Part shown: in pieces, positions 1 to 64,000 of the stretch
Layout of the letters: every line of letters begins with the position of its first letter
Position numbering within the stretch: the first letter of the stretch is position 1
Assembly (NCBI RefSeq): GCF_008727925.1
Contig: NZ_VTWT01000001.1
Location: 124,001-188,000 of the forward strand
DNA from: Adhaeribacter soli
GTDB lineage: Bacteria > Bacteroidota > Bacteroidia > Cytophagales > Hymenobacteraceae
DNA length: 64,000 nucleotides
Direction of reading: 5' to 3'
Translations under genes and position numbers: made by a program
Notes under the pieces: model-generated
The model's database searches: none
Told to the model about the DNA's origin: nothing
Seen by the model: only the letters and a program-made list of their open reading frames with translations

Positions 1-27
1 GTTTTTTTGTACCTGAAGGTACCGTTT

Positions 28-381
28 TCATGATTTCCTGAACAATTCGGCATGCTCGAAATACGAGTTCAGATGCTCATTCAGGCGGCCGCCTTCTTTT
101 AAAAGTTCTAGGTCCTGGCACAGGTTATGGTGAATGTGCTGCAGGATAAAAGAGTCTTTGGTGCGTTCGGCCAGCAGGCTGCAGATCGTGGAAATGTGAT
201 TTACGTAAGGCGAAGGATGGTTAAAATCGAATTTAATGGCAGCAATGGCGGTTTGGACCTTGTCGAAGCCCGCAACCTGATCTTTAAAGCTATCGATGGT
301 GTGGTGCAGCCGGGTTAAAATGGCCCGGTACTTTTTAACGTCTTTCTTCTTAATTCGGGTCTTCCTGTTTTTGCATGCCAT
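28..381 (-). CDS. Hypothetical protein, 117 aa, helical
   Basis: I do not recognise this family. The protein begins with a basic stretch (MACKNRKTRIKKKDVKKYR) and then reads as alternating amphipathic helices rich in His, Leu and Glu. It has no signal peptide and no membrane segment, so it is probably cytoplasmic. Histidines at residues 26-27 and in the segment HIHHNL could bind metal, but the spacing fits no hemerythrin pattern that I can confirm. It stands alone and reads away from the repeat-rich gap upstream. The 63-residue plus-strand frame over it is a shadow. The gene is plausible from its composition and open length, but has no family support. Confidence 0.55.
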   Translation of the reverse strand: MACKNRKTRIKKKDVKKYRAILTRLHHTIDSFKDQVAGFDKVQTAIAAIKFDFNHPSPYVNHISTICSLLAERTKDSFILQHIHHNLCQDLELLKEGGRLNEHLNSYFEHAELFRKS

Positions 382-542
382 AACTAACGTATGTTTTGAA
401 TATGATGATTTTCGTTTTCAAAATATACTTATTAATTGGATTTTAGTTATTTTACATATAAATAAAATAAGTGAAAGGTGCGCAATCATTCTTCCGGACG
501 ACTTACAAAGGAAGCGATTATAGACAAGGTAGTATGCTTGTT

Positions 543-671
543 TTGTCTAAACACGATTTCAAAGATTGAAAGGATAGAAAGGATTTTATTTTGGAATTAA
601 ATTATTCAGGATTCAGAAGAAAATCGAGCGTGTTTACATCCTTTCATCCTAAGAGTCCTGATTCAGACCAA
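543..671. repeat. Palindrome-armed dispersed element, short copy
   Basis: The left arm (543-586) begins TTGTCTAAACACGATTTC and runs into GATTGAAAGGATAGAAAGG. The right arm (637-671) is a degenerate inverted copy ending CTGATTCAGACCAA. The interior carries GATTCAGAAGAAAATCGAG, which matches interiors of the copies near 2.48 kb and 14.91 kb. There is no ORF. It occupies most of the 382-865 gap, where I see no gene. Confidence 0.75.
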
Positions 672-865
672 GGTTCAGGTACGGCGAGCTGACGCTGTCC
701 AAAGGCTAAAATTAGGGGCCGGAAAATTCGCTTACTTAGCTTTATCCAAGATTCAGGAAGTATTCTGGCGCTAAATCCGAAAATGTTTCTATTTACAAGA
801 ACCGGTTCCGGGCCGTTGCAGTATAAACTTATTCAACAGATGTAGAACTTAAAAATTATTCAGTT

Positions 866-1102
866 ATGGAAGCTACTTGCAATCACTGTAATCACTGGAA
901 TCAGGATCAGGCAAAGGTGCCGGTTCAGAGCAATGCGTTTGGCGTTTGCGACGAATTAACCGGCCAGCATGCCATGAATCCGGAATATGTGCTGCCCCTG
1001 GTGCACGATAGTAAAGTCGATTCAACGCCGAAGCAATTCGAAATGATAACCGGCGCAAGTTTCGGCTGTAACCACTTCAGCGAGCGAAAAGGCTGGATCT
1101 AA
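866..1102 (+). CDS. Small four-cysteine putative metal-binding protein, 78 aa
   Basis: The protein opens with a CxxC pair (C5, C8 in CNHCNHW), has a third Cys in GVCDEL (C28) and a fourth in FGCNHF (C68), just before a basic end. This layout (CxxCxxW, then GxC, then a distal FGCxHF) resembles small zinc-ribbon-like proteins seen in many bacteria and phages, so a structural metal site is likely; the role is unknown. It has no signal or membrane segment. The ATG is the first in frame. The gene is isolated between a repeat and a strong terminator hairpin. The minus-strand frame over it is a shadow. Confidence 0.6.
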   Translation: MEATCNHCNHWNQDQAKVPVQSNAFGVCDELTGQHAMNPEYVLPLVHDSKVDSTPKQFEMITGASFGCNHFSERKGWI

Positions 1103-1241
1103 GTAAAGACATTGGTATCTGGATATTAGTATCAGGACTTAAAATGCGTAATGGTCTTTAATTCTGTGATATACAAGATGGTGTTATCTTGCATGTTATT
1201 CGGTTATTTTAGTCTTGCTACTTAATTCCAGATATAAATAG

Positions 1242-1290
1242 AAATACAAGGCCCTGATAAAGCAGCAAACTTTATCAGGGCCTTGTATTT
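1242..1290. terminator. Strong bidirectional terminator hairpin
   Basis: A perfect 21-bp inverted repeat (1242-1262 with 1270-1290; core CAAGGCCCTGATAAAG) encloses a 7-base loop, with AAAT and TTT flanks on both sides. It lies between the plus gene ending at 1102 and the minus gene ending at 1333, so it can end transcription from both. Confidence 0.85.
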
Positions 1291-1332
1291 TCCGGTAGTT
1301 CAGGAACGTTTACCGGCTATACAATCGGATCA

Positions 1333-1764
1333 TTACTTTCTCCCGGATTTCCGGTTTTTGAACGACCTTTCTTTTTCCTTTTCTTTTTTAAGTTCCTCAA
1401 AATCTTTAGGCGGCAGGGTAACGGAATAATAAACCGAAGTGAGGATGGTCAGGTCTTCGTCGAAATCGTAAGCGATGGACAAAGAAAGAAATTTATCCGG
1501 GTTCAGTACGTATTCCTCGCCTTCCTTGTCGTACACGTTAAATTCGTATTCGTCTTCTTCGGCCGGTTTTCCGGGTTTCAGTGCCAGGCAATCGCCGGTA
1601 ATTACGAGCGGCGTTTCCAGCGTTTCTTCAAAATCGAACGCCTGAAAATAGCGGCCGTCTTTTTTACTTGTGAGGTATTCGATCTTGTCCACCTCAATTT
1701 CAATATCCTGGTTGCGGTCGTCCCGTTTATTTTTGATCCGTTTAATATCGCCTGTTAATTTCAT
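1333..1764 (-). CDS. Hypothetical acidic protein, 143 aa
   Basis: I do not recognise this family. The N-terminus is basic (MKLTGDIKRIKNKRDDRNQD). The middle (residues about 20-115) is strongly acidic and reads as alternating beta strands with many aromatic residues. The tail from about 118 is a charged, probably helical or coiled segment ending KNRKSGRK. There is no signal peptide or membrane segment. It ends against the strong hairpin at 1242-1290. Composition and length make it a credible gene; function cannot be inferred. Confidence 0.65.
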   Translation of the reverse strand: MKLTGDIKRIKNKRDDRNQDIEIEVDKIEYLTSKKDGRYFQAFDFEETLETPLVITGDCLALKPGKPAEEDEYEFNVYDKEGEEYVLNPDKFLSLSIAYDFDEDLTILTSVYYSVTLPPKDFEELKKEKEKERSFKNRKSGRK

Positions 1765-2019
1765 CCTGTTTAATTTCTTAGCAGCTGCAAACTACGCCCT
1801 TTATTGTGATTACCGGGCTTCCGTACTTTTAAATTCCGGTACGAAGTTAGGGGTTTCTGTTTTTAGGGCGAAATGGTACCGTTTTTAATTCAGGTTGAAA
1901 TGAAAAACCTGAAAACGAACTACTACCATTAGCGCCCGTAAGCAAGCTTTTGCCGGCAGTTTTATTTTGCCGGAATTATTTAAGCTGAAGTAAAGCATTA
2001 CAAAAATCGCCTTTTAACC

Positions 2020-2406
2020 ATGGGAACCAACACGAAGGAAACATTGGCTTTGGTAGCGCACGATCAGAAAAAGAACGAATTGCTGGAATGGGCCAAAGAT
2101 AACCTCAAACGCCTGAAGCAGTTTCATTTAATTGGAACAGGCAGCACCGCCGAATTGCTGAACAACATCCTGGAGTTGCCGGTGGAGCCTTTCGGCCACG
2201 GTCCGCAAGGCGGCGATATTCTACTGGCTGCCCGTATCCTGGAAGACAAGGTGCACCGGGTAATATTTTTCATGGATCCGCACACGCCCCACAGTCACGA
2301 GCACGACATTCAAACCCTTATCCGGACGGCAGTGAGCAACAACATTCCCCTGGCCTTAAACAAAGCTACCGCCGATTACCTGTTGCGGGATGAACCGAAA
2401 GAATAA
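2020..2406 (+). CDS. mgsA: Methylglyoxal synthase
   Basis: The protein converts dihydroxyacetone phosphate to methylglyoxal and phosphate in the cytosol, bypassing lower glycolysis when phosphate is short. The 128 residues span the usual single alpha/beta domain. Visible landmarks are VAHD (H14, D15), a phosphate-binding TGST (40-43), GPQGGD with the presumed catalytic Asp at 66, and FFMDP followed by SHEHD (92-96), where H93 lines up with the active-site His of the E. coli enzyme. The usual PHD reads SHE here, a small deviation. The ATG is preceded by no clear Shine-Dalgarno, as is common in this phylum. It is monocistronic; a palindromic element follows eight bases after its stop. Confidence 0.92.
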   Translation: MGTNTKETLALVAHDQKKNELLEWAKDNLKRLKQFHLIGTGSTAELLNNILELPVEPFGHGPQGGDILLAARILEDKVHRVIFFMDPHTPHSHEHDIQTLIRTAVSNNIPLALNKATADYLLRDEPKE

Positions 2407-2413
2407 AGCAGAA

Positions 2414-2687
2414 TTGTCTGAACACGATTTTAAGAATTGAAAGGATAGACAGGATTTAATTTTATAAAGATTTATCCGGATTCAGGTAAAAGGCGAGGGT
2501 GTTCAAAAAAAGATTTTTCATTTGAAAGCCCGTTGAAGGCGCTGAAAACAGTGTTGCGCTTTCAGCTGCCTTTTAAAATGCTTTTAAATAAAAAATTTTC
2601 TGCCTTTGCTTCAGGCTGCATTCGTAGTAATACTTTCAGCGGAAAATCCTGTCCATCCTTTCAATTCTTAAAATCGTTTTCAGACAA
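2414..2687. repeat. Palindrome-armed dispersed element, 274-bp copy
   Basis: The left arm (2414-2457) and inverted right arm (2644-2687) are 44 bases with two mismatches, starting TTGTCTGAACACGATTTT at the outer edge. The interior holds GATTCAGGTAAAAGGCGAGG and no coding frame. The element fills almost the whole space between the convergent stops at 2406 and 2699, so it may also act as the terminator of both genes. Confidence 0.85.
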
Positions 2688-2698
2688 TCCCGCTTCCC

Positions 2699-4252
2699 TT
2701 AATTATACCGGCCGCGGCGTTGCGGGTCTTCCAGGAAAAGCTGCAGGAAAATTTTCTGTTCGGTAATGGAAGAACGCTGGTCCGGAAAATCGCGCAGGTT
2801 CCGTTTGGTGGCGTAGCCGAAATGTTCGTAACCCAAACTCAGGTTTTTGAACAGCCTTACCGTTACCCGCGGCCTTAAAATGCCAATGGAATTGCTGCCT
2901 TTCAGGCCTTCGAAGGTATGGAGCCAGTAATGGTAATACACGAAAGCGGCCGTGGCATATTTGCCCAAACTTAAGGTAGTTTCCAGTTTTCCCTGAAAGC
3001 CGTTGGTGAACACATAATCGCGGAAACCTAGCGAATCGGGGGCGGAGCGGGTGCTGTTGCCGGCCAATGGTACCACGCCCAGGTGCAGGTTGGTGTACAG
3101 GTTTATCTGTTTGCTGACAGGCACTTTCGAGAAAATACCCCCGCCGTAGCTTAACGAACCCAGCACAAAGTTCCGGGTATTCCAATAGTCGTAATACTGG
3201 AAAATACCGGTAAGCAAACTTACTTTTCCAACCTGGGAATTTTTGCCAAATAAAATGCCGTATCCCGTAATGTTGTTGATCGCCCCGCCAATGGTATCTG
3301 CCGAACCGATGCTGAAATCTGCCCGCAACCGGAAAAGGTCGAAGGGTTTGCGTTTACGGGTTTCGAAGGGGTTGCCGTAATCGAGCTGGGCGCTCAGCAT
3401 GGCATTGTTTCCTCCCGGTCCGAACACATCGTTCTGAAGGTCGTTCAGGCGGTGTACGCCGGCAAATACGGTTATATTCAGCGGTTCTTTTTCATACACT
3501 TCCTTGTTGGTTACCTGGCGGGTTTTGCCTTGCAGGAGCCGGTTCACGCCGCGTACCGGGTTCAGGATACCCGCGGCAATTTCCCGGATCGTCCGTTCCG
3601 TGCCCCTCGTGCGGTCGTCGAGGATGTTGGAGCTAAGGCGGTAGAGAATTTCCCCCAGGGCCACGCCGTTCAGAGGCGTATAAATCATGTCGTTGTAAGA
3701 GGGCAGGGTGTTTTCGCCGAAGTACTCCCAGGTAAGGCTTCCGGCCACTGCAAACGGCAGGCTCTGCCAGTAATTATACCCTTGCGACCGGGCGGCATTA
3801 AAATACAGCGTTCCCTGGTAGGGGTGACCAATGAAATTGATCCCGAATTCATCGGTGTCCCATTCCGGGCCTTCCTTTAAATTGCGTTTCCAGGAACTGA
3901 AGCTTACGTAGCCGTAATCGGCTTTGGCAATGTAGCGGTTATAGCCCATAAACAGGGCATTTATGCCAATTACCTGGGCGGCCGGTTTCCAAAGGGGCTG
4001 CCTTGGGTTGTACTCCGGGTCATCGTTAAGAAGGTCGCCGTACTTATTGAAACGGGTGGTGTCGAGCAATACCGCATTGGCCGGTTCGGGGCCCAGGGAA
4101 TCGGAAAATAATTTCTCTTTCCGGGCTTTAATGCGTTCGAGTTGTTGTTCGCGATTGCCTTTTCCGGGCTTGATGGAATCGGGGGCGGTAATTACCTGGG
4201 CTTGTAACTGAGCTGCTGCTAAAAAGAAGAAAATTGTATAAATAAACTTCAT
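2699..4252 (-). CDS. DUF3943 outer-membrane protein, 517 aa
   Basis: A signal peptide is evident (MKFIYTIFFFLAAAQLQA, cleavage near residue 19). After a charged linker, the DUF3943 landmarks appear: an INFIGHPYQGTLYFNAARSQ segment near residues 137-157, then FAVAGSLTWEYFGE. The C-terminal half is a series of alternating aromatic/polar strands typical of an outer-membrane beta barrel, ending in a strand with QKIFLQLFL. The substrate is unknown; family members are widespread in Bacteroidota. The ATG at 4250-4252 directly precedes the signal peptide. It is convergent with mgsA, with the palindromic element between them. The 160-residue frame inside it is a shadow. Confidence 0.85.
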   Translation of the reverse strand: MKFIYTIFFFLAAAQLQAQVITAPDSIKPGKGNREQQLERIKARKEKLFSDSLGPEPANAVLLDTTRFNKYGDLLNDDPEYNPRQPLWKPAAQVIGINALFMGYNRYIAKADYGYVSFSSWKRNLKEGPEWDTDEFGINFIGHPYQGTLYFNAARSQGYNYWQSLPFAVAGSLTWEYFGENTLPSYNDMIYTPLNGVALGEILYRLSSNILDDRTRGTERTIREIAAGILNPVRGVNRLLQGKTRQVTNKEVYEKEPLNITVFAGVHRLNDLQNDVFGPGGNNAMLSAQLDYGNPFETRKRKPFDLFRLRADFSIGSADTIGGAINNITGYGILFGKNSQVGKVSLLTGIFQYYDYWNTRNFVLGSLSYGGGIFSKVPVSKQINLYTNLHLGVVPLAGNSTRSAPDSLGFRDYVFTNGFQGKLETTLSLGKYATAAFVYYHYWLHTFEGLKGSNSIGILRPRVTVRLFKNLSLGYEHFGYATKRNLRDFPDQRSSITEQKIFLQLFLEDPQRRGRYN

Positions 4253-4541
4253 AAGGTGTTCGTTTCACCGGCAGGAAGCGGAAAAAATGCCGGTGGCTGC
4301 TGCTTTATTGCTTTCCGCTTTTTTCAGCCTCTTACGGAAAATATTAAAAATGGTATATTTTTAAGGCGATAAACTGCCGGTTAATTATGAAAGGCGTGCT
4401 ATTGCTTGTTTTTCAGGATCTTACCGAAAACGGTAAGAATGGTAGGAGGAATGACATAAAAACTGAAGGGGGATACTGAATGGTAACTAATAAGTTCTCT
4501 CCTTCATGGTCTGATTCTATCCCATAGGATTTCCTGATAGA

Positions 4542-4715
4542 AAAATTCATTGCCGTCTGCTTTAGCTGACGGATAAGAAGCGATATTTTTAATGGCTTCA
4601 GCCTAAACTTTACTTCATTTGATGGTTTATCAACAGGAAAAATTTGGCTAAAGCCGGAAATTAGAACGCCTCTAAACCGTTCCGGTTCCAAACACCGGAA
4701 CGGCAATGAAATTTT
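4542..4715. repeat. Palindromic repeat element with CCGTCTGCTTTAGCTGACGG core
   Basis: The ends are inverted copies of ATTCATTGCCG (left about 4544-4555, right about 4701-4712). Inside are two hairpins: CCGTC-TGCTTTAGCT-GACGG at the left and CCGTTCCGG/CCGGAACGG (4677-4685, 4695-4703) at the right, plus paired GGCTTCAGCC and GGCTAAAGCC motifs. Fragments of the same CTTTAGCTG motif recur near 6340 and 11490. It lies in the 4253-5030 gap, which otherwise holds no supported gene. Confidence 0.7.
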
Positions 4716-5030
4716 TTTAGTGTTTATCCTATTTAGCTCTGGTTATTGGATAGGATTTGCCTTCAGGGTAGGGGCGTTTCTTGATAGGGGATTCTCCCAT
4801 TGAGCAAGGAGGAGTGTTTACACTTGCTGATATTTATCCAATAACATGTTTACAACCCGATGTATGCTCAAGGGTATGGTCATTAGCCAGGATAATACAC
4901 CCTGAAAGTGAAAAGCTCCAAATCGGAAATATAGCTGCAAAGCCGAATTCTCAGAAAAATGGGCTAACTTTCCTGCCGGTTTTCACCCGGACGTTCCGGG
5001 AAGAAAGCAGCAAAATTCTAAACGGTTAAC

Positions 5031-5828
5031 ATGAAGGTAAACCCGCCCGAAATCAGGTCCGTGGAAGTGATCCGGTACGTTACGCCCTTGCGGGAAGGCG
5101 GGTCATTGCCGGCCATTGTGGAAGCAGACGATGAGTTTTTCTACGTGCTCAAATTCCGCGGTGCCGGGCAAGGCGTGAAAGCGCTTATTGCCGAACTGAT
5201 TGCCGGTGAACTGGCCCGGTTGTTGGGTTTCCACATTCCGGAGATCGTATTTGCCAGCCTCGATGAAGCCTTCGGCCGCGCCGAACCCGACGAGGAAATC
5301 CAGGACCTGCTCCGGGCCAGCGAAGGCCTGAACCTGGGCGTGCATTACCTTTCCGGGGCCATTACCTTCGATGCCCTGATCACGAAAGTGGAGCCTTTGC
5401 TCGCTTCCCAGCTCGTGTGGTTCGATTGCCTGATCACGAACGTAGACCGCACCGCCCGCAATACCAACATGCTGATGTGGCACAAGGAATTATGGCTGAT
5501 CGACCACGGGGCGGCGTTTTATTTTCACCACAATTGGCAGAACTGGGAAGAACAGGCCAAACGGCCCTTTATCCAGGTACGGGACCACGTGCTGCTGCCC
5601 CAAGCTTCCGAACTCGATGCTGTAGATTCAGCTTTCCGGGAGATCTTAACGCCGGAAGTTATTCACGCCATAGTAAGTTTAATTCCAGACGCATGGCTTA
5701 CCGGCGATTTCCCATTTGAGACACCGGAAGAAAACCGGAAGGTTTACGAACAATTTTTAAATACCCGGCTGGCGAATGCAGCAGTTTTTGTAAAAGGAGC
5801 GAAGGATGCAAGAGAAGCACTTATTTGA
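5031..5828 (+). CDS. HipA-like kinase domain protein
   Basis: This 265-residue protein matches the stand-alone HipA-like kinase fold. It has an ATP-site lysine in FYVLKF (K41), a catalytic-loop sequence NVDRTARNTN (D139, N144), and a metal-binding Asp in LIDHGAAF (D158). The ordering matches PI3/4-kinase-like HipA proteins, but the protein is about 60 percent of full HipA length and lacks the N-terminal HipA domain. It should therefore phosphorylate a protein or small molecule; the target is unknown. Its 3' end overlaps the next ATG by 23 bases, so the two are translationally coupled. The partner is a DUF3037 protein, a pairing that I recall from other bacteria. There is no HipB-like antitoxin next to it. 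Confidence 0.82.
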   Translation: MKVNPPEIRSVEVIRYVTPLREGGSLPAIVEADDEFFYVLKFRGAGQGVKALIAELIAGELARLLGFHIPEIVFASLDEAFGRAEPDEEIQDLLRASEGLNLGVHYLSGAITFDALITKVEPLLASQLVWFDCLITNVDRTARNTNMLMWHKELWLIDHGAAFYFHHNWQNWEEQAKRPFIQVRDHVLLPQASELDAVDSAFREILTPEVIHAIVSLIPDAWLTGDFPFETPEENRKVYEQFLNTRLANAAVFVKGAKDAREALI

Positions 5829-6189
5829 GTACGCCGTTATTCGGGTGGTGCCCTGTGTGGAAAGAGAAGAATTTCTGAATGTGGGCGTAATTCTGTACTG
5901 TGCGGCACAAGGCTTTTTACAAACCCGGTACACGCTGAACGAAAACCGCTTATGCGCCTTTTCCGGAAAAGTAGATGTGCAGGAATTGCAGGAACGGCTG
6001 CAGGCGTTCGAACGGATCTGTGCCGGCCGCAAAGAAGGCGGAACGATCGGACAATTGCCGGTTGCTTCCCGGTTCCGGTGGCTTACAGCAGCCCGGAGCA
6101 CGGTAGTGCAAACCTCTGCCGTACACCCCGGCCTGTGCACCAACGCCGAGGTAACGCTTGACCGTCTTTTTGAGCAACTGGTGCAGTAG
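5806..6189 (+). CDS. DUF3037 domain protein
   Basis: The 127 residues match the DUF3037 pattern: an N-terminal YAVIRVVPCVEREEFLNVGV segment, a strand with GFLQTRY, and a C-terminal LDRLFEQLV. It has no signal or membrane segment and is cytosolic by inspection. Its function is not known. Its ATG lies inside the 3' end of the HipA-like kinase gene, which points to a shared operon and probably a physical or regulatory link. It might be the kinase's substrate, adaptor or inhibitor; the sequence does not decide which. The minus-strand frames over it are shadows. Confidence 0.8.
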   Translation: MQEKHLFEYAVIRVVPCVEREEFLNVGVILYCAAQGFLQTRYTLNENRLCAFSGKVDVQELQERLQAFERICAGRKEGGTIGQLPVASRFRWLTAARSTVVQTSAVHPGLCTNAEVTLDRLFEQLVQ

Positions 6190-6346
6190 GGATTACTTTT
6201 TTAGCTGATTCTGATACAGTTTCGGCTGCTTTTAGGTGGTCAGAAATATTTTATGCAGTAGTCTTACCAGTTTTTAAACAATAGTTTCAACTGCATCGCA
6301 CATATAATAACCTCGATAATACGGAGATTTCTTTCCAGCTTTAGCT

Positions 6347-6539
6347 GGCGCAAGTGTTAAGTGTCACTTAGGCTTGAAAGACAAAAGTCAGTCTCCAGAC
6401 TAACTTATACTGAAATCAATATCCCATCTTCATAAAAAGCCCTCCCCTAATTCAGGGGAGGGTTGGGTGGGGTCACGGAAGTCTGAAGACTTCCCCTTGT
6501 TCTTAGGTCCAAGTGACGCTTACGCTTAACACTTGCGCC
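6347..6539. repeat. Inverted-repeat element with GGCGCAAGTGTTAAG ends
   Basis: Left end GGCGCAAGTGTTAAGTGTCACTTA (6347-6370; first 20 bases are the diagnostic part) pairs with AAGTGACGCTTACGCTTAACACTTGCGCC (6511-6539). Inside are a perfect hairpin CCCTCCCCT/AGGGGAGGG (6440-6462), an element repeated elsewhere in the window, and GAAGTCTGAAGACTTCC. No ORF is supported in the 6190-6756 gap. Confidence 0.7.
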
Positions 6540-6756
6540 CGAAAAATACACTGCCTTTTTCGGGCTTGTTGACTATTATATTGCCACTCCGGAGACTTTC
6601 TGAAGTTTTTAGTTACTTGCAGCAGGCACAGATCGACTGCCGGCATGCCTATTCTTCGAAAATCTGTAAACCGCGCCAATTCATTCCATTTTCCGTAAAA
6701 CAACTTATGGATCCTTCCGGAACCGGAGGGAAGAATTAAGCGGAAAGGGTAGGCAA

Positions 6757-7449
6757 ATGGAGGCAAAAAGTAATGTTTATAAGATCGGTCGTTTAACGGC
6801 CAGACCCGCAAAAAAGCCGGAAACGACGGAAGTAAAAAAAGGGCTGCAAAAGTTGACACTGCAGACGGATAATAAAGTGCTGCTCTACATTCCGGAAACT
6901 TATGATGCCAACCATCCTGCCGCCCTGGCCCTAATGCTCCACGGCTCGGGTGCGCCGGCGGAACAGGGTTTGTCGCTGCTCCGCAACTATGCCGATTCTC
7001 GAAACATTATTTTACTTGCTCCGGTAGCCCGGGAATACACCTGGGATATTATTGCCGGCCATGCCTTCGGTCCGGACGTGCTGACGATCGATCAGGCGCT
7101 TGAGCAGGTATTTTTCCAATATACCATAGATCCAGCCCATATTGCCGTAGGCGGTTTCTCCGACGGCGCTTCCTACGCCCTGAGCTTAGGCCTTACCAAC
7201 GGCGATCTGTTTACCCACATTCTTGCTTTTTCCCCCGGCTTTGCCTACACCCTTTCTACGAACGGAAAGCCCGCGGTATTTATTTCGCACGGTATAGACG
7301 ATCCGGTTTTGCCCATAGACCCATGCGGCCGGCGAATTGTACCGCAACTGGAAGATAAAGGCCTGAAAGTAGACTATCACGAATTTAAAGGCATGCACGA
7401 AATACCGGCAAATATCTCCGAAAACGCCGCAAAATGGTTTCTGAAATGA
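6757..7449 (+). CDS. Alpha/beta-hydrolase, phospholipase/carboxylesterase type
   Basis: The protein is a cytosolic serine esterase of the phospholipase/carboxylesterase or feruloyl-esterase-like group; its substrate is unknown. The oxyanion-side motif is LMLHGSG (60-65), the nucleophile elbow GFSDG has Ser135, HGIDDPVLP supplies the acid (probably Asp182), and KGMHEIP supplies His214. The first 30 residues are a variable, basic extension without signal-peptide character, so the true start could be slightly downstream, but no better ATG is present. The upstream gap is the inverted-repeat element. It is monocistronic. Confidence 0.8.
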   Translation: MEAKSNVYKIGRLTARPAKKPETTEVKKGLQKLTLQTDNKVLLYIPETYDANHPAALALMLHGSGAPAEQGLSLLRNYADSRNIILLAPVAREYTWDIIAGHAFGPDVLTIDQALEQVFFQYTIDPAHIAVGGFSDGASYALSLGLTNGDLFTHILAFSPGFAYTLSTNGKPAVFISHGIDDPVLPIDPCGRRIVPQLEDKGLKVDYHEFKGMHEIPANISENAAKWFLK

Positions 7450-7633
7450 TCATTACGGGCACTGATGCAACATGTAAGAAGATACAATTCTGCCTTTAAT
7501 CTGAAGCGAAATGCCTTCAGAGATCAGTAATAATAAGGTGTTTTTATTCCGGAAACGCTGCCATTTTAGCACAAAAAGTAGCCAGCCTACATTTTACACC
7601 ACCGCCTGAATTTTCTGCAAGATCCAGCGGGTT

Positions 7634-8107
7634 TTAGTTTTTTTCGGCTGGAAGCCTACGGACAATATCGGTTTGCCAATGGGCAGGATCAGGCTTTATG
7701 GCTGGATCGGTAGGGTAAAATTCGATGCATGGATTCAGTAGTTGTATATTGTTTTGCCGGGCCCAGGTTCCCAGCGCCATGTGAGCTTCCGGAATCTGCG
7801 TGTAATTGCCCATGTGGGTGTAAACGGCATAGCGGCCGGCGGGAAATGTTCCGGCAGAAACCCGTGCATCGCCTGCATGCAAAACCTCAACCGGTACCCC
7901 GACTTCTGCCGTCATTATGCCGTTATCCATATCCAGGTAATTAAAGAAAACAGGGCCGGCAGGCTGAATTTTATGAGTTTCCAGCCATTCATAAATTTCC
8001 GGGATCAGCGGGGGCAGTTTAGTGGGAATCTCAGCCATTTGCACCTTTGTGCGGATAGCCAGATAAGGCTGTTCGGGCCGGTTTTCGATTTTAGGTTCCA
8101 TATTCAT
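7634..8107 (-). CDS. GyrI-like small-molecule-binding domain protein
   Basis: The 157 residues form a single GyrI-like (SOUL/effector-binding) domain: N-terminal strand PYLAIRTKVQMAEIPTKLPP, central AEVGVPVEV, a turn with FPAGRYAVYTHMGNYTQIPE and a C-terminal CIEFYPTDP. Such domains bind hydrophobic ligands or inhibit gyrase, alone or fused to AraC/MerR DNA-binding domains. No DNA-binding domain is present here, so it is a stand-alone binder. Two ATGs (MNM) begin the frame; either could be used. The gene is isolated. Confidence 0.82.
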   Translation of the reverse strand: MNMEPKIENRPEQPYLAIRTKVQMAEIPTKLPPLIPEIYEWLETHKIQPAGPVFFNYLDMDNGIMTAEVGVPVEVLHAGDARVSAGTFPAGRYAVYTHMGNYTQIPEAHMALGTWARQNNIQLLNPCIEFYPTDPAIKPDPAHWQTDIVRRLPAEKN

Positions 8108-8648
8108 TTACAGAAATTTTGGTAGTTATCTTTTACAAAGGACGTTGCAGGTACACCTTCAAAATTAAGGAACATCGTGTAACTCCGGAAATTAAGGAGG
8201 CAGTTTGAAATAATAAATTTGAATTGTTTGAAATGGAAAGAGAGTTAATATGCCTTAAAGTATAAATGCTGAAAAACTGTCAAAGTTCGTACTTAAAGCC
8301 ACCTTGTCCGGTTTCTGGAAGGGAGACGGCCTAAAAGTGTTGCGGCAAGTATTATTTTCAAAACCAGTTGAGGATTTGTGAATTGGTTTTCAGAATAATT
8401 TTATTTCTAATGTTTTATCAAAAGGTAACCTGTTTTCTGCAATTGGGTTTCACCTCTACCCAAATTACCCCTTTATTTTTTTGATCCTTCCCTATCATTT
8501 TTCCGTAGTTCGGGCCGGTAATGAAACTTTAAAACCCAAGGTAAGTATTTATACCCTCGGAATTAAATGGCTGGATGCTAATTACCAGGCTTCAGTTCTT
8601 TAAGGGTTTTGTTCGAGTACATGTCTCACTTTAACTAAAAGAAGATTT
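8108..8648. other. Gene-free gap
   Basis: These 540 bases lie between divergent genes at 8107 (minus) and 8649 (plus). I find no supported ORF, hairpin or known repeat; the segment must carry promoters for both flanking genes, but no clear TAnnTTTG is seen. Confidence 0.5.
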
Positions 8649-9806
8649 ATGTTAGCAACCAATTACAGGGGAATCCGCCGCATTCGCGTCAGTGAGAAAC
8701 CCATGCCGGAGATCAAGCATCCGGAAGATGCCATTGTACGGATAGTGCGTTCCTGCATTTGCGGGTCCGACCTGCATTTATATAATGGCAATGTGCCCGA
8801 TACCCGGGTAGGCATGACCTTCGGCCACGAATTTGTCGGCGAAGTAGTGGAGATCGGCTCCGAAGTTACCAAGCTGAAGGTAGGCGATATGGTAATGGTG
8901 CCTTTCAATATAGCCTGCGGCCGCTGCCATTACTGCAAGCAGGGTTTGTTCGGTAACTGCCATGAAGCAAACTCGGAAGCTACGGCGGTGGGAGGGTTTT
9001 TCGGCTATGCGCATGTAGGTGGCGGTTACGACGGCGGCCAGGCAGAGTATGCAAGGGTCCCTTACGCTAACGTAAGTCCGACTGTAATTCCGCCGGGCAT
9101 GCATGTGGAAGATGCGGTGTTGCTAACCGACGTCGTGCCGACTGGTTACCAGGCTGCCGAAATGGGTGGTATTCAGAAAGGCGATACCGTGGTTGTTTTC
9201 GGGGCTGGCCCGGTAGGTATTATGGCTGCCAGATGCTCCTGGCTGTTTGGAGCGGGCCGGGTTATTGTGCTCGACGATATCGACTACCGCCTGGAATTTG
9301 TGAAGAACTATGCCAAGTGCGAAGCCTACAACTTTAAGAAAGATATGGATGATCCGGTGGTTTTCCTGAAAAAACAAACGGATTGGATGGGGGCCGATGT
9401 GGTGATTGATGCCGTAGGCGCTGAAGCAACAGGCAGTGCCCTGCAAACCATTACCGGCCGGAAAATGCTGCTTCAGGCAGGTTCAGCAACTGCCTTGCAT
9501 TGGGCTATCAACTCAGTTAAAAAAGGCGGTATCGTATCTATTGTGGGGGTTTACGGGCCTACAGATAACCTCGTGCCGATCGGTAATGCCATGAACAAAG
9601 GCCTTACCATCAGGGGCAATCAGACTGCCGTAAAACGCCACCTGCCTCGCCTCATTGAGCACGTGCAAAATGGTATTCTGGAACCAAGAAAAATTATTAC
9701 CCACCGCGTGCCATTGGAAGAAGCCGCCGACGCTTACCGGATCTTCTCCGATAAACTGGATAATTGTATAAAACCGGTACTTATTCCACCATCAGCCAGA
9801 GTGTAA
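8649..9806 (+). CDS. Zinc-dependent alcohol dehydrogenase (formaldehyde-dehydrogenase-like)
   Basis: This is a cytosolic medium-chain dehydrogenase, NAD(P)-dependent. The catalytic zinc ligands are Cys38 (CICGSD) and His60-Glu61 (GHEF). The structural zinc is bound by Cys90, Cys93, Cys96 and Cys104 (CGRCHYCKQGLFGNC). The Rossmann glycine motif is VVVFGAGPVG near residue 180. The length of 385 residues and the insertion around residues 285-305 resemble glutathione-independent formaldehyde dehydrogenase-like members rather than simple ethanol dehydrogenases. The natural substrate is not known. It is followed after 13 bases by a small membrane-anchored protein, so the two probably form an operon ending at the hairpin near 10.4 kb. 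Confidence 0.88.
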   Translation: MLATNYRGIRRIRVSEKPMPEIKHPEDAIVRIVRSCICGSDLHLYNGNVPDTRVGMTFGHEFVGEVVEIGSEVTKLKVGDMVMVPFNIACGRCHYCKQGLFGNCHEANSEATAVGGFFGYAHVGGGYDGGQAEYARVPYANVSPTVIPPGMHVEDAVLLTDVVPTGYQAAEMGGIQKGDTVVVFGAGPVGIMAARCSWLFGAGRVIVLDDIDYRLEFVKNYAKCEAYNFKKDMDDPVVFLKKQTDWMGADVVIDAVGAEATGSALQTITGRKMLLQAGSATALHWAINSVKKGGIVSIVGVYGPTDNLVPIGNAMNKGLTIRGNQTAVKRHLPRLIEHVQNGILEPRKIITHRVPLEEAADAYRIFSDKLDNCIKPVLIPPSARV

Positions 9807-9819
9807 AAATACCTTAACC

Positions 9820-10344
9820 ATGGAAAAAACAATGAAAGATTATTCGCATATTAAAGGGTGGGGCATCGATTACGACCCGGAGAACGACCCGACTTACCCA
9901 ATGAAACCGCACCGGACAGATGCAGAACAAACAGGTTACAGTTGGGAAAGGCCAACCCAGCAAGTACAAGATATGGAAATTCTGAAATCTATTGAACGTC
10001 CGAACATAACTGCCGTTTTTGGCACCTCGACCCCGCCCAAGTATTTGAGTGGCATGATCCGGCGTTACGCCTACAAATACAGTGAATCGAGCTGGGCCCA
10101 TTGGTTTCCATTAGTACTGGCAGACAGGGTAAGCATGGTAGAAGGCATTGTGGAGGATCTTGCTCACGGCCATGTTCCTAATATATTAGGTGAAAAAGGT
10201 TACAAAGGCAAATTCAAGCACGACAAAGTAGGCACTATTTCCCGCTTAGCAGTAGGTACCCTTTTGATCGGCGGGGCCATTATGCTGCTGAACGGAAACG
10301 GTAAAAAGAAGAAGAAAGACAAGCTCAAACGCTATTCTTCGTAA
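9820..10344 (+). CDS. Conserved hypothetical, C-terminal membrane segment
   Basis: I do not recognise a named family, but this 174-residue protein has the look of the small partner that follows zinc alcohol dehydrogenases in Bacteroidota. The N-terminal third is polar and aromatic (GWGIDYDPENDPTYPMKPH). The middle (about 65-110) resembles a short helix bundle with WAHWFPLVLADRVSMVEG. A single membrane helix lies near 142-160 (LAVGTLLIGGAIMLL), followed by a lysine-rich tail. The positive tail favours a cytoplasmic C-terminus. A role anchoring or assisting the dehydrogenase is inference from position alone. Confidence 0.7.
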   Translation: MEKTMKDYSHIKGWGIDYDPENDPTYPMKPHRTDAEQTGYSWERPTQQVQDMEILKSIERPNITAVFGTSTPPKYLSGMIRRYAYKYSESSWAHWFPLVLADRVSMVEGIVEDLAHGHVPNILGEKGYKGKFKHDKVGTISRLAVGTLLIGGAIMLLNGNGKKKKKDKLKRYSS

Positions 10345-10384
10345 AAAAAAGTATCGCTTCCTGAAACAGTACTGCAAACAAGCT

Positions 10385-10419
10385 AAAAAGTGCCGGGATT
10401 TAAATGCCCGGCACTTTTT
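10385..10419 (+). terminator. Rho-independent terminator
   Basis: A 13-bp perfect stem (10385-10397 with 10407-10419, AAAAAGTGCCGGG) with a nine-base loop ends in T6, 40 bases after the stop of the gene ending at 10344. Confidence 0.85.
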
Positions 10420-10574
10420 TATTTCAGAAGGATTGAAAATTAATTAAGGGAAATAAAGATTATGTTGCGCTGCCCATAGCTTTTGAAAATGCCTTGCCAT
10501 TTGGTAGCGGGAGGGAGGCGAACTCTGGGATAGCCGTCACGTATTGCTTAAGTATAGGCAAATTGGATTTTCGT

Positions 10575-11171
10575 ATGAAGTTTTTTAAGGCATTTCTTTT
10601 CTGTTCAGGAGCTTTGGCCTGGAGTTTAGCAGGCTGCAGCACTACCAATCCGGAAGCTACCTCCACTGCGCCTGGCCCTCGCGATGCCGCTCCCCGTACG
10701 GTAGCTGTAATCGACAGCGGTGCGATTTCGTCGGAAGTCCCTGTCGACACTACCAGTTTCCCGGTGGTAGCTGCCAGCAACGACCTTTTCGAATTTCTGA
10801 GCTGTAACTTGGCGCAAAACAAGGCGAAGCATCCGGACGTCAAAACCTTTGCCGGGCAAATGATCTCGGAGCACACCAAAACCTTGAACCAGTTAAAAAG
10901 CTTTGGCAGAGACAAGAATCTTTCCCTTGCAACCTCGCCTATTCCGATGCACCAGCGCATGATTGCCCGGCTGGAGCGCGAAAATGCCAACGACTTCGAC
11001 GAAACGTTTATGGAAATGCAGGTTTCGGCTCACGAGCAGGCAATTACGCTTTTCGAAACAGCTGCCAAAACTGACACCGATCCGGATCTTCGGGCCTTCG
11101 CGGCCAAAACCCTACCTGTATTAAGAATGCACCTCGATATGGCGCGTAAAACAAAAGCTAAGGTAGATTAA
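10575..11171 (+). CDS. DUF4142 lipoprotein
   Basis: I start the gene at the ATG at 10575 because it places a lipoprotein signal first: MKFFKAFLFCSGALAWSLAGC, with the lipobox LAGC at residues 18-21. The frame is open further upstream to 10494, but that extension would bury the signal. After a Pro/Thr/Ala linker, the DUF4142 helical bundle starts at LFEFLSCNLAQNKAKHPDVK, with FAGQMISEHTKTLNQLK and a second pair of helices carrying SAHEQAITLF. The family is related to ferritin-like four-helix bundles (predicted), but its role is unsettled. It is a monocistronic, probably periplasm-facing lipoprotein. Confidence 0.85.
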   Translation: MKFFKAFLFCSGALAWSLAGCSTTNPEATSTAPGPRDAAPRTVAVIDSGAISSEVPVDTTSFPVVAASNDLFEFLSCNLAQNKAKHPDVKTFAGQMISEHTKTLNQLKSFGRDKNLSLATSPIPMHQRMIARLERENANDFDETFMEMQVSAHEQAITLFETAAKTDTDPDLRAFAAKTLPVLRMHLDMARKTKAKVD

Positions 11172-11507
11172 ATCTTTTTCTAAGTAAGAGGACGTTGGTA
11201 TCGGGATTGAAAATGTGTAAAATCCTGTAATTCAAATAGGTTGTGTAATTTGTTTGTCTTTCAGGTTAAGTAGTTACTTGGTTCCTGCTACTTATTTACT
11301 ATGACTTGTTTCCATGCCGTACTTTTTTGCCTGAATGGGTGCTTACGCGAACGTAAAACAAGGTAAGTTTAGGAATCAGCTCCCTTTTAGATTTGCCGCT
11401 GGCATTAGCCTGGTGCTCCCTACAGTTATAAGGATATAAATTCAGTGAACAGGTATTGATTGCCTTTAATGATAATATTCCTCACCGTCTGCTTTAGCTG
11501 GGATTAA
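11172..11507. other. Gene-free gap with repeat fragment
   Basis: No ORF is supported here. Near 11482-11500 the sequence ACCGTCTGCTTTAGCTGGG repeats half of the CCGTC-TTTAGCTG hairpin found near 4.55 kb. Otherwise I see nothing. Confidence 0.5.
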
Positions 11508-11900
11508 CTAATTATAAATGCCCGTATGAAAGCGGATGAGCTGAATATCTTCCGACTTTATAGGTTTATGAATAAAAGCCGCCACCAGGTCGTAATCTTT
11601 CGACCGCATTTCATCATTCAGGTCGAGGGAAGAGGTTAAAATGTAGATCTGGGTCCGGCTTTTTAACCTTGCGGCCTGGGGGGAAAGCGCATCCAGAAAT
11701 TCCCAGCCGCTCATTACCGGCATGTTCAGGTCCAGGAAGATTACCTGCGGCAGTAAATAATCCGGGCATTGCTCTAATGAGGTTAATGCTTCTTCGGCTG
11801 AAATAAAGGTCTGCACTTCTTCACAAAGCCCTTCCCGTACAAGCCAATGCCTGGTCAGAAAAGTGCTTAATTCATCGTCATCTATTAGAAATACATTCAT
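11508..11900 (-). CDS. Single-domain response regulator
   Basis: The 130 residues are one receiver domain: acidic pocket D7-D9 (LIDDDE), phosphoacceptor Asp57 (IFLDLNMPVMSG), switch Thr89 (ILTSS) and Lys112 (HKP). There is no output domain, so it acts by protein interaction or as a phosphate sink. The gene starts eight bases after the stop of the PAS kinase gene and is surely co-transcribed. Sequence features (DDDELSTFL, DLNMPVMSGWEFL) match the CheY-like proteins often paired with multi-PAS kinases in Cytophagales. Confidence 0.9.
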   Translation of the reverse strand: MNVFLIDDDELSTFLTRHWLVREGLCEEVQTFISAEEALTSLEQCPDYLLPQVIFLDLNMPVMSGWEFLDALSPQAARLKSRTQIYILTSSLDLNDEMRSKDYDLVAAFIHKPIKSEDIQLIRFHTGIYN

Positions 11901-11908
11901 GTTCTTGC

Positions 11909-14455
11909 TTATTTCAGTTGAATTAAAAAAGTGGTGCCATTGTCCACTTGGCTGCTTACTTCAATCTGACCGCCCATGGCTTCGATGTGGGTTTTCACCA
12001 GAAACAAACCAATACCCCGGCCTTCGGTGTGGTGGTGGAACCGTTTGTAAAGTTTAAAGACCTGGTCCCCGGCTTTTTGCAGATCGAATCCCGAACCATT
12101 ATCCGAGAAGGAAATAGTAGTGCCCTTAAAGCCCTGCTCCGTGGTTGCGATGGTAATTTGCAGGCGGCGCTCCGGCGAACGGTATTTAATGGCATTGGAA
12201 AGCAGGTTGTAAAACACGCTGTGCAGGTAGGTTTTATTGCCGTGCACGAGCGTGCCTTCCTTAATGTCCAGCTTTACCTCAGCCTGGCAGCTTTCCAAAG
12301 ACTCCTGCAGGCTGGCTACAGCCTTGCGGCAATTGGCGGCCAGGTCTACTTTTTCCAGGCCAATGTTGTCTTTATTGTCCCGGATGGATAGGATCTGGTT
12401 CAGGTCTTTTAAAACGCCATCCAGGCGGAAAACACTCGTCTTCAGGTTGGCCAGCATTTCCCGGAAAACCGGCGTGTCGGGGTTGGTTTCGGTCAGTACC
12501 TGGGCGTAGCCCATGGCGTTTGCCACCGGGCCCCGGAGATTGTGCGATACAATGTAGGTGAACTGCTGCATATCGCGGTTTTGCCGGTAGAGGTCTTTGG
12601 TTAGCTGTAACTGGGCGGCTTCGGCTTCTTTGCGGTAGGTAATATCGGTTTGGATAACAATGTAGCGGCTCAGCTTGCCTTCGTTGTTCAGCACCGGCGA
12701 AAAATCGAGGGCGAACCAAAGCTTTTCGCCGGTCTTTTTGTAATTCAGGATCTCTTCCCGGAAAGGTTTGTGAAATTGCAGGTTATTTTTTATCCGGGCA
12801 GATACGGCCTGATCGGTATCCGGGCCGTGCAGCAAATGCCCTGCATTCTGGCCGATGGCTTCGGCTGCCGTATAGCCCGTCAGGTTGGTAAAGCCTTCGT
12901 TCACCCATTCAATTATCTTTCCGGCATCTATAAAAATTACCCCGTTTATAGTTTTATTGGCCACCAGCGAAAGTTTTTCCAGTTCCTGCCGGGCTTTTAC
13001 CTTTTCGGTTACGTCGGTAAAATAAACTGAAAGGCCTTCTTCGGAAGGAAAAACCCGGACTTCAAGCCAGATAAGTTTATGGTTCAGGAAGATCTCGAAA
13101 TGAATTGATTCCCCGGTTTCGGCGGCCTGTTTTAATTGCTTAAAGTATTTTTTATAGGCTTTGCCCAGGTTTAGAACCGATAATTTCTGTCCGATCAGGT
13201 CGTTGCGGTCTACGCCCAGCACCCGGGCAAATTCGCTGTTTATGGAAGTGAAATGCCAGTTGCGGTCCAGCGTAAAAAAGGCATCCGTTATGCTTTCGAA
13301 AATGGTATTCAGTTTCTGGGCCTGCCGCTGTACCGTTTTATAGTAGGTGGTTACCTGGGTAATGTCTTTGGCAATGGTGTAAACGGCAGCTATTTCGGAA
13401 CCGATCTTTACCGGTATTTTATTTACTTCCAGTATGCGGTTTTCCTGCCCGCAAACGGGTAATTCGAGCTCGAACTTTAATTTGTTGCCTGCAAGCACCC
13501 GTTGGATCATTTCTTTGCATACGGGTACTAAATCGGCCGGCAGGAAAGAGTAAATGGAATGGTTTACCACATCGGCTTTCTGCACGCCGAACTTATGCAG
13601 CAGGGCCGGGTTTACGTCCAGCACCATGCCGTTGCGATCTTCCAGCAGAATGGTGCTGGGGTTGTTCTCGAAAAGCGCTTTGAAACGTTGTTCGCTTTCC
13701 TGCAGCTGCTGCCTGGTTTGGATGCGCTCGGTAATATCGTGGGAGGTAACGATCAGGGCATTGATCTTCGGGTTATACAACTGGTTAATTACGGTTACTT
13801 CCACCCAATGCCAGTTTCCGGTTGCATCCCTGAACCGTAATTCCGGGATCTGAATCGGCTGGGTAGCTGCCAGGGTTTCAGCTAAAAGCGCCTGTAATTT
13901 TGCCAGATCTTCCGGGTGGGTGAATTCCAGAAAGCTCCGCCCCAACAGGTTTTCCGGACGATAACCCAGGGAAGTTAAAGCATTTGATGAACCGCCGATG
14001 TAAATATATTCCCCTTTTTCATTAATCAAAGCGGCCATGTCGGTGCCGTGGGCAACCAGGATCCGGTACAAGGCTTCATGCCGAAATTCCCCGGTTTGCA
14101 CAATATTTTTTGCCGGCAACTCTCTGCCGATTGCCACCAGAGCGCCTTCTTCCCCCGAAGGGGAAAGGGACCACTGAATTCTTTTCCATTCTCCGGTTCT
14201 GTGTTGCAGTTGCGTTTCAAACAAGGGTGCTGCCAATCCCTGGGTTAGCCGGTCGAAGCCCTGCCGCATCGTTTCCCACCCGGAAGCGGAGCAAAGTGTT
14301 TTAATTGACCGGCCCGTAAGCTCTTCCGGCAGGAAGCCGGTTAAGGGGTAAACCCCGCCGCCAGAGAAAAGGAATTCCCCATCCTGATTTAAAACGCATA
14401 TCAGATCGTTCGCGCATGAACATACGCTTGCCAAAAAATCATAATTCTGATTCAT
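11909..14455 (-). CDS. Cytosolic multi-PAS sensor histidine kinase
   Basis: The 848-residue protein has no signal or membrane segment. I count five PAS-type domains at roughly 10-110, 125-245, 253-368, 383-485 and 493-610; three end with the DITxR/DVTEK signature of PAC motifs. The HisKA domain follows, with phosphoacceptor His638 in VSHNLRGPV, where Asn replaces the usual Glu after His; this variant is usual in this kinase subgroup. The HATPase shows NLLSNAIKY, DNGSGF and GRGIGLFLVK. It presumably senses an intracellular signal or a cofactor and phosphorylates the receiver protein encoded directly downstream. Confidence 0.9.
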   Translation of the reverse strand: MNQNYDFLASVCSCANDLICVLNQDGEFLFSGGGVYPLTGFLPEELTGRSIKTLCSASGWETMRQGFDRLTQGLAAPLFETQLQHRTGEWKRIQWSLSPSGEEGALVAIGRELPAKNIVQTGEFRHEALYRILVAHGTDMAALINEKGEYIYIGGSSNALTSLGYRPENLLGRSFLEFTHPEDLAKLQALLAETLAATQPIQIPELRFRDATGNWHWVEVTVINQLYNPKINALIVTSHDITERIQTRQQLQESEQRFKALFENNPSTILLEDRNGMVLDVNPALLHKFGVQKADVVNHSIYSFLPADLVPVCKEMIQRVLAGNKLKFELELPVCGQENRILEVNKIPVKIGSEIAAVYTIAKDITQVTTYYKTVQRQAQKLNTIFESITDAFFTLDRNWHFTSINSEFARVLGVDRNDLIGQKLSVLNLGKAYKKYFKQLKQAAETGESIHFEIFLNHKLIWLEVRVFPSEEGLSVYFTDVTEKVKARQELEKLSLVANKTINGVIFIDAGKIIEWVNEGFTNLTGYTAAEAIGQNAGHLLHGPDTDQAVSARIKNNLQFHKPFREEILNYKKTGEKLWFALDFSPVLNNEGKLSRYIVIQTDITYRKEAEAAQLQLTKDLYRQNRDMQQFTYIVSHNLRGPVANAMGYAQVLTETNPDTPVFREMLANLKTSVFRLDGVLKDLNQILSIRDNKDNIGLEKVDLAANCRKAVASLQESLESCQAEVKLDIKEGTLVHGNKTYLHSVFYNLLSNAIKYRSPERRLQITIATTEQGFKGTTISFSDNGSGFDLQKAGDQVFKLYKRFHHHTEGRGIGLFLVKTHIEAMGGQIEVSSQVDNGTTFLIQLK

Positions 14456-14838
14456 TTACCCAGTAACTGGTATTTAATCTGTTAAATATATTTAATTGGA
14501 TTATTTGAGCTTTAGTAAATTTTGTTATTTTTAATTTTTCTTAGTAGGTGAGGAAGTCGGGCGTTATGAGTGGATGGGGTGAGATTATATCTATTTGCGT
14601 ACGTTTTATTAAAACCAGGGGTAAAACTAGGAATAATATGAAAGATTACATAATGTTCTTGTCCGGTTTTTTTTCTTTTCAGGAAATGTAAAAAATATAA
14701 CGTTCGAAAATATCAGAACCGGAAGCTTTTTGTAAATAAATCCAGTTTTGTATTAAAAGGAAGAACATGAAGATGGCATGAAAAAACAAGCCGGTTTACC
14801 TGGCTGTAAATTTAGAGCTGTCTTTGTAAGCCAGTTTA

Positions 14839-14921
14839 GTTGAACACGATTTTAAAGATTGAGAAGATAGACAGGATTCCATGTCATAGGAATTAATTAA
14901 AATTCAGCAGAAAGGCGAGGG
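14839..14921 (+). repeat. Half copy of the TTGTCTGAAC element
   Basis: TTGAACACGATTTTAAAGAT followed by GAGAAGATAGACAGGATT matches the left arm of the 2414-2687 element, and AATTCAGCAGAAAGGCGAGG (14901-14920) matches its interior. I find no matching right arm, so this copy is truncated. It lies in the 14456-15218 gap, where no gene is supported. Confidence 0.65.
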
Positions 14922-15011
14922 ATACTTAGAAGATAGAAAATTGCTGGTACTCCATAAGGGTTAAAGTGCCGGGTACTAGCCAATGCCGTTGTTGCGTGTT
15001 TTCACCATAGC

Positions 15012-15826
15012 AATTTGCTTGACGGGATTTGTAATTACTACTGTACGAAAAGCAGATTATCCTATTGATAATCAGTAATATATAAACAGTTTGTATTTGT
15101 AAATATTTGTTTAAGCCATAATAATTGAGCTAATGCATTGCGAATGAGTGTTGTAGGCTTATGCCTAAATCCAGAAACGACAAGCCCAGAAAGCAATAAC
15201 CTGTAAAAAAAGCAGAAAATGACGGTAGATAAGCTTTTGTCCTACTTGCCGGACTCCGTGATAGCAGCATACCGGTATGTTTCAGGGCAGCTTTTTGATA
15301 AGTACTTTATGGGTGATAAGTACTTTATGGGCAGCCAGGATAAAAAGAGCCTGACCATTAAAAGCTTCGACTCTACGATGGTAGCAGCCTCGGCAGTACT
15401 TTTGAAAGAAGGAATGCCAGTGGGCAGGAAGCTTAAAGAAGGCTTAGGAAAAAAGCAGGTAAAATTCAGCATCAGCCTTAGCAATGGTTTTCCGGTGGAG
15501 GCCGCTTTAGCCGGGAAACAAGCTTATCTGAGTGAAGATGTTGCCTTGGGGTAATTTGTGTTAAAGACCAGTAACTTAAAGAGCAGCAGGTGCTTGTTTT
15601 TGACCGGGGCATCAGCAGCCGTGATTTTGGTGTAAAGGAAAGAAAACAAGATCTCAAGTTATAAGATTGCTAAAGAGAAATTTACAGATGAGTTAGAAAT
15701 GTAAATGATAAAATTCCTGGTAGTTCAATACAATGGAGATCCTAATAAAGTAAGACAACTTATTGGCTATCATAAGCTTTGGTGACTTTTCGTGCAATAG
15801 TGATTTGTAATCCCGTCAAGCAAATT
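15012..15826 (+). mobile_element. Decayed IS4-type insertion sequence
   Basis: AATTTGCTTGACGGGATT (15012-15029) and its exact inverse AATCCCGTCAAGCAAATT (15809-15826) bound a segment that contains a broken IS4-type transposase. The right end plus about 27 more bases recurs near 59.47 kb, so the exact boundary is uncertain: the 18-base ends may be terminal repeats, or part of a longer dispersed repeat that flanks the insertion. Confidence 0.6.
15219..15670 (+). pseudogene. IS4-family transposase remnant, frameshifted
   Basis: The first frame (15219-15554) carries the core with the first catalytic Asp, SFDSTMVAASAVLL, then KKQVKFSISLSNGFPVEAAL and YLSEDVAL, the usual IS4 order. After the TAA at 15552, the next conserved block, QVLVFDRGISSRDFG (second catalytic Asp), is in another frame and ends soon after, so at least one frameshift is present. 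The N-terminal and C-terminal thirds of a normal transposase (350-400 residues) and the final Glu motif are missing. An 18-base tandem duplication (GATAAGTACTTTATGGG twice, 15297-15332) inserts DKYFMG a second time. It cannot be active. Confidence 0.75.
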
Positions 15827-16135
15827 CTAATTATTAATTTGGTCGAGTGCTAGCAGTACGCCGGTCTGTGCGCCACAGACCGGGATGGAAAGTTCTGCTA
15901 ATTTTAAGATCTGTCATGGGTAGCCTGGCCGAGGAAACTTATGGGACTGCATAGTGGGAATTAATTGTAAGACAAATCTCGGTACGCTTGCTTTATCATA
16001 GAAGTATGTATAAGTTTCCTCAACTTCGTTCGTGATGACCAAATAAATTGGAAATCAAAGACCTGAGTGCGTACAAAACAAAAAGTCCGCAACTTCTACA
16101 AATTGCGGACTTTTTTAGCTTACGAATATATCCTT
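15671..16135. other. Gene-free gap with palindromes
   Basis: Holds the right end of the IS remnant, the perfect palindrome CGGTCTGTG-CGC-CACAGACCG (15862-15882) and the murA terminator. No gene is supported. Confidence 0.55.
16081..16114 (-). terminator. Terminator after murA
   Basis: A 12-bp stem AAAAGTCCGCAA/TTGCGGACTTTT (16081-16092, 16103-16114) with A- and T-tracts on both sides lies 22 bases beyond the murA stop. Confidence 0.8.
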
Positions 16136-17443
16136 TTAAATCCGGGTAATTTGCGCGCCCAAGGCATTCAGGCGCTGGTCTATTTTCTGATAACCTCTAT
16201 CAATTTGTTCCACGTTGTCGATCACGCTTTTGCCGTCAGCAGATAGGGCGGCAATTAGAAGTGCAACCCCGGCGCGGATATCCGGCGAGGTCATGCGGAT
16301 GCCGCGTAAACTTACCTGTTTGTTGTGGCCGATAACGGTAGCACGGTGCGGATCGCAAAGGATGATCTGAGCACCCATATCGATCAGTTTATCGACGAAG
16401 AACAGGCGGCTTTCGAACATTTTCTGGTGGATGAGTACCGTTCCTTTAGCTTGCGTCGCTACTACAAGTGCAATACTGAGTAAGTCAGGGGTGAAGCCCG
16501 GCCAGATCTGATCGGCAATGGTTAAAATGCTGCCGTCGATGTAGGTTTCGATGGTGTAGTTTTCCTGGGTTGGGATGTAAATATCGTCGCCGCGGAATTC
16601 CATTTTAATACCCAATTGGCGGAACGTATCCGGAATTAAACCAAGCTCCTGGATCTGGCAGTTTTTGATCGTGATTTCCGATCCGGTCATAGCGGCCATG
16701 CCGATGAAGGAACCGATCTCGATCATGTCCGGCAGCAGCTTATGCGTAGTGCCGCCCAGTTTCTCCACGCCTTCAATGGTTAGCAGATTCGAGCCGATGC
16801 CGGAAATTTTGGCGCCCATGCGGTTCAGCATTCTGCAAAGCTGTTGCACGTAAGGCTCACAGGCGGCATTGTAGATCGTGGTCAGGCCTTCGGCCATTAC
16901 CGCGCCCATCACAATGTTGGCAGTACCGGTAACCGAAGCCTCGTCCAGCAGCATGTAGGTGCCTTTCAGGCGGCCGTTGGCATTGATGTGGAAGAACTCG
17001 TCGGAGGAATCGTATTTGAATTTTGCGCCCAGTTTTTCCAACCCGATAAAATGCGTATCCATCCGGCGACGGCCGATCTTATCGCCCCCCGGTTTCGGGA
17101 GTTTGCACATGCCGAAACGTGCCAGCATCGGGCCCATGATCATCACGGAACCGCGGATTGCCCGGCCCAAATTGACAAACTGCTTGCTTTCCAGGTATTC
17201 GAGGTTGATGTTCCGGGCCTCAAACGTATAGGTTTCCTCGTCTTCGCGGGTAACGGTAACGCCCATTTCGCTGAGCAGCTGGATGAGCTTTTGTACGTCG
17301 ACGATGTCGGGGATATTGGTAATGGTAACGGGTTCTTCGGTTAAAAGTACGGCGCAAATAACCTGTAGCGCCTCGTTCTTAGCGCCCTGCGGGGTTATTT
17401 CGCCGCTTAATTTCCGGCCCCCGATTACTTCAAAAGATGCCAT
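16136..17443 (-). CDS. murA: UDP-N-acetylglucosamine 1-carboxyvinyltransferase
   Basis: MurA transfers enolpyruvate from PEP to UDP-GlcNAc, the first committed step of peptidoglycan synthesis in the cytosol. The 435 residues include QGAKNEAL with Lys22 (same number as E. coli), GPMLARFG at 104-111, and the flexible active-site loop PGGDKIGRRRMDTH. The position of the E. coli catalytic Cys115 is Asp here (D121), a substitution known in mycobacterial and chlamydial MurA to keep activity but prevent alkylation by fosfomycin. The ATG follows the stop of the DUF4290 gene directly (TAAATG), so translation is coupled. A terminator follows the gene. Confidence 0.95.
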   Translation of the reverse strand: MASFEVIGGRKLSGEITPQGAKNEALQVICAVLLTEEPVTITNIPDIVDVQKLIQLLSEMGVTVTREDEETYTFEARNINLEYLESKQFVNLGRAIRGSVMIMGPMLARFGMCKLPKPGGDKIGRRRMDTHFIGLEKLGAKFKYDSSDEFFHINANGRLKGTYMLLDEASVTGTANIVMGAVMAEGLTTIYNAACEPYVQQLCRMLNRMGAKISGIGSNLLTIEGVEKLGGTTHKLLPDMIEIGSFIGMAAMTGSEITIKNCQIQELGLIPDTFRQLGIKMEFRGDDIYIPTQENYTIETYIDGSILTIADQIWPGFTPDLLSIALVVATQAKGTVLIHQKMFESRLFFVDKLIDMGAQIILCDPHRATVIGHNKQVSLRGIRMTSPDIRAGVALLIAALSADGKSVIDNVEQIDRGYQKIDQRLNALGAQITRI

Positions 17444-18112
17444 TTATTGATTTTTGTGTTTTGGACGGTGCTGCTGGTGCTGACCGTGTTTTTTATGCTT
17501 GTGTTGCTGCTGCTGCGGTTCTTTCTGCGAATAGGTTTTTTGCTGCTGAATTCCCGGGCTCACATCGAACAAGGTGCTGGTTTCGCCGCCCGTTAACTCA
17601 ATGTTCAGTTTCCCCTGGCTTAAGATCTTCATTTCAGAAAGGATCACTTCGTCGGAAACGGTGTCTTTGTTGTAGGCTTTGTAAAGCGCTTTCATCAGTT
17701 TGCCCAAAGCAATAATGCCGGCGCGGCGTTCGTCTTCGTTTTCGATCTCGCTTACTTTCTGCACCAAGGCTTCAACGTTCTTACCATAATGCTTGAATTT
17801 CGGAACCTTGGTTGGGATCTCAACGCGTTGTGGTTTGTCGTTCAGATATTCCATCGCGCTCAGCTCAAATGGAGCATCCACATCCAGCTGCCCGTCGGCC
17901 ATTACAAAAAGGTGGTTCCAGAGCTTTTGCTGGGCATCCTGCACGCTCCCGATGCTTGGGTTCAGGCGGGCCATCAGGTTCACGAGCAGTTGCGCCGCGC
18001 GCGTACGGTGGGCCCGATCGTCGAGGGTAAGGATGTATTTTACAAGGTTGTGCACGTTTATTCCGTATTCGCGCAGCAATAATTCTTGCTTAAAGGTTGA
18101 ACTGGCTACCAT
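17444..18112 (-). CDS. DUF4290 protein
   Basis: The N-terminal 190 residues match the DUF4290 family of Bacteroidota: REYGINVHNLVKYI at the start, HRTRAAQLLVNLM, and a mid-protein LKPFxHY-like segment VPKFKHYGKNVEALV. The last 35 residues are low-complexity Gln/His/Lys (QQQQHKHKKHGQHQQHRPKH), a tail that could bind metal or nucleic acid. There is no signal peptide. It is translationally coupled to murA with no gap, and this neighbourhood is common in the phylum, which suggests a link to cell-wall synthesis; the function is not known. A TAACTTTG promoter lies 19 bases upstream. Confidence 0.88.
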   Translation of the reverse strand: MVASSTFKQELLLREYGINVHNLVKYILTLDDRAHRTRAAQLLVNLMARLNPSIGSVQDAQQKLWNHLFVMADGQLDVDAPFELSAMEYLNDKPQRVEIPTKVPKFKHYGKNVEALVQKVSEIENEDERRAGIIALGKLMKALYKAYNKDTVSDEVILSEMKILSQGKLNIELTGGETSTLFDVSPGIQQQKTYSQKEPQQQQHKHKKHGQHQQHRPKHKNQ

Positions 18113-18131
18113 TTTAGGGATTTTAGAAGCT

Positions 18132-18139
18132 CAAAGTTA
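18132..18139 (-). promoter_or_regulatory. -7 promoter element for DUF4290-murA
   Basis: On the minus strand the sequence reads TAACTTTG, a full match to the Bacteroidota -7 consensus TAnnTTTG, about 20 bases before the DUF4290 ATG. No clear -33 TTG is seen. Confidence 0.6.
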
Positions 18140-18237
18140 GAAATTTTTTCGATGTTCATAGGTTCGATATTCGATTGTTCGATTCCCTTACGAATAAAAT
18201 TGATTTTGTTTGCTGTAAGTTTAGACCCCACCTAAAT

Positions 18238-18316
18238 CCTCCCCTAAAAACAGGGGAGGACTTTTGACGCAATAACGTGTTTAACTACCCCCGAACCCCT
18301 CCTTGAAAAGGAGGGG
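18238..18316. repeat. CTCCCCT palindromes (two)
   Basis: CCTCCCCT-AAAAAC-AGGGGAGG (18238-18259) and CCCCTCCTT-GAA-AAGGAGGGG (18296-18316) are perfect hairpins embedded in ACCCCACCTAAAT- and CCCCCGAA-type flanks. Related copies occur at 6440, 21942 and 57051-57152. They lie in the 18113-18441 gap, which holds no gene. Confidence 0.7.
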
Positions 18317-18441
18317 CAGGGGGTGGTTCTTTCAAGTTATCTGATCCAAGTCTTCCCCTATATCAGCTATTTAAGTAGGGGCAAAACAGCATTTACCTCC
18401 TTCAAAGAACAACTCCGCCGCTTATTTTCGTACTAACCATT

Positions 18442-19158
18442 ATGGCTGAAAATTCAGAACAATTGCAGCAGAAAGCGTTGCTGGCGCACGAGCGTTTTTG
18501 CGGCGTTTATGGCTGTCCGGTGAAATTTTTCCATACCCTTGATCCGATCAGTGAGCTGGTGAGTTCTTTGCTTTCACACCGGACCAAAAACGCCGATAGC
18601 AGTCGCGCTTTCCGGAATTTGCGGCAGCAATTTCCTACGTGGGAGCAAGTATTGCAAGCACCGCTTGCGGAGGTAGAAAATGCCATCACGGCGGCTACCT
18701 GGCCTGAGCAGAAAGTACCCCGCCTGCAGGCTGTACTCAAAGAGGTTTTGGCTCGGAATAGCGGCTCCTTCGATTTATCCTTTCTGCAGGAATTAACGGT
18801 TCCCGAAGCCCAGTCCTGGCTGGAGCAACTCCCCGGTGTAGAGCCCAAGACCAGTGCAGCAGTCTTGTTATTCAGTAATTTGCGGATGCCGGCCATGCCC
18901 GTAGACAGCCATCACCACCGGGTGGCGCAGCGGTTGGGTTTGCTTCCGGACAAAATTGGCCCCGGCCCGGCGCACGCTATTTTACAAGCATTGCTGCCCA
19001 CCGATTGGGATGTCCAGCAAGTTTACGACCACCACGAGGTTTTTATGTTTCACGGGCAGCGGTGCTGTTTTTTCCAAAACCCCGACTGCCACCGATGCGT
19101 GGTACTGGATATTTGCCCTTATGGCCAGCAGCGGATGGCGAAATTAAAGCGACTGTAA
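18442..19158 (+). CDS. Endonuclease III-family DNA glycosylase
   Basis: The protein is a base-excision-repair glycosylase/AP lyase of the HhH-GPD superfamily. The helix-hairpin-helix reads LEQLPGVEPKTSAAVLL with catalytic Lys136. The conserved Asp155 sits in MPVDSHHHRVAQRL. The C-terminal iron-sulfur loop is complete: C209-x6-C216-x2-C219-x5-C225, the exact Nth spacing. The 238 residues are slightly longer than E. coli Nth. LSHRTKNADS near residue 45 replaces the usual LSAQTTD, so it belongs to a divergent subgroup rather than the main nth gene. It is monocistronic. Confidence 0.88.
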   Translation: MAENSEQLQQKALLAHERFCGVYGCPVKFFHTLDPISELVSSLLSHRTKNADSSRAFRNLRQQFPTWEQVLQAPLAEVENAITAATWPEQKVPRLQAVLKEVLARNSGSFDLSFLQELTVPEAQSWLEQLPGVEPKTSAAVLLFSNLRMPAMPVDSHHHRVAQRLGLLPDKIGPGPAHAILQALLPTDWDVQQVYDHHEVFMFHGQRCCFFQNPDCHRCVVLDICPYGQQRMAKLKRL

Positions 19159-19228
19159 GTTGGACAGTTCACTTGACATTAGCGCCAGGTGAGCCTTAGG
19201 GATTCCATTTAAAACAGGACCCTTTAAA

Positions 19229-19600
19229 TTACCTAATAAACTTCATAGTTAGACAAACTCCTATAAATGTTACCAAGCCTAAGGCAAACAGACTTAAAAC
19301 TGAATATTTATTTTTTATTTTAAACTTCTTACTCCCTTCTCTAAAAATTTCTTGATGAATTTTCTTAGTTTTTAGAAAGTTAAAAAGCCATAATAAAAAG
19401 TAAAAGCTTAATGTTCCAAAGTAGAATAGTCTTGGTTGAATGTTAAATAATGTAAAAATTATAAATAGCAGAGGTAAAATAAATAATGAAACCAAATAAG
19501 TGAATAATAAAAGACTCATACCATAATTATAATTAGGTAAGGAGTTTCGGGACATTAAAAACAAAATTCTATAGAAAATCCCTAAGTAAATATTATTCAT
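19229..19600 (-). CDS. Orphan AT-rich small membrane protein, 123 aa
   Basis: I do not recognise the family. Three membrane helices are visible (about 29-52, 58-75 and 98-118), with a basic loop KKIHQEIFREGSKKFKIKNK between the second and third. The gene and its flanks (about 19.2-19.64 kb) are far richer in A and T than the neighbours, with AAT/TTA/ATA-heavy codons, which suggests recent transfer. It lies alone between the nuclease gene and the helicase gene, both of which have normal composition. Confidence 0.6.
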   Translation of the reverse strand: MNNIYLGIFYRILFLMSRNSLPNYNYGMSLLLFTYLVSLFILPLLFIIFTLFNIQPRLFYFGTLSFYFLLWLFNFLKTKKIHQEIFREGSKKFKIKNKYSVLSLFALGLVTFIGVCLTMKFIR

Positions 19601-19647
19601 TAATCAGTTTCATTATAATCAATTTTTACAAATATTGAATTACTTTC

Positions 19648-21879
19648 CTAACTATGGATCCGCAACTTCGCGAAGCTTAGCAGCAACGTTTTCTCTCCGG
19701 CTTCTTCGAAATTGATGATGGCTTTGGTGCTGTTTCCTTGGGTGTCCATTTTGGCTACCGTGCCGAAACCGAATTTCGGGTGTTCCACGCGCATGCCTTC
19801 GGCTAAATTAGAAGTATCTGAGGCTACGAAATCGGCGGGTGGGGTGTAGTTTGTGGCTTTGCGAACCGGGGCAGCGGCGGTGGCTACTAACGGGCTCTTA
19901 CGCTTCAGCACTTTCTCGAAAGCGCCCTGGCCGTCGGAGAATTTGAAGTTCAGGAATGCAGGTTCGATCTCTTCCAGGAAGCGGCTTTTTTCGCAGGCGC
20001 GCAGGTTACCCCACTGGTAACGGCTGGTGGCGTAGGAGAGGGTTAGTTTCTTTTCGGCGCGGGTAATGGCTACGTAAAATAAACGGCGCTCTTCTTCCAG
20101 GTCGGCGCGGCTCTGGATCATCATCTGGCTCGGGAACAGGTTTTCCTCCAAGCCCACAATGTACACGTTCCGGAATTCCAGACCCTTGGAAGAGTGGATC
20201 GTCATCATGGTAACGTATTCCCCGTCGTCATCTTTTTTGGTGTCAGCATCGGTAATCAGGGCAATGTCCTGCAGGAACGCGGCGAGGCTTTTATCTTCCT
20301 TCTCCGGGTCGTCTACATATTCCTTGATACCATTCAGCAACTCCTGGATGTTCTCGTAACGCGCCAGACCTTCAATCGATTTATCGGCGTACAGGTCTTC
20401 GATTACCCCGGAAGCTTTGGCAATGTGCTTGGCTACTTCGAAGGCGTCCTGTTGTTCAGCTAATACTGCGAAACTCTTGATCTTGGTGGCAAAATCGTCT
20501 ATGGCACCGGCGGAACGGCCAAATCCGAAGGAGTGTATGTTGCTGGTTACTTCCCAGATGCTGTGGTTCGATTCGCTTGCCGAAACAATAATCTTCTCGA
20601 TGGTCGTATCGCCGATGCCGCGTTTCGGATAGTTAATTACCCGGCGCAGTGCCTGCTCATCGTTCGGGTTTACCGTTAGGCGCAAATAAGCAATTAAGTC
20701 CTTGATCTCTTTGCGCTGGTAGAAACTTAAACCGCCTACGATCTTATACTTGATGTTCATTTTCCGTAACGCTTCCTCCATGGCCCGGCTCTGGGCGTTG
20801 GTGCGGTACAGAATGGCAAAATCGTTGTAGGAGAGGTGGTTGTTCATCTTCTCTTCGAAAATGGAATGCGCCACCAGTTTACCTTCTTCGTTATCGGAAT
20901 TGGCTTTTATTACTTCAATCAGGTTGCCTTCTTCGTTGTCGGAGAAAACGGATTTACGGAGCTGCTCTTTGTTGTTTTTAATTACCGAATTGGCGGCATT
21001 TACAATGTTCTGGGTAGAACGGTAATTCTGCTCCAGTTTCACCACTTCCAGTTCCGGATAATCGCGCTCAAAGTTGAGGATGTTGGAGATATCGGCTCCC
21101 CGGAAGGCGTAAATACTCTGAGCATCGTCACCTACCACGCAGATGTTGCGGTCCTTGGCAGCCAGCTTGCGGGTGATCAGGTACTGGGAGTAGTTCGTAT
21201 CCTGGTACTCATCTACCATCACGTACTTGAACATATGCTGGTATTTGTTCAGCACGTCCACGTGGTCGCGGAAAAGCACGTTGGTGTTGAAAAGCAAATC
21301 ATCGAAATCCATCGCGCCGGACCTTTTCAGGCGGTCCTGGTACTGGTGGTAAATTTCGCCGATCTTCGGACGCATCGCGGCTTCGTCGTCGGCCTGAACG
21401 GTGCGGTCCTGGCGGTACTGGCCTACGGAAATAAGTTTGTTTTTGGCCGCCGAAATTCTCCCCAACACCAGACCCGGCTTGTAGAGCTTATCGTCCAGGT
21501 TCATCTCCTTGCAGATGTTCTTGATCAGGGTTTTGCTGTCGTCGGAATCGTAAATGGTAAAGGAGTTCGGGTAACCAATCTTCGGGGCTTCGGCGCGCAA
21601 AATCTTGGCAAAAACCGAGTGGAAAGTACCCATCCAGATGTTGCGGGCATCTTTGCCTACTACCTTCTCGATCCGGTGCCGCATTTCCTTGGCGGCCTTG
21701 TTGGTAAAGGTTAAGGTTAATATGTTGAACGGATCTACGCCTTTTTCCAAAAGGTAAGCGATCCGGTACGTTAATACGCGGGTTTTTCCGGATCCGGCTC
21801 CGGCGATGATCATCAGCGGGCCGTCGGTATGCATTACGGCGCGGCGCTGTGGTTCATTGAGTAAATTCAGGTAATCCAT
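19648..21879 (-). CDS. uvrD: UvrD/PcrA-type 3'-5' DNA helicase
   Basis: This superfamily 1A helicase unwinds DNA in nucleotide excision and mismatch repair and removes proteins from DNA. Residues 1-30 hold the Q-motif region (LNEPQRRAV), the Walker A is AGAGSGKT (Lys32), motif Ia is TFTNKAAKEM, Walker B is MVDEYQDTN, motif III is VGDDAQSIYAFRGA, motif V is MTIHSSKGLEF and motif VI is EERRLFYVAITRA. The C-terminal domain near 690-743 (GMRVEHPKFGFGTVAKMD) is the RNA-polymerase-binding Tudor-like domain of PcrA. At 743 residues it is normal length. The 292-residue plus-strand frame over it is a shadow. Confidence 0.94.
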   Translation of the reverse strand: MDYLNLLNEPQRRAVMHTDGPLMIIAGAGSGKTRVLTYRIAYLLEKGVDPFNILTLTFTNKAAKEMRHRIEKVVGKDARNIWMGTFHSVFAKILRAEAPKIGYPNSFTIYDSDDSKTLIKNICKEMNLDDKLYKPGLVLGRISAAKNKLISVGQYRQDRTVQADDEAAMRPKIGEIYHQYQDRLKRSGAMDFDDLLFNTNVLFRDHVDVLNKYQHMFKYVMVDEYQDTNYSQYLITRKLAAKDRNICVVGDDAQSIYAFRGADISNILNFERDYPELEVVKLEQNYRSTQNIVNAANSVIKNNKEQLRKSVFSDNEEGNLIEVIKANSDNEEGKLVAHSIFEEKMNNHLSYNDFAILYRTNAQSRAMEEALRKMNIKYKIVGGLSFYQRKEIKDLIAYLRLTVNPNDEQALRRVINYPKRGIGDTTIEKIIVSASESNHSIWEVTSNIHSFGFGRSAGAIDDFATKIKSFAVLAEQQDAFEVAKHIAKASGVIEDLYADKSIEGLARYENIQELLNGIKEYVDDPEKEDKSLAAFLQDIALITDADTKKDDDGEYVTMMTIHSSKGLEFRNVYIVGLEENLFPSQMMIQSRADLEEERRLFYVAITRAEKKLTLSYATSRYQWGNLRACEKSRFLEEIEPAFLNFKFSDGQGAFEKVLKRKSPLVATAAAPVRKATNYTPPADFVASDTSNLAEGMRVEHPKFGFGTVAKMDTQGNSTKAIINFEEAGEKTLLLSFAKLRIHS

Positions 21880-21941
21880 CGCGACAAAAATCTTTCTTAA
21901 AAACCCTGCAAGTTACGAAGATTGGAAGACCCCTCCTAAAT

Positions 21942-21962
21942 CCTCCCCTAAATTAGGGGAGG
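21942..21962. repeat. CTCCCCT palindrome
   Basis: CCTCCCCT-AAATT-AGGGGAGG with ACCCCTCCTAAAT to the left is another copy of the palindrome seen near 18.24 kb. It lies in the 21880-22180 gap between divergent genes; nothing else is seen there except a promoter. Confidence 0.65.
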
Positions 21963-22154
21963 ACTTTTTCGTTAGCTCCAGGCAGGTGACTTTTTAGAAC
22001 GATTTGCCTACTGTTTTCAGTTCCTTTATGCTGTAGCCCGGTCAATTGAGATTCTTCTCCGAAAAGTAAGGGTTAAGCTGCTGGTTATTGTCTGAAGAAT
22101 TAGCCAAAGAAAAGCGAAAGTTTATCTGATTTTAAGGGTAACCCTAAATAACGG

Positions 22155-22162
22155 TACATTTG
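22155..22162 (+). promoter_or_regulatory. -7 promoter element
   Basis: TACATTTG fits TAnnTTTG, 18 bases upstream of the ATG at 22181. No convincing -33 element. Confidence 0.55.
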
Positions 22163-22180
22163 TAACCTAAAATACTGAAA

Positions 22181-22843
22181 ATGAAAAATTACTGGTTTGC
22201 TTTGCTCTGCTTTTTCTGGCTGGCGGGCTGCAAGGAAGTGGAAGAAATAACCGAAATTAAACTAACCGGACAAGTGCTGGATGCCACCACCAAAGCACCG
22301 TTAGACAGCGTGGTTGTTGAATTGTACGAAGATAACGACGGACCTTTTATGGGCACGCATTTGCTTCAGACCTTTACCACCGATAATTCCAGTAATTTCA
22401 GCTTTAATTTTACTTACAAGGAAGGTCCATACCGGGTTTATGTGCGCCGGAATGGCTATAGGTACCAGCGGTTAATAAAGGATAAAATTCTGAATCAGGA
22501 AAATATTTTTGATTTTCAGAATGTAGAAGCCCTGAAAAATGAGCAGCACCTGGTTTTTGAAATGGACCCGATAGCCTTGTTTTCAGTGAAAGTAACCAAT
22601 GTGGCTCCCGCCCAACCAGACGATCAGGTAAAGCTGGAAATTGGCAAAGGTATAAACAACAAGCCTTTATTTACCCGCACGTTCGAGGGCCTGGCAAATA
22701 CCGAATTTCAGGTGGGGAGTATTCCGGCTAACCGATATATCCCGATCCGGTACGAAGTCCGGGAAAATGGCAGCTGGCGCAGCTTAAAAGATTCTGTTTT
22801 CCTGAAACCATCCGAACCCAAAACCTACTACTTGCATTATTAA
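22181..22843 (+). CDS. Hypothetical lipoprotein with carboxypeptidase-regulatory-like fold
   Basis: A lipoprotein signal is clear: MKNYWFALLCFFWLAGC with lipobox LAGC at 14-17. The next 85 residues (IKLTGQVLDATTKAPLDSVVVELYED through YRVYVRRNGY) have the shape of a carboxypeptidase-regulatory-like beta sandwich, a surface-protein module common in this phylum. The rest is a second beta-rich domain. Cell-surface or periplasmic location is likely; function unknown. It is probably monocistronic, with its own TAnnTTTG promoter; the next gene also has its own. Confidence 0.75.
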   Translation: MKNYWFALLCFFWLAGCKEVEEITEIKLTGQVLDATTKAPLDSVVVELYEDNDGPFMGTHLLQTFTTDNSSNFSFNFTYKEGPYRVYVRRNGYRYQRLIKDKILNQENIFDFQNVEALKNEQHLVFEMDPIALFSVKVTNVAPAQPDDQVKLEIGKGINNKPLFTRTFEGLANTEFQVGSIPANRYIPIRYEVRENGSWRSLKDSVFLKPSEPKTYYLHY

Positions 22844-22890
22844 TTTACCTGCCAGGCAAAAATGAACCGTAAGACAAACTATTTTCTGGC

Positions 22891-22898
22891 TAACTTTG
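22891..22898 (+). promoter_or_regulatory. -7 promoter element for the DUF3109 gene
   Basis: TAACTTTG, a full TAnnTTTG match, 22 bases upstream of the ATG at 22921. Confidence 0.6.
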
Positions 22899-22920
22899 TC
22901 TTTTAGAAAATTTCCTGATT

Positions 22921-23502
22921 ATGATTGTTTTGCAGAATACCGTCATCAGCGATGATGTACGCGATAAATTTTTTGTTTGTAACCTCGAGAAATGCAAGGG
23001 TGCCTGTTGCGTGGAAGGTGACCTGGGTGCACCTTTAGAAGAAGGGGAATTGCAGATCCTGCAGGATAATTACGAACAGATAAAGCCCTACCTGAGCCGC
23101 AAAGGCCGCGAAGCCATCGAAGAGCAGGGGCTTTACATTAAAGACTGGGAAGGCGATTTTTCTACCCCAACAATCAAAGACCGCGAATGTGCCTACGCCA
23201 TCTACGACGAAAGCCTGACTTTGAAATGCGGCATCGAACAAGCTTATCTAGACGGCAAGATCTCCTGGAAGAAACCGATCTCCTGCCACCTGTACCCGAT
23301 CAGAATTTCAAAGTACGATGGCTTCGAAGCGCTGAACTACGATAAATGGGGCATTTGCAGTGCTGCCTGCAGCTTTGGCGAAGAATTAGGGGTTCCGGTC
23401 TACAAATTCCTGAAAGAGCCGCTGGTGCGCAAATACGGCGAAAATTGGTATAATGAACTGGAAGCGTTGGTAGAAGAAGAATCGAAATCTAAAACCGTAT
23501 AG
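22921..23502 (+). CDS. DUF3109 cysteine-cluster protein
   Basis: The N-terminal cluster C20-x4-C25-x3-C29-C30 (VCNLEKCKGACC) is the metal-binding signature of DUF3109 and the related YkgJ proteins. Further Cys occur in DRECAYAIYD, TLKCGIEQ, ISCHLYPIR and GICSAAC, giving enough ligands for an iron or zinc centre. No signal peptide or membrane helix. The enzymatic role is unknown; the family is nearly universal in Bacteroidota. The gene ends before two tandem hairpins and is convergent with accC. Confidence 0.88.
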   Translation: MIVLQNTVISDDVRDKFFVCNLEKCKGACCVEGDLGAPLEEGELQILQDNYEQIKPYLSRKGREAIEEQGLYIKDWEGDFSTPTIKDRECAYAIYDESLTLKCGIEQAYLDGKISWKKPISCHLYPIRISKYDGFEALNYDKWGICSAACSFGEELGVPVYKFLKEPLVRKYGENWYNELEALVEEESKSKTV

Positions 23503-23524
23503 TTTTCATCATACAAAGTAATTA

Positions 23525-23605
23525 AAAAAGTAGCGCAGGGTTTAAACCCTACGCTACTTTTTAGCCAAAAACGAAAAACCCCGGCCAACTGGCCGGGGTT
23601 TTTCG
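23525..23605. terminator. Two tandem terminator hairpins between convergent genes
   Basis: The first (23525-23562) is AAAAAGTAGCG...CGCTACTTTTT with one internal mismatch. The second (23572-23605) is a perfect 16-bp stem CGAAAAACCCCGGCCA/TGGCCGGGGTTTTTCG with a two-base loop. Both have T- and A-tracts and can end transcription of the DUF3109 gene (plus) and accC (minus). Confidence 0.85.
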
Positions 23606-23625
23606 TTTTAAACGGTATCGTTTTT

Positions 23626-24975
23626 TTAAGCTTTCACCTGGCTGAAATCCCAGGTGTCGAGGTAGCTGGTGGTGAAGTTACCGGCTTTAAAGTTCTCGTC
23701 GTCCATCATGGCCAGGTGGAAAGGAATAGTGGTTTTTACTCCTTCTACCACGAATTCACTTAAAGCACGCTTCATTTTCACGATCGCTTCTTCGCGGGTT
23801 TGCGCCACGGAAATAAGCTTCGCGATCATCGAATCGTAGTTAGGCGGAATCGTATAACCGGCATAAACGTGCGTATCTACCCGGATGCCGTGGCCGCCCG
23901 GAATGTGCAGCGTGGTAATCTTGCCTGGGCTAGGACGGAATCCGTTGGTCGGATCTTCCGCGTTAATGCGGCACTCAATAGCGTGCATATCCGGGTAATA
24001 GTTCTTGCCCGAAATTGGAATACCGGCCGCTACTTTGATCTGTTCTTTGATCAGGTCGTAGTTAATTACTTCTTCCGTAACCGGGTGTTCTACCTGAATA
24101 CGGGTATTCATTTCCATGAAGTAGAAATCCTTGTTCTTATCTACCAGGAATTCGATGGTTCCTACGCCTTCGTAACCGATGGATTTCGCACCGGCTACAG
24201 CCGCTTTCCCCATGGCTTCGCGCAGTTTATCGGTAATGAACGGAGAAGGCGCTTCTTCGATCAGTTTCTGGTGACGGCGCTGAATGGAGCAATCGCGTTC
24301 CGATAAGTGGCATGCCCGGCCATCCTGGTCACCAACTAACTGGATCTCAATGTGGCGCGGTTCTTCCACGAATTTCTCCAGGTATAAACCATCGTTGCCG
24401 AAAGCCGCTTTCGATTCGGCTTTGGCATCGTTCCAGGCTTTCTGGAATTCGTCGTCGTTCCGTACAATGCGCATGCCGCGGCCACCGCCACCGGCAGTAG
24501 CTTTCAGAATAACCGGATATTTTACTTTATTGGCTAGTTTAATGCCTTGCTCTACCGAATCCAACAAACCGTCCGAACCCGGAATGGTAGGCACACCGGC
24601 TTTTTTCATGGTCGCTTTCGCCGAAGCTTTATCGCCCATGGCGTTGATCATTGCCGGGGAAGCACCAATGAATTTAATGCCGTTTTCGTGGCAAATGCGG
24701 CTGAATTCAGCGTTTTCAGAAAGGAAACCATAACCCGGGTGGATCGCATCGGCATTGGTAATTTCAGCGGCCGCGATCAGGTTCGGAATATTCAGGTAAG
24801 ACTGAGCGCTTGGCGCCGGACCGATACAAACCGCTTCGTCGGCAAAGCGCACGTGCAGGCTTTCTTTATCGGCAGTAGAGTAAACGGCAACCGTTTTAAT
24901 GCCCATTTCCTTGCAGGTCCGGATGATGCGCAACGCAATTTCCCCCCGGTTCGCAATAAGTATTTTTTTAAACAT
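23626..24975 (-). CDS. accC: Acetyl-CoA carboxylase biotin carboxylase subunit
   Basis: AccC carboxylates the biotin on AccB using ATP and bicarbonate, the first half of malonyl-CoA formation for fatty-acid synthesis. The 449-residue protein has the N-terminal fold starting [17 protein letters not shown], the ATP-grasp glycine loop [10 protein letters not shown], the signature [18 protein letters not shown] and a normal C-terminal domain. Length equals the E. coli enzyme. It is the last gene of the minus-strand cluster after accB, separated from it by 100 bases that hold an inverted repeat, so its expression might be tuned separately. Confidence 0.96.
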
Positions 24976-24980
24976 TTTTG

Positions 24981-25063
24981 TTAATGTGCTAATGTGAAAA
25001 TGTGCTAATGTATTAATGGTTAATTATTTTCTAATTAGCACATTAACGCATTAGCACATTAAA
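24981..25063. repeat. AATGTGCTAATG inverted repeat between accB and accC
   Basis: TTAATGTGCTAATGTG with a second TGTGCTAATGTATTAATGG (24981-25018) faces the inverse TTAGCACATTAACGCATTAGCACATT (25035-25061). The pair could form a long AT-rich hairpin in the mRNA. Similar runs of TTAATGTGCTAATG are known intergenic repeats in this phylum. Confidence 0.7.
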
Positions 25064-25075
25064 GAATTAAACTTA

Positions 25076-25564
25076 TTAGCTCGGGTCGATCATGAACAGG
25101 GGCTGGTCGTACTCTACCGGGCTGGCGTTGTCTACCATTACTTTCACGATTTTGCCGGATACTTCCGCCTCGATTTCGTTAAACAGCTTCATGGCTTCGA
25201 TGATGCAGATCACCTGGCCTTTTTTCACCTCGTCGCCAACGTTCACGAACGGTGGGTTTTCCGGGCTGGAAGAACGGTAGAAGGTACCGATCATAGGCGC
25301 TTTAATAGTCTGGTAGTTGCCATTAGCCGCAGCTGGGGCCGCCGCCGAAGGGGCTGCTTGAGGAGCGGCAGCCGGCGCCGGAGCAGCCTGTGGTGCCGGG
25401 GCGGAAGCAACTGCAGGTGATGCAGCTGGAGCGGCCACGTAGCTTACTTTCTGGCTGGCATCGCGGGTAATGTTCAGTTTGAACTCTTCGGTCTCGATGT
25501 TTACTTTATTCAGCCCGGATTTGGCGATAAAGTCGATTAATTCCTGTAATTCTTTCGCTTTCAT
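25076..25564 (-). CDS. accB: Acetyl-CoA carboxylase biotin carboxyl carrier protein
   Basis: AccB carries biotin between AccC and the carboxyltransferase. I start at the ATG at 25564 ([17 protein letters not shown]), the family's usual N-terminus; an in-frame start at 25600 would overlap efp by 20 bases and add [12 protein letters not shown]. Residues 43-82 are a flexible Ala/Pro linker. The biotinyl domain (about 83-162) carries the EAMKL motif with Lys126 as the biotinylation site. The gene follows efp by 16 bases. Confidence 0.94.
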
Positions 25565-25580
25565 AGGCTGTTTCTTATCG

Positions 25581-26144
25581 TTATTTAACTCGTTCGGCAT
25601 AGCTGTAAGTCCGGGTGTCTACTTTAATTCTTTCGTCCTGCTCAATGAACAGCGGCACGTTAATGGTAGCGCCGGTTTCTACAATGGCTTTTTTGGAAGC
25701 GTTGGTAGCTGTATCGCCTTTAATGCCTGGTTCGGTATAGGTTACCGTCAGCTCCACAAATGGCGGGATCTCGCAGGTAAGGGGCTGCTCGGTTTCGGCG
25801 TGGAAAAGGATCGTTACTTCCTGACCGTCTTTCATCAGGTCGTGGAACGGTACCAATCTCTCCTCTAAAACTACCTGCTCGAACGTGTTGTTGTCCATGA
25901 ACGTGTAGCCCATATCGTCTTTGTAAAGGAACTGGTGCGGGCGTTGCTCCACGCGCGCGGTGGTAACTTTTACCCCGGCGTTAAAGGTGTTGTCAATCGT
26001 TTTACCGGTTTTAATGTTGCGCAGTTTGGTGCGTACGAACGCCGGACCCTTACCAGGTTTTACGTGCTGGAATTCGGTGATCACATAGAGCTCGCCGTTG
26101 AATTCCAGGCACAATCCGTTTTTGAAATCAGCTGTAGTTGCCAT
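25581..26144 (-). CDS. efp: Elongation factor P
   Basis: EF-P relieves ribosome stalling at polyproline. The three beta-barrel domains are present in 187 residues. The tip loop that reaches the P-site tRNA is VKPGKGPAF with Lys32; I see no adjacent epmA/epmB genes here. The conserved C-terminal segment reads [17 protein letters not shown] (usual GDKIKVDTRTGEYxxR). It lies between fabH and accB on the same strand, with a stem-loop separating it from fabH, so it may start a second transcript with accB and accC. Confidence 0.95.
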
Positions 26145-26225
26145 TGGTTTCTAATTAAAAATCAGGCTTTTGAGACCTGATCTGGAAAATCTAGTTTCTA
26201 ATAAATGGTATTGTTCTGCCTTTAG

Positions 26226-26282
26226 AAATCATAAATCCGAAAAAGCAGCCCAAAATTAGCAGATTTTCCGGATTTATGATTT
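26226..26282. terminator. Stem-loop between fabH and efp
   Basis: A perfect 14-bp stem AAATCATAAATCCG/CGGATTTATGATTT (26226-26239, 26269-26282) extended by AAAA/TTTT inside. It lies just after the fabH stop (26294) in the direction of transcription. T-tract on the minus side is weak, so it might be an attenuator or an RNA-stability hairpin. Confidence 0.6.
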
Positions 26283-26293
26283 TTCAGGATAAA

Positions 26294-27292
26294 TTATTTA
26301 GGGTCGTACGCCCATTTTACGTAAAGTGCACCCCAGGTAAAACCGCCGCCAAAAGCTGAGATAATCAGGTTATCGCCTTTGTGCAACTGGTTTTCATAAT
26401 CCCACAAACAAAGTGGAATGGTGCCGCTGGTAGTATTGCCGTACTTCTGAATGTTGAGCATAACCTTTTCCGGACCAACGTTCATGCGCGCAGCCGTAGC
26501 ATCGATAATGCGCTTGTTGGCCTGGTGCGGAACGAGCCAGGCTACATCGTCGGCTGTCAGGTTATTACGTTCCATGATTTCGGCTGAAACATCGGCCATG
26601 CCTTTTACCGCGAATTTGAATACCGTAGTGCCTTCCTGATACACGTAATGCTCTCTGGCCTGAACAGTTTCGATAGTAGCTGGTTTACGGCTTCCGCCGG
26701 CTTTCTGGTGAAGATAAGCCGCTCCGGTACCATCTGCCTTCAGAATGGAATCCAGCACGCCGTAGCCTTCGGTATTGGGTTCCAGCATCACCGCGCCGGC
26801 GCCATCACCAAAAATAATGCAGGTCGCCCGATCGGTATAGTCGATAATGGAAGACATTTTATCGCCGCCTACCACTACTACTTTTTTGTATTTGCCGGTT
26901 TCAATGAACTGGGCGCCGGTGGCAAGGGCAAAAATAAAGCCTGAGCAGGCCGCCTGAATGTCGTAGCCAAAGGAATTAACCGCGCCGATTTCAGCCGTAA
27001 TAAGGTTTGCCGTGGCCGGAAAAACCATGTCCGGCGTAGTGGTAGCGCAGATCAGCAGGTCTATTTCTTCGGCTTTGGTATTGGTTTTTTTCAGCAGGTC
27101 CTGTACGGCTTTCACGGCCATGTAGGAGGTGCCCAGACCTTCGCCTTTCAGGATGTGGCGCTCTTTGATACCGGTGCGCGTGGTGATCCACTCATCGTTG
27201 GTATCTACCATCGTTTCCAGTTCCTTATTGGTCAGGATGTAGTCTGGAACGTAACCGCTAACACCGGTAATGGCAGCCGTAATCTTTGTCAT
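26294..27292 (-). CDS. fabH: 3-oxoacyl-ACP synthase III
   Basis: FabH condenses acetyl-CoA (or branched-chain acyl-CoA) with malonyl-ACP to start fatty-acid synthesis. The catalytic triad is Cys116 (AACSGF), His256 (PHQANKR) and Asn286 (YGNTTSGT). The length of 332 residues is normal. It follows plsX by 34 bases on the same strand. Whether it prefers acetyl or branched primers cannot be read with confidence. Confidence 0.96.
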
Positions 27293-27326
27293 AGTTTTTT
27301 AGGGGTACTATGTAAAAAAAGCGCCG

Positions 27327-28268
27327 TTAGGCGCTGTATGTTTTTTTGAATTTTTCTGATACGTCGGAGGTGGCCATCTGGTACGCTTGCTGTACCATGT
27401 TGCAGATCGCGCCCGGCGAAGAGGCTCCGTGACCGATTATGGCGTTGCCGTTGATACCCAAAATAGGAGTGCCGCCAACTGCTTCATAATCAAGCCGGTC
27501 AATAAAAGAATCGGAGATGTTTTTCTCCTTGAGAATGTCGTAGAAAGACTCGGCCATTTTCAGGATAACGTTTCCGGTATAACCGTCGCAGACGATCACG
27601 TCCGCTTTGTCGTTGAAAAGGTCGCGGCCTTCAATGTTTCCAACAAAATTAATGCTGGTGTTGGCTTTCAGAAGCTGGTGGGCGGCCTGGGTGGCCATGT
27701 TTCCTTTGCCTTCTTCTTCGCCTAAGCTCATTAAACCCACTTTCGGGTTCGGAATTTTAAGCACTTCTTCGGCATAGATTGAACCGATCTCGCCAAATTG
27801 CTCCAGTACTTCCGGTTTGCAGTCTGCATTTGCGCCTACGTCTACAATTACCCCGATGCCGCCGTTCAGTTTGGGGGCAAAGCTGGCAATGCAGGGGCGT
27901 AAAAAGCCTTCTACCGCCTTAACGCTGAACAAAGCGCCTACCAGCATGGCTCCGGTATTTCCGGCGCTGGCAAAAGCATCTACTTCGCGCGCTTTTAAAA
28001 GGGCATAACCTTTGGCAATACTGGAATCAGGTTTTTGGGTGAGCGCCTTGGTGGGGTGCTCACCCATTGCTATAACCTGGGTGGTATGAATAACAGAAAT
28101 CCTGGGAGAAGTGTATCCGTGTTTTTGCAATTCGGCCTTTATCAGGCCCTCGTCGCCAATAAGCAGGATTTCAGCTTTCCCGGCCAGCTTTTCGGCTGCC
28201 AGTATGGCTCCTTCTACCGTCGCGCCAGGGGCAAAATCGCCTCCCATTGCATCCAGGGCTATCTTCAT
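27327..28268 (-). CDS. plsX: Phosphate acyltransferase
   Basis: PlsX makes acyl-phosphate from acyl-ACP for PlsY-dependent phospholipid synthesis, working at the inner face of the membrane. The N-terminus [20 protein letters not shown] is diagnostic, and [20 protein letters not shown] and [10 protein letters not shown] follow in order. The 313 residues are normal length. The order rpmF-plsX-fabH is ancient and conserved. Confidence 0.96.
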
Positions 28269-28335
28269 GTATTCAGATAATAAGATTATTTACACATTCA
28301 TTTAAAACAGCAAGGCAAACTTTGCGCGGCTGTGC

Positions 28336-28530
28336 TTAGGCAACGGATGTATAATTCTCGATCACCATTTTACCGTGACGGTATAAGTTACCTTCGTGCA
28401 CGTAGGCATGGTGGTACAGGTGGATCTCTCCAGTAGTAGCGCAGGTAACAACTGCTTTTGGAGTCAGTTTGTCATGCGTTCTTCTTTTGTCACGACGGGT
28501 TTTGGAGATTTTACGTTTAGGATGTGCCAT
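28336..28530 (-). CDS. rpmF: 50S ribosomal protein L32
   Basis: The 64-residue protein begins [20 protein letters not shown], the L32 signature. It has one cysteine (C30, in VVTCATTGE) instead of the two CxxC pairs of the zinc-binding form, so this is the zinc-free form. It lies between the DUF177 gene and plsX as in many bacteria. Confidence 0.96.
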
Positions 28531-28567
28531 TTTATTTTACTTACTATTTATTTAAAGGTATTTATTA

Positions 28568-29125
28568 CTATTTAATTTTCTTCAAAGCGTCCCACCGCGG
28601 GTCAACCGGGCCTTCATCATCGTCGTCCTCGTCGGTTTCCGGTGCGGTAGAAGAGGAGTAGATCAGGATGTTTTCGTCTTCGTCGGTTACAGCATTTTCA
28701 TCTTCCTCCAGAAATTGTGGACACAATTTCTTTATTGGAACCGAAAGGCCGATGTAGTCGAATAAATGCTGGGCGATGTTTATTTTCTGCGCTCCGTGCA
28801 GGATCTGCAGCACATTTTCGTCCAGTTCAACTTCCTCGTTGCCGAAACGCACGTGCAGCTTCTGGGTCGTGTCGATCGGATAATCGAACTCTTCCAGGCT
28901 GCGGTCGCAGGTCAGGCGCAGGGTACCGGCAATGTGAAAGGTAAAATTGAGCAGCAACTCCGATTTGTCCAGCGTAACGTGGGCTTTTAAATGCCCGCCG
29001 TTCACCAGCGTCTGGTCGAAAAGGCCGAAAAAGCGGTCATCTAGCTCGTAATCAAATTCGTGCTGTTTGTTGCTTAATTGTACCAGTTCTATATCGTAGG
29101 GATGCAGCGCTTTCACGGTTTTCAC
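28568..29125 (-). CDS. DUF177 (YceD-like) protein
   Basis: This 185-residue protein is the YceD/DUF177 partner of L32, needed in some organisms for 23S rRNA maturation. It starts with GTG (29123-29125). The middle carries GTLRLTCDRSLEEFDYPI, usual for the family, and the C-terminus is acidic (ETDEDDDDEGPVDPRWDALKKI); DPRWxxLKKL is the family's closing motif. The gene opens the cluster with a TAATTTTG promoter only 14 bases upstream, so its transcript would have a very short leader. Confidence 0.9.
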   Translation of the reverse strand: MKTVKALHPYDIELVQLSNKQHEFDYELDDRFFGLFDQTLVNGGHLKAHVTLDKSELLLNFTFHIAGTLRLTCDRSLEEFDYPIDTTQKLHVRFGNEEVELDENVLQILHGAQKINIAQHLFDYIGLSVPIKKLCPQFLEEDENAVTDEDENILIYSSSTAPETDEDDDDEGPVDPRWDALKKIK

Positions 29126-29138
29126 TTATTGCAAGGTG

Positions 29139-29146
29139 CAAAATTA
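29139..29146 (-). promoter_or_regulatory. -7 promoter element for DUF177-rpmF-plsX-fabH
   Basis: On the minus strand TAATTTTG matches TAnnTTTG, 14 bases before the GTG start, which implies an almost leaderless mRNA. Confidence 0.55.
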
Positions 29147-29195
29147 GGGAGATTATTTCGATTTTAAAAATATATTCCTGCTTTTTAATGCAAGC

Positions 29196-30218
29196 TTATT
29201 GCCGGGCAGTGGCCTTGAATTGTCTTTTTTTAATGACGTCGCAGGCCAGGAACAGGGCTTCGCGGAACGAAGACTCGTTTGCTACGTTCTGACCTGCAAT
29301 ATTATAGGCCGTGCCATGGTCCGGAGAAGTGCGCACTGCGCTCAGACCTGCTGTGAAATTCACGCCGCTGTCAAAAGCCAGGGTTTTGAACGGAATCAAG
29401 CCCTGGTCGTGGTACATAGCCAGTACGGCGTCTACCTGTTTGTAATGCCCGGTGCCAAAGAACCCGTCGGCCGGAAAAGGACCGAAAATCAGGTTGCCTT
29501 TGTCCTTCAATTGCTTAATGGCCGGGGCAATAATTTCGTTTTCTTCAGCGCCCAGCAAACCGTTTTCGCCGGCGTGCGGGTTCAGGCCAAGAACGGCAAT
29601 GCGGGGTTTATTTACCTGGAAATCAGTTTTTAAGGAATCCAGTAATATGGTTAATTTCCTGATCAAAAGTTCAGTGGTAATTCTGGCCGAAACTTCTTTC
29701 AGGGGCAGGTGTCCGGTGGCTGTTGCTACCCGCAAATCGCCGCCTACCAAAAACATCAGGCTGTCGGCTGCTCCCAGAAACTGGGTGAAAAATTCGGTGT
29801 GGCCTGGAAATTTAAAATTTTCTGACTGAATGTTTTCTTTGTCGATCGGGGCGGTTACCACGCCGTCCAGCAGGCCGGCTTTCAGGTCTTCGGCAGCACG
29901 CTGAATCGATTTTAAAGCGCACTGGCCGGATTCTGGCGTAGGTTTTCCCGGATTGTAATCAAAGTCTTCTTCCCAGCAATTCAGAAGGTTTATTTTGCGG
30001 TTATCGGCGCTGTCAGGGTTCGGGATGGTGTGCAGGTGAAAGTTTTCCAGCTGAAGCTGTTTCCTTACCTTGCTCATAAGCGCCTGATTGGCGTAAATTA
30101 CTGGTGTGCAGAAATTCAGGATCCGGTTGTCGGCCAGCGTTTTCAGGATCACCTCCGGGCCAATACCGTTAAAATCGCCGAGCGTAATACCGAGCCGCGG
30201 TTTTGTTCTATATTCCAT
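29196..30218 (-). CDS. pdxA: 4-hydroxythreonine-4-phosphate dehydrogenase
   Basis: PdxA oxidises 4-phosphohydroxy-L-threonine in the DXP-dependent pyridoxal phosphate pathway. The N-terminal glycine motif reads ITLGDFNGIGPEV (usual GDPAGIGPE). Metal-binding histidines are seen in PGHTEFF, LNPHAGENG and MYHDQGL. The 340 residues are normal length. The gene is separated from the aminopeptidase gene upstream by a hairpin. Confidence 0.93.
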   Translation of the reverse strand: MEYRTKPRLGITLGDFNGIGPEVILKTLADNRILNFCTPVIYANQALMSKVRKQLQLENFHLHTIPNPDSADNRKINLLNCWEEDFDYNPGKPTPESGQCALKSIQRAAEDLKAGLLDGVVTAPIDKENIQSENFKFPGHTEFFTQFLGAADSLMFLVGGDLRVATATGHLPLKEVSARITTELLIRKLTILLDSLKTDFQVNKPRIAVLGLNPHAGENGLLGAEENEIIAPAIKQLKDKGNLIFGPFPADGFFGTGHYKQVDAVLAMYHDQGLIPFKTLAFDSGVNFTAGLSAVRTSPDHGTAYNIAGQNVANESSFREALFLACDVIKKRQFKATARQ

Positions 30219-30239
30219 TTTATTGAATGCGGTTTTTTT

Positions 30240-30294
30240 ACGGCAAAACAGTACCGTTTTAGTTTTTCAGGACTAAGTGATACTGTTTTGCCGT
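30240..30294. terminator. Hairpin between the aminopeptidase gene and pdxA
   Basis: ACGGCAAAACAGTA (30240-30253) faces ATACTGTTTTGCCGT (about 30280-30294), a 14-bp near-perfect stem with T-runs on both sides, directly after the stop of the minus-strand aminopeptidase gene and before the pdxA ATG on the same strand. Confidence 0.7.
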
Positions 30295-30302
30295 TTAGTT
30301 TT

Positions 30303-31757
30303 TTAGCCGAAAATGCTACCGTTCAGGCTTTTTACCTGGCTCGAAAGGAAATCGTAGATCAGGCGCACCGGCGAACCGGTAGCATGTTTGCCGCGGTACG
30401 AATCCGGCGCCGTTAAGAAAGCCGTACCGGCAATGTCGAGGTGAATCCACGGGTAATCAACGAAATGCTCCAGGAATTTACCGGCCGAAATCTGCCCGGC
30501 TTCGGCCATGCCAATATTTTTGATATCGGCAATGTCCGACTCGATATGCTTGCCATATTCATCCCAAAGCGGGAACTCTACCAGGCGCTCATAAACGTGT
30601 TCACCGGAAATTTTCAGCTGCATTTTTACTTCTTCCGGAGCCGTTCCCATCATGGCAATGGCTTCTTTTCCGATGGCCCGTACAGCCGCGCCGGTTAAGG
30701 TAGCCATGTCAATTACCAATTCCGGATCGTATTTCTTGGCAAAGCTCAGCGCATCGGCCAGAATCAAACGGCCTTCGGCATCGGTGTTTAGCACTTCCAC
30801 GGTTTTGCCGCTGTGCATGGTAATTACATCGCCGGGAGCATACGCGCGGCCACCCGGACGGTTATCAGTTGCCGGCACCAACCCGATAATGTGAAGCGGA
30901 AGGTTGTTTTTAGCAGCCGCGTACATAATGCCGGCTACTGCCGCCGCGCCGCTCATGTCCGACTTCATCAGATCCATCGAGTTCGGCGTCGGTTTCAGGC
31001 TCAGTCCGCCGGTATCATATACCACACCCTTGCCTACTAAAATAATCGGTTTAGCATTCTGGGCATTTTCCGGCGCCCATTCCATAATCGTGAAGGTAGG
31101 CGGATCGATGCTACCCTGGTTTACGCTGATCAGGCCGCCCATCTTAAGCGACTGGATCTGAACCAGTTCCAGCACTTCCGTCTGAAAACCGGCTTCTTCG
31201 CCAATTTGCACGAACTGCTGGGCCAGCATCTCGGCCGACTGGAAATTGTGCGGTTCATTTACCAGGTCTCGGGCCAGACAAACGGCCGATTGCACGTTGT
31301 GCAGGTTGCGCACTTCCGTTTCATCGAACTCCGGGCCGGTCAGGTAAATGGTTTCGAGTGAGGCCGGCGTGCTTTTGGTTTTGTATTTCAGGAATTTGTA
31401 ATTGCTCAGGAATAAGCCAACAGCCAAGAAGCGGGCTGCATTTGTTTCCGTGAGGTCTGAAATGTACAGTTCCTTAATTTTATCGGCTTCCAGCACTTTT
31501 TGCAGGCCATTTCCGGCTTTGCGAATTTCTTCCTGGTAGCCGGCCAGGGTTTTCTTTTTCGGCACCATTACCAGGTAAAGTTTGTAGTCGTAGCGGTTAA
31601 TATAAATAAGGGTGCCTTTTTGTTCGATCTGGCTTTGCGCAAAGCGGAGCTCCGGTTCAGTAAGGCCGGGAACGCTGTTTAAAGCATCGGGCTGAACAAT
31701 ATAAGCCACATTAACATTCTCCGGGAGGGAGGCGGTATATAAAAGTTGCGTTGGCAT
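30303..31757 (-). CDS. M17 leucyl aminopeptidase
   Basis: This is a cytosolic two-metal aminopeptidase. The start is set at the ATG at 31757 (MPTQLLYTAS); the frame stays open to a TTG at 31787, but that codon lies inside a -7-like TATATTG. The catalytic C-terminal domain has VGKGVVYDTGGLSLKP with the metal-binding Lys and Asp, MKSDMSGAAAVAG, and the signature NTDAEGRLILADAL. The N-terminal domain is the usual non-catalytic M17 fold. Length 484 residues is normal for PepA-like enzymes. It is used for peptide turnover. Confidence 0.92.
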   Translation of the reverse strand: MPTQLLYTASLPENVNVAYIVQPDALNSVPGLTEPELRFAQSQIEQKGTLIYINRYDYKLYLVMVPKKKTLAGYQEEIRKAGNGLQKVLEADKIKELYISDLTETNAARFLAVGLFLSNYKFLKYKTKSTPASLETIYLTGPEFDETEVRNLHNVQSAVCLARDLVNEPHNFQSAEMLAQQFVQIGEEAGFQTEVLELVQIQSLKMGGLISVNQGSIDPPTFTIMEWAPENAQNAKPIILVGKGVVYDTGGLSLKPTPNSMDLMKSDMSGAAAVAGIMYAAAKNNLPLHIIGLVPATDNRPGGRAYAPGDVITMHSGKTVEVLNTDAEGRLILADALSFAKKYDPELVIDMATLTGAAVRAIGKEAIAMMGTAPEEVKMQLKISGEHVYERLVEFPLWDEYGKHIESDIADIKNIGMAEAGQISAGKFLEHFVDYPWIHLDIAGTAFLTAPDSYRGKHATGSPVRLIYDFLSSQVKSLNGSIFG

Positions 31758-31987
31758 CGGATTAAAACGGTTAGGTTTGGCGCGCAATATAGCAAATTGG
31801 TTTTTTCAACCATAAATCTTACGCTAAAAGTCCTGGAAGTTTTATTTCTGACGCTAGATCGAATCCCAGGGAAATACTTCATCTTCCATCTTTTTATTTG
31901 TTTGTGGTATCAAGTGGTATAATTATGTAAAGTAGTCTTGGGCTGCCAATAGACTGCACTTAATTTAAAGAGCGTTCAGCAGAAGGA

Positions 31988-32257
31988 TTGTCTGAACATG
32001 ATTTTTGGGATTGATGAGATTAACAGGATTTTATATTGGGAGGGAATTGATTTAACTAGGAAAGAAATGCGGGATATGGTCAAGGAAAAAAATGCTGAAA
32101 AAAGGAGGCTAAAAGATGGGAGCCAGATTTACACTTAATCAGCAGGATTGGCTATCTGGTAAATTCCCTTTTTTCCCTTCCGTTTCCGGGATCGTAGTCA
32201 TTGTTTGAATGAAAAATCATGTACATCATTAAAATCCCTTAAATCGTGTTCAGACAA
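31988..32257. repeat. Palindrome-armed dispersed element, 270-bp diverged copy
   Basis: The left arm (31988-32032) begins TTGTCTGAACATGATTTT and the right arm (32215-32257) ends with the inverse, AAATCGTGTTCAGACAA; the arms agree well at their tips and drift inward. Length nearly equals the 2414-2687 copy. It fills much of the 31758-32422 gap between divergent genes; no other feature is seen there besides the rsmA promoter. Confidence 0.75.
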
Positions 32258-32376
32258 ACAAACTTGCGTTTTTCTCAGGCAGGGGTTTTAGAGGAGTGTA
32301 GTTTGAAAATTATGTTTAATAAGAGAGGCTTTTATACCTGGCAGTAAGATTGCGGGGAAGTATTGAAAAATTTGAG

Positions 32377-32384
32377 TAGTTTTG
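32377..32384 (+). promoter_or_regulatory. -7 promoter element for rsmA
   Basis: TAGTTTTG fits TAnnTTTG, with TTG 24 bases upstream (32350-32352). If used, transcription would start near 32391, downstream of the TTG at 32363, which favours the later start of rsmA. Confidence 0.5.
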
Positions 32385-32422
32385 GCGCAATAAGTAAGTT
32401 TCAGCTTAAAACGATACCGTTT

Positions 32423-33208
32423 TTGGATAAAAAAGTAAGCCCTAAAAAGCATCTTGGTCAGCATTTCTTAACCGACCTCAACATTGCCTCTAAAATAGTG
32501 GAGCAACTTACGCTTCCCAGCGGCCTCACCGAAGTACTCGAAGTAGGTCCGGGCATGGGCGTGCTAACCCAATTTCTGCTGAAACACCCGGAATACCGCA
32601 CCACGATAATCGATATCGATAAAGAATCGATCGTTTATTTACAGCAGCATTTTCCGGAACTCGGCGACCGCATTATTTCTGCCGATTTCCTGAAGCTCGA
32701 TCTGAGCACTTTATATACCGGTAAGTTCGCCATTATCGGTAATTTTCCTTATAATATTTCCAGCCAGATTTTCTTCAAAGTTTTAGCGCACCGCAACCAG
32801 GTGATGGAAGTGGTAGGGATGCTGCAAAAAGAAGTGGCCGAACGCATTGCGGCGCCTCCCGGCTCTAAAACCTACGGCATTTTAAGCGTGCTGCTGCAGG
32901 CTTTTTATAATATTAAATACAATTTTACGGTACACGAACACGTCTTTAACCCACCCCCAAAGGTTAAATCGGCCGTGATCAGTTTGGTACGGAATAATAT
33001 TGATAAACTTCCGTGCAACGAATCCCTCTTTTTTGAAGTCGTTAAATTAAGTTTCGGTACACGGCGCAAAACCTTGCGCAATTGCCTGAAAACCTATAAC
33101 CTGCCCGCCGATATCAGCGCCATGCCAATATTCGACAAGCGGGCGGAACAATTAGCGGTAGAAGACTTTGTCGGGCTTACCCAATTAATAGAAGCAGCCC
33201 GCCAATAA
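32423..33208 (+). CDS. rsmA: 16S rRNA (adenine-1518/1519-N6) dimethyltransferase
   Basis: RsmA (KsgA) dimethylates two adenines near the 3' end of 16S rRNA using SAM during late 30S assembly. The family N-terminus KKHLGQHFL is intact; SAM motif I is VLEVGPGMGVLTQFL, and the catalytic motif IV is NFPYNIS. No ATG is available. I chose the TTG at 32423 (DKKVSPKKHLGQ) because it gives the normal 261-residue length and lies below a probable promoter; an in-frame TTG at 32363 would add 20 residues. A TTG start implies weak translation. Confidence 0.9.
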   Translation: MDKKVSPKKHLGQHFLTDLNIASKIVEQLTLPSGLTEVLEVGPGMGVLTQFLLKHPEYRTTIIDIDKESIVYLQQHFPELGDRIISADFLKLDLSTLYTGKFAIIGNFPYNISSQIFFKVLAHRNQVMEVVGMLQKEVAERIAAPPGSKTYGILSVLLQAFYNIKYNFTVHEHVFNPPPKVKSAVISLVRNNIDKLPCNESLFFEVVKLSFGTRRKTLRNCLKTYNLPADISAMPIFDKRAEQLAVEDFVGLTQLIEAARQ

Positions 33209-33368
33209 TTATAAAAACGCTAAGCTTAGCAGCAAAAAAAGTCCGGAATTTTAATAAACATTTTAGGTTACGGACGGTTACGGGTTTACTATATATATAA
33301 TAGAGTAAATATTCGGCCCTTATAGTTGTTGCTGGTTCAGTTTTAATAAAAAAGGGAGCGCTTTACGC

Positions 33369-34322
33369 ATGAAACCATTCTGCCTTATAATCGATCAGAT
33401 GCACCCCGGCATTCTACCCATGCTCGAAAAAATAGGCGTGGAAGTAAGTTATCGGCCGGATATTAAGCCGGACGAAGTAAAAGCTGCCTTAGCTGGTGTA
33501 ACGATATTAATGGTGCGCAGCAAGCTTCAAATTACCGAAGACCTCCTTTCAAAGGCAGATTCCCTTAAAGTAATTGCCAGGGCCGGAGCCGGTATCGATA
33601 ATATAGACGAAGCTGTCCTTGCTGCCCGGAATATTGAACTGATAAATGCCCCGGAAGGTAACCGCACAGCAGTAGGGGAGTTTACGCTTGGTTTACTACT
33701 CGCCCTGTTCCGAAATATTGTAAAAGCCGATAGAGAAGTCCGAAATTTAAAATGGCTCCGGGAACCGAATAGGGGCGAAGAAATTGCCGGAAAAACGATC
33801 GGGATTATCGGCTATGGCAATATGGGAAAATCCTTTGCCCGCTGCCTGGCCGGTTTCGATTGCCGCGTACTGGCCTACGATACCAACCCCGATTGCGAAT
33901 ACGATGCTTTTGGCCAAAAAGCCACTTTGAACGAGGTATTCGAAGCTGCCGAAGTTTTAAGCCTGCATATTCCTTACATTCCCGCCAACTATCACTTCGT
34001 AAACGAGCAGTTTCTGCAGCATTTTCAAAAACCGATCTGGCTCCTCAATACGGCCCGGGGGGAAGTTATGGATTACAGAGCGTTAGTAAAAGGGCTTAAA
34101 TCCGGAAAAATTAAAGGAGCGGCCCTTGATGTGCTGGAAAATGAAAAACTTGCCGCTTTAACCCCTGAGCAACAGGAGAACTTTGCCTGGCTTTCAGGGG
34201 CAGAGAATGTTATTCTAACGCCGCATATTGCCGGGTGGACGCATCAGTCTTACCGGAAGATAAATGAAGTACTGGTACAAAAACTGCAAACCGTTCTTAC
34301 TCAGATAAGTGCCCTACGGTAA
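33369..34322 (+). CDS. D-isomer 2-hydroxyacid dehydrogenase, SerA-like
   Basis: This cytosolic NAD-dependent enzyme has the family's catalytic Arg230 (LNTARGE), Glu257 (LDVLENE) and His286 (LTPHIAGWT), and the nucleotide motif IGIIGYGNMG (144-153). At 317 residues it lacks the C-terminal ACT domain of full SerA, as do short phosphoglycerate dehydrogenases. It may supply serine or act on another 2-hydroxyacid; no serC or serB gene is adjacent. It is monocistronic. Confidence 0.85.
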   Translation: MKPFCLIIDQMHPGILPMLEKIGVEVSYRPDIKPDEVKAALAGVTILMVRSKLQITEDLLSKADSLKVIARAGAGIDNIDEAVLAARNIELINAPEGNRTAVGEFTLGLLLALFRNIVKADREVRNLKWLREPNRGEEIAGKTIGIIGYGNMGKSFARCLAGFDCRVLAYDTNPDCEYDAFGQKATLNEVFEAAEVLSLHIPYIPANYHFVNEQFLQHFQKPIWLLNTARGEVMDYRALVKGLKSGKIKGAALDVLENEKLAALTPEQQENFAWLSGAENVILTPHIAGWTHQSYRKINEVLVQKLQTVLTQISALR

Positions 34323-34344
34323 CAGCTAAAAATAAGTTTAAATT

Positions 34345-34376
34345 TTTGCTAATTATTTTTTATCTGTCTATCTTTA
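34345..34376 (+). promoter_or_regulatory. Promoter of the TonB receptor operon
   Basis: TTTG (34345-34348), 20 bases of spacer, then TATCTTTA (34369-34376), a seven-of-eight match to the -7 consensus TAnnTTTG. Spacing is as reported for Bacteroidota. The ATG is 53 bases further. Confidence 0.6.
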
Positions 34377-34429
34377 AAGCTTTGAATTATACCCACTACC
34401 ACCTTAATAAATTCTTTTACTAACCACGT

Positions 34430-37400
34430 ATGATGCGAAAACTTTTACTACTCTTCGCTTTTCTGGGTTTCACGTATGGGGCGGCACTCGCCCAAACGGG
34501 TAAACTGGCTGGAAAAGTGCTTGACAAAACCAACAAGGAGCCAATAGCATTTGGTGCCGTTGTGTTGAAGCTGAACGGTGCGCAGAAGGCCCATGGCACT
34601 ACTGACATCGACGGCGCGTACTCCATTACCGGTCTTACGCCGGGGTCTTATTCTGTTGAAATTACTTATTTAGGATACAACCGGCAGGTGATCAATGGTG
34701 TAGTTGTTTCAGTTGATAAAACGACGGCCCTCAATATTGATCTTTCACCTTCCGATAAAGTGCTGGATGAATTGGTCGTAACCACCTGGCGCGAACCGAT
34801 CATCGGCCCTGAAAAAGTAGGCCAGACACTAACCTCCGACCAGATTAAGAAAATCGCTTCCGTAGATGTTGGAACGCTTGCCTCTACTGCAGCAGGTGCA
34901 ACATCTGCAGATGCCGGTCGTGGAATTAGCCTTCGTGGTTCGCGTACTGCCGGTACCGTTTATTATGTAAACGGCGTTAAGCAGTTGGTAACTCCAACCC
35001 TGTCTCCAAACTCAATCGCGCAGATGACGGTTATCAGTGGCGGCCAGCCTGCTCAGTATGGTGATGCTGCAGGTGGGGTAATCAATATTACTACTTCAAG
35101 CCCTTCTGCAAATTTCCAGGGTGGCATTGAAGGAGAGACTTCTACCTTTTTAGACAAATACAATAATAACCGCATTAACTTCAGCCTTACCGGCCCGATC
35201 TGGACCAAGCGCGATGCCTCTGACTCTACAAAGAACCGTTCTATTTTAGGTTTCTTTTTATCCGGTCAGTACCAGAACTCAAAAGACGACAGCCCGTCGG
35301 CCCAGGGAGTATATAGTTTAAAAGATGCTTCCAGAAAACGGATCAGCGATCAGCCCTTCCTCAATGACCCGCAAGGTGGTTACAGTGTAGCTGCTCAGCA
35401 GATCACGATGGCCGATATGGAAAAAGGCAAAGTACGTGAAAACGTAGGGAGCCAGCGTTTCAACATTAACACTTCTTTCGATTTCCAGCCGAAAGAAAAT
35501 ATCATGATCACGTTCGGTGGTTTATTCAACCGTTCCGATCGTAATATGTACGTAAATTCCTACTCCTTATTTAATGCTGAGAATAATCCGCAGCAAATCA
35601 TCAATAACTGGAATGCTTATATCCGATTCCAGCAATTCTTCCGCGATGCTCCGGGCGATTCTTCCAGCAGCGCGTTTAAAAATGCTTACTATCAGATTCA
35701 GGCCGACTATTCTAAGTACGACCGTGTAATTCAGAACGAGCGTTTGAAAGATAACGTTTGGCGGTATGGCTATATCGGTAAATTCAATACCCAGAATCAG
35801 ACCTTCTATCAACCCGTTTCTATGCGGGTGCCGGATCCGAATAAGCCGGGCGACTCCATTACCAGCAATGTATTGGTAGATATGGGTGATTACAGCACCA
35901 ACCTGACGTTTGAGAATTCCGGCGACAATCCTTACCTGGCGCGCTACACCGAACAAGTGCTGGCCGAAAGAAACAGATTAGAAGATCCGGTTTCAAACAT
36001 TTTTGATCTGGCTTTAAGCCAGGGCGTACTGAACGGGGGCGATCCGAACTCTGTTTATTCGATGTATGCCAACCGTGGTTCCGTTTATCCATTATACGCA
36101 CTTTTAAATAACGATCAGTTCCGGCTTTCAGCCTTAGGTTCAGCCGAATTAGGCAAACATACCTTTAAGCTAGGTTTTGAATTTGAGCAACGCGTAGAGA
36201 CAAACTATTCCATTGACGGTACATCGCTGTGGACCTACGGTCGTGCCTTCACTTTTTCCGATACCGAATTAGACCTGAACAATGCTACGCCAACCTACGA
36301 TGAAACAGGAAAACTGATCCGCCTCGATTATGGAACAAAAGCAATTGCCAACCAGAGTACATTTGGTAAAAACCTGCGTAATAAATTAGGTCTGCAACCA
36401 GGCCAGCCAATTAATATCGACGCGATAAGCCCGGAAGATCTGTCGGTTAGCATGTTCTCGGCCGATGAACTGATTAACCCGGATATTGTAAATTATCAGG
36501 GATATACTTACGATGGAAAACGCACCACCAAGCGGGTAAGCTTTGAAGACTTCTTCAGCGATCCGATCAACCGTCCGCAGGATGCAGTGCGTCCAATTTA
36601 TGCCGCCGCTTTTATTGAAGATAAATTCCAGATCGAGGACCTGACCCTGCGGGCCGGCCTTCGTGTTGACCGCTACGATGCCAACCAGAAAGTATTGAAA
36701 GATCCTTATTCCCTGGTTGACCTGATGCATGCCAAAGATCTTCGTAACCTGACCTTCGCGAACGGATACAATATCCCTTCAAATATTGGCGATGACTATG
36801 TAGTTTATGTAGATAAGAACTCCCAGGATTTCTCCCGGAATTCTTCCACTAACTTTGCAGTAACCGGTTACCGTAAAGGCGATACCTTCTACGATGTAGA
36901 TGGTACAGCAACAGAAAACACAAACAAGATCACTGAAAACGGTGCGGCTTATCCGCTCTTCGATCCGGCGCTTCAGGGTAACCCGGATACCGATTACCTG
37001 AAATCACGTGGTTTATCCGTAAAAGCATTTAAAGACTACGAGCCGCAGATCTATGTAATGCCTCGTTTATCTTTCTCCTTCCCGATTTCGGAAGATGCGT
37101 TATTCTTTGCGCACTACGATATTTTAACCCAGCGCCCGGAAAGAAACGGTACTTTGCCAAGCGATTATTACTTCCTGTATGGTAGCATTGGTTCCCGGAA
37201 CGAGATCAACAACCCGGATCTGAAACTGCAGAAAACCATCGATTATGAAGTTGGCTTTGAGCAGCGTTTAACCCAATCTTCTGGTTTAACGATCTCCGCT
37301 TTCTACAAGGAAATGCGGGATCAGGTATCTTACCGCAGATACGTAGCTGCTTATCCGCAGGATTATGTAACCTTCAGCAACCTGGATTTTGGTACTGTAA

Positions 37401-38158
37401 AAGGGATGACCATGGAATTTGACCTGAGAAGAACCGGCAATATCGCCCTGACAGCCAGCTATACCCTTCAGTTTGCCAAAGGAACTGGTTCCAGTGCAAC
37501 CTCCGGCTATAACCTTGCCAGCCAGGGTATTCCAAACCTGAGAACGCCTATTCCGTTGGATTTCGATCAGCGCCACGGCTTTAAAGTAAACCTGGATTAC
37601 CGCTTCTTCGATGGGGAAGGCCCACTGTTATTCGACAAAACGATCTTCCAGAACACAGGTATCAACTTTACTGTATTTGCCGGCTCCGGAACGCCATATT
37701 CCCGTCAGGCAAATATCACCAACTACATCAACGCTATTGGCCGTCCGGTACTGGAAGGAACTATGAATGGATCCCGTTTACCAGCTAACTACCGCGCGGA
37801 CCTTCGGATCGATAAAGATTTCAAAATTGGTAAAACAGTTGTTAATGTAGTAGATGGCCAGACTCAGGAAAAATTTATTTCATCGCGCTACGTAAAATCG
37901 CTGAACGTATTTTTCCGGGTTGAAAACGTGTTCAACCGGATGAACGTGCTGAATGTTTATCGTTATACCGGATCTGCGGAAGACGATGGTTATCTGGCTT
38001 CCTACCAGGAAAAATTTGGTGAAGCAGCAAACCAGTCGCTCATGGATATTTATATGGTTCGGATGCTGAATGGCACCGGAGGCGAGGGCTTAGGCTCGAA
38101 CCCTACAAACTACTCCCTGCCGCGCCGCGCTGTTCTGGGTGTTAGCCTGACCTTCTAA
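34430..38158 (+). CDS. TonB-dependent receptor with carboxypeptidase-regulatory N-domain
   Basis: The 1242-residue outer-membrane protein has a signal peptide (MMRKLLLLFAFLGFTYGAALAQ), a carboxypeptidase-regulatory-like domain at about 24-110 (GKVLDKTNKEPIAFGAVV), and a plug domain from about 115 with ISLRGSRTAGTVYYVNG and ISGGQPAQYGDAAGGVINI. The remainder is the long beta barrel, closing at RAVLGVSLTF. It imports or moves a ligand with TonB-ExbBD energy; no tonB gene is near. There is no SusD gene; instead a T9SS-type secreted giant and a PorV/PorQ-like barrel follow (gaps 33 and 23 bases), so the three likely form one operon. Confidence 0.93.
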   Translation: MMRKLLLLFAFLGFTYGAALAQTGKLAGKVLDKTNKEPIAFGAVVLKLNGAQKAHGTTDIDGAYSITGLTPGSYSVEITYLGYNRQVINGVVVSVDKTTALNIDLSPSDKVLDELVVTTWREPIIGPEKVGQTLTSDQIKKIASVDVGTLASTAAGATSADAGRGISLRGSRTAGTVYYVNGVKQLVTPTLSPNSIAQMTVISGGQPAQYGDAAGGVINITTSSPSANFQGGIEGETSTFLDKYNNNRINFSLTGPIWTKRDASDSTKNRSILGFFLSGQYQNSKDDSPSAQGVYSLKDASRKRISDQPFLNDPQGGYSVAAQQITMADMEKGKVRENVGSQRFNINTSFDFQPKENIMITFGGLFNRSDRNMYVNSYSLFNAENNPQQIINNWNAYIRFQQFFRDAPGDSSSSAFKNAYYQIQADYSKYDRVIQNERLKDNVWRYGYIGKFNTQNQTFYQPVSMRVPDPNKPGDSITSNVLVDMGDYSTNLTFENSGDNPYLARYTEQVLAERNRLEDPVSNIFDLALSQGVLNGGDPNSVYSMYANRGSVYPLYALLNNDQFRLSALGSAELGKHTFKLGFEFEQRVETNYSIDGTSLWTYGRAFTFSDTELDLNNATPTYDETGKLIRLDYGTKAIANQSTFGKNLRNKLGLQPGQPINIDAISPEDLSVSMFSADELINPDIVNYQGYTYDGKRTTKRVSFEDFFSDPINRPQDAVRPIYAAAFIEDKFQIEDLTLRAGLRVDRYDANQKVLKDPYSLVDLMHAKDLRNLTFANGYNIPSNIGDDYVVYVDKNSQDFSRNSSTNFAVTGYRKGDTFYDVDGTATENTNKITENGAAYPLFDPALQGNPDTDYLKSRGLSVKAFKDYEPQIYVMPRLSFSFPISEDALFFAHYDILTQRPERNGTLPSDYYFLYGSIGSRNEINNPDLKLQKTIDYEVGFEQRLTQSSGLTISAFYKEMRDQVSYRRYVAAYPQDYVTFSNLDFGTVKGMTMEFDLRRTGNIALTASYTLQFAKGTGSSATSGYNLASQGIPNLRTPIPLDFDQRHGFKVNLDYRFFDGEGPLLFDKTIFQNTGINFTVFAGSGTPYSRQANITNYINAIGRPVLEGTMNGSRLPANYRADLRIDKDFKIGKTVVNVVDGQTQEKFISSRYVKSLNVFFRVENVFNRMNVLNVYRYTGSAEDDGYLASYQEKFGEAANQSLMDIYMVRMLNGTGGEGLGSNPTNYSLPRRAVLGVSLTF

Positions 38159-38191
38159 TTTATATATGTAACTTTTTTTACTAGAAATAAA

Positions 38192-41100
38192 ATGCTAAAC
38201 AAAAATCTATCTAGAACCCTTCTGGTGGCTTTGGGGCTTAGCTGCTCTCTGAGCGTTTCCGCCCGGGAAAACCTGGATAAAGGATCCCAGGCCGGCGGTA
38301 ACAAACCAGGAAAGGGGAATAAAGTGGCTGCGGGTTGCTTAAACAGCTCCTCGCAAGCCGTGCTGGATATTAACAACGTTCGGACAACCGTTCTGAACGG
38401 TGGCGATATGTGGTGGAACCTCTTCGATGCAAGATATGAGGTGCCGAAAGTAAATGACCCTGCCTTGCCGAAGAAGCATTCTATCTTCGCCGGTTCGGTA
38501 TGGCTTGGTGGCAGAGACGCACAGGATAACTTATACGTGGCTGCCCAGACCTACCGCCAGAGACAGCAGGTAGGTTACTGGCCAGGTCCGCTGGATTTGG
38601 CTGCAGGAGGAACGATCAGTAAAGAAGATTGTGCTACTTGGAACTATCATGCCAAAATCGATCAGGCGGTAATTGAAAAATTCAAAACTGATTTCAGAAA
38701 CGGCGTATTCCAGGGCAAGATCGAATTAATGCCGAAAGCTATTAAAGAATGGCCGGCGAAGAATAACCAGCACATGCCTGTTCGTACGAACATGAATTTT
38801 GACTTGGCGCCATTCGAGGACATTAATGGCGACGGAGATTATAATCCGTTGGATGGCGATTACCCTAAGTTTACCGGCGACCAGGGAATCTGGTGGGTAA
38901 TGAACGATGCGGGTAACGTAAAAGAGCCTTTCACCAAGCCAATCGGTCTGGAGCTGCAGGTACTTGCATTTGCTTTCCAAACCAACGACCTGATCAACAA
39001 CATGACCTTTTACAAGCAGAAGCTTACAAATAAAGGTTCTGTGGAATTGAAGGATACTTACATGGGCCAATGGGTAGACCCTGATCTGGGCTTCTACAAC
39101 GATGACTTTGTAGGTTGCGACGTAGGACGTGGATTAGGTATTTGCTATAACGGTGATAACGACGATGAAGGAGCCAATGGTTATGGCCTGAATCCGCCTG
39201 CTGTTGGCGTAGACTTCTTCCAGGGACCAATTGCCGACCCAGGCGATGGTATTGACAATGACCGTGACGGTACTATTGACGAAGCGGGTGAGACAATTAT
39301 TATGTCGAGCTTTATCTATTACAACAACGATGCTAACGCTACGAACGGTAACCCTGATAAAGCAAGCGATTATTACAACTACCTGCAGGCGATCTGGCGC
39401 GATGGTAAAATTATTACCCATGGCGGAGATGGAACAGACCAGGGAGGAACCCCTTACAAATTTATGTTCTCTGGAAGTACCGACCCGAAAGGATATGGTT
39501 TCAGTACTCCTGCTAACCCAATCCCGAACACACCTCCTTCCTTTGCCTGGACTGAAACGAATACAGTTGCCGGGACTAAGAAATCGAATACGCCGGCAGA
39601 CCGCCGCTTCCTGCAATCGGCAGGTCCGTTTACGCTGGGTAAAGGTGCTGTAAATGAATTGACCATCGGGGTTGTTTGGGCGCGTTCCAATGGCGGCGGC
39701 GCAACCGGTTCTTTTGGTTTGCTTACCTATGCCGACGACAGAGCACAAAAATTATTCGACAACGATTTTGTTTTACCGCAAGGTCCTGATGCTCCTGAGC
39801 TTGCTATTACTGAGTTAGATCAGCAATTGATCTTAACCTTAATTCCTAAAAAGATCATCCTTGCTAACGGTAATACGGTTAGTTCAGAGCAGTACGTGGA
39901 AGAAGACAAATCTCTGGCTTCAAATCCTCACGTTGCTGATCCCTTCTACAGATTTGAAGGTTATAAAGTTTACCAGCTGAAAGATGCAACAGTATCGGCA
40001 TCTGAAGTAGATGATATCGACCGTGCCCGTTTAGTGGCGCAGGCAGACATTAAAAATGGCGTTACCAACATTGTGAATTTTGTTTACGATGCGGATCTTG
40101 ACAGAACGGTACCAAAATTAAGAGTAAGAGGCGAAGACAAAGGTCTGTCTCATACTATTAATGTAACTACTGACTTGTTTGCAACCGGAAACGACCGGAT
40201 CATCAACTTTAAATCTTACCACTACCTGGTAGTAGCGTACGCTTACAACGGCGACCCTGCCAATACAGATGACAAGTACCTGGAAGGAAGAAGAGTTTCT
40301 CTCGGAACCGGAATTCCGCATAAAACGCAGCCTGAAAATTCAGGCACGGTTCTGACTGCAGCCTACGGCGCAAGCCCTGAAATAATCCGGATCTTTGGTA
40401 CCGGTAACGGTGGTAATATTCTCGAAATTTCTTCGCAGGATGAGCAGGATATCCTTGCTTCGAATCAGAAGCAATTGCTTCATTACCAGCCGGGAAATTC
40501 CCCTTTCAAGGTTAAAGTTTACGATCCGAAGATCATTACCGGTGGCGAGTTCACGGTAAAGCTATCCAGCCGGATTTCTTACAAGGCCTCCACTGTAACG
40601 AGTACCTCCAGGAAGCTTAAAAAAGGCGATCTGATTGAGAGCACAGGTGATTTTACCAAACCAGCTCCTTACAACACAGCCGAATTCAAGAAAGCGGTTT
40701 CTGCGCCTACGCAGATCCCAGGTAAGGCAATTGTAAGGAGGGTTCTGCCTCCGGTAATTCTCCGGGATACTGCCAATGGTGGTAGTGTAGATACCCTGTT
40801 TACCGTGGATGTTGAAATGCTGAACGACCACCTTAACGGCAGGTTCACTGCTGAAGTGGATCTTACTAAATTAGGTCCACTGACAGGTACCCCTCCAAGA
40901 CCATCGGAAGATCCGATTGGTTATGATGAGGAGCCAAGAACCTTTAGAGTTGCTTCCGGTTCTGGAAATGACTTTGCCGCAACTGCCAATCTTTACGTAC
41001 CGAATGATTTCTGGGCCATTACCTTGCCTGGTTTGAACGCGCCTGTTTATGGAGAACGTCCGATTTCAGAATTCAATGAGCAGATCCTTGTTAATCCGGA

Positions 41101-42520
41101 AACAAATAAGCCAATGGGGCTGGCGCTTGAATTTAGCCAGGCAAACAACCCGGGCTATCATATCCTGAACTCTCCGCTGAACGGAAGCCTTCCTTCCAGC
41201 GTGGTTTATTCGGGCAACAAATGGTTTGAAGGCGTTAAAGAGGTTCCAAACCCGGCTGACCCCCAAAAGCCTTACCAGTGGTTACTTCCAAAATCAACCT
41301 TTGGTTTTACAAGTGAAGTAGATGAAGTTGATCCGAACTATAACTATTACGAAGTAAATAATGGATCCTGGGCGCCGCTTGCAGTTACACAGATTGTATC
41401 TAAAGGCGGTCCAAATTTCAACCTTATTAACGTTACCCAACGGAAAATATTCAACCTGCCAAACGTGGATGTGGTGATTACCAGCGATAAATCCAAATGG
41501 ACCCGGGTAGCAGTACTTCAGGGAACGGCAAGCAAATCTAACTTTGCTTTATCTAAGGATGATACCGAAGTTTATTCTGTTGACAAAGATGGGAATGAAG
41601 ATAATACCATGTCGGATTATGACCCAAGCAAGCGTTCGGTTGGTATGGGCTGGTTCCCTGGTTATGCAATCGATCTGGACAGAGGGGTTCGTCTGAATAT
41701 GATGTTCGCTGAGTTTGGTCTGGTTGCAGGAGATAAGACCAATAAGCAGGATCCAGGACGAAACCTGAAATGGGATCCGACTGCTGATGCCGCTAAATCG
41801 TATGGTAAAGAATTTATTTATGTTACCAATACAGTTTACGACGAAGGTAAGCAATTAGGTTATTTACTGGATTCCTTAAAAGCGACCGTAACCAGAGATG
41901 CTTTTTATCAGAATTTCCTGGCGAACAATATCTTTAATAAGGTTACCTGGGTGGGTTATCCGCGGTTAGCCAAAGGCCAGCAACTGCTTTCCGGCGATGT
42001 TCGGGTGAAACTGCGCGTAAGCCGCCAGTTTACTTCCTTCAACATGGATGGTAAGTATAACGTTAATCCGGTTTACAATGCTTCCGGAGTGCTTACAGGA
42101 TCTACTCTTGTGCCATACACCGGCGTAAATACGAACCCGGAATATTTGTTCAATACCAATGGCCTGCTGCCACGGGTTGCCCAACAAAACACGGCTAAGG
42201 ATGCGCTTGCCATGATCCGCGTAGTGCCTAACCCATATTATGCTTCGTCGCAATACGAACAGCGTCAGCTGGACAATATTGTAAAGATTACCAACCTGCC
42301 GAGAAAATGTAAGGTCAGCATTTACACCATAAATGGAACCCTGATCAGAACATTTAACAAAGATGATTCTAAGACATTCCTTGACTGGAACCTGAAGAAT
42401 GAATTCAATCTGCCAATTTCTTCCGGAGTTTACATAGTACACGTAGATGCCGGAAATATTGGAAGCAAAGTGGTGAAATGGTTTGGTATCATGAGACCTG
42501 CTGACTTAGAGTCGTTTTAA
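38192..42520 (+). CDS. Giant secreted surface protein with T9SS-type C-terminal domain
   Basis: The 1442-residue protein has a signal peptide (MLNKNLSRTLLVALGLSCSLSVSA). A conserved N-terminal module (about 60-135) carries NNVRTTVLNGGDMWW and SIFAGSVWLGG. Two Asp-rich calcium loops are seen: INGDGDYNPLDGDY (211-224) and DGIDNDRDGTIDE (352-364). The last 95 residues, from VPNPYYASSQ through KVSIYTINGTLIRTF to SSGVYIVHVD, have the shape of a type A C-terminal sorting domain for type IX secretion, though it ends with an unusual tail (MRPADLESF). So it should cross the outer membrane and be anchored or released. Function unknown. Confidence 0.85.
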   Translation: MLNKNLSRTLLVALGLSCSLSVSARENLDKGSQAGGNKPGKGNKVAAGCLNSSSQAVLDINNVRTTVLNGGDMWWNLFDARYEVPKVNDPALPKKHSIFAGSVWLGGRDAQDNLYVAAQTYRQRQQVGYWPGPLDLAAGGTISKEDCATWNYHAKIDQAVIEKFKTDFRNGVFQGKIELMPKAIKEWPAKNNQHMPVRTNMNFDLAPFEDINGDGDYNPLDGDYPKFTGDQGIWWVMNDAGNVKEPFTKPIGLELQVLAFAFQTNDLINNMTFYKQKLTNKGSVELKDTYMGQWVDPDLGFYNDDFVGCDVGRGLGICYNGDNDDEGANGYGLNPPAVGVDFFQGPIADPGDGIDNDRDGTIDEAGETIIMSSFIYYNNDANATNGNPDKASDYYNYLQAIWRDGKIITHGGDGTDQGGTPYKFMFSGSTDPKGYGFSTPANPIPNTPPSFAWTETNTVAGTKKSNTPADRRFLQSAGPFTLGKGAVNELTIGVVWARSNGGGATGSFGLLTYADDRAQKLFDNDFVLPQGPDAPELAITELDQQLILTLIPKKIILANGNTVSSEQYVEEDKSLASNPHVADPFYRFEGYKVYQLKDATVSASEVDDIDRARLVAQADIKNGVTNIVNFVYDADLDRTVPKLRVRGEDKGLSHTINVTTDLFATGNDRIINFKSYHYLVVAYAYNGDPANTDDKYLEGRRVSLGTGIPHKTQPENSGTVLTAAYGASPEIIRIFGTGNGGNILEISSQDEQDILASNQKQLLHYQPGNSPFKVKVYDPKIITGGEFTVKLSSRISYKASTVTSTSRKLKKGDLIESTGDFTKPAPYNTAEFKKAVSAPTQIPGKAIVRRVLPPVILRDTANGGSVDTLFTVDVEMLNDHLNGRFTAEVDLTKLGPLTGTPPRPSEDPIGYDEEPRTFRVASGSGNDFAATANLYVPNDFWAITLPGLNAPVYGERPISEFNEQILVNPETNKPMGLALEFSQANNPGYHILNSPLNGSLPSSVVYSGNKWFEGVKEVPNPADPQKPYQWLLPKSTFGFTSEVDEVDPNYNYYEVNNGSWAPLAVTQIVSKGGPNFNLINVTQRKIFNLPNVDVVITSDKSKWTRVAVLQGTASKSNFALSKDDTEVYSVDKDGNEDNTMSDYDPSKRSVGMGWFPGYAIDLDRGVRLNMMFAEFGLVAGDKTNKQDPGRNLKWDPTADAAKSYGKEFIYVTNTVYDEGKQLGYLLDSLKATVTRDAFYQNFLANNIFNKVTWVGYPRLAKGQQLLSGDVRVKLRVSRQFTSFNMDGKYNVNPVYNASGVLTGSTLVPYTGVNTNPEYLFNTNGLLPRVAQQNTAKDALAMIRVVPNPYYASSQYEQRQLDNIVKITNLPRKCKVSIYTINGTLIRTFNKDDSKTFLDWNLKNEFNLPISSGVYIVHVDAGNIGSKVVKWFGIMRPADLESF

Positions 42521-42543
42521 CAATTTTGGTTTTGTATAAGAAA

Positions 42544-43602
42544 ATGAAGAAATCTATAGTATGTATGTTTTTTGCATCGTTACTGGCCGGCGCTTCTGCG
42601 CAGGCCGGTAACGATCAGAAAAAGGGGCAGGTAGGGGCGACGGAGCTTCAGATCAATCCCTGGGCCCGGAGTTCCGGTATGGCGAACGCCAATACTTCCC
42701 GCATAAGGGGAGTAGAATCCATGAACCAGAATATTGGTGGCTTATCTTTCGTAAAAGGAACAGAAATTCTTTTCTCCAGCACTAAATGGCTGAGTGGCTC
42801 GGATATCAATATCAATTCGTTTGGTATTGGTCAGCAACTTGGTGAAAGTGGCGGGGTAATGGGGCTTTCTGTAATGGCCATGGATATGGGCGATTTTAAG
42901 CAAACAACGGAAGATGCTCCTGATCAGGATATCAACTTCGGGGTGTCGATGATCAACTTAGGCTTATCCTATTCCAAAACGTTCTCCAACGCTATTCACG
43001 GCGGTATTACCGTTCGTGTAATTTCCGAATCTATTCCGGATGCTTCGGCTGTTGGCGTAGCTTTTGATGGCGGGGTGCAGTACACTACTTCTTTAGGAAA
43101 GGATTCTCTTGCTAAAGATAACCTGCATATTGGCGTAAGCTTACGCAATGTTGGCCCAGAAATGCAGTTTTCAGGAGATGGTCTGGCAGGACGTGGTACT
43201 ATGAATGGTCAGACGGTAAACCGTTCGATTAACGAGCGTTCAGAGTCTTTCGAATTGCCTGCCTTGCTTAATATCGGGGTGGCGTATGACATTAACCTGA
43301 GTGCTTTAAACAGATTAACGGTTGCCGCTAACTTTGTGTCTAATACCGCTTCTGACGACCAGATCCAGCTTGGTGCAGAATATGCTTTCAACGAAAAGTT
43401 CATGGTCCGTGGCGGTTTCGATTACCATAAAGGTATTTTCGGCGATGAGCGGGAAATGGCGCATACCGGCCCGACAGCAGGCGCTACCGTGCAGTTGCCT
43501 TTCGGGGAAGACAATACCCGGATTTTCGGTCTCGATTATTCATACCGGGCTTCTAACCCATGGGGTGGCTCACACAGCGTGGGAATTAAACTAGGCTTTT
43601 AG
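42544..43602 (+). CDS. PorV/PorQ-family outer-membrane protein
   Basis: I start at the ATG at 42544 (MKKSIVCMFFASLLAGASAQAG, a signal peptide); the frame runs to a TTG at 42526. The mature protein (352 total) matches the PorV/PorQ-like barrel family: near the N-terminus LQINPWARSSGMANANTS, then paired strands with GLSYSKTFSNAIHGG and LIxxxIPDASAVGVAFD-type segments, ending with SHSVGIKLGF. PorV-like proteins bring T9SS cargo to the attachment complex. Its place after the T9SS-type protein suggests it is a dedicated partner of that cargo. A strong hairpin follows. Confidence 0.82.
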   Translation: MKKSIVCMFFASLLAGASAQAGNDQKKGQVGATELQINPWARSSGMANANTSRIRGVESMNQNIGGLSFVKGTEILFSSTKWLSGSDININSFGIGQQLGESGGVMGLSVMAMDMGDFKQTTEDAPDQDINFGVSMINLGLSYSKTFSNAIHGGITVRVISESIPDASAVGVAFDGGVQYTTSLGKDSLAKDNLHIGVSLRNVGPEMQFSGDGLAGRGTMNGQTVNRSINERSESFELPALLNIGVAYDINLSALNRLTVAANFVSNTASDDQIQLGAEYAFNEKFMVRGGFDYHKGIFGDEREMAHTGPTAGATVQLPFGEDNTRIFGLDYSYRASNPWGGSHSVGIKLGF

Positions 43603-43614
43603 ACTAAATTTTAC

Positions 43615-43656
43615 TATCTTTACACAAGAGAACGGTTAGCGCATAACCGTTCTCTT
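43615..43656 (+). terminator. Hairpin between the triad and greA
   Basis: AAGAGAACGGTTA/TAACCGTTCTCTT (43626-43638, 43644-43656) is a perfect 13-bp stem followed by T-rich sequence. It probably terminates the upstream operon. A promoter-like TATCTTTA (43615-43622) overlaps its left flank, so the hairpin may instead be the start of the greA leader. Confidence 0.7.
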
Positions 43657-43697
43657 TGTTTTTTATTCATGATAACTCAGTAAACTTTTTAATGATA

Positions 43698-44171
43698 ATG
43701 GCAAATATTTCTTATTACACCGCGGAGGGTTTAGCAAAACTTAAAGAAGAGTTAGCTGAACTTAAGACAAAAGGAAGGTCTGAAGTTGCCAGGCAATTGG
43801 CGGAGGCCCGTGACAAAGGTGACTTAAGTGAAAATGCGGAATACGATGCGGCCAAAGATGCGCAGGGGCACCTGGAACTTAAAATTTCGAAGCTGGAAGA
43901 AATTGTGGGCAATGCGCGCCTGATCGATGATTCTAACCTGGACCTGAACAAGGCGCTTATTCTTTCTAAGGTGAAGATTAAGAACCTGAATAATAATATG
44001 GTGCTGGATTATACCCTGGTTTCGGAAGAAGAAGCAAACCTGGCGGCCGGAAAGATATCTGTGAAATCGCCGATCGGGAAGGGATTGCTGGGCAAGGAAG
44101 TAGGCGATATTGCCGAGATCAGCGTGCCGGCGGGTAAGTTAAAATTTGAGATCCTGGAAATTTCACGGTAA
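43698..44171 (+). CDS. greA: Transcription elongation factor GreA
   Basis: GreA stimulates RNA cleavage by backtracked RNA polymerase. I start at the second ATG, 43698 (MANISYYTAEGLAKLKEELAEL), which gives the usual 157 residues; the frame extends 14 codons upstream. The N-terminal coiled coil ends at the acidic tip DLSENAEYDAAKDAQG, and the C-terminal FKBP-like domain has SPIGKGLLGKEVGD. It precedes the HIT gene by six bases, probably in one operon. Confidence 0.96.
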   Translation: MANISYYTAEGLAKLKEELAELKTKGRSEVARQLAEARDKGDLSENAEYDAAKDAQGHLELKISKLEEIVGNARLIDDSNLDLNKALILSKVKIKNLNNNMVLDYTLVSEEEANLAAGKISVKSPIGKGLLGKEVGDIAEISVPAGKLKFEILEISR

Positions 44172-44177
44172 CTGCTT

Positions 44178-44570
44178 ATGGCTTCGGTATTCACGAAAAT
44201 TATTGACGGCATTATTCCCTCTTATAAAATTGCGGAGGATGATCGTTTCTATGCCTTTCTTGATATTAATCCCTTAACGGTAGGTCATACGCTGGTAATT
44301 CCCAAACAGGAAACCGACTATATTTTTGACCTGGAAGAAGATCTGTACGCGGATCTTCACCGGTTTTCCCATAAGATAGCGCAGGCTATTAAAAAGGTTA
44401 CGAACTGCAAAAGGGTAGGAGTAGCGGTTATTGGTTTTGAAGTGCCGCACGCGCACGTGCACCTGATCCCGATGAACCATATGGCGGAAATGAATTTTGC
44501 CAACCCGAAACTGAAACTGAAGCCGGAAGAATTCGAAGCTATTGCCGAAAAGATCCGGCAGGCGCTTTAA
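44178..44570 (+). CDS. HIT-family protein
   Basis: A histidine-triad nucleotide-binding protein of 130 residues: FTKIIDGIIPSYKI at the start, VGHTLVIPKQ, and the catalytic triad HAHVHLIPM near residue 92. It hydrolyses adenosine phosphoramidate-like or dinucleotide substrates (family knowledge; exact substrate unknown). It ends at 44570 with the ruvC stop at 44571 on the other strand, so the two convergent genes have no spacer. Confidence 0.92.
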   Translation: MASVFTKIIDGIIPSYKIAEDDRFYAFLDINPLTVGHTLVIPKQETDYIFDLEEDLYADLHRFSHKIAQAIKKVTNCKRVGVAVIGFEVPHAHVHLIPMNHMAEMNFANPKLKLKPEEFEAIAEKIRQAL

Positions 44571-45146
44571 TTACTTTTTAACGATCCGGCTCGGGTTGTC
44601 GGTAAGGAAGTTTTTCCAGGATTTGGTACCGGCCTGTCCGTTATTGCCTTTCTGATAGTGGTGGCACAAAGCTACCGCCAGGGCATCCGAAGCATCGAAA
44701 AGTTTCGGCATTTCCCCTAATTTCAGAATTTGAGCCAGCATATTGGATACCTGCTCTTTGGACGCGTTCCCGTTGCCGGTAATAGATTGCTTTACTTTCT
44801 TGGGAGCATATTCTACGTAAGGAATATCGCGCGATAAGGCAGCCGCAATGGCAACGCCCTGGGCGCGGCCGAGCTTCAGCATCGATTGAACGTTGCTGCC
44901 GTAGAAAGGGGCTTCGATGGCCATTTCATCCGGGAGGTATTCGGTTATGAGTTCCTGCATCCGGTCGAAGATGTTTTTTAGCTTTACGGCGTGGTTGGTG
45001 TGATTTTTCAGGTTGATGACGTCGAATTCAAGCACCTGGGTTTTGGAGCCTTTTACCACCAGGATGGCATAGCCCATAATGTTGGTGCCGGGGTCGATGC
45101 CCAGAATTATTTTTTCCGCAAGAACGAGGGGAGAAGGTTTTATCAT
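44571..45146 (-). CDS. ruvC: Holliday junction resolvase RuvC
   Basis: RuvC cleaves Holliday junctions with RuvAB. The acidic catalytic residues are visible: Asp18 (LGIDPGTNIMGYA), Glu78 (AIEAPFYGSN), Asp151 and Asp154 (DASDALAVALCHH). The 191 residues are slightly longer than the E. coli protein. It is divergent from the next gene with a spacer of only 27 bases and abuts the HIT gene end to end. Confidence 0.95.
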   Translation of the reverse strand: MIKPSPLVLAEKIILGIDPGTNIMGYAILVVKGSKTQVLEFDVINLKNHTNHAVKLKNIFDRMQELITEYLPDEMAIEAPFYGSNVQSMLKLGRAQGVAIAAALSRDIPYVEYAPKKVKQSITGNGNASKEQVSNMLAQILKLGEMPKLFDASDALAVALCHHYQKGNNGQAGTKSWKNFLTDNPSRIVKK

Positions 45147-45173
45147 AAGATTTACAAAATTACAAACAAAAAT

Positions 45174-46142
45174 TTGAATGTAGTTTTAAAAAGTAAAGGC
45201 TGGCTGGCGCTTAAATTTCTGATTTTTGCGCTGACCAGCTTTTATTTATATAAAGCGGTGCAAGGCCGTACCGATTTCTTTAACCTGCTTCAGGGCCAGA
45301 CTGGTTCCGGAACGTGGATCTTTGTGGGTCTGGCAGCCGGATTAATTCTGGTTAACTGGGCGCTGGAAGCCTGGAAATGGTGGCTGCTGGCGCAAAAGAT
45401 CGAACCTGTTTCCTATGCACGGGCTTTCCGTTCGGTAATGGTGGGGCTTACGTTAGGCTTTATTACCCCGAACCGGGTGGGCGATTATGCCGGTCGGATC
45501 CTGGAACTACGGAGCAAGAAACGGGTAAATGCCATAGGTGCTATTTTTCTGGGAAGGTTTGCTCAGTTGGTCATAACCCTGGTGGCGGGTAGCGCCGGTG
45601 GATTTTACCTGTTCTGGCATTTTTACCTGCCCGATTTCCCCTGGACCAAGATCGGGATCGGCTTGTTCCTGCTTTCCTGCAATTTATTCGGCCTGCTGTT
45701 TTTCTTCCGGGCTTCTTTAATTCTGGCCTTGCTGGCTTCTTTCCGGCCGGCCAGGCGCATAATCCCGTACCTGCGGGTACTTTCCCAATATACTTTTTCG
45801 GACCTGGGCTATACCCTTTTGCTAGCCTTTGCCAGGTATCTGGTTTTTGCCCTGCAGTTTGGGCTTCTTTTGCAGGCTTTCGGCATTCGGGTTCCTTTCT
45901 TTGATTTTTTCAGCTGTATTGCCAGTACTTTTTTGTTGAAGTCCATTGTGCCTTCGCTGAGCGCCATTACCGATATTGGCATGCGGGAAATTTCTGCCAT
46001 GCATTTTTTCAGCCTTTTTGGCCAGCCGGAAATTAACGTATTAGGCGCGAGCCTGAGCCTTTGGTTTATGAACATTGTGTTGCCAAGCGCCATCGGGCTG
46101 ATCTTTGTAGCGCGGCTTAAACGCAGAAAGGAAACCCGATGA
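45174..46142 (+). CDS. Flippase-like membrane protein (lysylphosphatidylglycerol synthase TM-domain family)
   Basis: This polytopic protein of 322 residues has about eight membrane helices and the family's mid-protein motif LGFITPNRVGDYAGR, seen in YbhN, AglD-like and MprF membrane domains. The start is a TTG at 45174 (NVVLKSKGWLALKF); the frame extends upstream but only through the antisense of ruvC, so I reject that. It probably moves a lipid or lipid-linked sugar across the inner membrane. Its stop overlaps the next gene's ATG (ATGA), so it is translationally coupled to a glycosyltransferase, consistent with glycolipid handling. Confidence 0.85.
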   Translation: MNVVLKSKGWLALKFLIFALTSFYLYKAVQGRTDFFNLLQGQTGSGTWIFVGLAAGLILVNWALEAWKWWLLAQKIEPVSYARAFRSVMVGLTLGFITPNRVGDYAGRILELRSKKRVNAIGAIFLGRFAQLVITLVAGSAGGFYLFWHFYLPDFPWTKIGIGLFLLSCNLFGLLFFFRASLILALLASFRPARRIIPYLRVLSQYTFSDLGYTLLLAFARYLVFALQFGLLLQAFGIRVPFFDFFSCIASTFLLKSIVPSLSAITDIGMREISAMHFFSLFGQPEINVLGASLSLWFMNIVLPSAIGLIFVARLKRRKETR

Positions 46143-47272
46143 TCTGGCTGCTGACTTTTTTAGTGCTGGGGTATAGCCTTTTAATTATCGGCTTTTTAAT
46201 TGGCTGGAACCGCCTGCCTGTAACTGTTTTGCCAACCGATCATAAACCGCGTACCCGGATCTCAGTAATAATCCCGATCCGGAATGAAGCAGCGAATATT
46301 CTTTCGTTACTGCAAGACCTGGAAAGGCAAACTTATCCCGCAGTACTTTTTGAGGTATTGGTGGTGGACGATTTTTCGGAGGATGGCTCTAGGGAGCTCG
46401 TCAGGAATTTTGGTTTAAATGCTAACATGCAGCTTCGGTTGCTTTCTTTGGAAAGCAGTACCGGAACGGGTAAAAAAAGTGCCGTTGCCTTTGGTCTGAG
46501 CCAGGCTGCCGGCGACTTTATTGTGCAAACCGATGGCGATTGCCGGGTGCAGCCTGACTGGCTGAAATTGCTCCAGTTTCAATACGTAAGTACGGAGGCA
46601 AAATTCATTAGCGGACCGGTTTGCCTGCAGGCTGGGAAGGCGCTGTTTGAAAAAATGCAGGTGGTGGAGTTTGCTTCTCTGATTGGTTCCGGTGCGGCGG
46701 CGATCGGTTTAAAAAAGCCGAACATGTGCAACGGCGCAAACCTGGCCTTTGAGAAAAAAGCATTTTACGAAGTTGGCGGTTATAGTGGTAACGAGGGAAT
46801 TGCTTCCGGCGACGATGAATTTCTGATGCATAAAATACAAAAGCAGTTCCCGGGCAAAGTAGCTTTCCTGAAGACTCCGGACGCTGTTGTTTTTACTTCG
46901 GCCAAAAAGCAGTTACCCGATTTTATTGCCCAGCGGGTGCGCTGGGCAAGCAAGTGGCGCTTTTACCGCAACGTTCCGGCGCAGGTGGTGGGCTTGCTGG
47001 TATTCGGGGCCAATCTGGCCTTGCTGCTGGCGTTGATACTTTTACTTACGGGGCAGTTGGCGGCAATGGATTTCATGCTGATTTATATAGGAAAGTTAAC
47101 TGCAGATACCGTATTTTTAGGGGTGATTTTGCGGTTTATACGCAGAATAAAATATTTATTTTATACCTTACCTTTACAGATAGTGTACGTGCCATATGTT
47201 TTGTATTGCGCGCTTGCCGGGTTAACGGGCCGCTATTCCTGGAAAGGTAGAATGCTGAATAACCGTGACTGA
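46139..47272 (+). CDS. Membrane glycosyltransferase family 2
   Basis: A leading membrane helix (1-24) is followed by a GT-A domain: VIIPIRNEAANILSLL, VLVVDDFSEDGS, nucleotide-sugar Asp motif VQTDGDC, then ASGDDEFLM and QRVRWASKWR (QxxRW-type). Three C-terminal helices close the 377 residues. It should transfer a sugar from a nucleotide donor at the inner face of the membrane; acceptor unknown. It overlaps the flippase-like gene by four bases and the next GTG by eight, so the three form one unit. Confidence 0.9.
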   Translation: MIWLLTFLVLGYSLLIIGFLIGWNRLPVTVLPTDHKPRTRISVIIPIRNEAANILSLLQDLERQTYPAVLFEVLVVDDFSEDGSRELVRNFGLNANMQLRLLSLESSTGTGKKSAVAFGLSQAAGDFIVQTDGDCRVQPDWLKLLQFQYVSTEAKFISGPVCLQAGKALFEKMQVVEFASLIGSGAAAIGLKKPNMCNGANLAFEKKAFYEVGGYSGNEGIASGDDEFLMHKIQKQFPGKVAFLKTPDAVVFTSAKKQLPDFIAQRVRWASKWRFYRNVPAQVVGLLVFGANLALLLALILLLTGQLAAMDFMLIYIGKLTADTVFLGVILRFIRRIKYLFYTLPLQIVYVPYVLYCALAGLTGRYSWKGRMLNNRD

Positions 47273-47522
47273 AATTGAATTAGACATTCTTGACGAGCTT
47301 TACTTTGTTACTTCCTTTGCCGAGGTCACCACCAACTTAAAAGTGGAGGATAAGACCTTGTGCCGGGAACTTGGCCGCTTAATTAACCGGGGGTATGTGA
47401 AATGCTTTTTCCCGGATCCGGATTCGGAAGTAGATTACCTGGCGGAGCGGTTTGAAGACGATTGTCATAAATATTTTTACCTGGCTACCAAAGAAGGTTT
47501 ACTAGCCCATAATTCCCGGTAA
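47265..47522 (+). CDS. Small winged-helix-like hypothetical, 85 aa
   Basis: The GTG start at 47265 lies within the end of the glycosyltransferase gene and the stop overlaps the ATG of the permease gene (TAATG), which supports translation. The sequence LDILDELYFVTSFAEV, NLKVEDKTLCRELGRLINRGYVKCF followed by HKYFYLATKEGLLAH has the rhythm of a winged helix-turn-helix, as in MarR/ArsR-like proteins. I do not recognise a named family. It could be a regulator or an adaptor; sequence alone does not decide. Confidence 0.72.
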   Translation: MTEIELDILDELYFVTSFAEVTTNLKVEDKTLCRELGRLINRGYVKCFFPDPDSEVDYLAERFEDDCHKYFYLATKEGLLAHNSR

Positions 47523-48697
47523 TGGCAACCCTCACCAAAAAGCAGGTAGTGCATTCTCCAGGCTATTATATCCGCCAAAGGCTGCTTCGCAACGGGCCGG
47601 CCATGCTGGGTTTGGCGCTGGTAATGCTGGCGGTATTGGTAGCGCTTGCCGGGCACCTGATTCTGCCGGATCCTACGCCCAATGCCAACGATGGCATTGT
47701 TGCCCTGCAGAAAAAGCCGGCCGGGTTTACCGTGAAGATCCTGAACCTGCCAAAAGCAGATAAACAACCCGAGGTAAATTTCCTGGAGCGTTGGTTATTT
47801 GGTGCCCCTTCAGCCTTTGAAAGTGTGCCCATAGAAAGTTATAAGCTGGAAAACGGCTTTTTGGTGGCAAGACCATACCGTTCCGGGCTGGAAGAAAATA
47901 CTGCCCTACTGAAATTCCCTTTGCAACGGTTCTTTAAGGAAGAAAATGCCTCGGCCGGAGATCAGCACATTTCAGAGGCTGAAGTAGAAGAATTTATAGA
48001 AACCCGGACTTACTGGTTAGGCACCGACAAGGCCGGACGCGATGTATTGAGCCGCTTGCTTTTAGGAACGCGTATTTCGTTGGGTATCGGTTTCCTGGCG
48101 GTGCTGATCTCGGTAACGATCGGCTTGTTTGCCGGGGCACTGGCCGGTTACCTGGGCGGCCGTACCGATAAGGCCATTATGTTCATCATGACGGTAGTCT
48201 GGTCGGTGCCCGGAATCATGCTGGTAATTGCCATTAGCCTGGCCTTGGGAAGCAAAAGTGTATGGGTTTCTTTCGTAGCGGTAGGCCTTACTATGTGGGT
48301 AGATGTAGCCCGGGTAGTACGCGGACAGATTTTAAGTTTGAAAGAAAAAACGTATATTGAAGCAGCGAAGGTTACCGGTTTGCCGGAATTACGCATTATA
48401 GTAAAACATTTGTTACCGAACCTGCTTGGTCCGTTAATTGTAACGGCCACTGCCAATTTTGCTTCGGCAATTCTGATGGAAGCCGGTTTAAGCTTTCTTG
48501 GATTAGGCGTTCAGCCGCCGGCTCCTTCGTGGGGTATGATGGTGAATGAAGGATTTCAACTAATAGGTTCGAAGAACAGCCTGTTTTTAGTGCTATTGCC
48601 TAGTATCTGCATCAGTTTACTGGTGCTTGCATTTAATTTGCTCGGAAACGGGCTACGCGACGCTTATGACCCTAAAATTATCGTTACCAATGCCTGA
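47522..48697 (+). CDS. OppC/DppC-type ABC transporter permease
   Basis: A 391-residue inner-membrane permease of the peptide/nickel class. The first helix (about 26-44) is followed by a periplasmic insertion of about 120 residues, then the motif LGTDKAGRDVLSRLLLGTR, five more helices, and the EAA loop EAAKVTGLPELRIIVKHLLP that docks with the ATPase. No ATPase, second permease or solute-binding gene is near, so partners must lie elsewhere. It overlaps the genes on both sides. Confidence 0.88.
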   Translation: MATLTKKQVVHSPGYYIRQRLLRNGPAMLGLALVMLAVLVALAGHLILPDPTPNANDGIVALQKKPAGFTVKILNLPKADKQPEVNFLERWLFGAPSAFESVPIESYKLENGFLVARPYRSGLEENTALLKFPLQRFFKEENASAGDQHISEAEVEEFIETRTYWLGTDKAGRDVLSRLLLGTRISLGIGFLAVLISVTIGLFAGALAGYLGGRTDKAIMFIMTVVWSVPGIMLVIAISLALGSKSVWVSFVAVGLTMWVDVARVVRGQILSLKEKTYIEAAKVTGLPELRIIVKHLLPNLLGPLIVTATANFASAILMEAGLSFLGLGVQPPAPSWGMMVNEGFQLIGSKNSLFLVLLPSICISLLVLAFNLLGNGLRDAYDPKIIVTNA

Positions 48698-49913
48698 GAT
48701 TGTGGATAGAAACATTCAGCAGGAGTTAAATCTGAAGCAGCTGGAGTTAACGGCTTTACTGGAGATTACGCAGGCTATAAACAAAAACCTGCCTGAAAAG
48801 GCTTTGTACAAAATATACCACTTTACCTTACTGGCCCAGTTAAAAATAAACCGCCTTACCTTGTTTGTGCGCGACGAAGCCTGGGAGTGTAAAGTTTGCT
48901 TTGGGACCCAGACCGATTTTGTAAAGGAAGAATTACCGAAAGAGATCCGGCAGTTGCGGGAAATCACGAAACTCAGCACACTGGAGGTAAACAAGAAATG
49001 GCAGGATTTTGAAATTGCCATTCCGGTAATTCAGGATAACCGGGTGTTGGCGTTTGTGCTCATTGGCAACATTCATCCGTATTATTCCAGCTTAGGGGCA
49101 CTTTCTTTTATTCAGACCCTGAGCAATATCCTGATCGTAGCCATGGAAAACCATAAGATGGCCAAGCATCGCCTGGCCCAGGAAGCCATGCGCAATGAGA
49201 TCCGGATTGCCCGGGAAGTGCAGACCATGCTTTTTCCAAAATCCCTGCCCAACGATAAGGACGTAGCCGTACATGCCAGCTATATTCCGCACTCTACCAT
49301 TGGCGGCGATTACTACGATTACGTGAAGATAGACGATGATCAGTTATTGCTGTGCGTGGCCGACGTTTCAGGTAAAGGAGTACCGGCTTCGCTGCTGATG
49401 TCTAATTTTCAGGCCGGTTTGCGTACCATTCTGCGCCAGACCTCCGATCTGCAGACGGTGGTTTCCGAACTGAATTACCTGATCTACCGAAATGCGATCG
49501 CGGAGAAGTTTATTACGGCTTTCTTTGGTATTTACAACCGCAAAACGCGGGAGCTGCATTACGTAAATGCGGGCCACAACGCGCCGGTGCTACTTTACGA
49601 GAATAATTCCTACCATTTGCTGAACGAAGGCTGCACTATGCTGGGAATCTTTGAGGAACTTCCGTTTATGTCAGTAACCAAGGTGCTCATTCCGCATAAA
49701 TCCACGCTCATGTGCTACACCGACGGCCTTACGGAAGTGTTCAACAAAGATGAAGACGAGTACGGCCTGGAAAACGCCATTAAGTTCCTGCAGAATTCCC
49801 GGTACATGAACCTGCAAACCCTGCACAGAGAAATTCTGAATGATATTAAGGAATACAACGAAGCGGCCGGTTTCAGCGACGATATTACCTTACTTTCCTG
49901 CCGTTTCAAGTAG
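48690..49913 (+). CDS. GAF-SpoIIE (PP2C) serine/threonine phosphatase
   Basis: I start at the ATG at 48690, which overlaps the permease stop; the frame runs 21 codons further. Residues about 20-165 form a GAF-like sensor, then a linker helix, then a PP2C/SpoIIE phosphatase domain with TIGGDYYDYV, CVADVSGKGVPASLLM, NAGHNAPVLL and CYTDGLTEVFN, the metal-binding aspartates of the family. Such proteins act in partner-switching pathways (anti-sigma antagonists) or as RsbU-like phosphatases. No anti-sigma gene is beside it. It overlaps the convergent O-antigen ligase by 24 bases. Confidence 0.9.
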   Translation: MPEIVDRNIQQELNLKQLELTALLEITQAINKNLPEKALYKIYHFTLLAQLKINRLTLFVRDEAWECKVCFGTQTDFVKEELPKEIRQLREITKLSTLEVNKKWQDFEIAIPVIQDNRVLAFVLIGNIHPYYSSLGALSFIQTLSNILIVAMENHKMAKHRLAQEAMRNEIRIAREVQTMLFPKSLPNDKDVAVHASYIPHSTIGGDYYDYVKIDDDQLLLCVADVSGKGVPASLLMSNFQAGLRTILRQTSDLQTVVSELNYLIYRNAIAEKFITAFFGIYNRKTRELHYVNAGHNAPVLLYENNSYHLLNEGCTMLGIFEELPFMSVTKVLIPHKSTLMCYTDGLTEVFNKDEDEYGLENAIKFLQNSRYMNLQTLHREILNDIKEYNEAAGFSDDITLLSCRFK

Positions 49914-51359
49914 CGTTTCCTGCCGGCGTTCTTCCCTGGTCCAGAGGTCTAGCTTCACCAGCAGGGCTATGGAAATGTAAAAGAAAGAGCCCACTTTATC
50001 TACTTCGATCAGCTCATTCAGGGTAAGGTGGAAGATGATGACCACCAGGCATAAGCCGGCGCCGGTTATAAGGGCGCGGTATTCCGGTTTCCGGGTGCGG
50101 TGGTAAAGCGTTTGCGGTAATATGAGCAGGTAAGCCACCAGAATCAGCAAAAGTACGGCCCCGATAATGCCCTGTTCGGCAAGCTGCAGCAGAAAGTAAT
50201 TGTGGGTCGTAGATTTTTCCGGGTTATCGCTTACGTAGGTCCGGAAGCTTTTAACGGTGTGCTTTTTGTATTCCGGGTAAAAAGTATTCGGGCCGCTGCC
50301 AATTAAGGGCTTATCGTAGGCCATGTTCACGGCTGCCACCCAGCGGTAAACCCGTTCCATGCCGGAAACATCCTCGAAGTTATAAGTTGCTTCCAGGTGC
50401 TTTTCAAAGTTATCGCCGTAAAAAATGGTTTTTTCGTATTCCGGCGCATACAACATGTAGGTGTTCTGGTTTATCATATAGCCTAACCCCAGAGCGGCTC
50501 CCAGGTAAGCGGTAGCCACTCCCAGTTTGGTGATTTTAAACCGGATGGCAAGGTAATAGAAAGCAGCTATGGGCAGGGAAAGCCAGGAGGCCCGGGTATA
50601 AGAAAACGCTACCCCCAGCAGCAGAATAACCAGAATAACGAGTAAGATTCCTTTCAGGCTTTTCCGTTCGAGCTGAAGTAAGGTAAATACATAGGGAATG
50701 GCCAAGGCAATAATGGCGGCGTAGATCACGTGGTTCCGGAAAAAAGGAACAACCGCCTGCTGCACGGCATCGAAGGCAAAACCCAGCAAGGCATGTTTTA
50801 CCAGGGCAATGGAAACAATAAGGGTAAGCGGAACAAGGAAGATCCACAAAATTTTGCGCACATCTTTCACGCTTTTCACATACGAGCCGGTAAAGAGCAG
50901 AAATGGCACAATGTACCAGGCCTTTGCCAGCATGTATTTAACCGACTTAAGCGTGTCTACGGAATAAAGCGTGAGGAATAAAGCCCAGAAATAAAGCAAC
51001 CCGGTCAGGATTATTAAGGGGTGCGAAAAAAAACGTTTATCGGGCCGTGCTCCCAGCAAAAATGATAATAGGTAGCAACCCATTAAGGCCACCATCAGAG
51101 GTTCGGTAGGCACATCTAAGGTTAAGCCGCCACCAACTGGGGTATGAATGGAAAAGGGAAGGCTGAAGATAAGCAGGTAATAAAGAATGCGGTAATTATT
51201 CAGCGCAAGAAATAAAAAAATTACCGAAAGCGGCGCCAGGAGCGCAAAAACCGTGTTCTTGATGAGCCCAACGGAAATGGCGCCGATTAAAATGGTGCCA
51301 AATGCCCAGAATACGGTTTTTTCGGAAATTTTTAACTGTATTTTGCCTGGTAAGATCAT
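49890..51359 (-). CDS. O-antigen ligase family protein
   Basis: A polytopic protein (489 residues, about 11-12 helices) of the Wzy/WaaL-like O-antigen ligase family. The large periplasmic loop (about 290-370) holds VYRWVAAVNMAYDKPLIGSGPNTF and HNYFLLQLAEQGIIGAVLL, the conserved segments of the family. It joins or polymerises polysaccharide repeat units at the periplasmic face. Its start overlaps the Wzz gene stop by four bases; its end overlaps the phosphatase gene by 24 bases. Confidence 0.88.
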   Translation of the reverse strand: MILPGKIQLKISEKTVFWAFGTILIGAISVGLIKNTVFALLAPLSVIFLFLALNNYRILYYLLIFSLPFSIHTPVGGGLTLDVPTEPLMVALMGCYLLSFLLGARPDKRFFSHPLIILTGLLYFWALFLTLYSVDTLKSVKYMLAKAWYIVPFLLFTGSYVKSVKDVRKILWIFLVPLTLIVSIALVKHALLGFAFDAVQQAVVPFFRNHVIYAAIIALAIPYVFTLLQLERKSLKGILLVILVILLLGVAFSYTRASWLSLPIAAFYYLAIRFKITKLGVATAYLGAALGLGYMINQNTYMLYAPEYEKTIFYGDNFEKHLEATYNFEDVSGMERVYRWVAAVNMAYDKPLIGSGPNTFYPEYKKHTVKSFRTYVSDNPEKSTTHNYFLLQLAEQGIIGAVLLLILVAYLLILPQTLYHRTRKPEYRALITGAGLCLVVIIFHLTLNELIEVDKVGSFFYISIALLVKLDLWTREERRQETLLETAGK

Positions 51360-52489
51360 GCCGCTGCCCGGCGCATTTCCCGGTAATATAACTCAAGCAA
51401 GGCAACAAAGATAACCGAAAGAACAAAAGTCAGTACGGTGGCGGATACCACGATCAGCCAGCGGATCGGCTTTGCTTTTTTCATGGCCGGATAGGCTTTT
51501 TGTACCACATAAATGGTAGATACTTTGCTGGTTAACGAAAGTTTGGCATGGTCAAAAGCTTTTCTGGCATCGCTTAACTGGCTGCGTAAGTATCTGAACT
51601 GAAGTTCAAGGTCGGTAACCTGGTCTATTCCATTCATATAGCCTTCCAGGTTGTAGGAGTGGGTATTGGTTTTGGTAATGGCTGCCACCGCTTTTTCCAG
51701 GCCATTTACCTGAGCCTTAAGGGCAATGATTTTCGGATCTGTAGCACTCAGGCTTTTACTGAGAACTTCCAGTTCGCCCTGGGCTTTCAGCATATCCGTC
51801 TGGTTTTTCAATACGCTTTCGCTAATGGAGCGGCCTTCATTCACTAAACCATAAATAGAGTGTTTTTTCCGGGCCTTGCTTAAAGAGTCGCGGATGGCAA
51901 CGAGTTTTTCGAAAATATAATCATAGCGCTGCTGCTGAATATGCAGGATCTTCTTTTGGTTTTCGAGCGTGAGCTCATAATTCATCTGGTCGATCTTATT
52001 TACCATGTCGTTGGCAATGGCAGCCGCTTTGTGCTTGTCTTCGCTGTAAAAGGTCAGCTCAATGGCGTCGCGTTCGGTCTGAACAATGTTCAGGTCGCCG
52101 ATAAAATTGTCTAATACAGCTTGTTTGCTCAGATCATCGGTCATGTCCTCAAAGCCGTAATCCTTGTAGAGCTTGTATTTATAAATAATATAATCGGCTA
52201 CGGGCTGCGATAAACCAATGGTGGTGATCCGGTCAATATCTTCCCGCGTACCGAATTTCTCGATCTTTTTATTTCCATCCATGATCTGGTCCGGGTCCAG
52301 GGTAGCCAGGTTGGTCGGGTAAAAGACCGTGGTAGATTTATAGACGTTTGGCAATATAAGCGAGATGATTACGCTGGCGACAAACGCTAAAAGAGTAAGA
52401 CCTAGAACATGGTATTTCCACCGGTTAATGATTGGCAGCAGCCCGGTCAGGCTTTTAGGGCGTTCGGATTTTGTTTGGATTGCACTCAT
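51356..52489 (-). CDS. Wzz-type polysaccharide chain-length determinant
   Basis: I start at the ATG at 52489 (MSAIQTKSERPKSL); the upstream TTG is unlikely. Of 377 residues, a first membrane helix at about 28-47 is followed by ILPNVYKSTTVFYPT, a long coiled periplasmic domain, and a second helix near the C-terminus (VVSATVLTFVLSVIFVALL). There is no C-terminal tyrosine kinase domain and no kinase gene adjacent. It regulates polymer length with the ligase/polymerase gene directly downstream and is divergent from the flippase. Confidence 0.88.
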   Translation of the reverse strand: MSAIQTKSERPKSLTGLLPIINRWKYHVLGLTLLAFVASVIISLILPNVYKSTTVFYPTNLATLDPDQIMDGNKKIEKFGTREDIDRITTIGLSQPVADYIIYKYKLYKDYGFEDMTDDLSKQAVLDNFIGDLNIVQTERDAIELTFYSEDKHKAAAIANDMVNKIDQMNYELTLENQKKILHIQQQRYDYIFEKLVAIRDSLSKARKKHSIYGLVNEGRSISESVLKNQTDMLKAQGELEVLSKSLSATDPKIIALKAQVNGLEKAVAAITKTNTHSYNLEGYMNGIDQVTDLELQFRYLRSQLSDARKAFDHAKLSLTSKVSTIYVVQKAYPAMKKAKPIRWLIVVSATVLTFVLSVIFVALLELYYREMRRAAA

Positions 52490-52600
52490 TGTAAATGAAT
52501 ATTCCTTCAAATTTACCTAAAAATCTCAAATTTACCTAAATTCCTCTTCCCGCTTTAAGCTTGTCTGAACTAGGTTGCTGTTTTCCAGTGCATAATTCCG

Positions 52601-52608
52601 TTACTTTG
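52601..52608 (+). promoter_or_regulatory. -7-like promoter element for the polysaccharide plus-strand operon
   Basis: TTACTTTG matches seven of eight positions of TAnnTTTG, 74 bases before the GTG at 52682. It implies a transcript beginning near 52615. Confidence 0.4.
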
Positions 52609-52681
52609 CAGCCGCAAATTCTTCAGACAAATTAAAAAGCTTCTCGGAAATATCAGTTTTATATTACTGCTCAACCTGCTG

Positions 52682-54052
52682 GTGAAACCGGTAGGCATTG
52701 TGGTGGAGAACCTGGTGCAGAATGAGATCGGGCACGAAGCTTACGGCTTGTTCAGTGCTCTTTTCTCGCTGGCCACCATCGGCGCCGTGTTTTCCGATCT
52801 AGGCATCAGTCAGCTGGCTACCAAAAAGATCGCCGCCGATTCCAATTACTTTTCGGCCTATTTTCCTACTGTTTTTCCGGTCAAGATCTTTCTGGCCCTG
52901 GTTTATCCGGTGGTAATGGTGGGGCTGGGCTGGGTGCTGGCCTACGATCTGCCTACCCTTTATTTACTGGCTATCGTGGCTTTTACTTTCGGCATTTCCC
53001 AGTTCATTTTGTTTTTCCGGGCTACGCTGCAGGGAAATCAGAATTTTAACGTAGATGCGGTGGGTTCGGTGGCCGATAAATTCCTGCTGGTGTTCCTGGT
53101 GCTGGCTTTGTTGCCAATAGGGCTTACGCTGGAGAATTTTGTGTATGCCCGTGCCCTGGCTACCGGTTTGGCTTTTCTGGCGCTGTACTTTCTGGTGGTT
53201 AAACTTTACGGCAAGCTGAAAATAAACCTGAACCGGCTGCACCTGCGGGAATTGCTGCGCGAAAGCCTGCCTTTTGCCCTGATCACACTGGTTTACGGCG
53301 TTAACGAACGCATCGATATTGTAATGCTTGAAAGGCTTTCTACGGCTACCGAAGCCGGACTTTATGCCGGGCCGTACCGCTGGGTGGATGCGGTAATGAT
53401 GTATCTTTGGACGATCCTGCCGATTTTCTTTGCCAAGTTTGCGTTGAATATTCAGTCTAAAAAAGAACAGGAAAAATTGCTCCATTTCGGGCAGGTGGTG
53501 GTAAGCGTGCCCATCATTTTTGTTTCGGTTTTCGGGTTATTTTATGGCGAAGTTTTCTTTTTTCAGTTCAGCAACAGCACGCCGGAGGAGATCGGGTTTA
53601 TGGTGCGCAACCTGCAGATCTTATTCCTGAACGTTTTGGTGCACGGTTTTTTTGCCATTTACAGTACCCTTTTAACCTCTACCAATTACGAAAAACCGGT
53701 AAGCGTGGTGGTTATGCTCAGCATTGTCCTGAACCTGACCCTTAATTTTATTTTTATCCCGGAATATGGTTCTTTAGCTGCCGCCTGGAATACCCTGCTG
53801 TGCGCTGTATTTGTTTCAGTTGGTTATTTTATAATGGTAGCCCGGAAAGCGAAGATCCGGTTACCGCTAACCCAGCTCGGAAAACTTGCCGTGCTCACCG
53901 TTTTGCTCTACGGAATATTTGCCGGCCTGCAGTTGGTTTCCGAGTGGTGGCTTTTAAATACGGTTTTTGCCGGAATTATTTTCCTGGGTTTGGTATTCTT
54001 GCTACGTATTGTTAGTTTCGCTGACCTGCGCAAATTACGCAAGCAGGATTGA
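52682..54052 (+). CDS. Polysaccharide flippase (Wzx-like)
   Basis: This polytopic protein (456 residues as annotated, MATE/Wzx-type with about 12-14 helices) flips undecaprenol-linked oligosaccharides. Motifs include NEIGHEAYGLFSALFSLATIG, FSDLGISQLATKKI and ERIDIVMLERLSTATEAGLY. The only normal start codon is the GTG at 52682, yet the same frame is open from 52577 and encodes RQIKKLLGNISFILLLNLL before it, which is the missing first helix and basic start typical of the family; no ATG, GTG or TTG occurs there. The real start might therefore be a rare codon (ATT at 52631). It begins a plus-strand operon. Confidence 0.8.
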   Translation: MKPVGIVVENLVQNEIGHEAYGLFSALFSLATIGAVFSDLGISQLATKKIAADSNYFSAYFPTVFPVKIFLALVYPVVMVGLGWVLAYDLPTLYLLAIVAFTFGISQFILFFRATLQGNQNFNVDAVGSVADKFLLVFLVLALLPIGLTLENFVYARALATGLAFLALYFLVVKLYGKLKINLNRLHLRELLRESLPFALITLVYGVNERIDIVMLERLSTATEAGLYAGPYRWVDAVMMYLWTILPIFFAKFALNIQSKKEQEKLLHFGQVVVSVPIIFVSVFGLFYGEVFFFQFSNSTPEEIGFMVRNLQILFLNVLVHGFFAIYSTLLTSTNYEKPVSVVVMLSIVLNLTLNFIFIPEYGSLAAAWNTLLCAVFVSVGYFIMVARKAKIRLPLTQLGKLAVLTVLLYGIFAGLQLVSEWWLLNTVFAGIIFLGLVFLLRIVSFADLRKLRKQD

Positions 54053-54066
54053 GAGGAGCCCCACGG

Positions 54067-55209
54067 TTGAAAATTGCAGTAAATACCAGGTTTTTGCTGG
54101 CTGGAAAATTAGAAGGTATCGGGAAATTCACCCTTGAAACCTTGCGGCGCATGGTAGTAAACCATCCCGAAGCCGAATTTTATTTTTTCTTCGACCGGCC
54201 TTACGACAATCAGTTCATTTTTGGGCCAAACGTTACCCCGGTAGTGTTGAATCCGCCGGCCCGGCACCCTTTCCTGTTTTACATCTGGTTCGAAATAAGC
54301 GTTGCCAAAGCCCTGGCCCGGATCAAACCTGACGTTTTTCTTTCTACCGACGGCCTGACCACTTTAAAAACGGCCGTGCCAAAAGTTACGGTAATGCACG
54401 ACCTGGCTTTTGAGCATTATCCCCAGGATATCGATTTTATTTTCAGAAAGTACCTGCAGTATTTTTCCCCGAAGTTTGCCCGCCGCTCCGAACGCATTAT
54501 TGCCGTTTCCGAATTTACCCGGCAGGACATTGTAAAAACCTACGGCATCGAAGCCAAGAAAATTGATGTGGTGTACAACGATGCCAGCGCTTTTTTTGCT
54601 CCGAGTCCGGAAGCCGAACAGGAAAACACGCGCAACAAATTCAGCAAAGGCAAACCCTATTTTATTTTTGTAGGGGCCATTCACCCGCGCAAGAACTTGG
54701 TTCACCTCTTTAAAGCTTTCGATTCCTTTAAACAGCAAACCGGCAGCGAAGCCAAACTGTTAATTGTGGGCCGGAAAGCCTGGAATTCGAAAGACATAAG
54801 CAATACGTTTGAGCGGATGAAGTTTCAGGAGGATGTGGTTTTTACCGGCCGCGTAACCGATGAGGAGCTCCGGCAGCTTTACGGTGCGGGCCTGGCCAAC
54901 GTGTATGTACCTACGCTCGAGGGTTTCGGAATTCCGATCGTGGAAGCCCAGAAATGCAACTGCCCGGTTATTACCTCCAACATCAGCTCCATGCCCGAAG
55001 TAGGAGGGGAGGCTGTGCTGCTGGTGGATCCGTTTAACGTAGGGGAAATTGCCGGCACCATGAAAAAAATAACTGAAGATGCTGCTTTGCGCCAGACCCT
55101 CATTTACCTGGGCCGCCAGAACCTGAAACGGTTTTCCTGGGAACGGAGCGCCGGCCAGCTCTGGGATAGCCTGATGCTGGCCACTGAATCTACCAGGAAG
55201 CCTGCCTGA
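54067..55209 (+). CDS. Glycosyltransferase family 4 (GT-B)
   Basis: I choose the TTG at 54067 (KIAVNTRFLLAGKLEGIGKFT), preceded by GAGAGGAG as a rare Shine-Dalgarno match; an upstream TTG at 54049 is less likely. The 380 residues form a GT-B enzyme: acceptor domain with VMHDLAFEHYPQ and VSEFTRQDIVKTYGI, donor domain with FIFVGAIHPRKNLVHLFKAF and the EX7E-type motif PTLEGFGIPIVEAQKC. It transfers a sugar to a lipid-linked intermediate in the polysaccharide pathway. Its stop overlaps the next ATG. Confidence 0.9.
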   Translation: MKIAVNTRFLLAGKLEGIGKFTLETLRRMVVNHPEAEFYFFFDRPYDNQFIFGPNVTPVVLNPPARHPFLFYIWFEISVAKALARIKPDVFLSTDGLTTLKTAVPKVTVMHDLAFEHYPQDIDFIFRKYLQYFSPKFARRSERIIAVSEFTRQDIVKTYGIEAKKIDVVYNDASAFFAPSPEAEQENTRNKFSKGKPYFIFVGAIHPRKNLVHLFKAFDSFKQQTGSEAKLLIVGRKAWNSKDISNTFERMKFQEDVVFTGRVTDEELRQLYGAGLANVYVPTLEGFGIPIVEAQKCNCPVITSNISSMPEVGGEAVLLVDPFNVGEIAGTMKKITEDAALRQTLIYLGRQNLKRFSWERSAGQLWDSLMLATESTRKPA

Positions 55210-55853
55210 TGCGTTTGTTTCGCCTGCCTGAATTTATCCGGAATCTGCTGCCCCAATTGGAATGGCGCAAATCCGAAACCGAACCGGTTATTTACCTGAC
55301 CTTCGACGATGGGCCGGTGCCGGAAGTAACAGCTTTTGTACTGGAACAACTCGCCCGTTTTCAGGCCAAAGGAACTTTCTTTTGCGTAGGCGAAAACCTC
55401 ACGAAATACCCCGAAATCGCAAACCGGGTTCTGGAACAGGGGCACCGGCTCGGCAACCATACCTTCAACCATTTAAAAGCCTGGAAAACCGCTTCGGAAC
55501 CGTATCTTCAGAACACCAAAAAATGCGCGGAAGCCTTAGTGCCCTATTTAACGCCCTCTGAAATTTCCGGGGAAGAAAAACCGCTCTTCCGACCACCTTA
55601 CGGGCAAATTTCCCTGAATAAAATAAAGCAGCTGCAGCCCGATTACCGCATTATTATGTGGGACCTGCTTACCTGTGATTACGACCAGGCCTTGCGGCCG
55701 GAAGCCTGCCTGGAAGCCAGCCTGAAATATACCCGCAACGGCTCCATCGTGGTTTTTCACGACAGTTTTAAAGCGCGGCGTAACCTCGAATACGTTTTGC
55801 CCCGTTATCTGGAACATTTCCACCAGCTTGGTTACCGGTTCAGCGCCCTATGA
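55209..55853 (+). CDS. Polysaccharide deacetylase (NodB family)
   Basis: The 214-residue carbohydrate esterase 4 domain has the metal and catalytic motifs FDDGPVPEVT (motif 1), GNHTFNH (motif 2), RPPYGQ (motif 3), MWDLLTCDYD and VVFHDSF. There is no signal peptide, so it is cytosolic or acts at the membrane as part of the sugar-chain pathway, or is exported unusually. It removes acetyl groups from N-acetyl sugars. Its ATG overlaps the previous stop (TGATG) and its stop overlaps the next ATG. Confidence 0.92.
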   Translation: MRLFRLPEFIRNLLPQLEWRKSETEPVIYLTFDDGPVPEVTAFVLEQLARFQAKGTFFCVGENLTKYPEIANRVLEQGHRLGNHTFNHLKAWKTASEPYLQNTKKCAEALVPYLTPSEISGEEKPLFRPPYGQISLNKIKQLQPDYRIIMWDLLTCDYDQALRPEACLEASLKYTRNGSIVVFHDSFKARRNLEYVLPRYLEHFHQLGYRFSAL

Positions 55854-56944
55854 TCTTTTCTGTCGTTTTCTTTGCGGTTTACTTCAGCATTTTTGCGGTC
55901 CTGCTGCTGCTGCTTTTCCGGGAGAACTGGCAAAAAAGGGTACACTTTCCAACCGAAAAAGTAAAAGTCAGCATTTTAATTGCCGCCCGCAACGAAGCCC
56001 ACAATATAGAGCGCTGCCTAAACTCCATTTTAAAGCTCGATTACCCCCAGGAATGCCTGGAAGTGCTCATCGGTGACGATGCTTCCACGGACAACACTTT
56101 TGAGGTAATTTCCAGGTTTATTTCCGACAGGCCCAGTTTTAAACTGATCTCCATTAAAGACCGGTTGGGTTGTGCGAAGGGAAAAGGGAACGTGCTGGCG
56201 CATTTAGCCCACCAGGCCACTTTCGATTATTTTTTCATTACCGATGCCGATATGGAACTGCCTGCCGACTGGATCGAAGCCATGCTGGCACGCGCCTCCC
56301 CCGGCATCGGGATCGTAACCGGCATTACCACCGTAGAAGGCCACCATTTCTTTGCCCGCATGCAGGGCATCGATTGGCTGAATGCGTTGGGAATGATCCA
56401 GGTGGTATCGGACCTGAACCTGCCGGTTACCACCATGGGCAACAACATGCTCGTTACCCGCGAAGCCTACGAAAGCACCGGCGGTTACGAGAAAATACCC
56501 TTTTCCATTACCGAAGACGTGCAATTGTTCCAGGAAGTATTGAAAAACGGCTACGGTTTTAAAAACGTTTACAGCCACCAGGTACTGGCCGTAACCATGC
56601 CCGCCCAGCGCCTTCCCGACCTGATGCACCAGCGCAAACGGTGGATGAAAGGCTCCATGCACCTGCCGCTTTACATGAAAATCGTGCTGATCGTGTACGC
56701 ATCCTTTTATGCCGTCATGATACCGTTCTTTTTCCGGGTGCCGTTTTTTTACGCTTTTTCTGTGCTGTTCCTGAAGTGGCTGTTCCAAAGCATTTTTATT
56801 CAGGTTTGCTTAAAACGGGTAAAGCGAAGCGCTTCCTTAACCGAGTTGGTTTTGTTTGAAGTGTATCAGTTTTTTACCTCGGTGCTGCTCATTATTTTCT
56901 TCTTTCTGCCGGTAAAAGTAATCTGGAAAGGCCGGAAATATTAA
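55850..56944 (+). CDS. Membrane glycosyltransferase family 2, QxxRW type
   Basis: Of the 364 residues, 1-23 form a membrane helix, followed by a GT-A domain: VSILIAARNEAHNIERCL, LIGDDASTDNT, the metal motif ITDADMELP, acceptor motif TEDVQLFQEV and QRKRWMKG. Three C-terminal helices complete a processive-glycosyltransferase layout (as in hyaluronan/cellulose synthases), so it may add several sugars. It ends the four-gene plus-strand polysaccharide run. Confidence 0.9.
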   Translation: MIFSVVFFAVYFSIFAVLLLLLFRENWQKRVHFPTEKVKVSILIAARNEAHNIERCLNSILKLDYPQECLEVLIGDDASTDNTFEVISRFISDRPSFKLISIKDRLGCAKGKGNVLAHLAHQATFDYFFITDADMELPADWIEAMLARASPGIGIVTGITTVEGHHFFARMQGIDWLNALGMIQVVSDLNLPVTTMGNNMLVTREAYESTGGYEKIPFSITEDVQLFQEVLKNGYGFKNVYSHQVLAVTMPAQRLPDLMHQRKRWMKGSMHLPLYMKIVLIVYASFYAVMIPFFFRVPFFYAFSVLFLKWLFQSIFIQVCLKRVKRSASLTELVLFEVYQFFTSVLLIIFFFLPVKVIWKGRKY

Positions 56945-57050
56945 CGAACTTTGAACCGAAAACTCCCGGAAGTAAAACGGTAGATTTTAGCGGGAAAAAG
57001 TATTGGCTGAAAAGTTAGATTGTAATCGACTTTAAGTAAGCAGGTAAAGA

Positions 57051-57152
57051 GTCCCCCTTTTGAGGGGGTAGGGGGAGGACAGGAGATTTATCTGATTTTT
57101 AAAGAAGATCAAATAAAGTAAAAATCCTCCCCCTACCCCCTCCAAAGGGGGA
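57051..57152. repeat. Inverted GTCCCCCTTT element
   Basis: GTCCCCCTTTTGAGGGGGTA (57051-57070, continuing GGGGGAGGA) is repeated inverted at 57125-57152 (TCCTCCCCCTACCCCCTCC continuing AAAGGGGGAC), with one or two mismatches in 28 and a 45-base loop. Each arm is itself a palindrome. The 56945-57224 gap holds no gene. Confidence 0.8.
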
Positions 57153-57224
57153 CCTCAAAAAAACTAGATATATCCCTTTTGAATTGTTTTACCAATTACC
57201 GGAGTACCAGAATAGTTTTTCAAC

Positions 57225-57995
57225 ATGAATTTAATAGACACCCATGCCCATATTTATGCCGCCGACTTTAAGGCCGACCAGCAGGAAACCTTGCTTCGGG
57301 CGCAGGAGGAAGGCGTAACCAAAATCCTGATGCCGAATATCGACCATACTTCGGTAGATGTGATGCTGGAAACCGAAGCCGCCCACCCGGAGCTCTGCCT
57401 GGCCATGATGGGCTTGCACCCGTGTTCGGTAAAAAAGGATTTTCAGCAGGAATTATACCGGATCGAGGACTGGCTGAACAAACGGAAATTCATTGGCATC
57501 GGCGAAACCGGCATCGATCTGTACTGGGATAAAACGTTTCTGGCGCAGCAGCAGGAAGCGCTTCAGGTGCAGACAGCATGGGCCATTCAGTTCCAGCTGC
57601 CCCTGATCCTGCATACCCGCGATTCTTTTTCGGAAACCTACGAGATCATTGCCCGCAACCAGCACGAAAATCTGACCGGTATTTTTCATTGTTTTTCCGG
57701 CACGGCCGAAGAAGCAAAAAAAGCCATCGACCTGAATTTCTACCTGGGTATTGGTGGCGTAGCGACTTTCAAAAACGGCGGCCTGGACAAAGTGCTGCCG
57801 GAAGTTCCCCTCGAAAGAATTGTGCTCGAAACTGATTGCCCGTACCTGGCGCCGGTACCGCACCGCGGCAAACGCAACGAACCTGCTTACCTGAAACTGA
57901 TTGCCGAAAAAGTAGCTCAGCTCAAAAATATATCGGTGGAGGAACTGGCCGAACAAACCACTAAAAACGCCCAAAAACTTTTCGGCCTGAAATAA
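57225..57995 (+). CDS. TatD-family metal-dependent hydrolase
   Basis: A cytosolic TIM-barrel deoxyribonuclease-like protein. Metal ligands are visible in DTHAHIYAADF, GLHPC, GETGIDLYWD, HTRDSF, HCFSGT and ETDCPYLAPVPHRGKRNEP. The 256 residues are the normal length of YcfH/TatD. Family members remove 3' nucleotides from damaged DNA. Its stop is directly followed by the ATG of the asparaginase gene, so they are co-translated. Confidence 0.93.
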   Translation: MNLIDTHAHIYAADFKADQQETLLRAQEEGVTKILMPNIDHTSVDVMLETEAAHPELCLAMMGLHPCSVKKDFQQELYRIEDWLNKRKFIGIGETGIDLYWDKTFLAQQQEALQVQTAWAIQFQLPLILHTRDSFSETYEIIARNQHENLTGIFHCFSGTAEEAKKAIDLNFYLGIGGVATFKNGGLDKVLPEVPLERIVLETDCPYLAPVPHRGKRNEPAYLKLIAEKVAQLKNISVEELAEQTTKNAQKLFGLK

Positions 57996-59066
57996 ATGAA
58001 TTACACCAAAGTAGATATCCTGACGGCAGCGCCGGAGCATCCGCAGGCCAAAGTACTGCTTATTTACACCGGCGGCACCATTGGCATGGTTTACGACGAA
58101 ACCGGCCGGCACCTGATCCCTTTCGATTTTGAGCAGATCATTGCCAAAGTGCCGGAGTTGCAGCAATTCAATGTACTGCTCACCGTGCTCAGCCTGAACC
58201 AACCCATCGATTCCTCAAACGTCTCCATCAACCACTGGCTCGACCTGGCAAAAATAATTGAAGAGCATTACGCATTCTACGACGGTTTTGTGATCTTGCA
58301 CGGTACCGACACCATGGCTTACAGCGCTTCGGCCCTAAGTTTCCTGCTCGAAGGCCTGGCCAAACCCGTAATTTTTACCGGTGCGCAGGTGCCCATCGGC
58401 AAGATCCGGACCGATGCCCGCGAGAACCTGATTTCGGCTCTGGAAATTGCCGCCGCCGGCGGAGCGGAAGGAAAAGTACTGGTACCCGAAGTAGCCATTT
58501 ATTTCGACAACCTGCTGCTTCGCGGTAACCGGGCCAAAAAAGTGGAAAGCAGCCATTTCGATGCCTTTAAATCCGGAAATTACCCGCCTTTGGCAGTAGC
58601 CGGAATCGACCTGGAATTTGAACAGTCTCAGATCCTGAGCAAACCCGACAAGCCCTTTAAAGTACACCAACAGCTCGACAACCGGGTAGCCGTTTTAAAA
58701 CTGTTTCCCGGAATTTCGGAAGGCGTGGTGCGCAGCATTCTAAAAGCCGACGACCTCCGCGGCCTGGTACTGGAAACCTACGGCGCCGGTAATGCCCCCA
58801 CGGAAGCATGGTTTTTAAATGCACTGCAGGAAGCAATCCAAGCCGGCCTGGTAGTGCTCAACGTATCGCAATGTGATGAAGGCAACGTGAATCAGGGCCT
58901 TTACGAAACCAGCCGGTACCTGGAAGAAATGGGCATCATCGGCGGCGCCGACATTACTACCGAAGCCGCCATAACCAAGCTGATGTTCGTGCTGGGCTTG
59001 AACTTACCGTCATCTGAAACCCGTAAATTACTGAAGCATGACCTGAGAGGGGAAATTTCTATTTAA
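57996..59066 (+). CDS. ansA: Type I L-asparaginase
   Basis: It hydrolyses L-asparagine to aspartate and ammonia. The first active-site threonine is Thr28 in IYTGGTIGMVYDE; the second motif is LHGTDTMAYSASAL (Thr104, Asp105); FTGAQVPIGKIRTDARENL contributes the third. It has no signal peptide, so it is the cytosolic type I form. At 356 residues it is of normal length. It sits immediately after the TatD-like gene; 71 bases later comes tRNA-Ser. Confidence 0.92.
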   Translation: MNYTKVDILTAAPEHPQAKVLLIYTGGTIGMVYDETGRHLIPFDFEQIIAKVPELQQFNVLLTVLSLNQPIDSSNVSINHWLDLAKIIEEHYAFYDGFVILHGTDTMAYSASALSFLLEGLAKPVIFTGAQVPIGKIRTDARENLISALEIAAAGGAEGKVLVPEVAIYFDNLLLRGNRAKKVESSHFDAFKSGNYPPLAVAGIDLEFEQSQILSKPDKPFKVHQQLDNRVAVLKLFPGISEGVVRSILKADDLRGLVLETYGAGNAPTEAWFLNALQEAIQAGLVVLNVSQCDEGNVNQGLYETSRYLEEMGIIGGADITTEAAITKLMFVLGLNLPSSETRKLLKHDLRGEISI

Positions 59067-59137
59067 AAAACGCGATAGATTTTGCTTAAAAAGCTTGCAA
59101 AAGCTGAAATTTAATCTTTCCTTTGCAATCGCAATAC

Positions 59138-59225
59138 AGAGAGGTGTCCGAGTGGTTGAAGGAGCACGCCTGGAAAGTGTGTATACTCCAAAAGGGTATC
59201 GTGGGTTCGAATCCCATCCTCTCTG
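59138..59225 (+). tRNA. tRNA-Ser (anticodon GGA)
   Basis: The 88-base cloverleaf has acceptor stem AGAGAGG/CCTCTCT, D-arm TCCGAGTGGTTGAAGGA, anticodon stem CACGC/GTGTG with loop CTGGAAA and anticodon GGA (59172-59174), a long class II variable arm (TACTCC...GGGTA) and a T-arm with GTTCGAATC. CCA is not fully encoded (GCAAG follows). Confidence 0.93.
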
Positions 59226-59235
59226 CAAGTTTTAT

Positions 59236-59269
59236 AAAACCCTGTAAGTGAATATCTTGCAGGGTTTTT
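59236..59269 (+). terminator. Terminator after tRNA-Ser
   Basis: AAAACCCTGTAAG/CTTGCAGGGTTTT (59236-59248, 59256-59268) with T6 lies ten bases after the tRNA; one G-T pair in the stem. Confidence 0.8.
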
Positions 59270-59460
59270 TGTTTAATTATAGTACCGTCGCGCCGGTGTT
59301 TTGAACACGATTTTAAGGCGCAGGGAAAGTTCTGAATTATTATTTGGGAACAATTTATCTGATTTTAGGACCTGTCTGCCCGCATTCCTGAACACGCTGC
59401 CCAGTGCATTACCAATTAATTTTAGAAAGTGGGATAATAAATCCCTCGGCTCGGTTAAGA

Positions 59461-59515
59461 CGGGATTACAAATCCCGTCAAGCAAATTTTAATAATTTAT
59501 TTGGTCGAGCACTAG
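59461..59515. repeat. Copy of the IS-end repeat
   Basis: GACGGGATTACAAATCCCGTC is a palindrome here, and AATCCCGTCAAGCAAATT followed by TATTTGGTCGAGCACTAG matches the sequence at 15809-15853. A weaker TTGAACACGATTTTAAGG (59301-59318) recalls the TTGTCTGAAC element arm. The 59270-59633 gap has no gene. Confidence 0.65.
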
Positions 59516-59633
59516 GGTAAGAAATCCCATCAATTTAATAAATCCTGAAAGTCAGGTTCAGGCAATAACCCGTCGCAATATTCTGCCAGACACTTCCTGG
59601 TACAATTCTGTAAAAAAGTAAACAACTTCTGTT

Positions 59634-60293
59634 TTATTCAATTTTAAAAATGCCGTTCTTAATGGCATAAATAACCAACCCTACCCGCGACTCCACTTCA
59701 AGTTTTTTGAATAGATTTTCCCTGGTAGATTCCACCACCCGGGGGTGAATATTTAACAGCGGCGCAAACGATTTATAGGGTAATTCGGTACAAGCTAGTT
59801 TTAAAAATTCTATTTCCCTTTCGCTCAGATCCGGGTGTACTTCCTTTTTCTTATGGTGTAAGCATTTTATTGCAAGCTCTGCCACTCTGCTGGAATAATA
59901 GGTGCCATCCGTTTCTAAGGTTCTAAGCGCTTTTTCAAGTTCCGAAGGATCGGTATTCTTTAAGATGTAGCCGTTTACCCCGCACCTGAGCATTCTTAAA
60001 ATCGAGTTGTCATCATTGTGCATGGAGAGGGCAAGCACTTTTATTTCCGGGTAGTGTTTGGTGAGCCACTCCGCCGTTTGGTAACCGTCCATAACCGGCA
60101 TGCTGATGTCCAGCAGGATGATCTCCGGTAAATTCTCGGGCGAGAGCTTGTTAACCAGGTCTTTGCCATGTTCCGCTTCCCAGACTACTGTAAATCCTTC
60201 AAAGTCGTTTACCAACTCCAGGATCCCTTTCCGAAAGAGCTTGTGGTCGTCTGCTATTACTACTTTAACGTTGGAGGGCTGGGGCGTTGTCAT
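59634..60293 (-). CDS. NarL/FixJ-type response regulator
   Basis: A receiver domain (1-125) has D15-D16, phosphoacceptor Asp62 (LLDISMPVMDG), the switch Ser90 and Lys112 (YILKN). A LuxR-type helix-turn-helix begins near 154 (LSEREIEFLKLACTELPYKS), with the recognition segment VVESTRENLFKKL. It is a DNA-binding regulator. Its start overlaps the kinase gene stop by 29 bases, so the two are a cognate pair. Confidence 0.92.
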   Translation of the reverse strand: MTTPQPSNVKVVIADDHKLFRKGILELVNDFEGFTVVWEAEHGKDLVNKLSPENLPEIILLDISMPVMDGYQTAEWLTKHYPEIKVLALSMHNDDNSILRMLRCGVNGYILKNTDPSELEKALRTLETDGTYYSSRVAELAIKCLHHKKKEVHPDLSEREIEFLKLACTELPYKSFAPLLNIHPRVVESTRENLFKKLEVESRVGLVIYAIKNGIFKIE

Positions 60294-61089
60294 AGGTATG
60301 TATTTGGATCTTCGGAATTTCTAAAATTATTCGCGTTCCCCGTGAAGGTTCACTGTTAATGGAATAGGTTGCGCCAATGAGTTTGGCCCGGTATTGAAGG
60401 TTGAATGCGCCGGTACCCTGGCTGCTTTCTGCGGGCTGGGGATTAAAGCCGATCCCGTCATCCTTAATCTGGAGCAATAACTTTTCCGGCAGGTAATTCA
60501 GGCTTACTTCCAGATTGGCCGCGCTGGCATGCTTAATGGCATTGTTCAGGGCCTCTTGCGCAATTCGGAAAATGAGCAGCTTTTTATCTTGCTGCACCTC
60601 ATACTCCTGCCCCTGGATCTGGAAGTTGACTTGGTGAACGCCGGATCTCCGGATAAGGTCAAGCTGGAACTGAAGCAATTCCGGTAAATGCTGGTGGTTG
60701 AGGTACTCGCTGTTCAATTGTTTGGAAAGATCCCTTAAATCCTGAATGGCTTGGTCTAATAGCTCCTTGCTGGTTGAAATCTTGCTTTCGGTTTTGGTGG
60801 CATTTGCAAGATCCAGGGTGCTGATGTTTAAGCGAACCAGGGAAAGGATCTGGCCGATATTGTCATGGATTTCTTGGGAGATCATCAGGAAGGTTTGTTC
60901 CTGCACTTCGAGTTTCGAGTGCAGAATTTCCCGGTTAAATTCGTCTTCCATGGCGGACTTTTCCAGCAGGTGCGTAAACCTTTTTTTCTGATAAAGCACC
61001 ATGAAAAGGAAGATAAAAACGGCAAGGCCAAACAGCAAGACCGTGCCCGCCCCAATTACAATGAGGATTTCCTGAGCCGGCCCGCGCAT
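60265..61089 (-). CDS. HisKA_3 sensor histidine kinase with one membrane helix
   Basis: Residues 9-33 form one membrane helix, after which comes a coiled linker and a HisKA_3 dimerisation domain with phosphoacceptor His75 in QEIHDNIGQILSLVRLNI. The HATPase domain has EALNNAIKHA, DDGIGF and GTGAFNLQYRAKLIGA. There is no periplasmic sensing domain, so the signal must come from another membrane protein, most simply the 7TM protein whose gene overlaps by 34 bases. Confidence 0.9.
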   Translation of the reverse strand: MRGPAQEILIVIGAGTVLLFGLAVFIFLFMVLYQKKRFTHLLEKSAMEDEFNREILHSKLEVQEQTFLMISQEIHDNIGQILSLVRLNISTLDLANATKTESKISTSKELLDQAIQDLRDLSKQLNSEYLNHQHLPELLQFQLDLIRRSGVHQVNFQIQGQEYEVQQDKKLLIFRIAQEALNNAIKHASAANLEVSLNYLPEKLLLQIKDDGIGFNPQPAESSQGTGAFNLQYRAKLIGATYSINSEPSRGTRIILEIPKIQIHTYDNAPALQR

Positions 61090-61715
61090 AAAAACCCGAT
61101 GGTGTAAAGCGAATATAAAAGGTAATTCAAAGAGTAGTTGATCACGATCAGCTTGCTTGCCAGTCCCAACTCTTCCCTCATTAAGTAATTTAAAAAGCCC
61201 ATTAAGAAAAATGCCCCGCTGTAGAAAAATATATTACCCGTGCTTATCCAGAACAAAGGCGTTGCCGAAAGCTTTACGATCTCTGCCCTGGTAAGCAGGT
61301 CGTAAAAATAGCTTAAAGAACTTAGAATAATCAAGAAAGAGGCCCCCATGATGGCATAGGAATTTACGGAATCTGTTTGCTGCACAAAAACCGACAGGAA
61401 AAGGTGCGCGGCCAGGAACAAAGGAACGGAAACAGTAAGGGCTTTTTTGATCCAGGTTTTTGTGACTGCTTTCCGGTAAATAAGGGCAATTAAGGTATAG
61501 CAGAAAGGAAGGTAATAATGGTAGAGAAAATGCGTGTTTTCGGAAGCAAAAAAAAGCCGGTAAAAGGCTATGCTCTCTACCAGAAAAGTAACCCCGGTTA
61601 AAGTGGAAAAAAGGGGGGCATAACCTTCCAGGTTTTTGCGGTTAAACAAACTAGCCAGAAAGCTTGCAAATAAAATGCACAGGTAAACAGAGAATAAGAA
61701 TAACAGGTGGTTCAT
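61056..61715 (-). CDS. Seven-helix membrane protein, putative sensor partner
   Basis: About seven hydrophobic helices are spread over 219 residues, with little outside the membrane. The end of the gene overlaps the kinase gene by 34 bases. I do not recognise a named domain, though the arrangement resembles the 7TM proteins that precede HisKA_3 kinases in Cytophagales. A sensory role is inferred from position and topology only. Confidence 0.72.
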   Translation of the reverse strand: MNHLLFLFSVYLCILFASFLASLFNRKNLEGYAPLFSTLTGVTFLVESIAFYRLFFASENTHFLYHYYLPFCYTLIALIYRKAVTKTWIKKALTVSVPLFLAAHLFLSVFVQQTDSVNSYAIMGASFLIILSSLSYFYDLLTRAEIVKLSATPLFWISTGNIFFYSGAFFLMGFLNYLMREELGLASKLIVINYSLNYLLYSLYTIGFLCAGRLRKSSL

Positions 61716-61819
61716 TAAAGGGCAGTACTGGTCAGAAAAAGCGCAGGGCTAGCAATCTGTAAATTTACTAACCCTGTACCAAAGGTAAAATTTAATTGAA
61801 GCTGAATAAGGAGACTCCA

Positions 61820-61867
61820 ATTTAGCGCGGCCATTGCGTTAGCTCTTACAGCAATGGCCGGCTAAAT
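61820..61867 (-). terminator. Stem-loop overlapping the end of the 164-aa gene
   Basis: ATTTAGC-CGGCCATTGC pairs with GCAATGGCCGGCTAAAT (61820-61837, 61851-61867, one bulged base). The upper arm is coding sequence and the loop holds the stop codon (61839-61841), so termination and translation end coincide. Confidence 0.65.
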
Positions 61868-62333
61868 CGTAAAAGGAGTACACCCCTTCTTCATTAATTA
61901 CAAGGTTGCCTCTCACATCACACCCTGCAATTAATACTGTTTGCGCTAAGCTTATATTTTGAATCCTGGTTTGATATTCATTGTAATCTTCTTCCGCCTG
62001 CAGGCTAACCAGTTCCCGCAATTTTAAAACTTGCCCCTGGTCAGGTAAAGCAGGATTCCCGTTTTCATCCATTGCCGTTAAGCCCAAACAAACAGCAATG
62101 TGTTTGGTAGAGCCCTTCACTGCTTCGATCAAAGCGTTCAGGTTATCGATATTGAAAAACAACACTTTGGGTTCTAGCGCTGCATTTATTCCCAGGGTTG
62201 GGCACATGTCTGAGACAGCGTTAATTCTGGCCTGGTACAAGGACATCATTAATTCAGCCGTACTTCTTTCTATCGGTTGCCCAAGACCTGCTGCAAAATT
62301 GGTAACTGTATTGTTGGTAGTAGAATCTAACAT
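61839..62333 (-). CDS. Hypothetical protein, 164 aa
   Basis: I do not recognise this family. It is soluble, helical and moderately acidic, with an N-terminal region LDSTTNNTVTNFAAGLGQPI, a central VLFFNIDNLNALIEAV and a C-terminal VLIAGCDVRGNLVINEEGVYSFYD, ending with two adjacent cysteines. It lies upstream of the 7TM-kinase-regulator genes on the same strand but is separated by 123 bases and a stem-loop that overlaps its stop, so it may be a separate transcript. No signal peptide. It could be a target or accessory gene of that system; this is a guess from position. Confidence 0.6.
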   Translation of the reverse strand: MLDSTTNNTVTNFAAGLGQPIERSTAELMMSLYQARINAVSDMCPTLGINAALEPKVLFFNIDNLNALIEAVKGSTKHIAVCLGLTAMDENGNPALPDQGQVLKLRELVSLQAEEDYNEYQTRIQNISLAQTVLIAGCDVRGNLVINEEGVYSFYDLAGHCCKS

Positions 62334-62869
62334 TTAAGTTTGTTGTGATTTGCATAAGTAGTTTTGTGAGCTCGGTGGTAAAAGTAAATACTTAGTTGAA
62401 GAAGCCATAATCAGGTAAAATGCTGCTTAAAAACCTTGGTTGATGTTTTGGCTTATAAGTCAAAATGTTATGAATTGTTTTGTTTGTTTTAATGGGATTT
62501 TTCCCATAGGTTGTGTGCGAAATCACCCAGAAATAATAAGGCCAGGCATGCGGTAAAAATGCTTTGCTTGCAATTTCCGTTTCTGAAAGCGGCCTTGAAG
62601 CCGGAAGATGATTGCCGAAGGGATAGCTGATAGCTAACGTATAATTTTGGACCTGCTTATCTTAAAATGTATGGGTTTCAATTGACTTACAACCATTTAT
62701 CAAAAAAAAATAAGGATTTTAAAACGTGCAAATCTGGGTTACTTGAGGAGAAGTAAGAAAGGTTTTCCGCAGGCTACAAATGCCACATTTAAAAAATGTC
62801 TAAGAGTGTCATCCTGATCAAGAAAAAGCAGCCTGTTAAAGCTGCTTTTTCCGCTCAGATCATACCGTT
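62334..62869. other. Gene-free gap
   Basis: No gene, known repeat or tRNA is seen. The only clear feature is the terminator at 62823-62850. It should hold the promoter of the minus-strand gene starting at 62333. Confidence 0.5.
62823..62850 (-). terminator. Terminator after the alpha-2-macroglobulin gene
   Basis: AAAAAGCAGC/GCTGCTTTTT (62823-62832, 62841-62850), perfect ten-base stem with an eight-base loop, 20 bases past the stop at 62870. Confidence 0.75.
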
Positions 62870-64000
62870 TTATTCCGCCTTAATACTGATTTTAGTGCCT
62901 GCCACCCAATACTTGTGTTCGTTGGTGTAGTAGAGGTAGGCTGCGCTGGCAGGGCTTTCAAAAGTGCCGGGGAATTCTGCTTTCAGGTCCAGGTTTACTT
63001 CCACTTCTTCGGATGGGGCCATGTCGCGGAAGTAGCAAACCAGGCGGTTACCGGTAATTTCATAATAGTCGATCACTTTCCTTTCCTGAAGCTCTTTCAA
63101 CTGCCACGGCTGCACGGACATGCCCGCCGGAATTCCTATCAAAGCCAAAGTCATGGGTAAGCCTTCGGCCTTTTCATTTTTAAGTTTCACCTGGTACCGG
63201 ACTGTGCTGCCCACCACAGCTTCTGCAGCGCGCAGGTCCGTTTCCAGTCTAACTTTACAATCCGGGGAACTGGGCGGCAGGTTGGAATAATAATTCAGGG
63301 CCATGGAATAGGGAAGCGGGTTGCTGGTTTTCTGGTACTGAACTTTTACGCGGTAATTGCCTGGCTTTTCAAAATGTTTTTCAAGCTGGTTTATCTGGAT
63401 TTCGCCGGTTTGGTTTGCCAAGTAGCTTTTTTCGCCGGCCTTTTTGCTTTCCACATAAAGCTGCACGGTGCCGTCTTCGCTGGTGCGTTTGCTGAAGCGG
63501 GCGTAAGCGGTTAAGGCTTTCAGCGTTAAAAGGGTAGCCTGCGTGGATCCAAAACTGCCATAACCGTTGCGGGATTGTAAGAGAAATTTTACGCCTTTCT
63601 GAAGTTGCTGCATCGGTTTCTGGTCGGCTTTCAGGATTGCCAGCACGGCCAGCGCGGTAGTTTCCAGCTGTAAGGCTTGCCCGGTGGAATACGTAACGGA
63701 GTGTCTGGTGCCGGTCCAGCTGCCATTATCTGCCTGCAGTTTCAGGAGCTTCGTTAAACAGGTCTGGCCGCGATCCTTATCGCCGGAGGCAAAAAGGGCA
63801 TTGGTGGTTAAGGCAAGCTGGTAAGGATCGCTGGAGTTTTCGCTTGCAAGAAAAACCTGGTCCATTTCTTTTTTCAGCTCTTTGTTGCCCGCTTCCGCCA
63901 AGGAATAGACAATATAAGCATTGGTAATAGCAGCATCCGCCCGGCCGTAACCAAACCCTCTGGCCGAAAGATTGAAGCCCCCGTTGCCATCCCGGCGGTT
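62870..64000 (-). CDS. Alpha-2-macroglobulin family protein, C-terminal part
   Basis: The frame is open from the stop at 62870 to the window edge; its N-terminus lies outside, so the visible 376 residues are only the C-terminal end of a protein likely near 1,800 residues. The visible part starts with helical-repeat sequence of the thioester-domain toroid (FGYGRADAAITNAYIVYSLAEAG, LKADQKPMQQ, GYGSFGSTQATLLTLKAL), followed by beta domains (YRVKVQYQKT, RYQVKLKNEKAEG) that close the protein. The thioester CxEQ motif, if any, would be upstream of the window. It would be a periplasmic or surface protease-trap. Confidence 0.85.
   Translation of the reverse strand, partial: NRRDGNGGFNLSARGFGYGRADAAITNAYIVYSLAEAGNKELKKEMDQVFLASENSSDPYQLALTTNALFASGDKDRGQTCLTKLLKLQADNGSWTGTRHSVTYSTGQALQLETTALAVLAILKADQKPMQQLQKGVKFLLQSRNGYGSFGSTQATLLTLKALTAYARFSKRTSEDGTVQLYVESKKAGEKSYLANQTGEIQINQLEKHFEKPGNYRVKVQYQKTSNPLPYSMALNYYSNLPPSSPDCKVRLETDLRAAEAVVGSTVRYQVKLKNEKAEGLPMTLALIGIPAGMSVQPWQLKELQERKVIDYYEITGNRLVCYFRDMAPSEEVEVNLDLKAEFPGTFESPASAAYLYYTNEHKYWVAGTKISIKAE

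Follow-up and report, generated by a model that had tools for sequence, protein, structure and literature searches.

The window, a 64,000-nucleotide stretch of contig C8 of Adhaeribacter soli, contains a gap of 292 bp between two convergent open reading frames (ORFs), 2020-2406 (+), a methylglyoxal synthase by NCBIfam, and 2699-4252 (−). The gap is occupied by a full-length unit whose 44-base arms pair with two mismatches, both points in agreement with the preliminary description of this sequence. The inverted repeat extends to 2406-2457 / 2644-2695 (52 nt, 92% complementary), and the unit is an imperfect palindrome throughout, all 290 bases of the unit region aligning by BLAST with their own reverse complement at 69% over 305 columns. 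The further copies that had been proposed in the window were all recovered by BLAST (Table 1); no right arm was found for the half-unit. A lone 16-base exact match to the arm core at 59302-59317, where the ladder is otherwise missing, is probably a chance match or a very decayed copy.

Table 1 Units of the palindrome-armed family in the window
Feature	Position	Strand	Evidence or remark
Full-length unit, 274 bp	2414..2687	+	Inverted repeat, BLAST, profile; among 21 full-length genomic copies
Left arm: TTGTCTGAA, then GAT/AAT(T) every 9-10 bases	2414..2457	+	
Right arm: inverted left arm, two mismatches; copy-specific variants common to both arms	2644..2687	−	
Second full-length unit, 270 bp	31988..32257 (BLAST match from 31981)	+	Missing from orthologous sister-species gap
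Short unit, ~129 bp: left arm, part of interior, diverged right end	543..671	+	
Left half-unit: arm and interior ATTCAG..AAAGGCGAGG stretch	14841..14921	+	

Number, size and ends of the units

A genome-wide search with the arm, as the preliminary description had suggested, was performed on all 16 contigs (4.97 Mb). The arm 16-mer TGTCTGAACACGATTT gave 112 matches with up to three mismatches compared to 19 for the reversed control, and a 290-bp query returned 85 matches; the copy number of arm and unit is far above chance. Permissive BLAST (E ≤ 0.05) of the stretches around the matches located 79 arm matches, a few of which are weak, at 61 sites. Two-ended units, with at most three errors at the right end, numbered 36; 21 of these measure 229-289 bp (including C8:183297, which is probably spurious) and the others 101-643 bp. 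The size constancy read earlier from the 274- and 270-bp copies therefore holds as a mode and not as a constant.

An iterated profile identified 21 units matching end to end, 20 of which are also in the list of 36. Their alignment showed that the copies have the interior in common as well, and not just the arms. None of the mechanically called ORFs of at least 100 codons is overlapped by these 21 units, and the absence of a long ORF from their consensus bears out the earlier view that the unit is non-coding. The left-end consensus, TTGTCTGAACACGATTTTAAGGATTGATAAGATAGACAGGATTTT, consists of TTGTCTGAA and then GAT(T) at intervals of 9-10 bases. At the right end, most units have either the inverted left-end sequence or a related one starting TTGTCTGAACTATGATTTATAGGATT; in the units at C8:572975 and C5:127466 this end starts (TT)GTCTGAATCAG. 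Some of the longer units (321-643 bp) harbor other palindromic repeats of the genome. Repeats of this kind also flank three genes with matches to Y1_Tnp (L282, L283 and L284), and at least one of them lies inside the longer unit C8:285902-286319, so that several palindrome families coexist and nest.

In a few copies, including the one at 2414, the two arms share copy-specific variants. Across the 21 copies, pairing between arms of the same copy was in only weak excess over cross-copy pairing (z 1.2, p 0.11 for the whole arm; z 2.0, p 0.024 for arm positions 18-46), and this excess is due to a small number of symmetric copies, including that at 2414. In the sister species, the orthologous copy (L087) has a right arm that combines left-type and right-type patches in another way. 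We read the shared variants and the patch mixture as arm-to-arm copying, a known behavior of quasi-palindromes.

Flank pieces of the 21 units were searched in the sister species (G001), the sole other member of the genus returned, and ten orthologous loci were found, of which five are gaps without unit or arm, one is shared and four are uninformative. Both flanks align around an armless gap at C10:490327, C14:316251, C8:394272, C8:572975 and C8:155988, the last being the window copy at 31988; at C8:572975 and C8:394272 the sister species misses more than the unit. The unit at C3:123244 is present in both species. The 2414 locus is uninformative because the neighboring methylglyoxal synthase gene is missing from the sister species together with the unit. 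Arm-like matches lie within longer sister-species gaps at C9:517146 and C5:127466, and C8:268652 aligns on one side only. A check for target-site duplications had also been suggested; none was seen in the unit flanks or in the sister-species comparison, where the gaps are too diverged for exact junctions.

In a search of 59 relatives that scored no more than 13 candidates per genome, full-length matches to the unit consensus were confined to A. soli itself (G000) and a single one in G001, and ten other genomes gave shorter matches, mostly to the arms. The full-length matches are only 75-82% identical to the consensus, so the units are old and recent movement is not shown. A strict-pattern scan of genome contigs returned one stretch, in Spirosoma profusum (NZ_JACWZY010000016.1; L136 6310-6440), which is a short palindrome with GGATT-ladder arms and no gene noticed inside, with an inverted outer stretch on its flanks. 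In genome G050, a ~130-bp palindrome with TTGTCTGAACTATGATT arms (G050:C3:77109-77514; L089 1500-1907) recurs in tandem at a period of 277 bp, flanking sequence included, and a diverged third copy follows.

Inverted arms around GxxExxY genes

Of 296 genomes sampled across the phylum, 19, belonging to 15 of 140 genera, contain the TTGTCTGAACNNNGATTNNNNNGATT pattern; the reversed control gave no match. One arm pair, 467 bp apart, encloses a single 120-codon ORF and nothing else, and this ORF is a match to PF13366 (G135:C9:128136-128477). Outside A. soli, seven of 40 listed arm sites lie at most 150 bp from a PF13366 gene (six genes, six families). PF13366 matches occur in 151 of the 296 genomes, being present in 15 of the 19 arm-positive genomes compared to 136 of the 277 others (Fisher p = 0.016) and missing from four of the 19.

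Proteins of this family, named GxxExxY (PF13366/TIGR04256), are encoded by ~120-150 codons and match a model of the PD-(D/E)XK superfamily. Residues D66, E70, E76 and K78 of the A. soli protein (L085) are invariant in 16 aligned proteins, a profile of which found no sequence match in the PDB at E ≤ 0.1. A resemblance to Cas4 was seen in one of five scanned proteins and was weak and below the cut-off.

The 260-bp flanks of 74 GxxExxY gene rows were aligned as inverted repeats and compared to Markov shuffles. Inverted arms were detected at p ≤ 0.01 in 54 of the rows and were not significant in 20; they are ladders of CACAGAG-like, CGCAAAG-like, CGCGGAT-like or GATT repeats. Arms of the TTGTCTGAA-GATT type flank 24 of the 50 rows drawn from L085 and 17 selected genomes, on both sides in ten and on one side in 14. 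Without two genes that were counted twice in overlapping loci the figure is 22 of 48, which is not a phylum frequency, as the genomes were picked for carrying arms or arm-like matches. By regular expression, this arm type was found at none of the 30 highest-scoring PF13366 loci.

A single PF13366 gene, that at L085, was found in A. soli. Its arms are GATT ladders without TTGTCTG and are related to those of the units; the right end of the unit at C8:572975 is identical to the L085 arm at 33 of 38 positions. This genome yielded no gene-bearing copy whose arms are those of the units themselves, and neither the 21 units nor their consensus gave a profile match to a GxxExxY remnant at E ≤ 1. We therefore read the units as non-autonomous relatives and not as strict GxxExxY-borne elements; an origin as deletion derivatives of the gene was rejected for want of a remnant. 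A third arm copy is present at L085 2793-2833, ~750 bp past the gene's right arm; arms may thus also bound a larger segment there. The GxxExxY genes of A. soli and its sister species lie in different places, and the one match between them outside the gene is a 23-bp stretch of arm.

Arm types were compared to a tree of 70 GxxExxY proteins (117 columns, many weak forks). All 17 proteins with TTGTCTGAA-GATT arms fall in one clade of 22 (SH-aLRT 94), the remainder of which comprises four genes with GATT ladders, L085 among them, and one unclassified gene. Over all arm types, the tree requires 15 changes compared to 35.5 in shuffles, none of 200 of which was as low. The comparison was repeated within ten genomes holding 33 classified genes, with GATT and TTGTCTGAA-GATT merged; four of these genomes (G188, G204, G223 and G321) contain three arm types each. 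Label shuffles within genomes (1,000) averaged 13.8 changes and never gave fewer than 9, compared to the 4 observed, so host phylogeny does not explain the match. Arm type thus follows the protein clade, even within single genomes. The arm consensus of the units, scored against the gene flanks, reached a mean of 22.9 for the TTGTCTGAA-GATT group, 20.0 for the GATT group and 10.7-11.8 for the others, with shuffle means of 10.8-13.5 (24 rows shown). Among named plasmid records, the closest relative of L085 is a Persicobacter protein (61% identity), whose gene has GATT-ladder arms, as its clade predicts.

In other species, gene-bearing copies are shown to be insertions between operon genes, bounded by the arms. 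In Sphingomonas parapaucimobilis (NZ_CP155749.1), fabD and fabG are separated by a GxxExxY gene with inverted CGCGAAG-type arms; the aligned flanks are 473 bases apart there and 42 in S. paeninsulae, and in seven further listed records (H13-H19) the matched span is shorter by 428-472 bp. In Bacteroides finegoldii (NZ_OY725952.1), radA and the gene for a FAD-dependent protein have between them a 472-bp segment with TTCACCACAGAGG at one boundary and its inverse at the other; the two genes are 13 bp apart in Parabacteroides distasonis, and Phocaeicola massiliensis has a different insert at the site. Eight named plasmid records carry a GxxExxY gene, with arms at p ≤ 0.01 in five (Persicobacter, Bernardetia, Bacteroides, Sphingomonas and Prevotella) and none at that threshold in Treponema, Fusobacteria and Gemmatirosa. 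Phage records gave two weak PD-(D/E)XK matches.

Origin of the units

The ends of the units are of the same kind as those of the GxxExxY elements, and the units are therefore probably passengers that a protein of this kind moved in the past. The GxxExxY (PF13366) family is the best-supported partner, and we consider it somewhat probable that the units are old, MITE-like and non-autonomous representatives of a class of minimal GxxExxY insertion elements. Since they are diverged and no same-armed gene-bearing copy was found in their own genome, they are probably relics of a master that was lost or has diverged.

A gene-bearing element of this class is a single GxxExxY gene with an inverted arm on either side, and each arm is a ladder of short degenerate repeats. 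Each clade has its own arm type, which in the clade of L085 is a GATT ladder, mostly headed by TTGTCTGAA as in the units. In the mechanism that we propose, the protein recognizes these arms. Recognition of the arms by the protein, perhaps as an extruded hairpin, is suggested by the correspondence between clade and arm. We infer that the protein would also cut the arms in DNA and so start movement of the segment that they bound. Empty segments with suitable arms could then move in trans, and later decay together with arm-to-arm copying would reshape them.

Alternatively, GxxExxY proteins could bind the ladder arms for regulation or DNA organization, the units being dispersed binding sites spread by ordinary duplication and recombination. 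Clade-specific arms indicate recognition or co-inheritance and not movement, the tandem hairpins of G050 go back to a duplication that took in their flanks, and cutting of the arms by the protein is a prediction. Against this stand the gene-bearing copies, which are insertions bounded by arms, and the units, which have one full-length sequence in common across scattered locations and are absent from orthologous sites. We regard binding sites as an unlikely explanation.

A partnership with a Y1/RAYT transposase, raised in the preliminary description, was largely refuted. Such units would be REP- or TIR-type repeats moved by a Y1 (HUH) tyrosine transposase, similar to REPtrons or TIRtrons, and RAYT genes with TIRs as well as dispersed TIR families are reported in PMC3733652. 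The A. soli genome has seven Y1_Tnp matches, three of them beside other palindromic inverted repeats, but TTGTCTGAA-GATT arms are present at none of the seven. Judging from these Y1_Tnp genes, which are the transposase genes examined, an IS or Y1/RAYT transposase is probably not what the units depend on, and a Y1 origin is very unlikely.

The units could also be structured RNAs, as had been considered, or transcription terminators between genes. Single copies fold strongly (z −10.8, −3.9 and −3.6), which carries little weight because long palindromes fold well by construction. RNAalifold on the 21 copies kept 17 consensus pairs with an unfavorable covariation term of +0.4 kcal/mol, and no Rfam family reached its gathering score in the unit. 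The 2414 copy does sit between convergent genes; however, among the 20 full units for which both neighboring ORFs were called, the neighbors are tandem in 11, divergent in five and convergent in four. With no preference for gene orientation, convergent-terminator hairpins were rejected, and an RNA or terminator role as a whole is highly improbable.

That the units belong to elements of the S23/IVP type is hardly credible and was largely refuted: genes for PF05635, the 23S rRNA intervening-sequence protein, do lie between inverted ladder arms (L079-L084 in A. soli and loci among L252-L281; six of six in A. soli, and 20 of the 34 tested overall at p ≤ 0.01), but the ladder has a different repeat at each locus and the regular expression found TTGTCTGAA-GATT arms at none of the 34.

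Returning to the reading of the units as passengers of GxxExxY elements, a wider proposal is that GxxExxY proteins are the mobility enzymes of undescribed minimal insertion elements that insert between operon genes in more than one phylum, with a clade-specific code between protein and arm and with empty passengers that fill intergenic gaps and include the 270-bp units; we consider its chances evenly balanced. If it is true, a widespread family named only after a motif would gain a likely role, mobility could be brought about by a nuclease-superfamily protein without a classical transposase, and an unexplained family of intergenic palindromes would have an origin. The clade-to-arm correspondence would then provide ready cognate and non-cognate pairs of protein and DNA. 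None of the papers listed in a literature search, which did not cover most preprints and subscription journals, describes arms or elements around GxxExxY genes, and this does not establish priority; a passage of PMC8934634 mentions GxxExxY incidentally, and the term also occurs in PMC12085832.

Comparison with known systems

Within the GxxExxY family (TIGR04256, PF13366), the arms of the units are of the type that flanks one clade, although the units carry neither the gene nor a detectable remnant. PF05635 elements likewise have a small gene between inverted ladder arms, but the protein family is unrelated and the arm sequences are different. REPtrons and TIRtrons, as described in PMC3733652, are similar in that one small gene lies between palindromic repeats in inverted orientation, the repeats are specific to the clade and copies without the gene are dispersed; their enzyme is an HUH tyrosine transposase, in contrast to the Y1 genes here, which lack these arms.

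The comparison with MITEs, made in the preliminary description, holds in most respects. The units differ from MITEs in that a protein of the PD-(D/E)XK superfamily, and not a transposase, is the likely partner, in their degenerate ladder arms and in the lack of an internal gene remnant; a target duplication was not seen in the diverged gaps. As in MITEs, the units are short and non-coding, with terminal inverted repeats and many dispersed copies (21 at full length), and they are present or absent at orthologous sites between sister species. Their ends resemble those of a gene-bearing element in part: the arm type is that of one GxxExxY clade in other genomes, and the arms of the gene in their own genome are only related.
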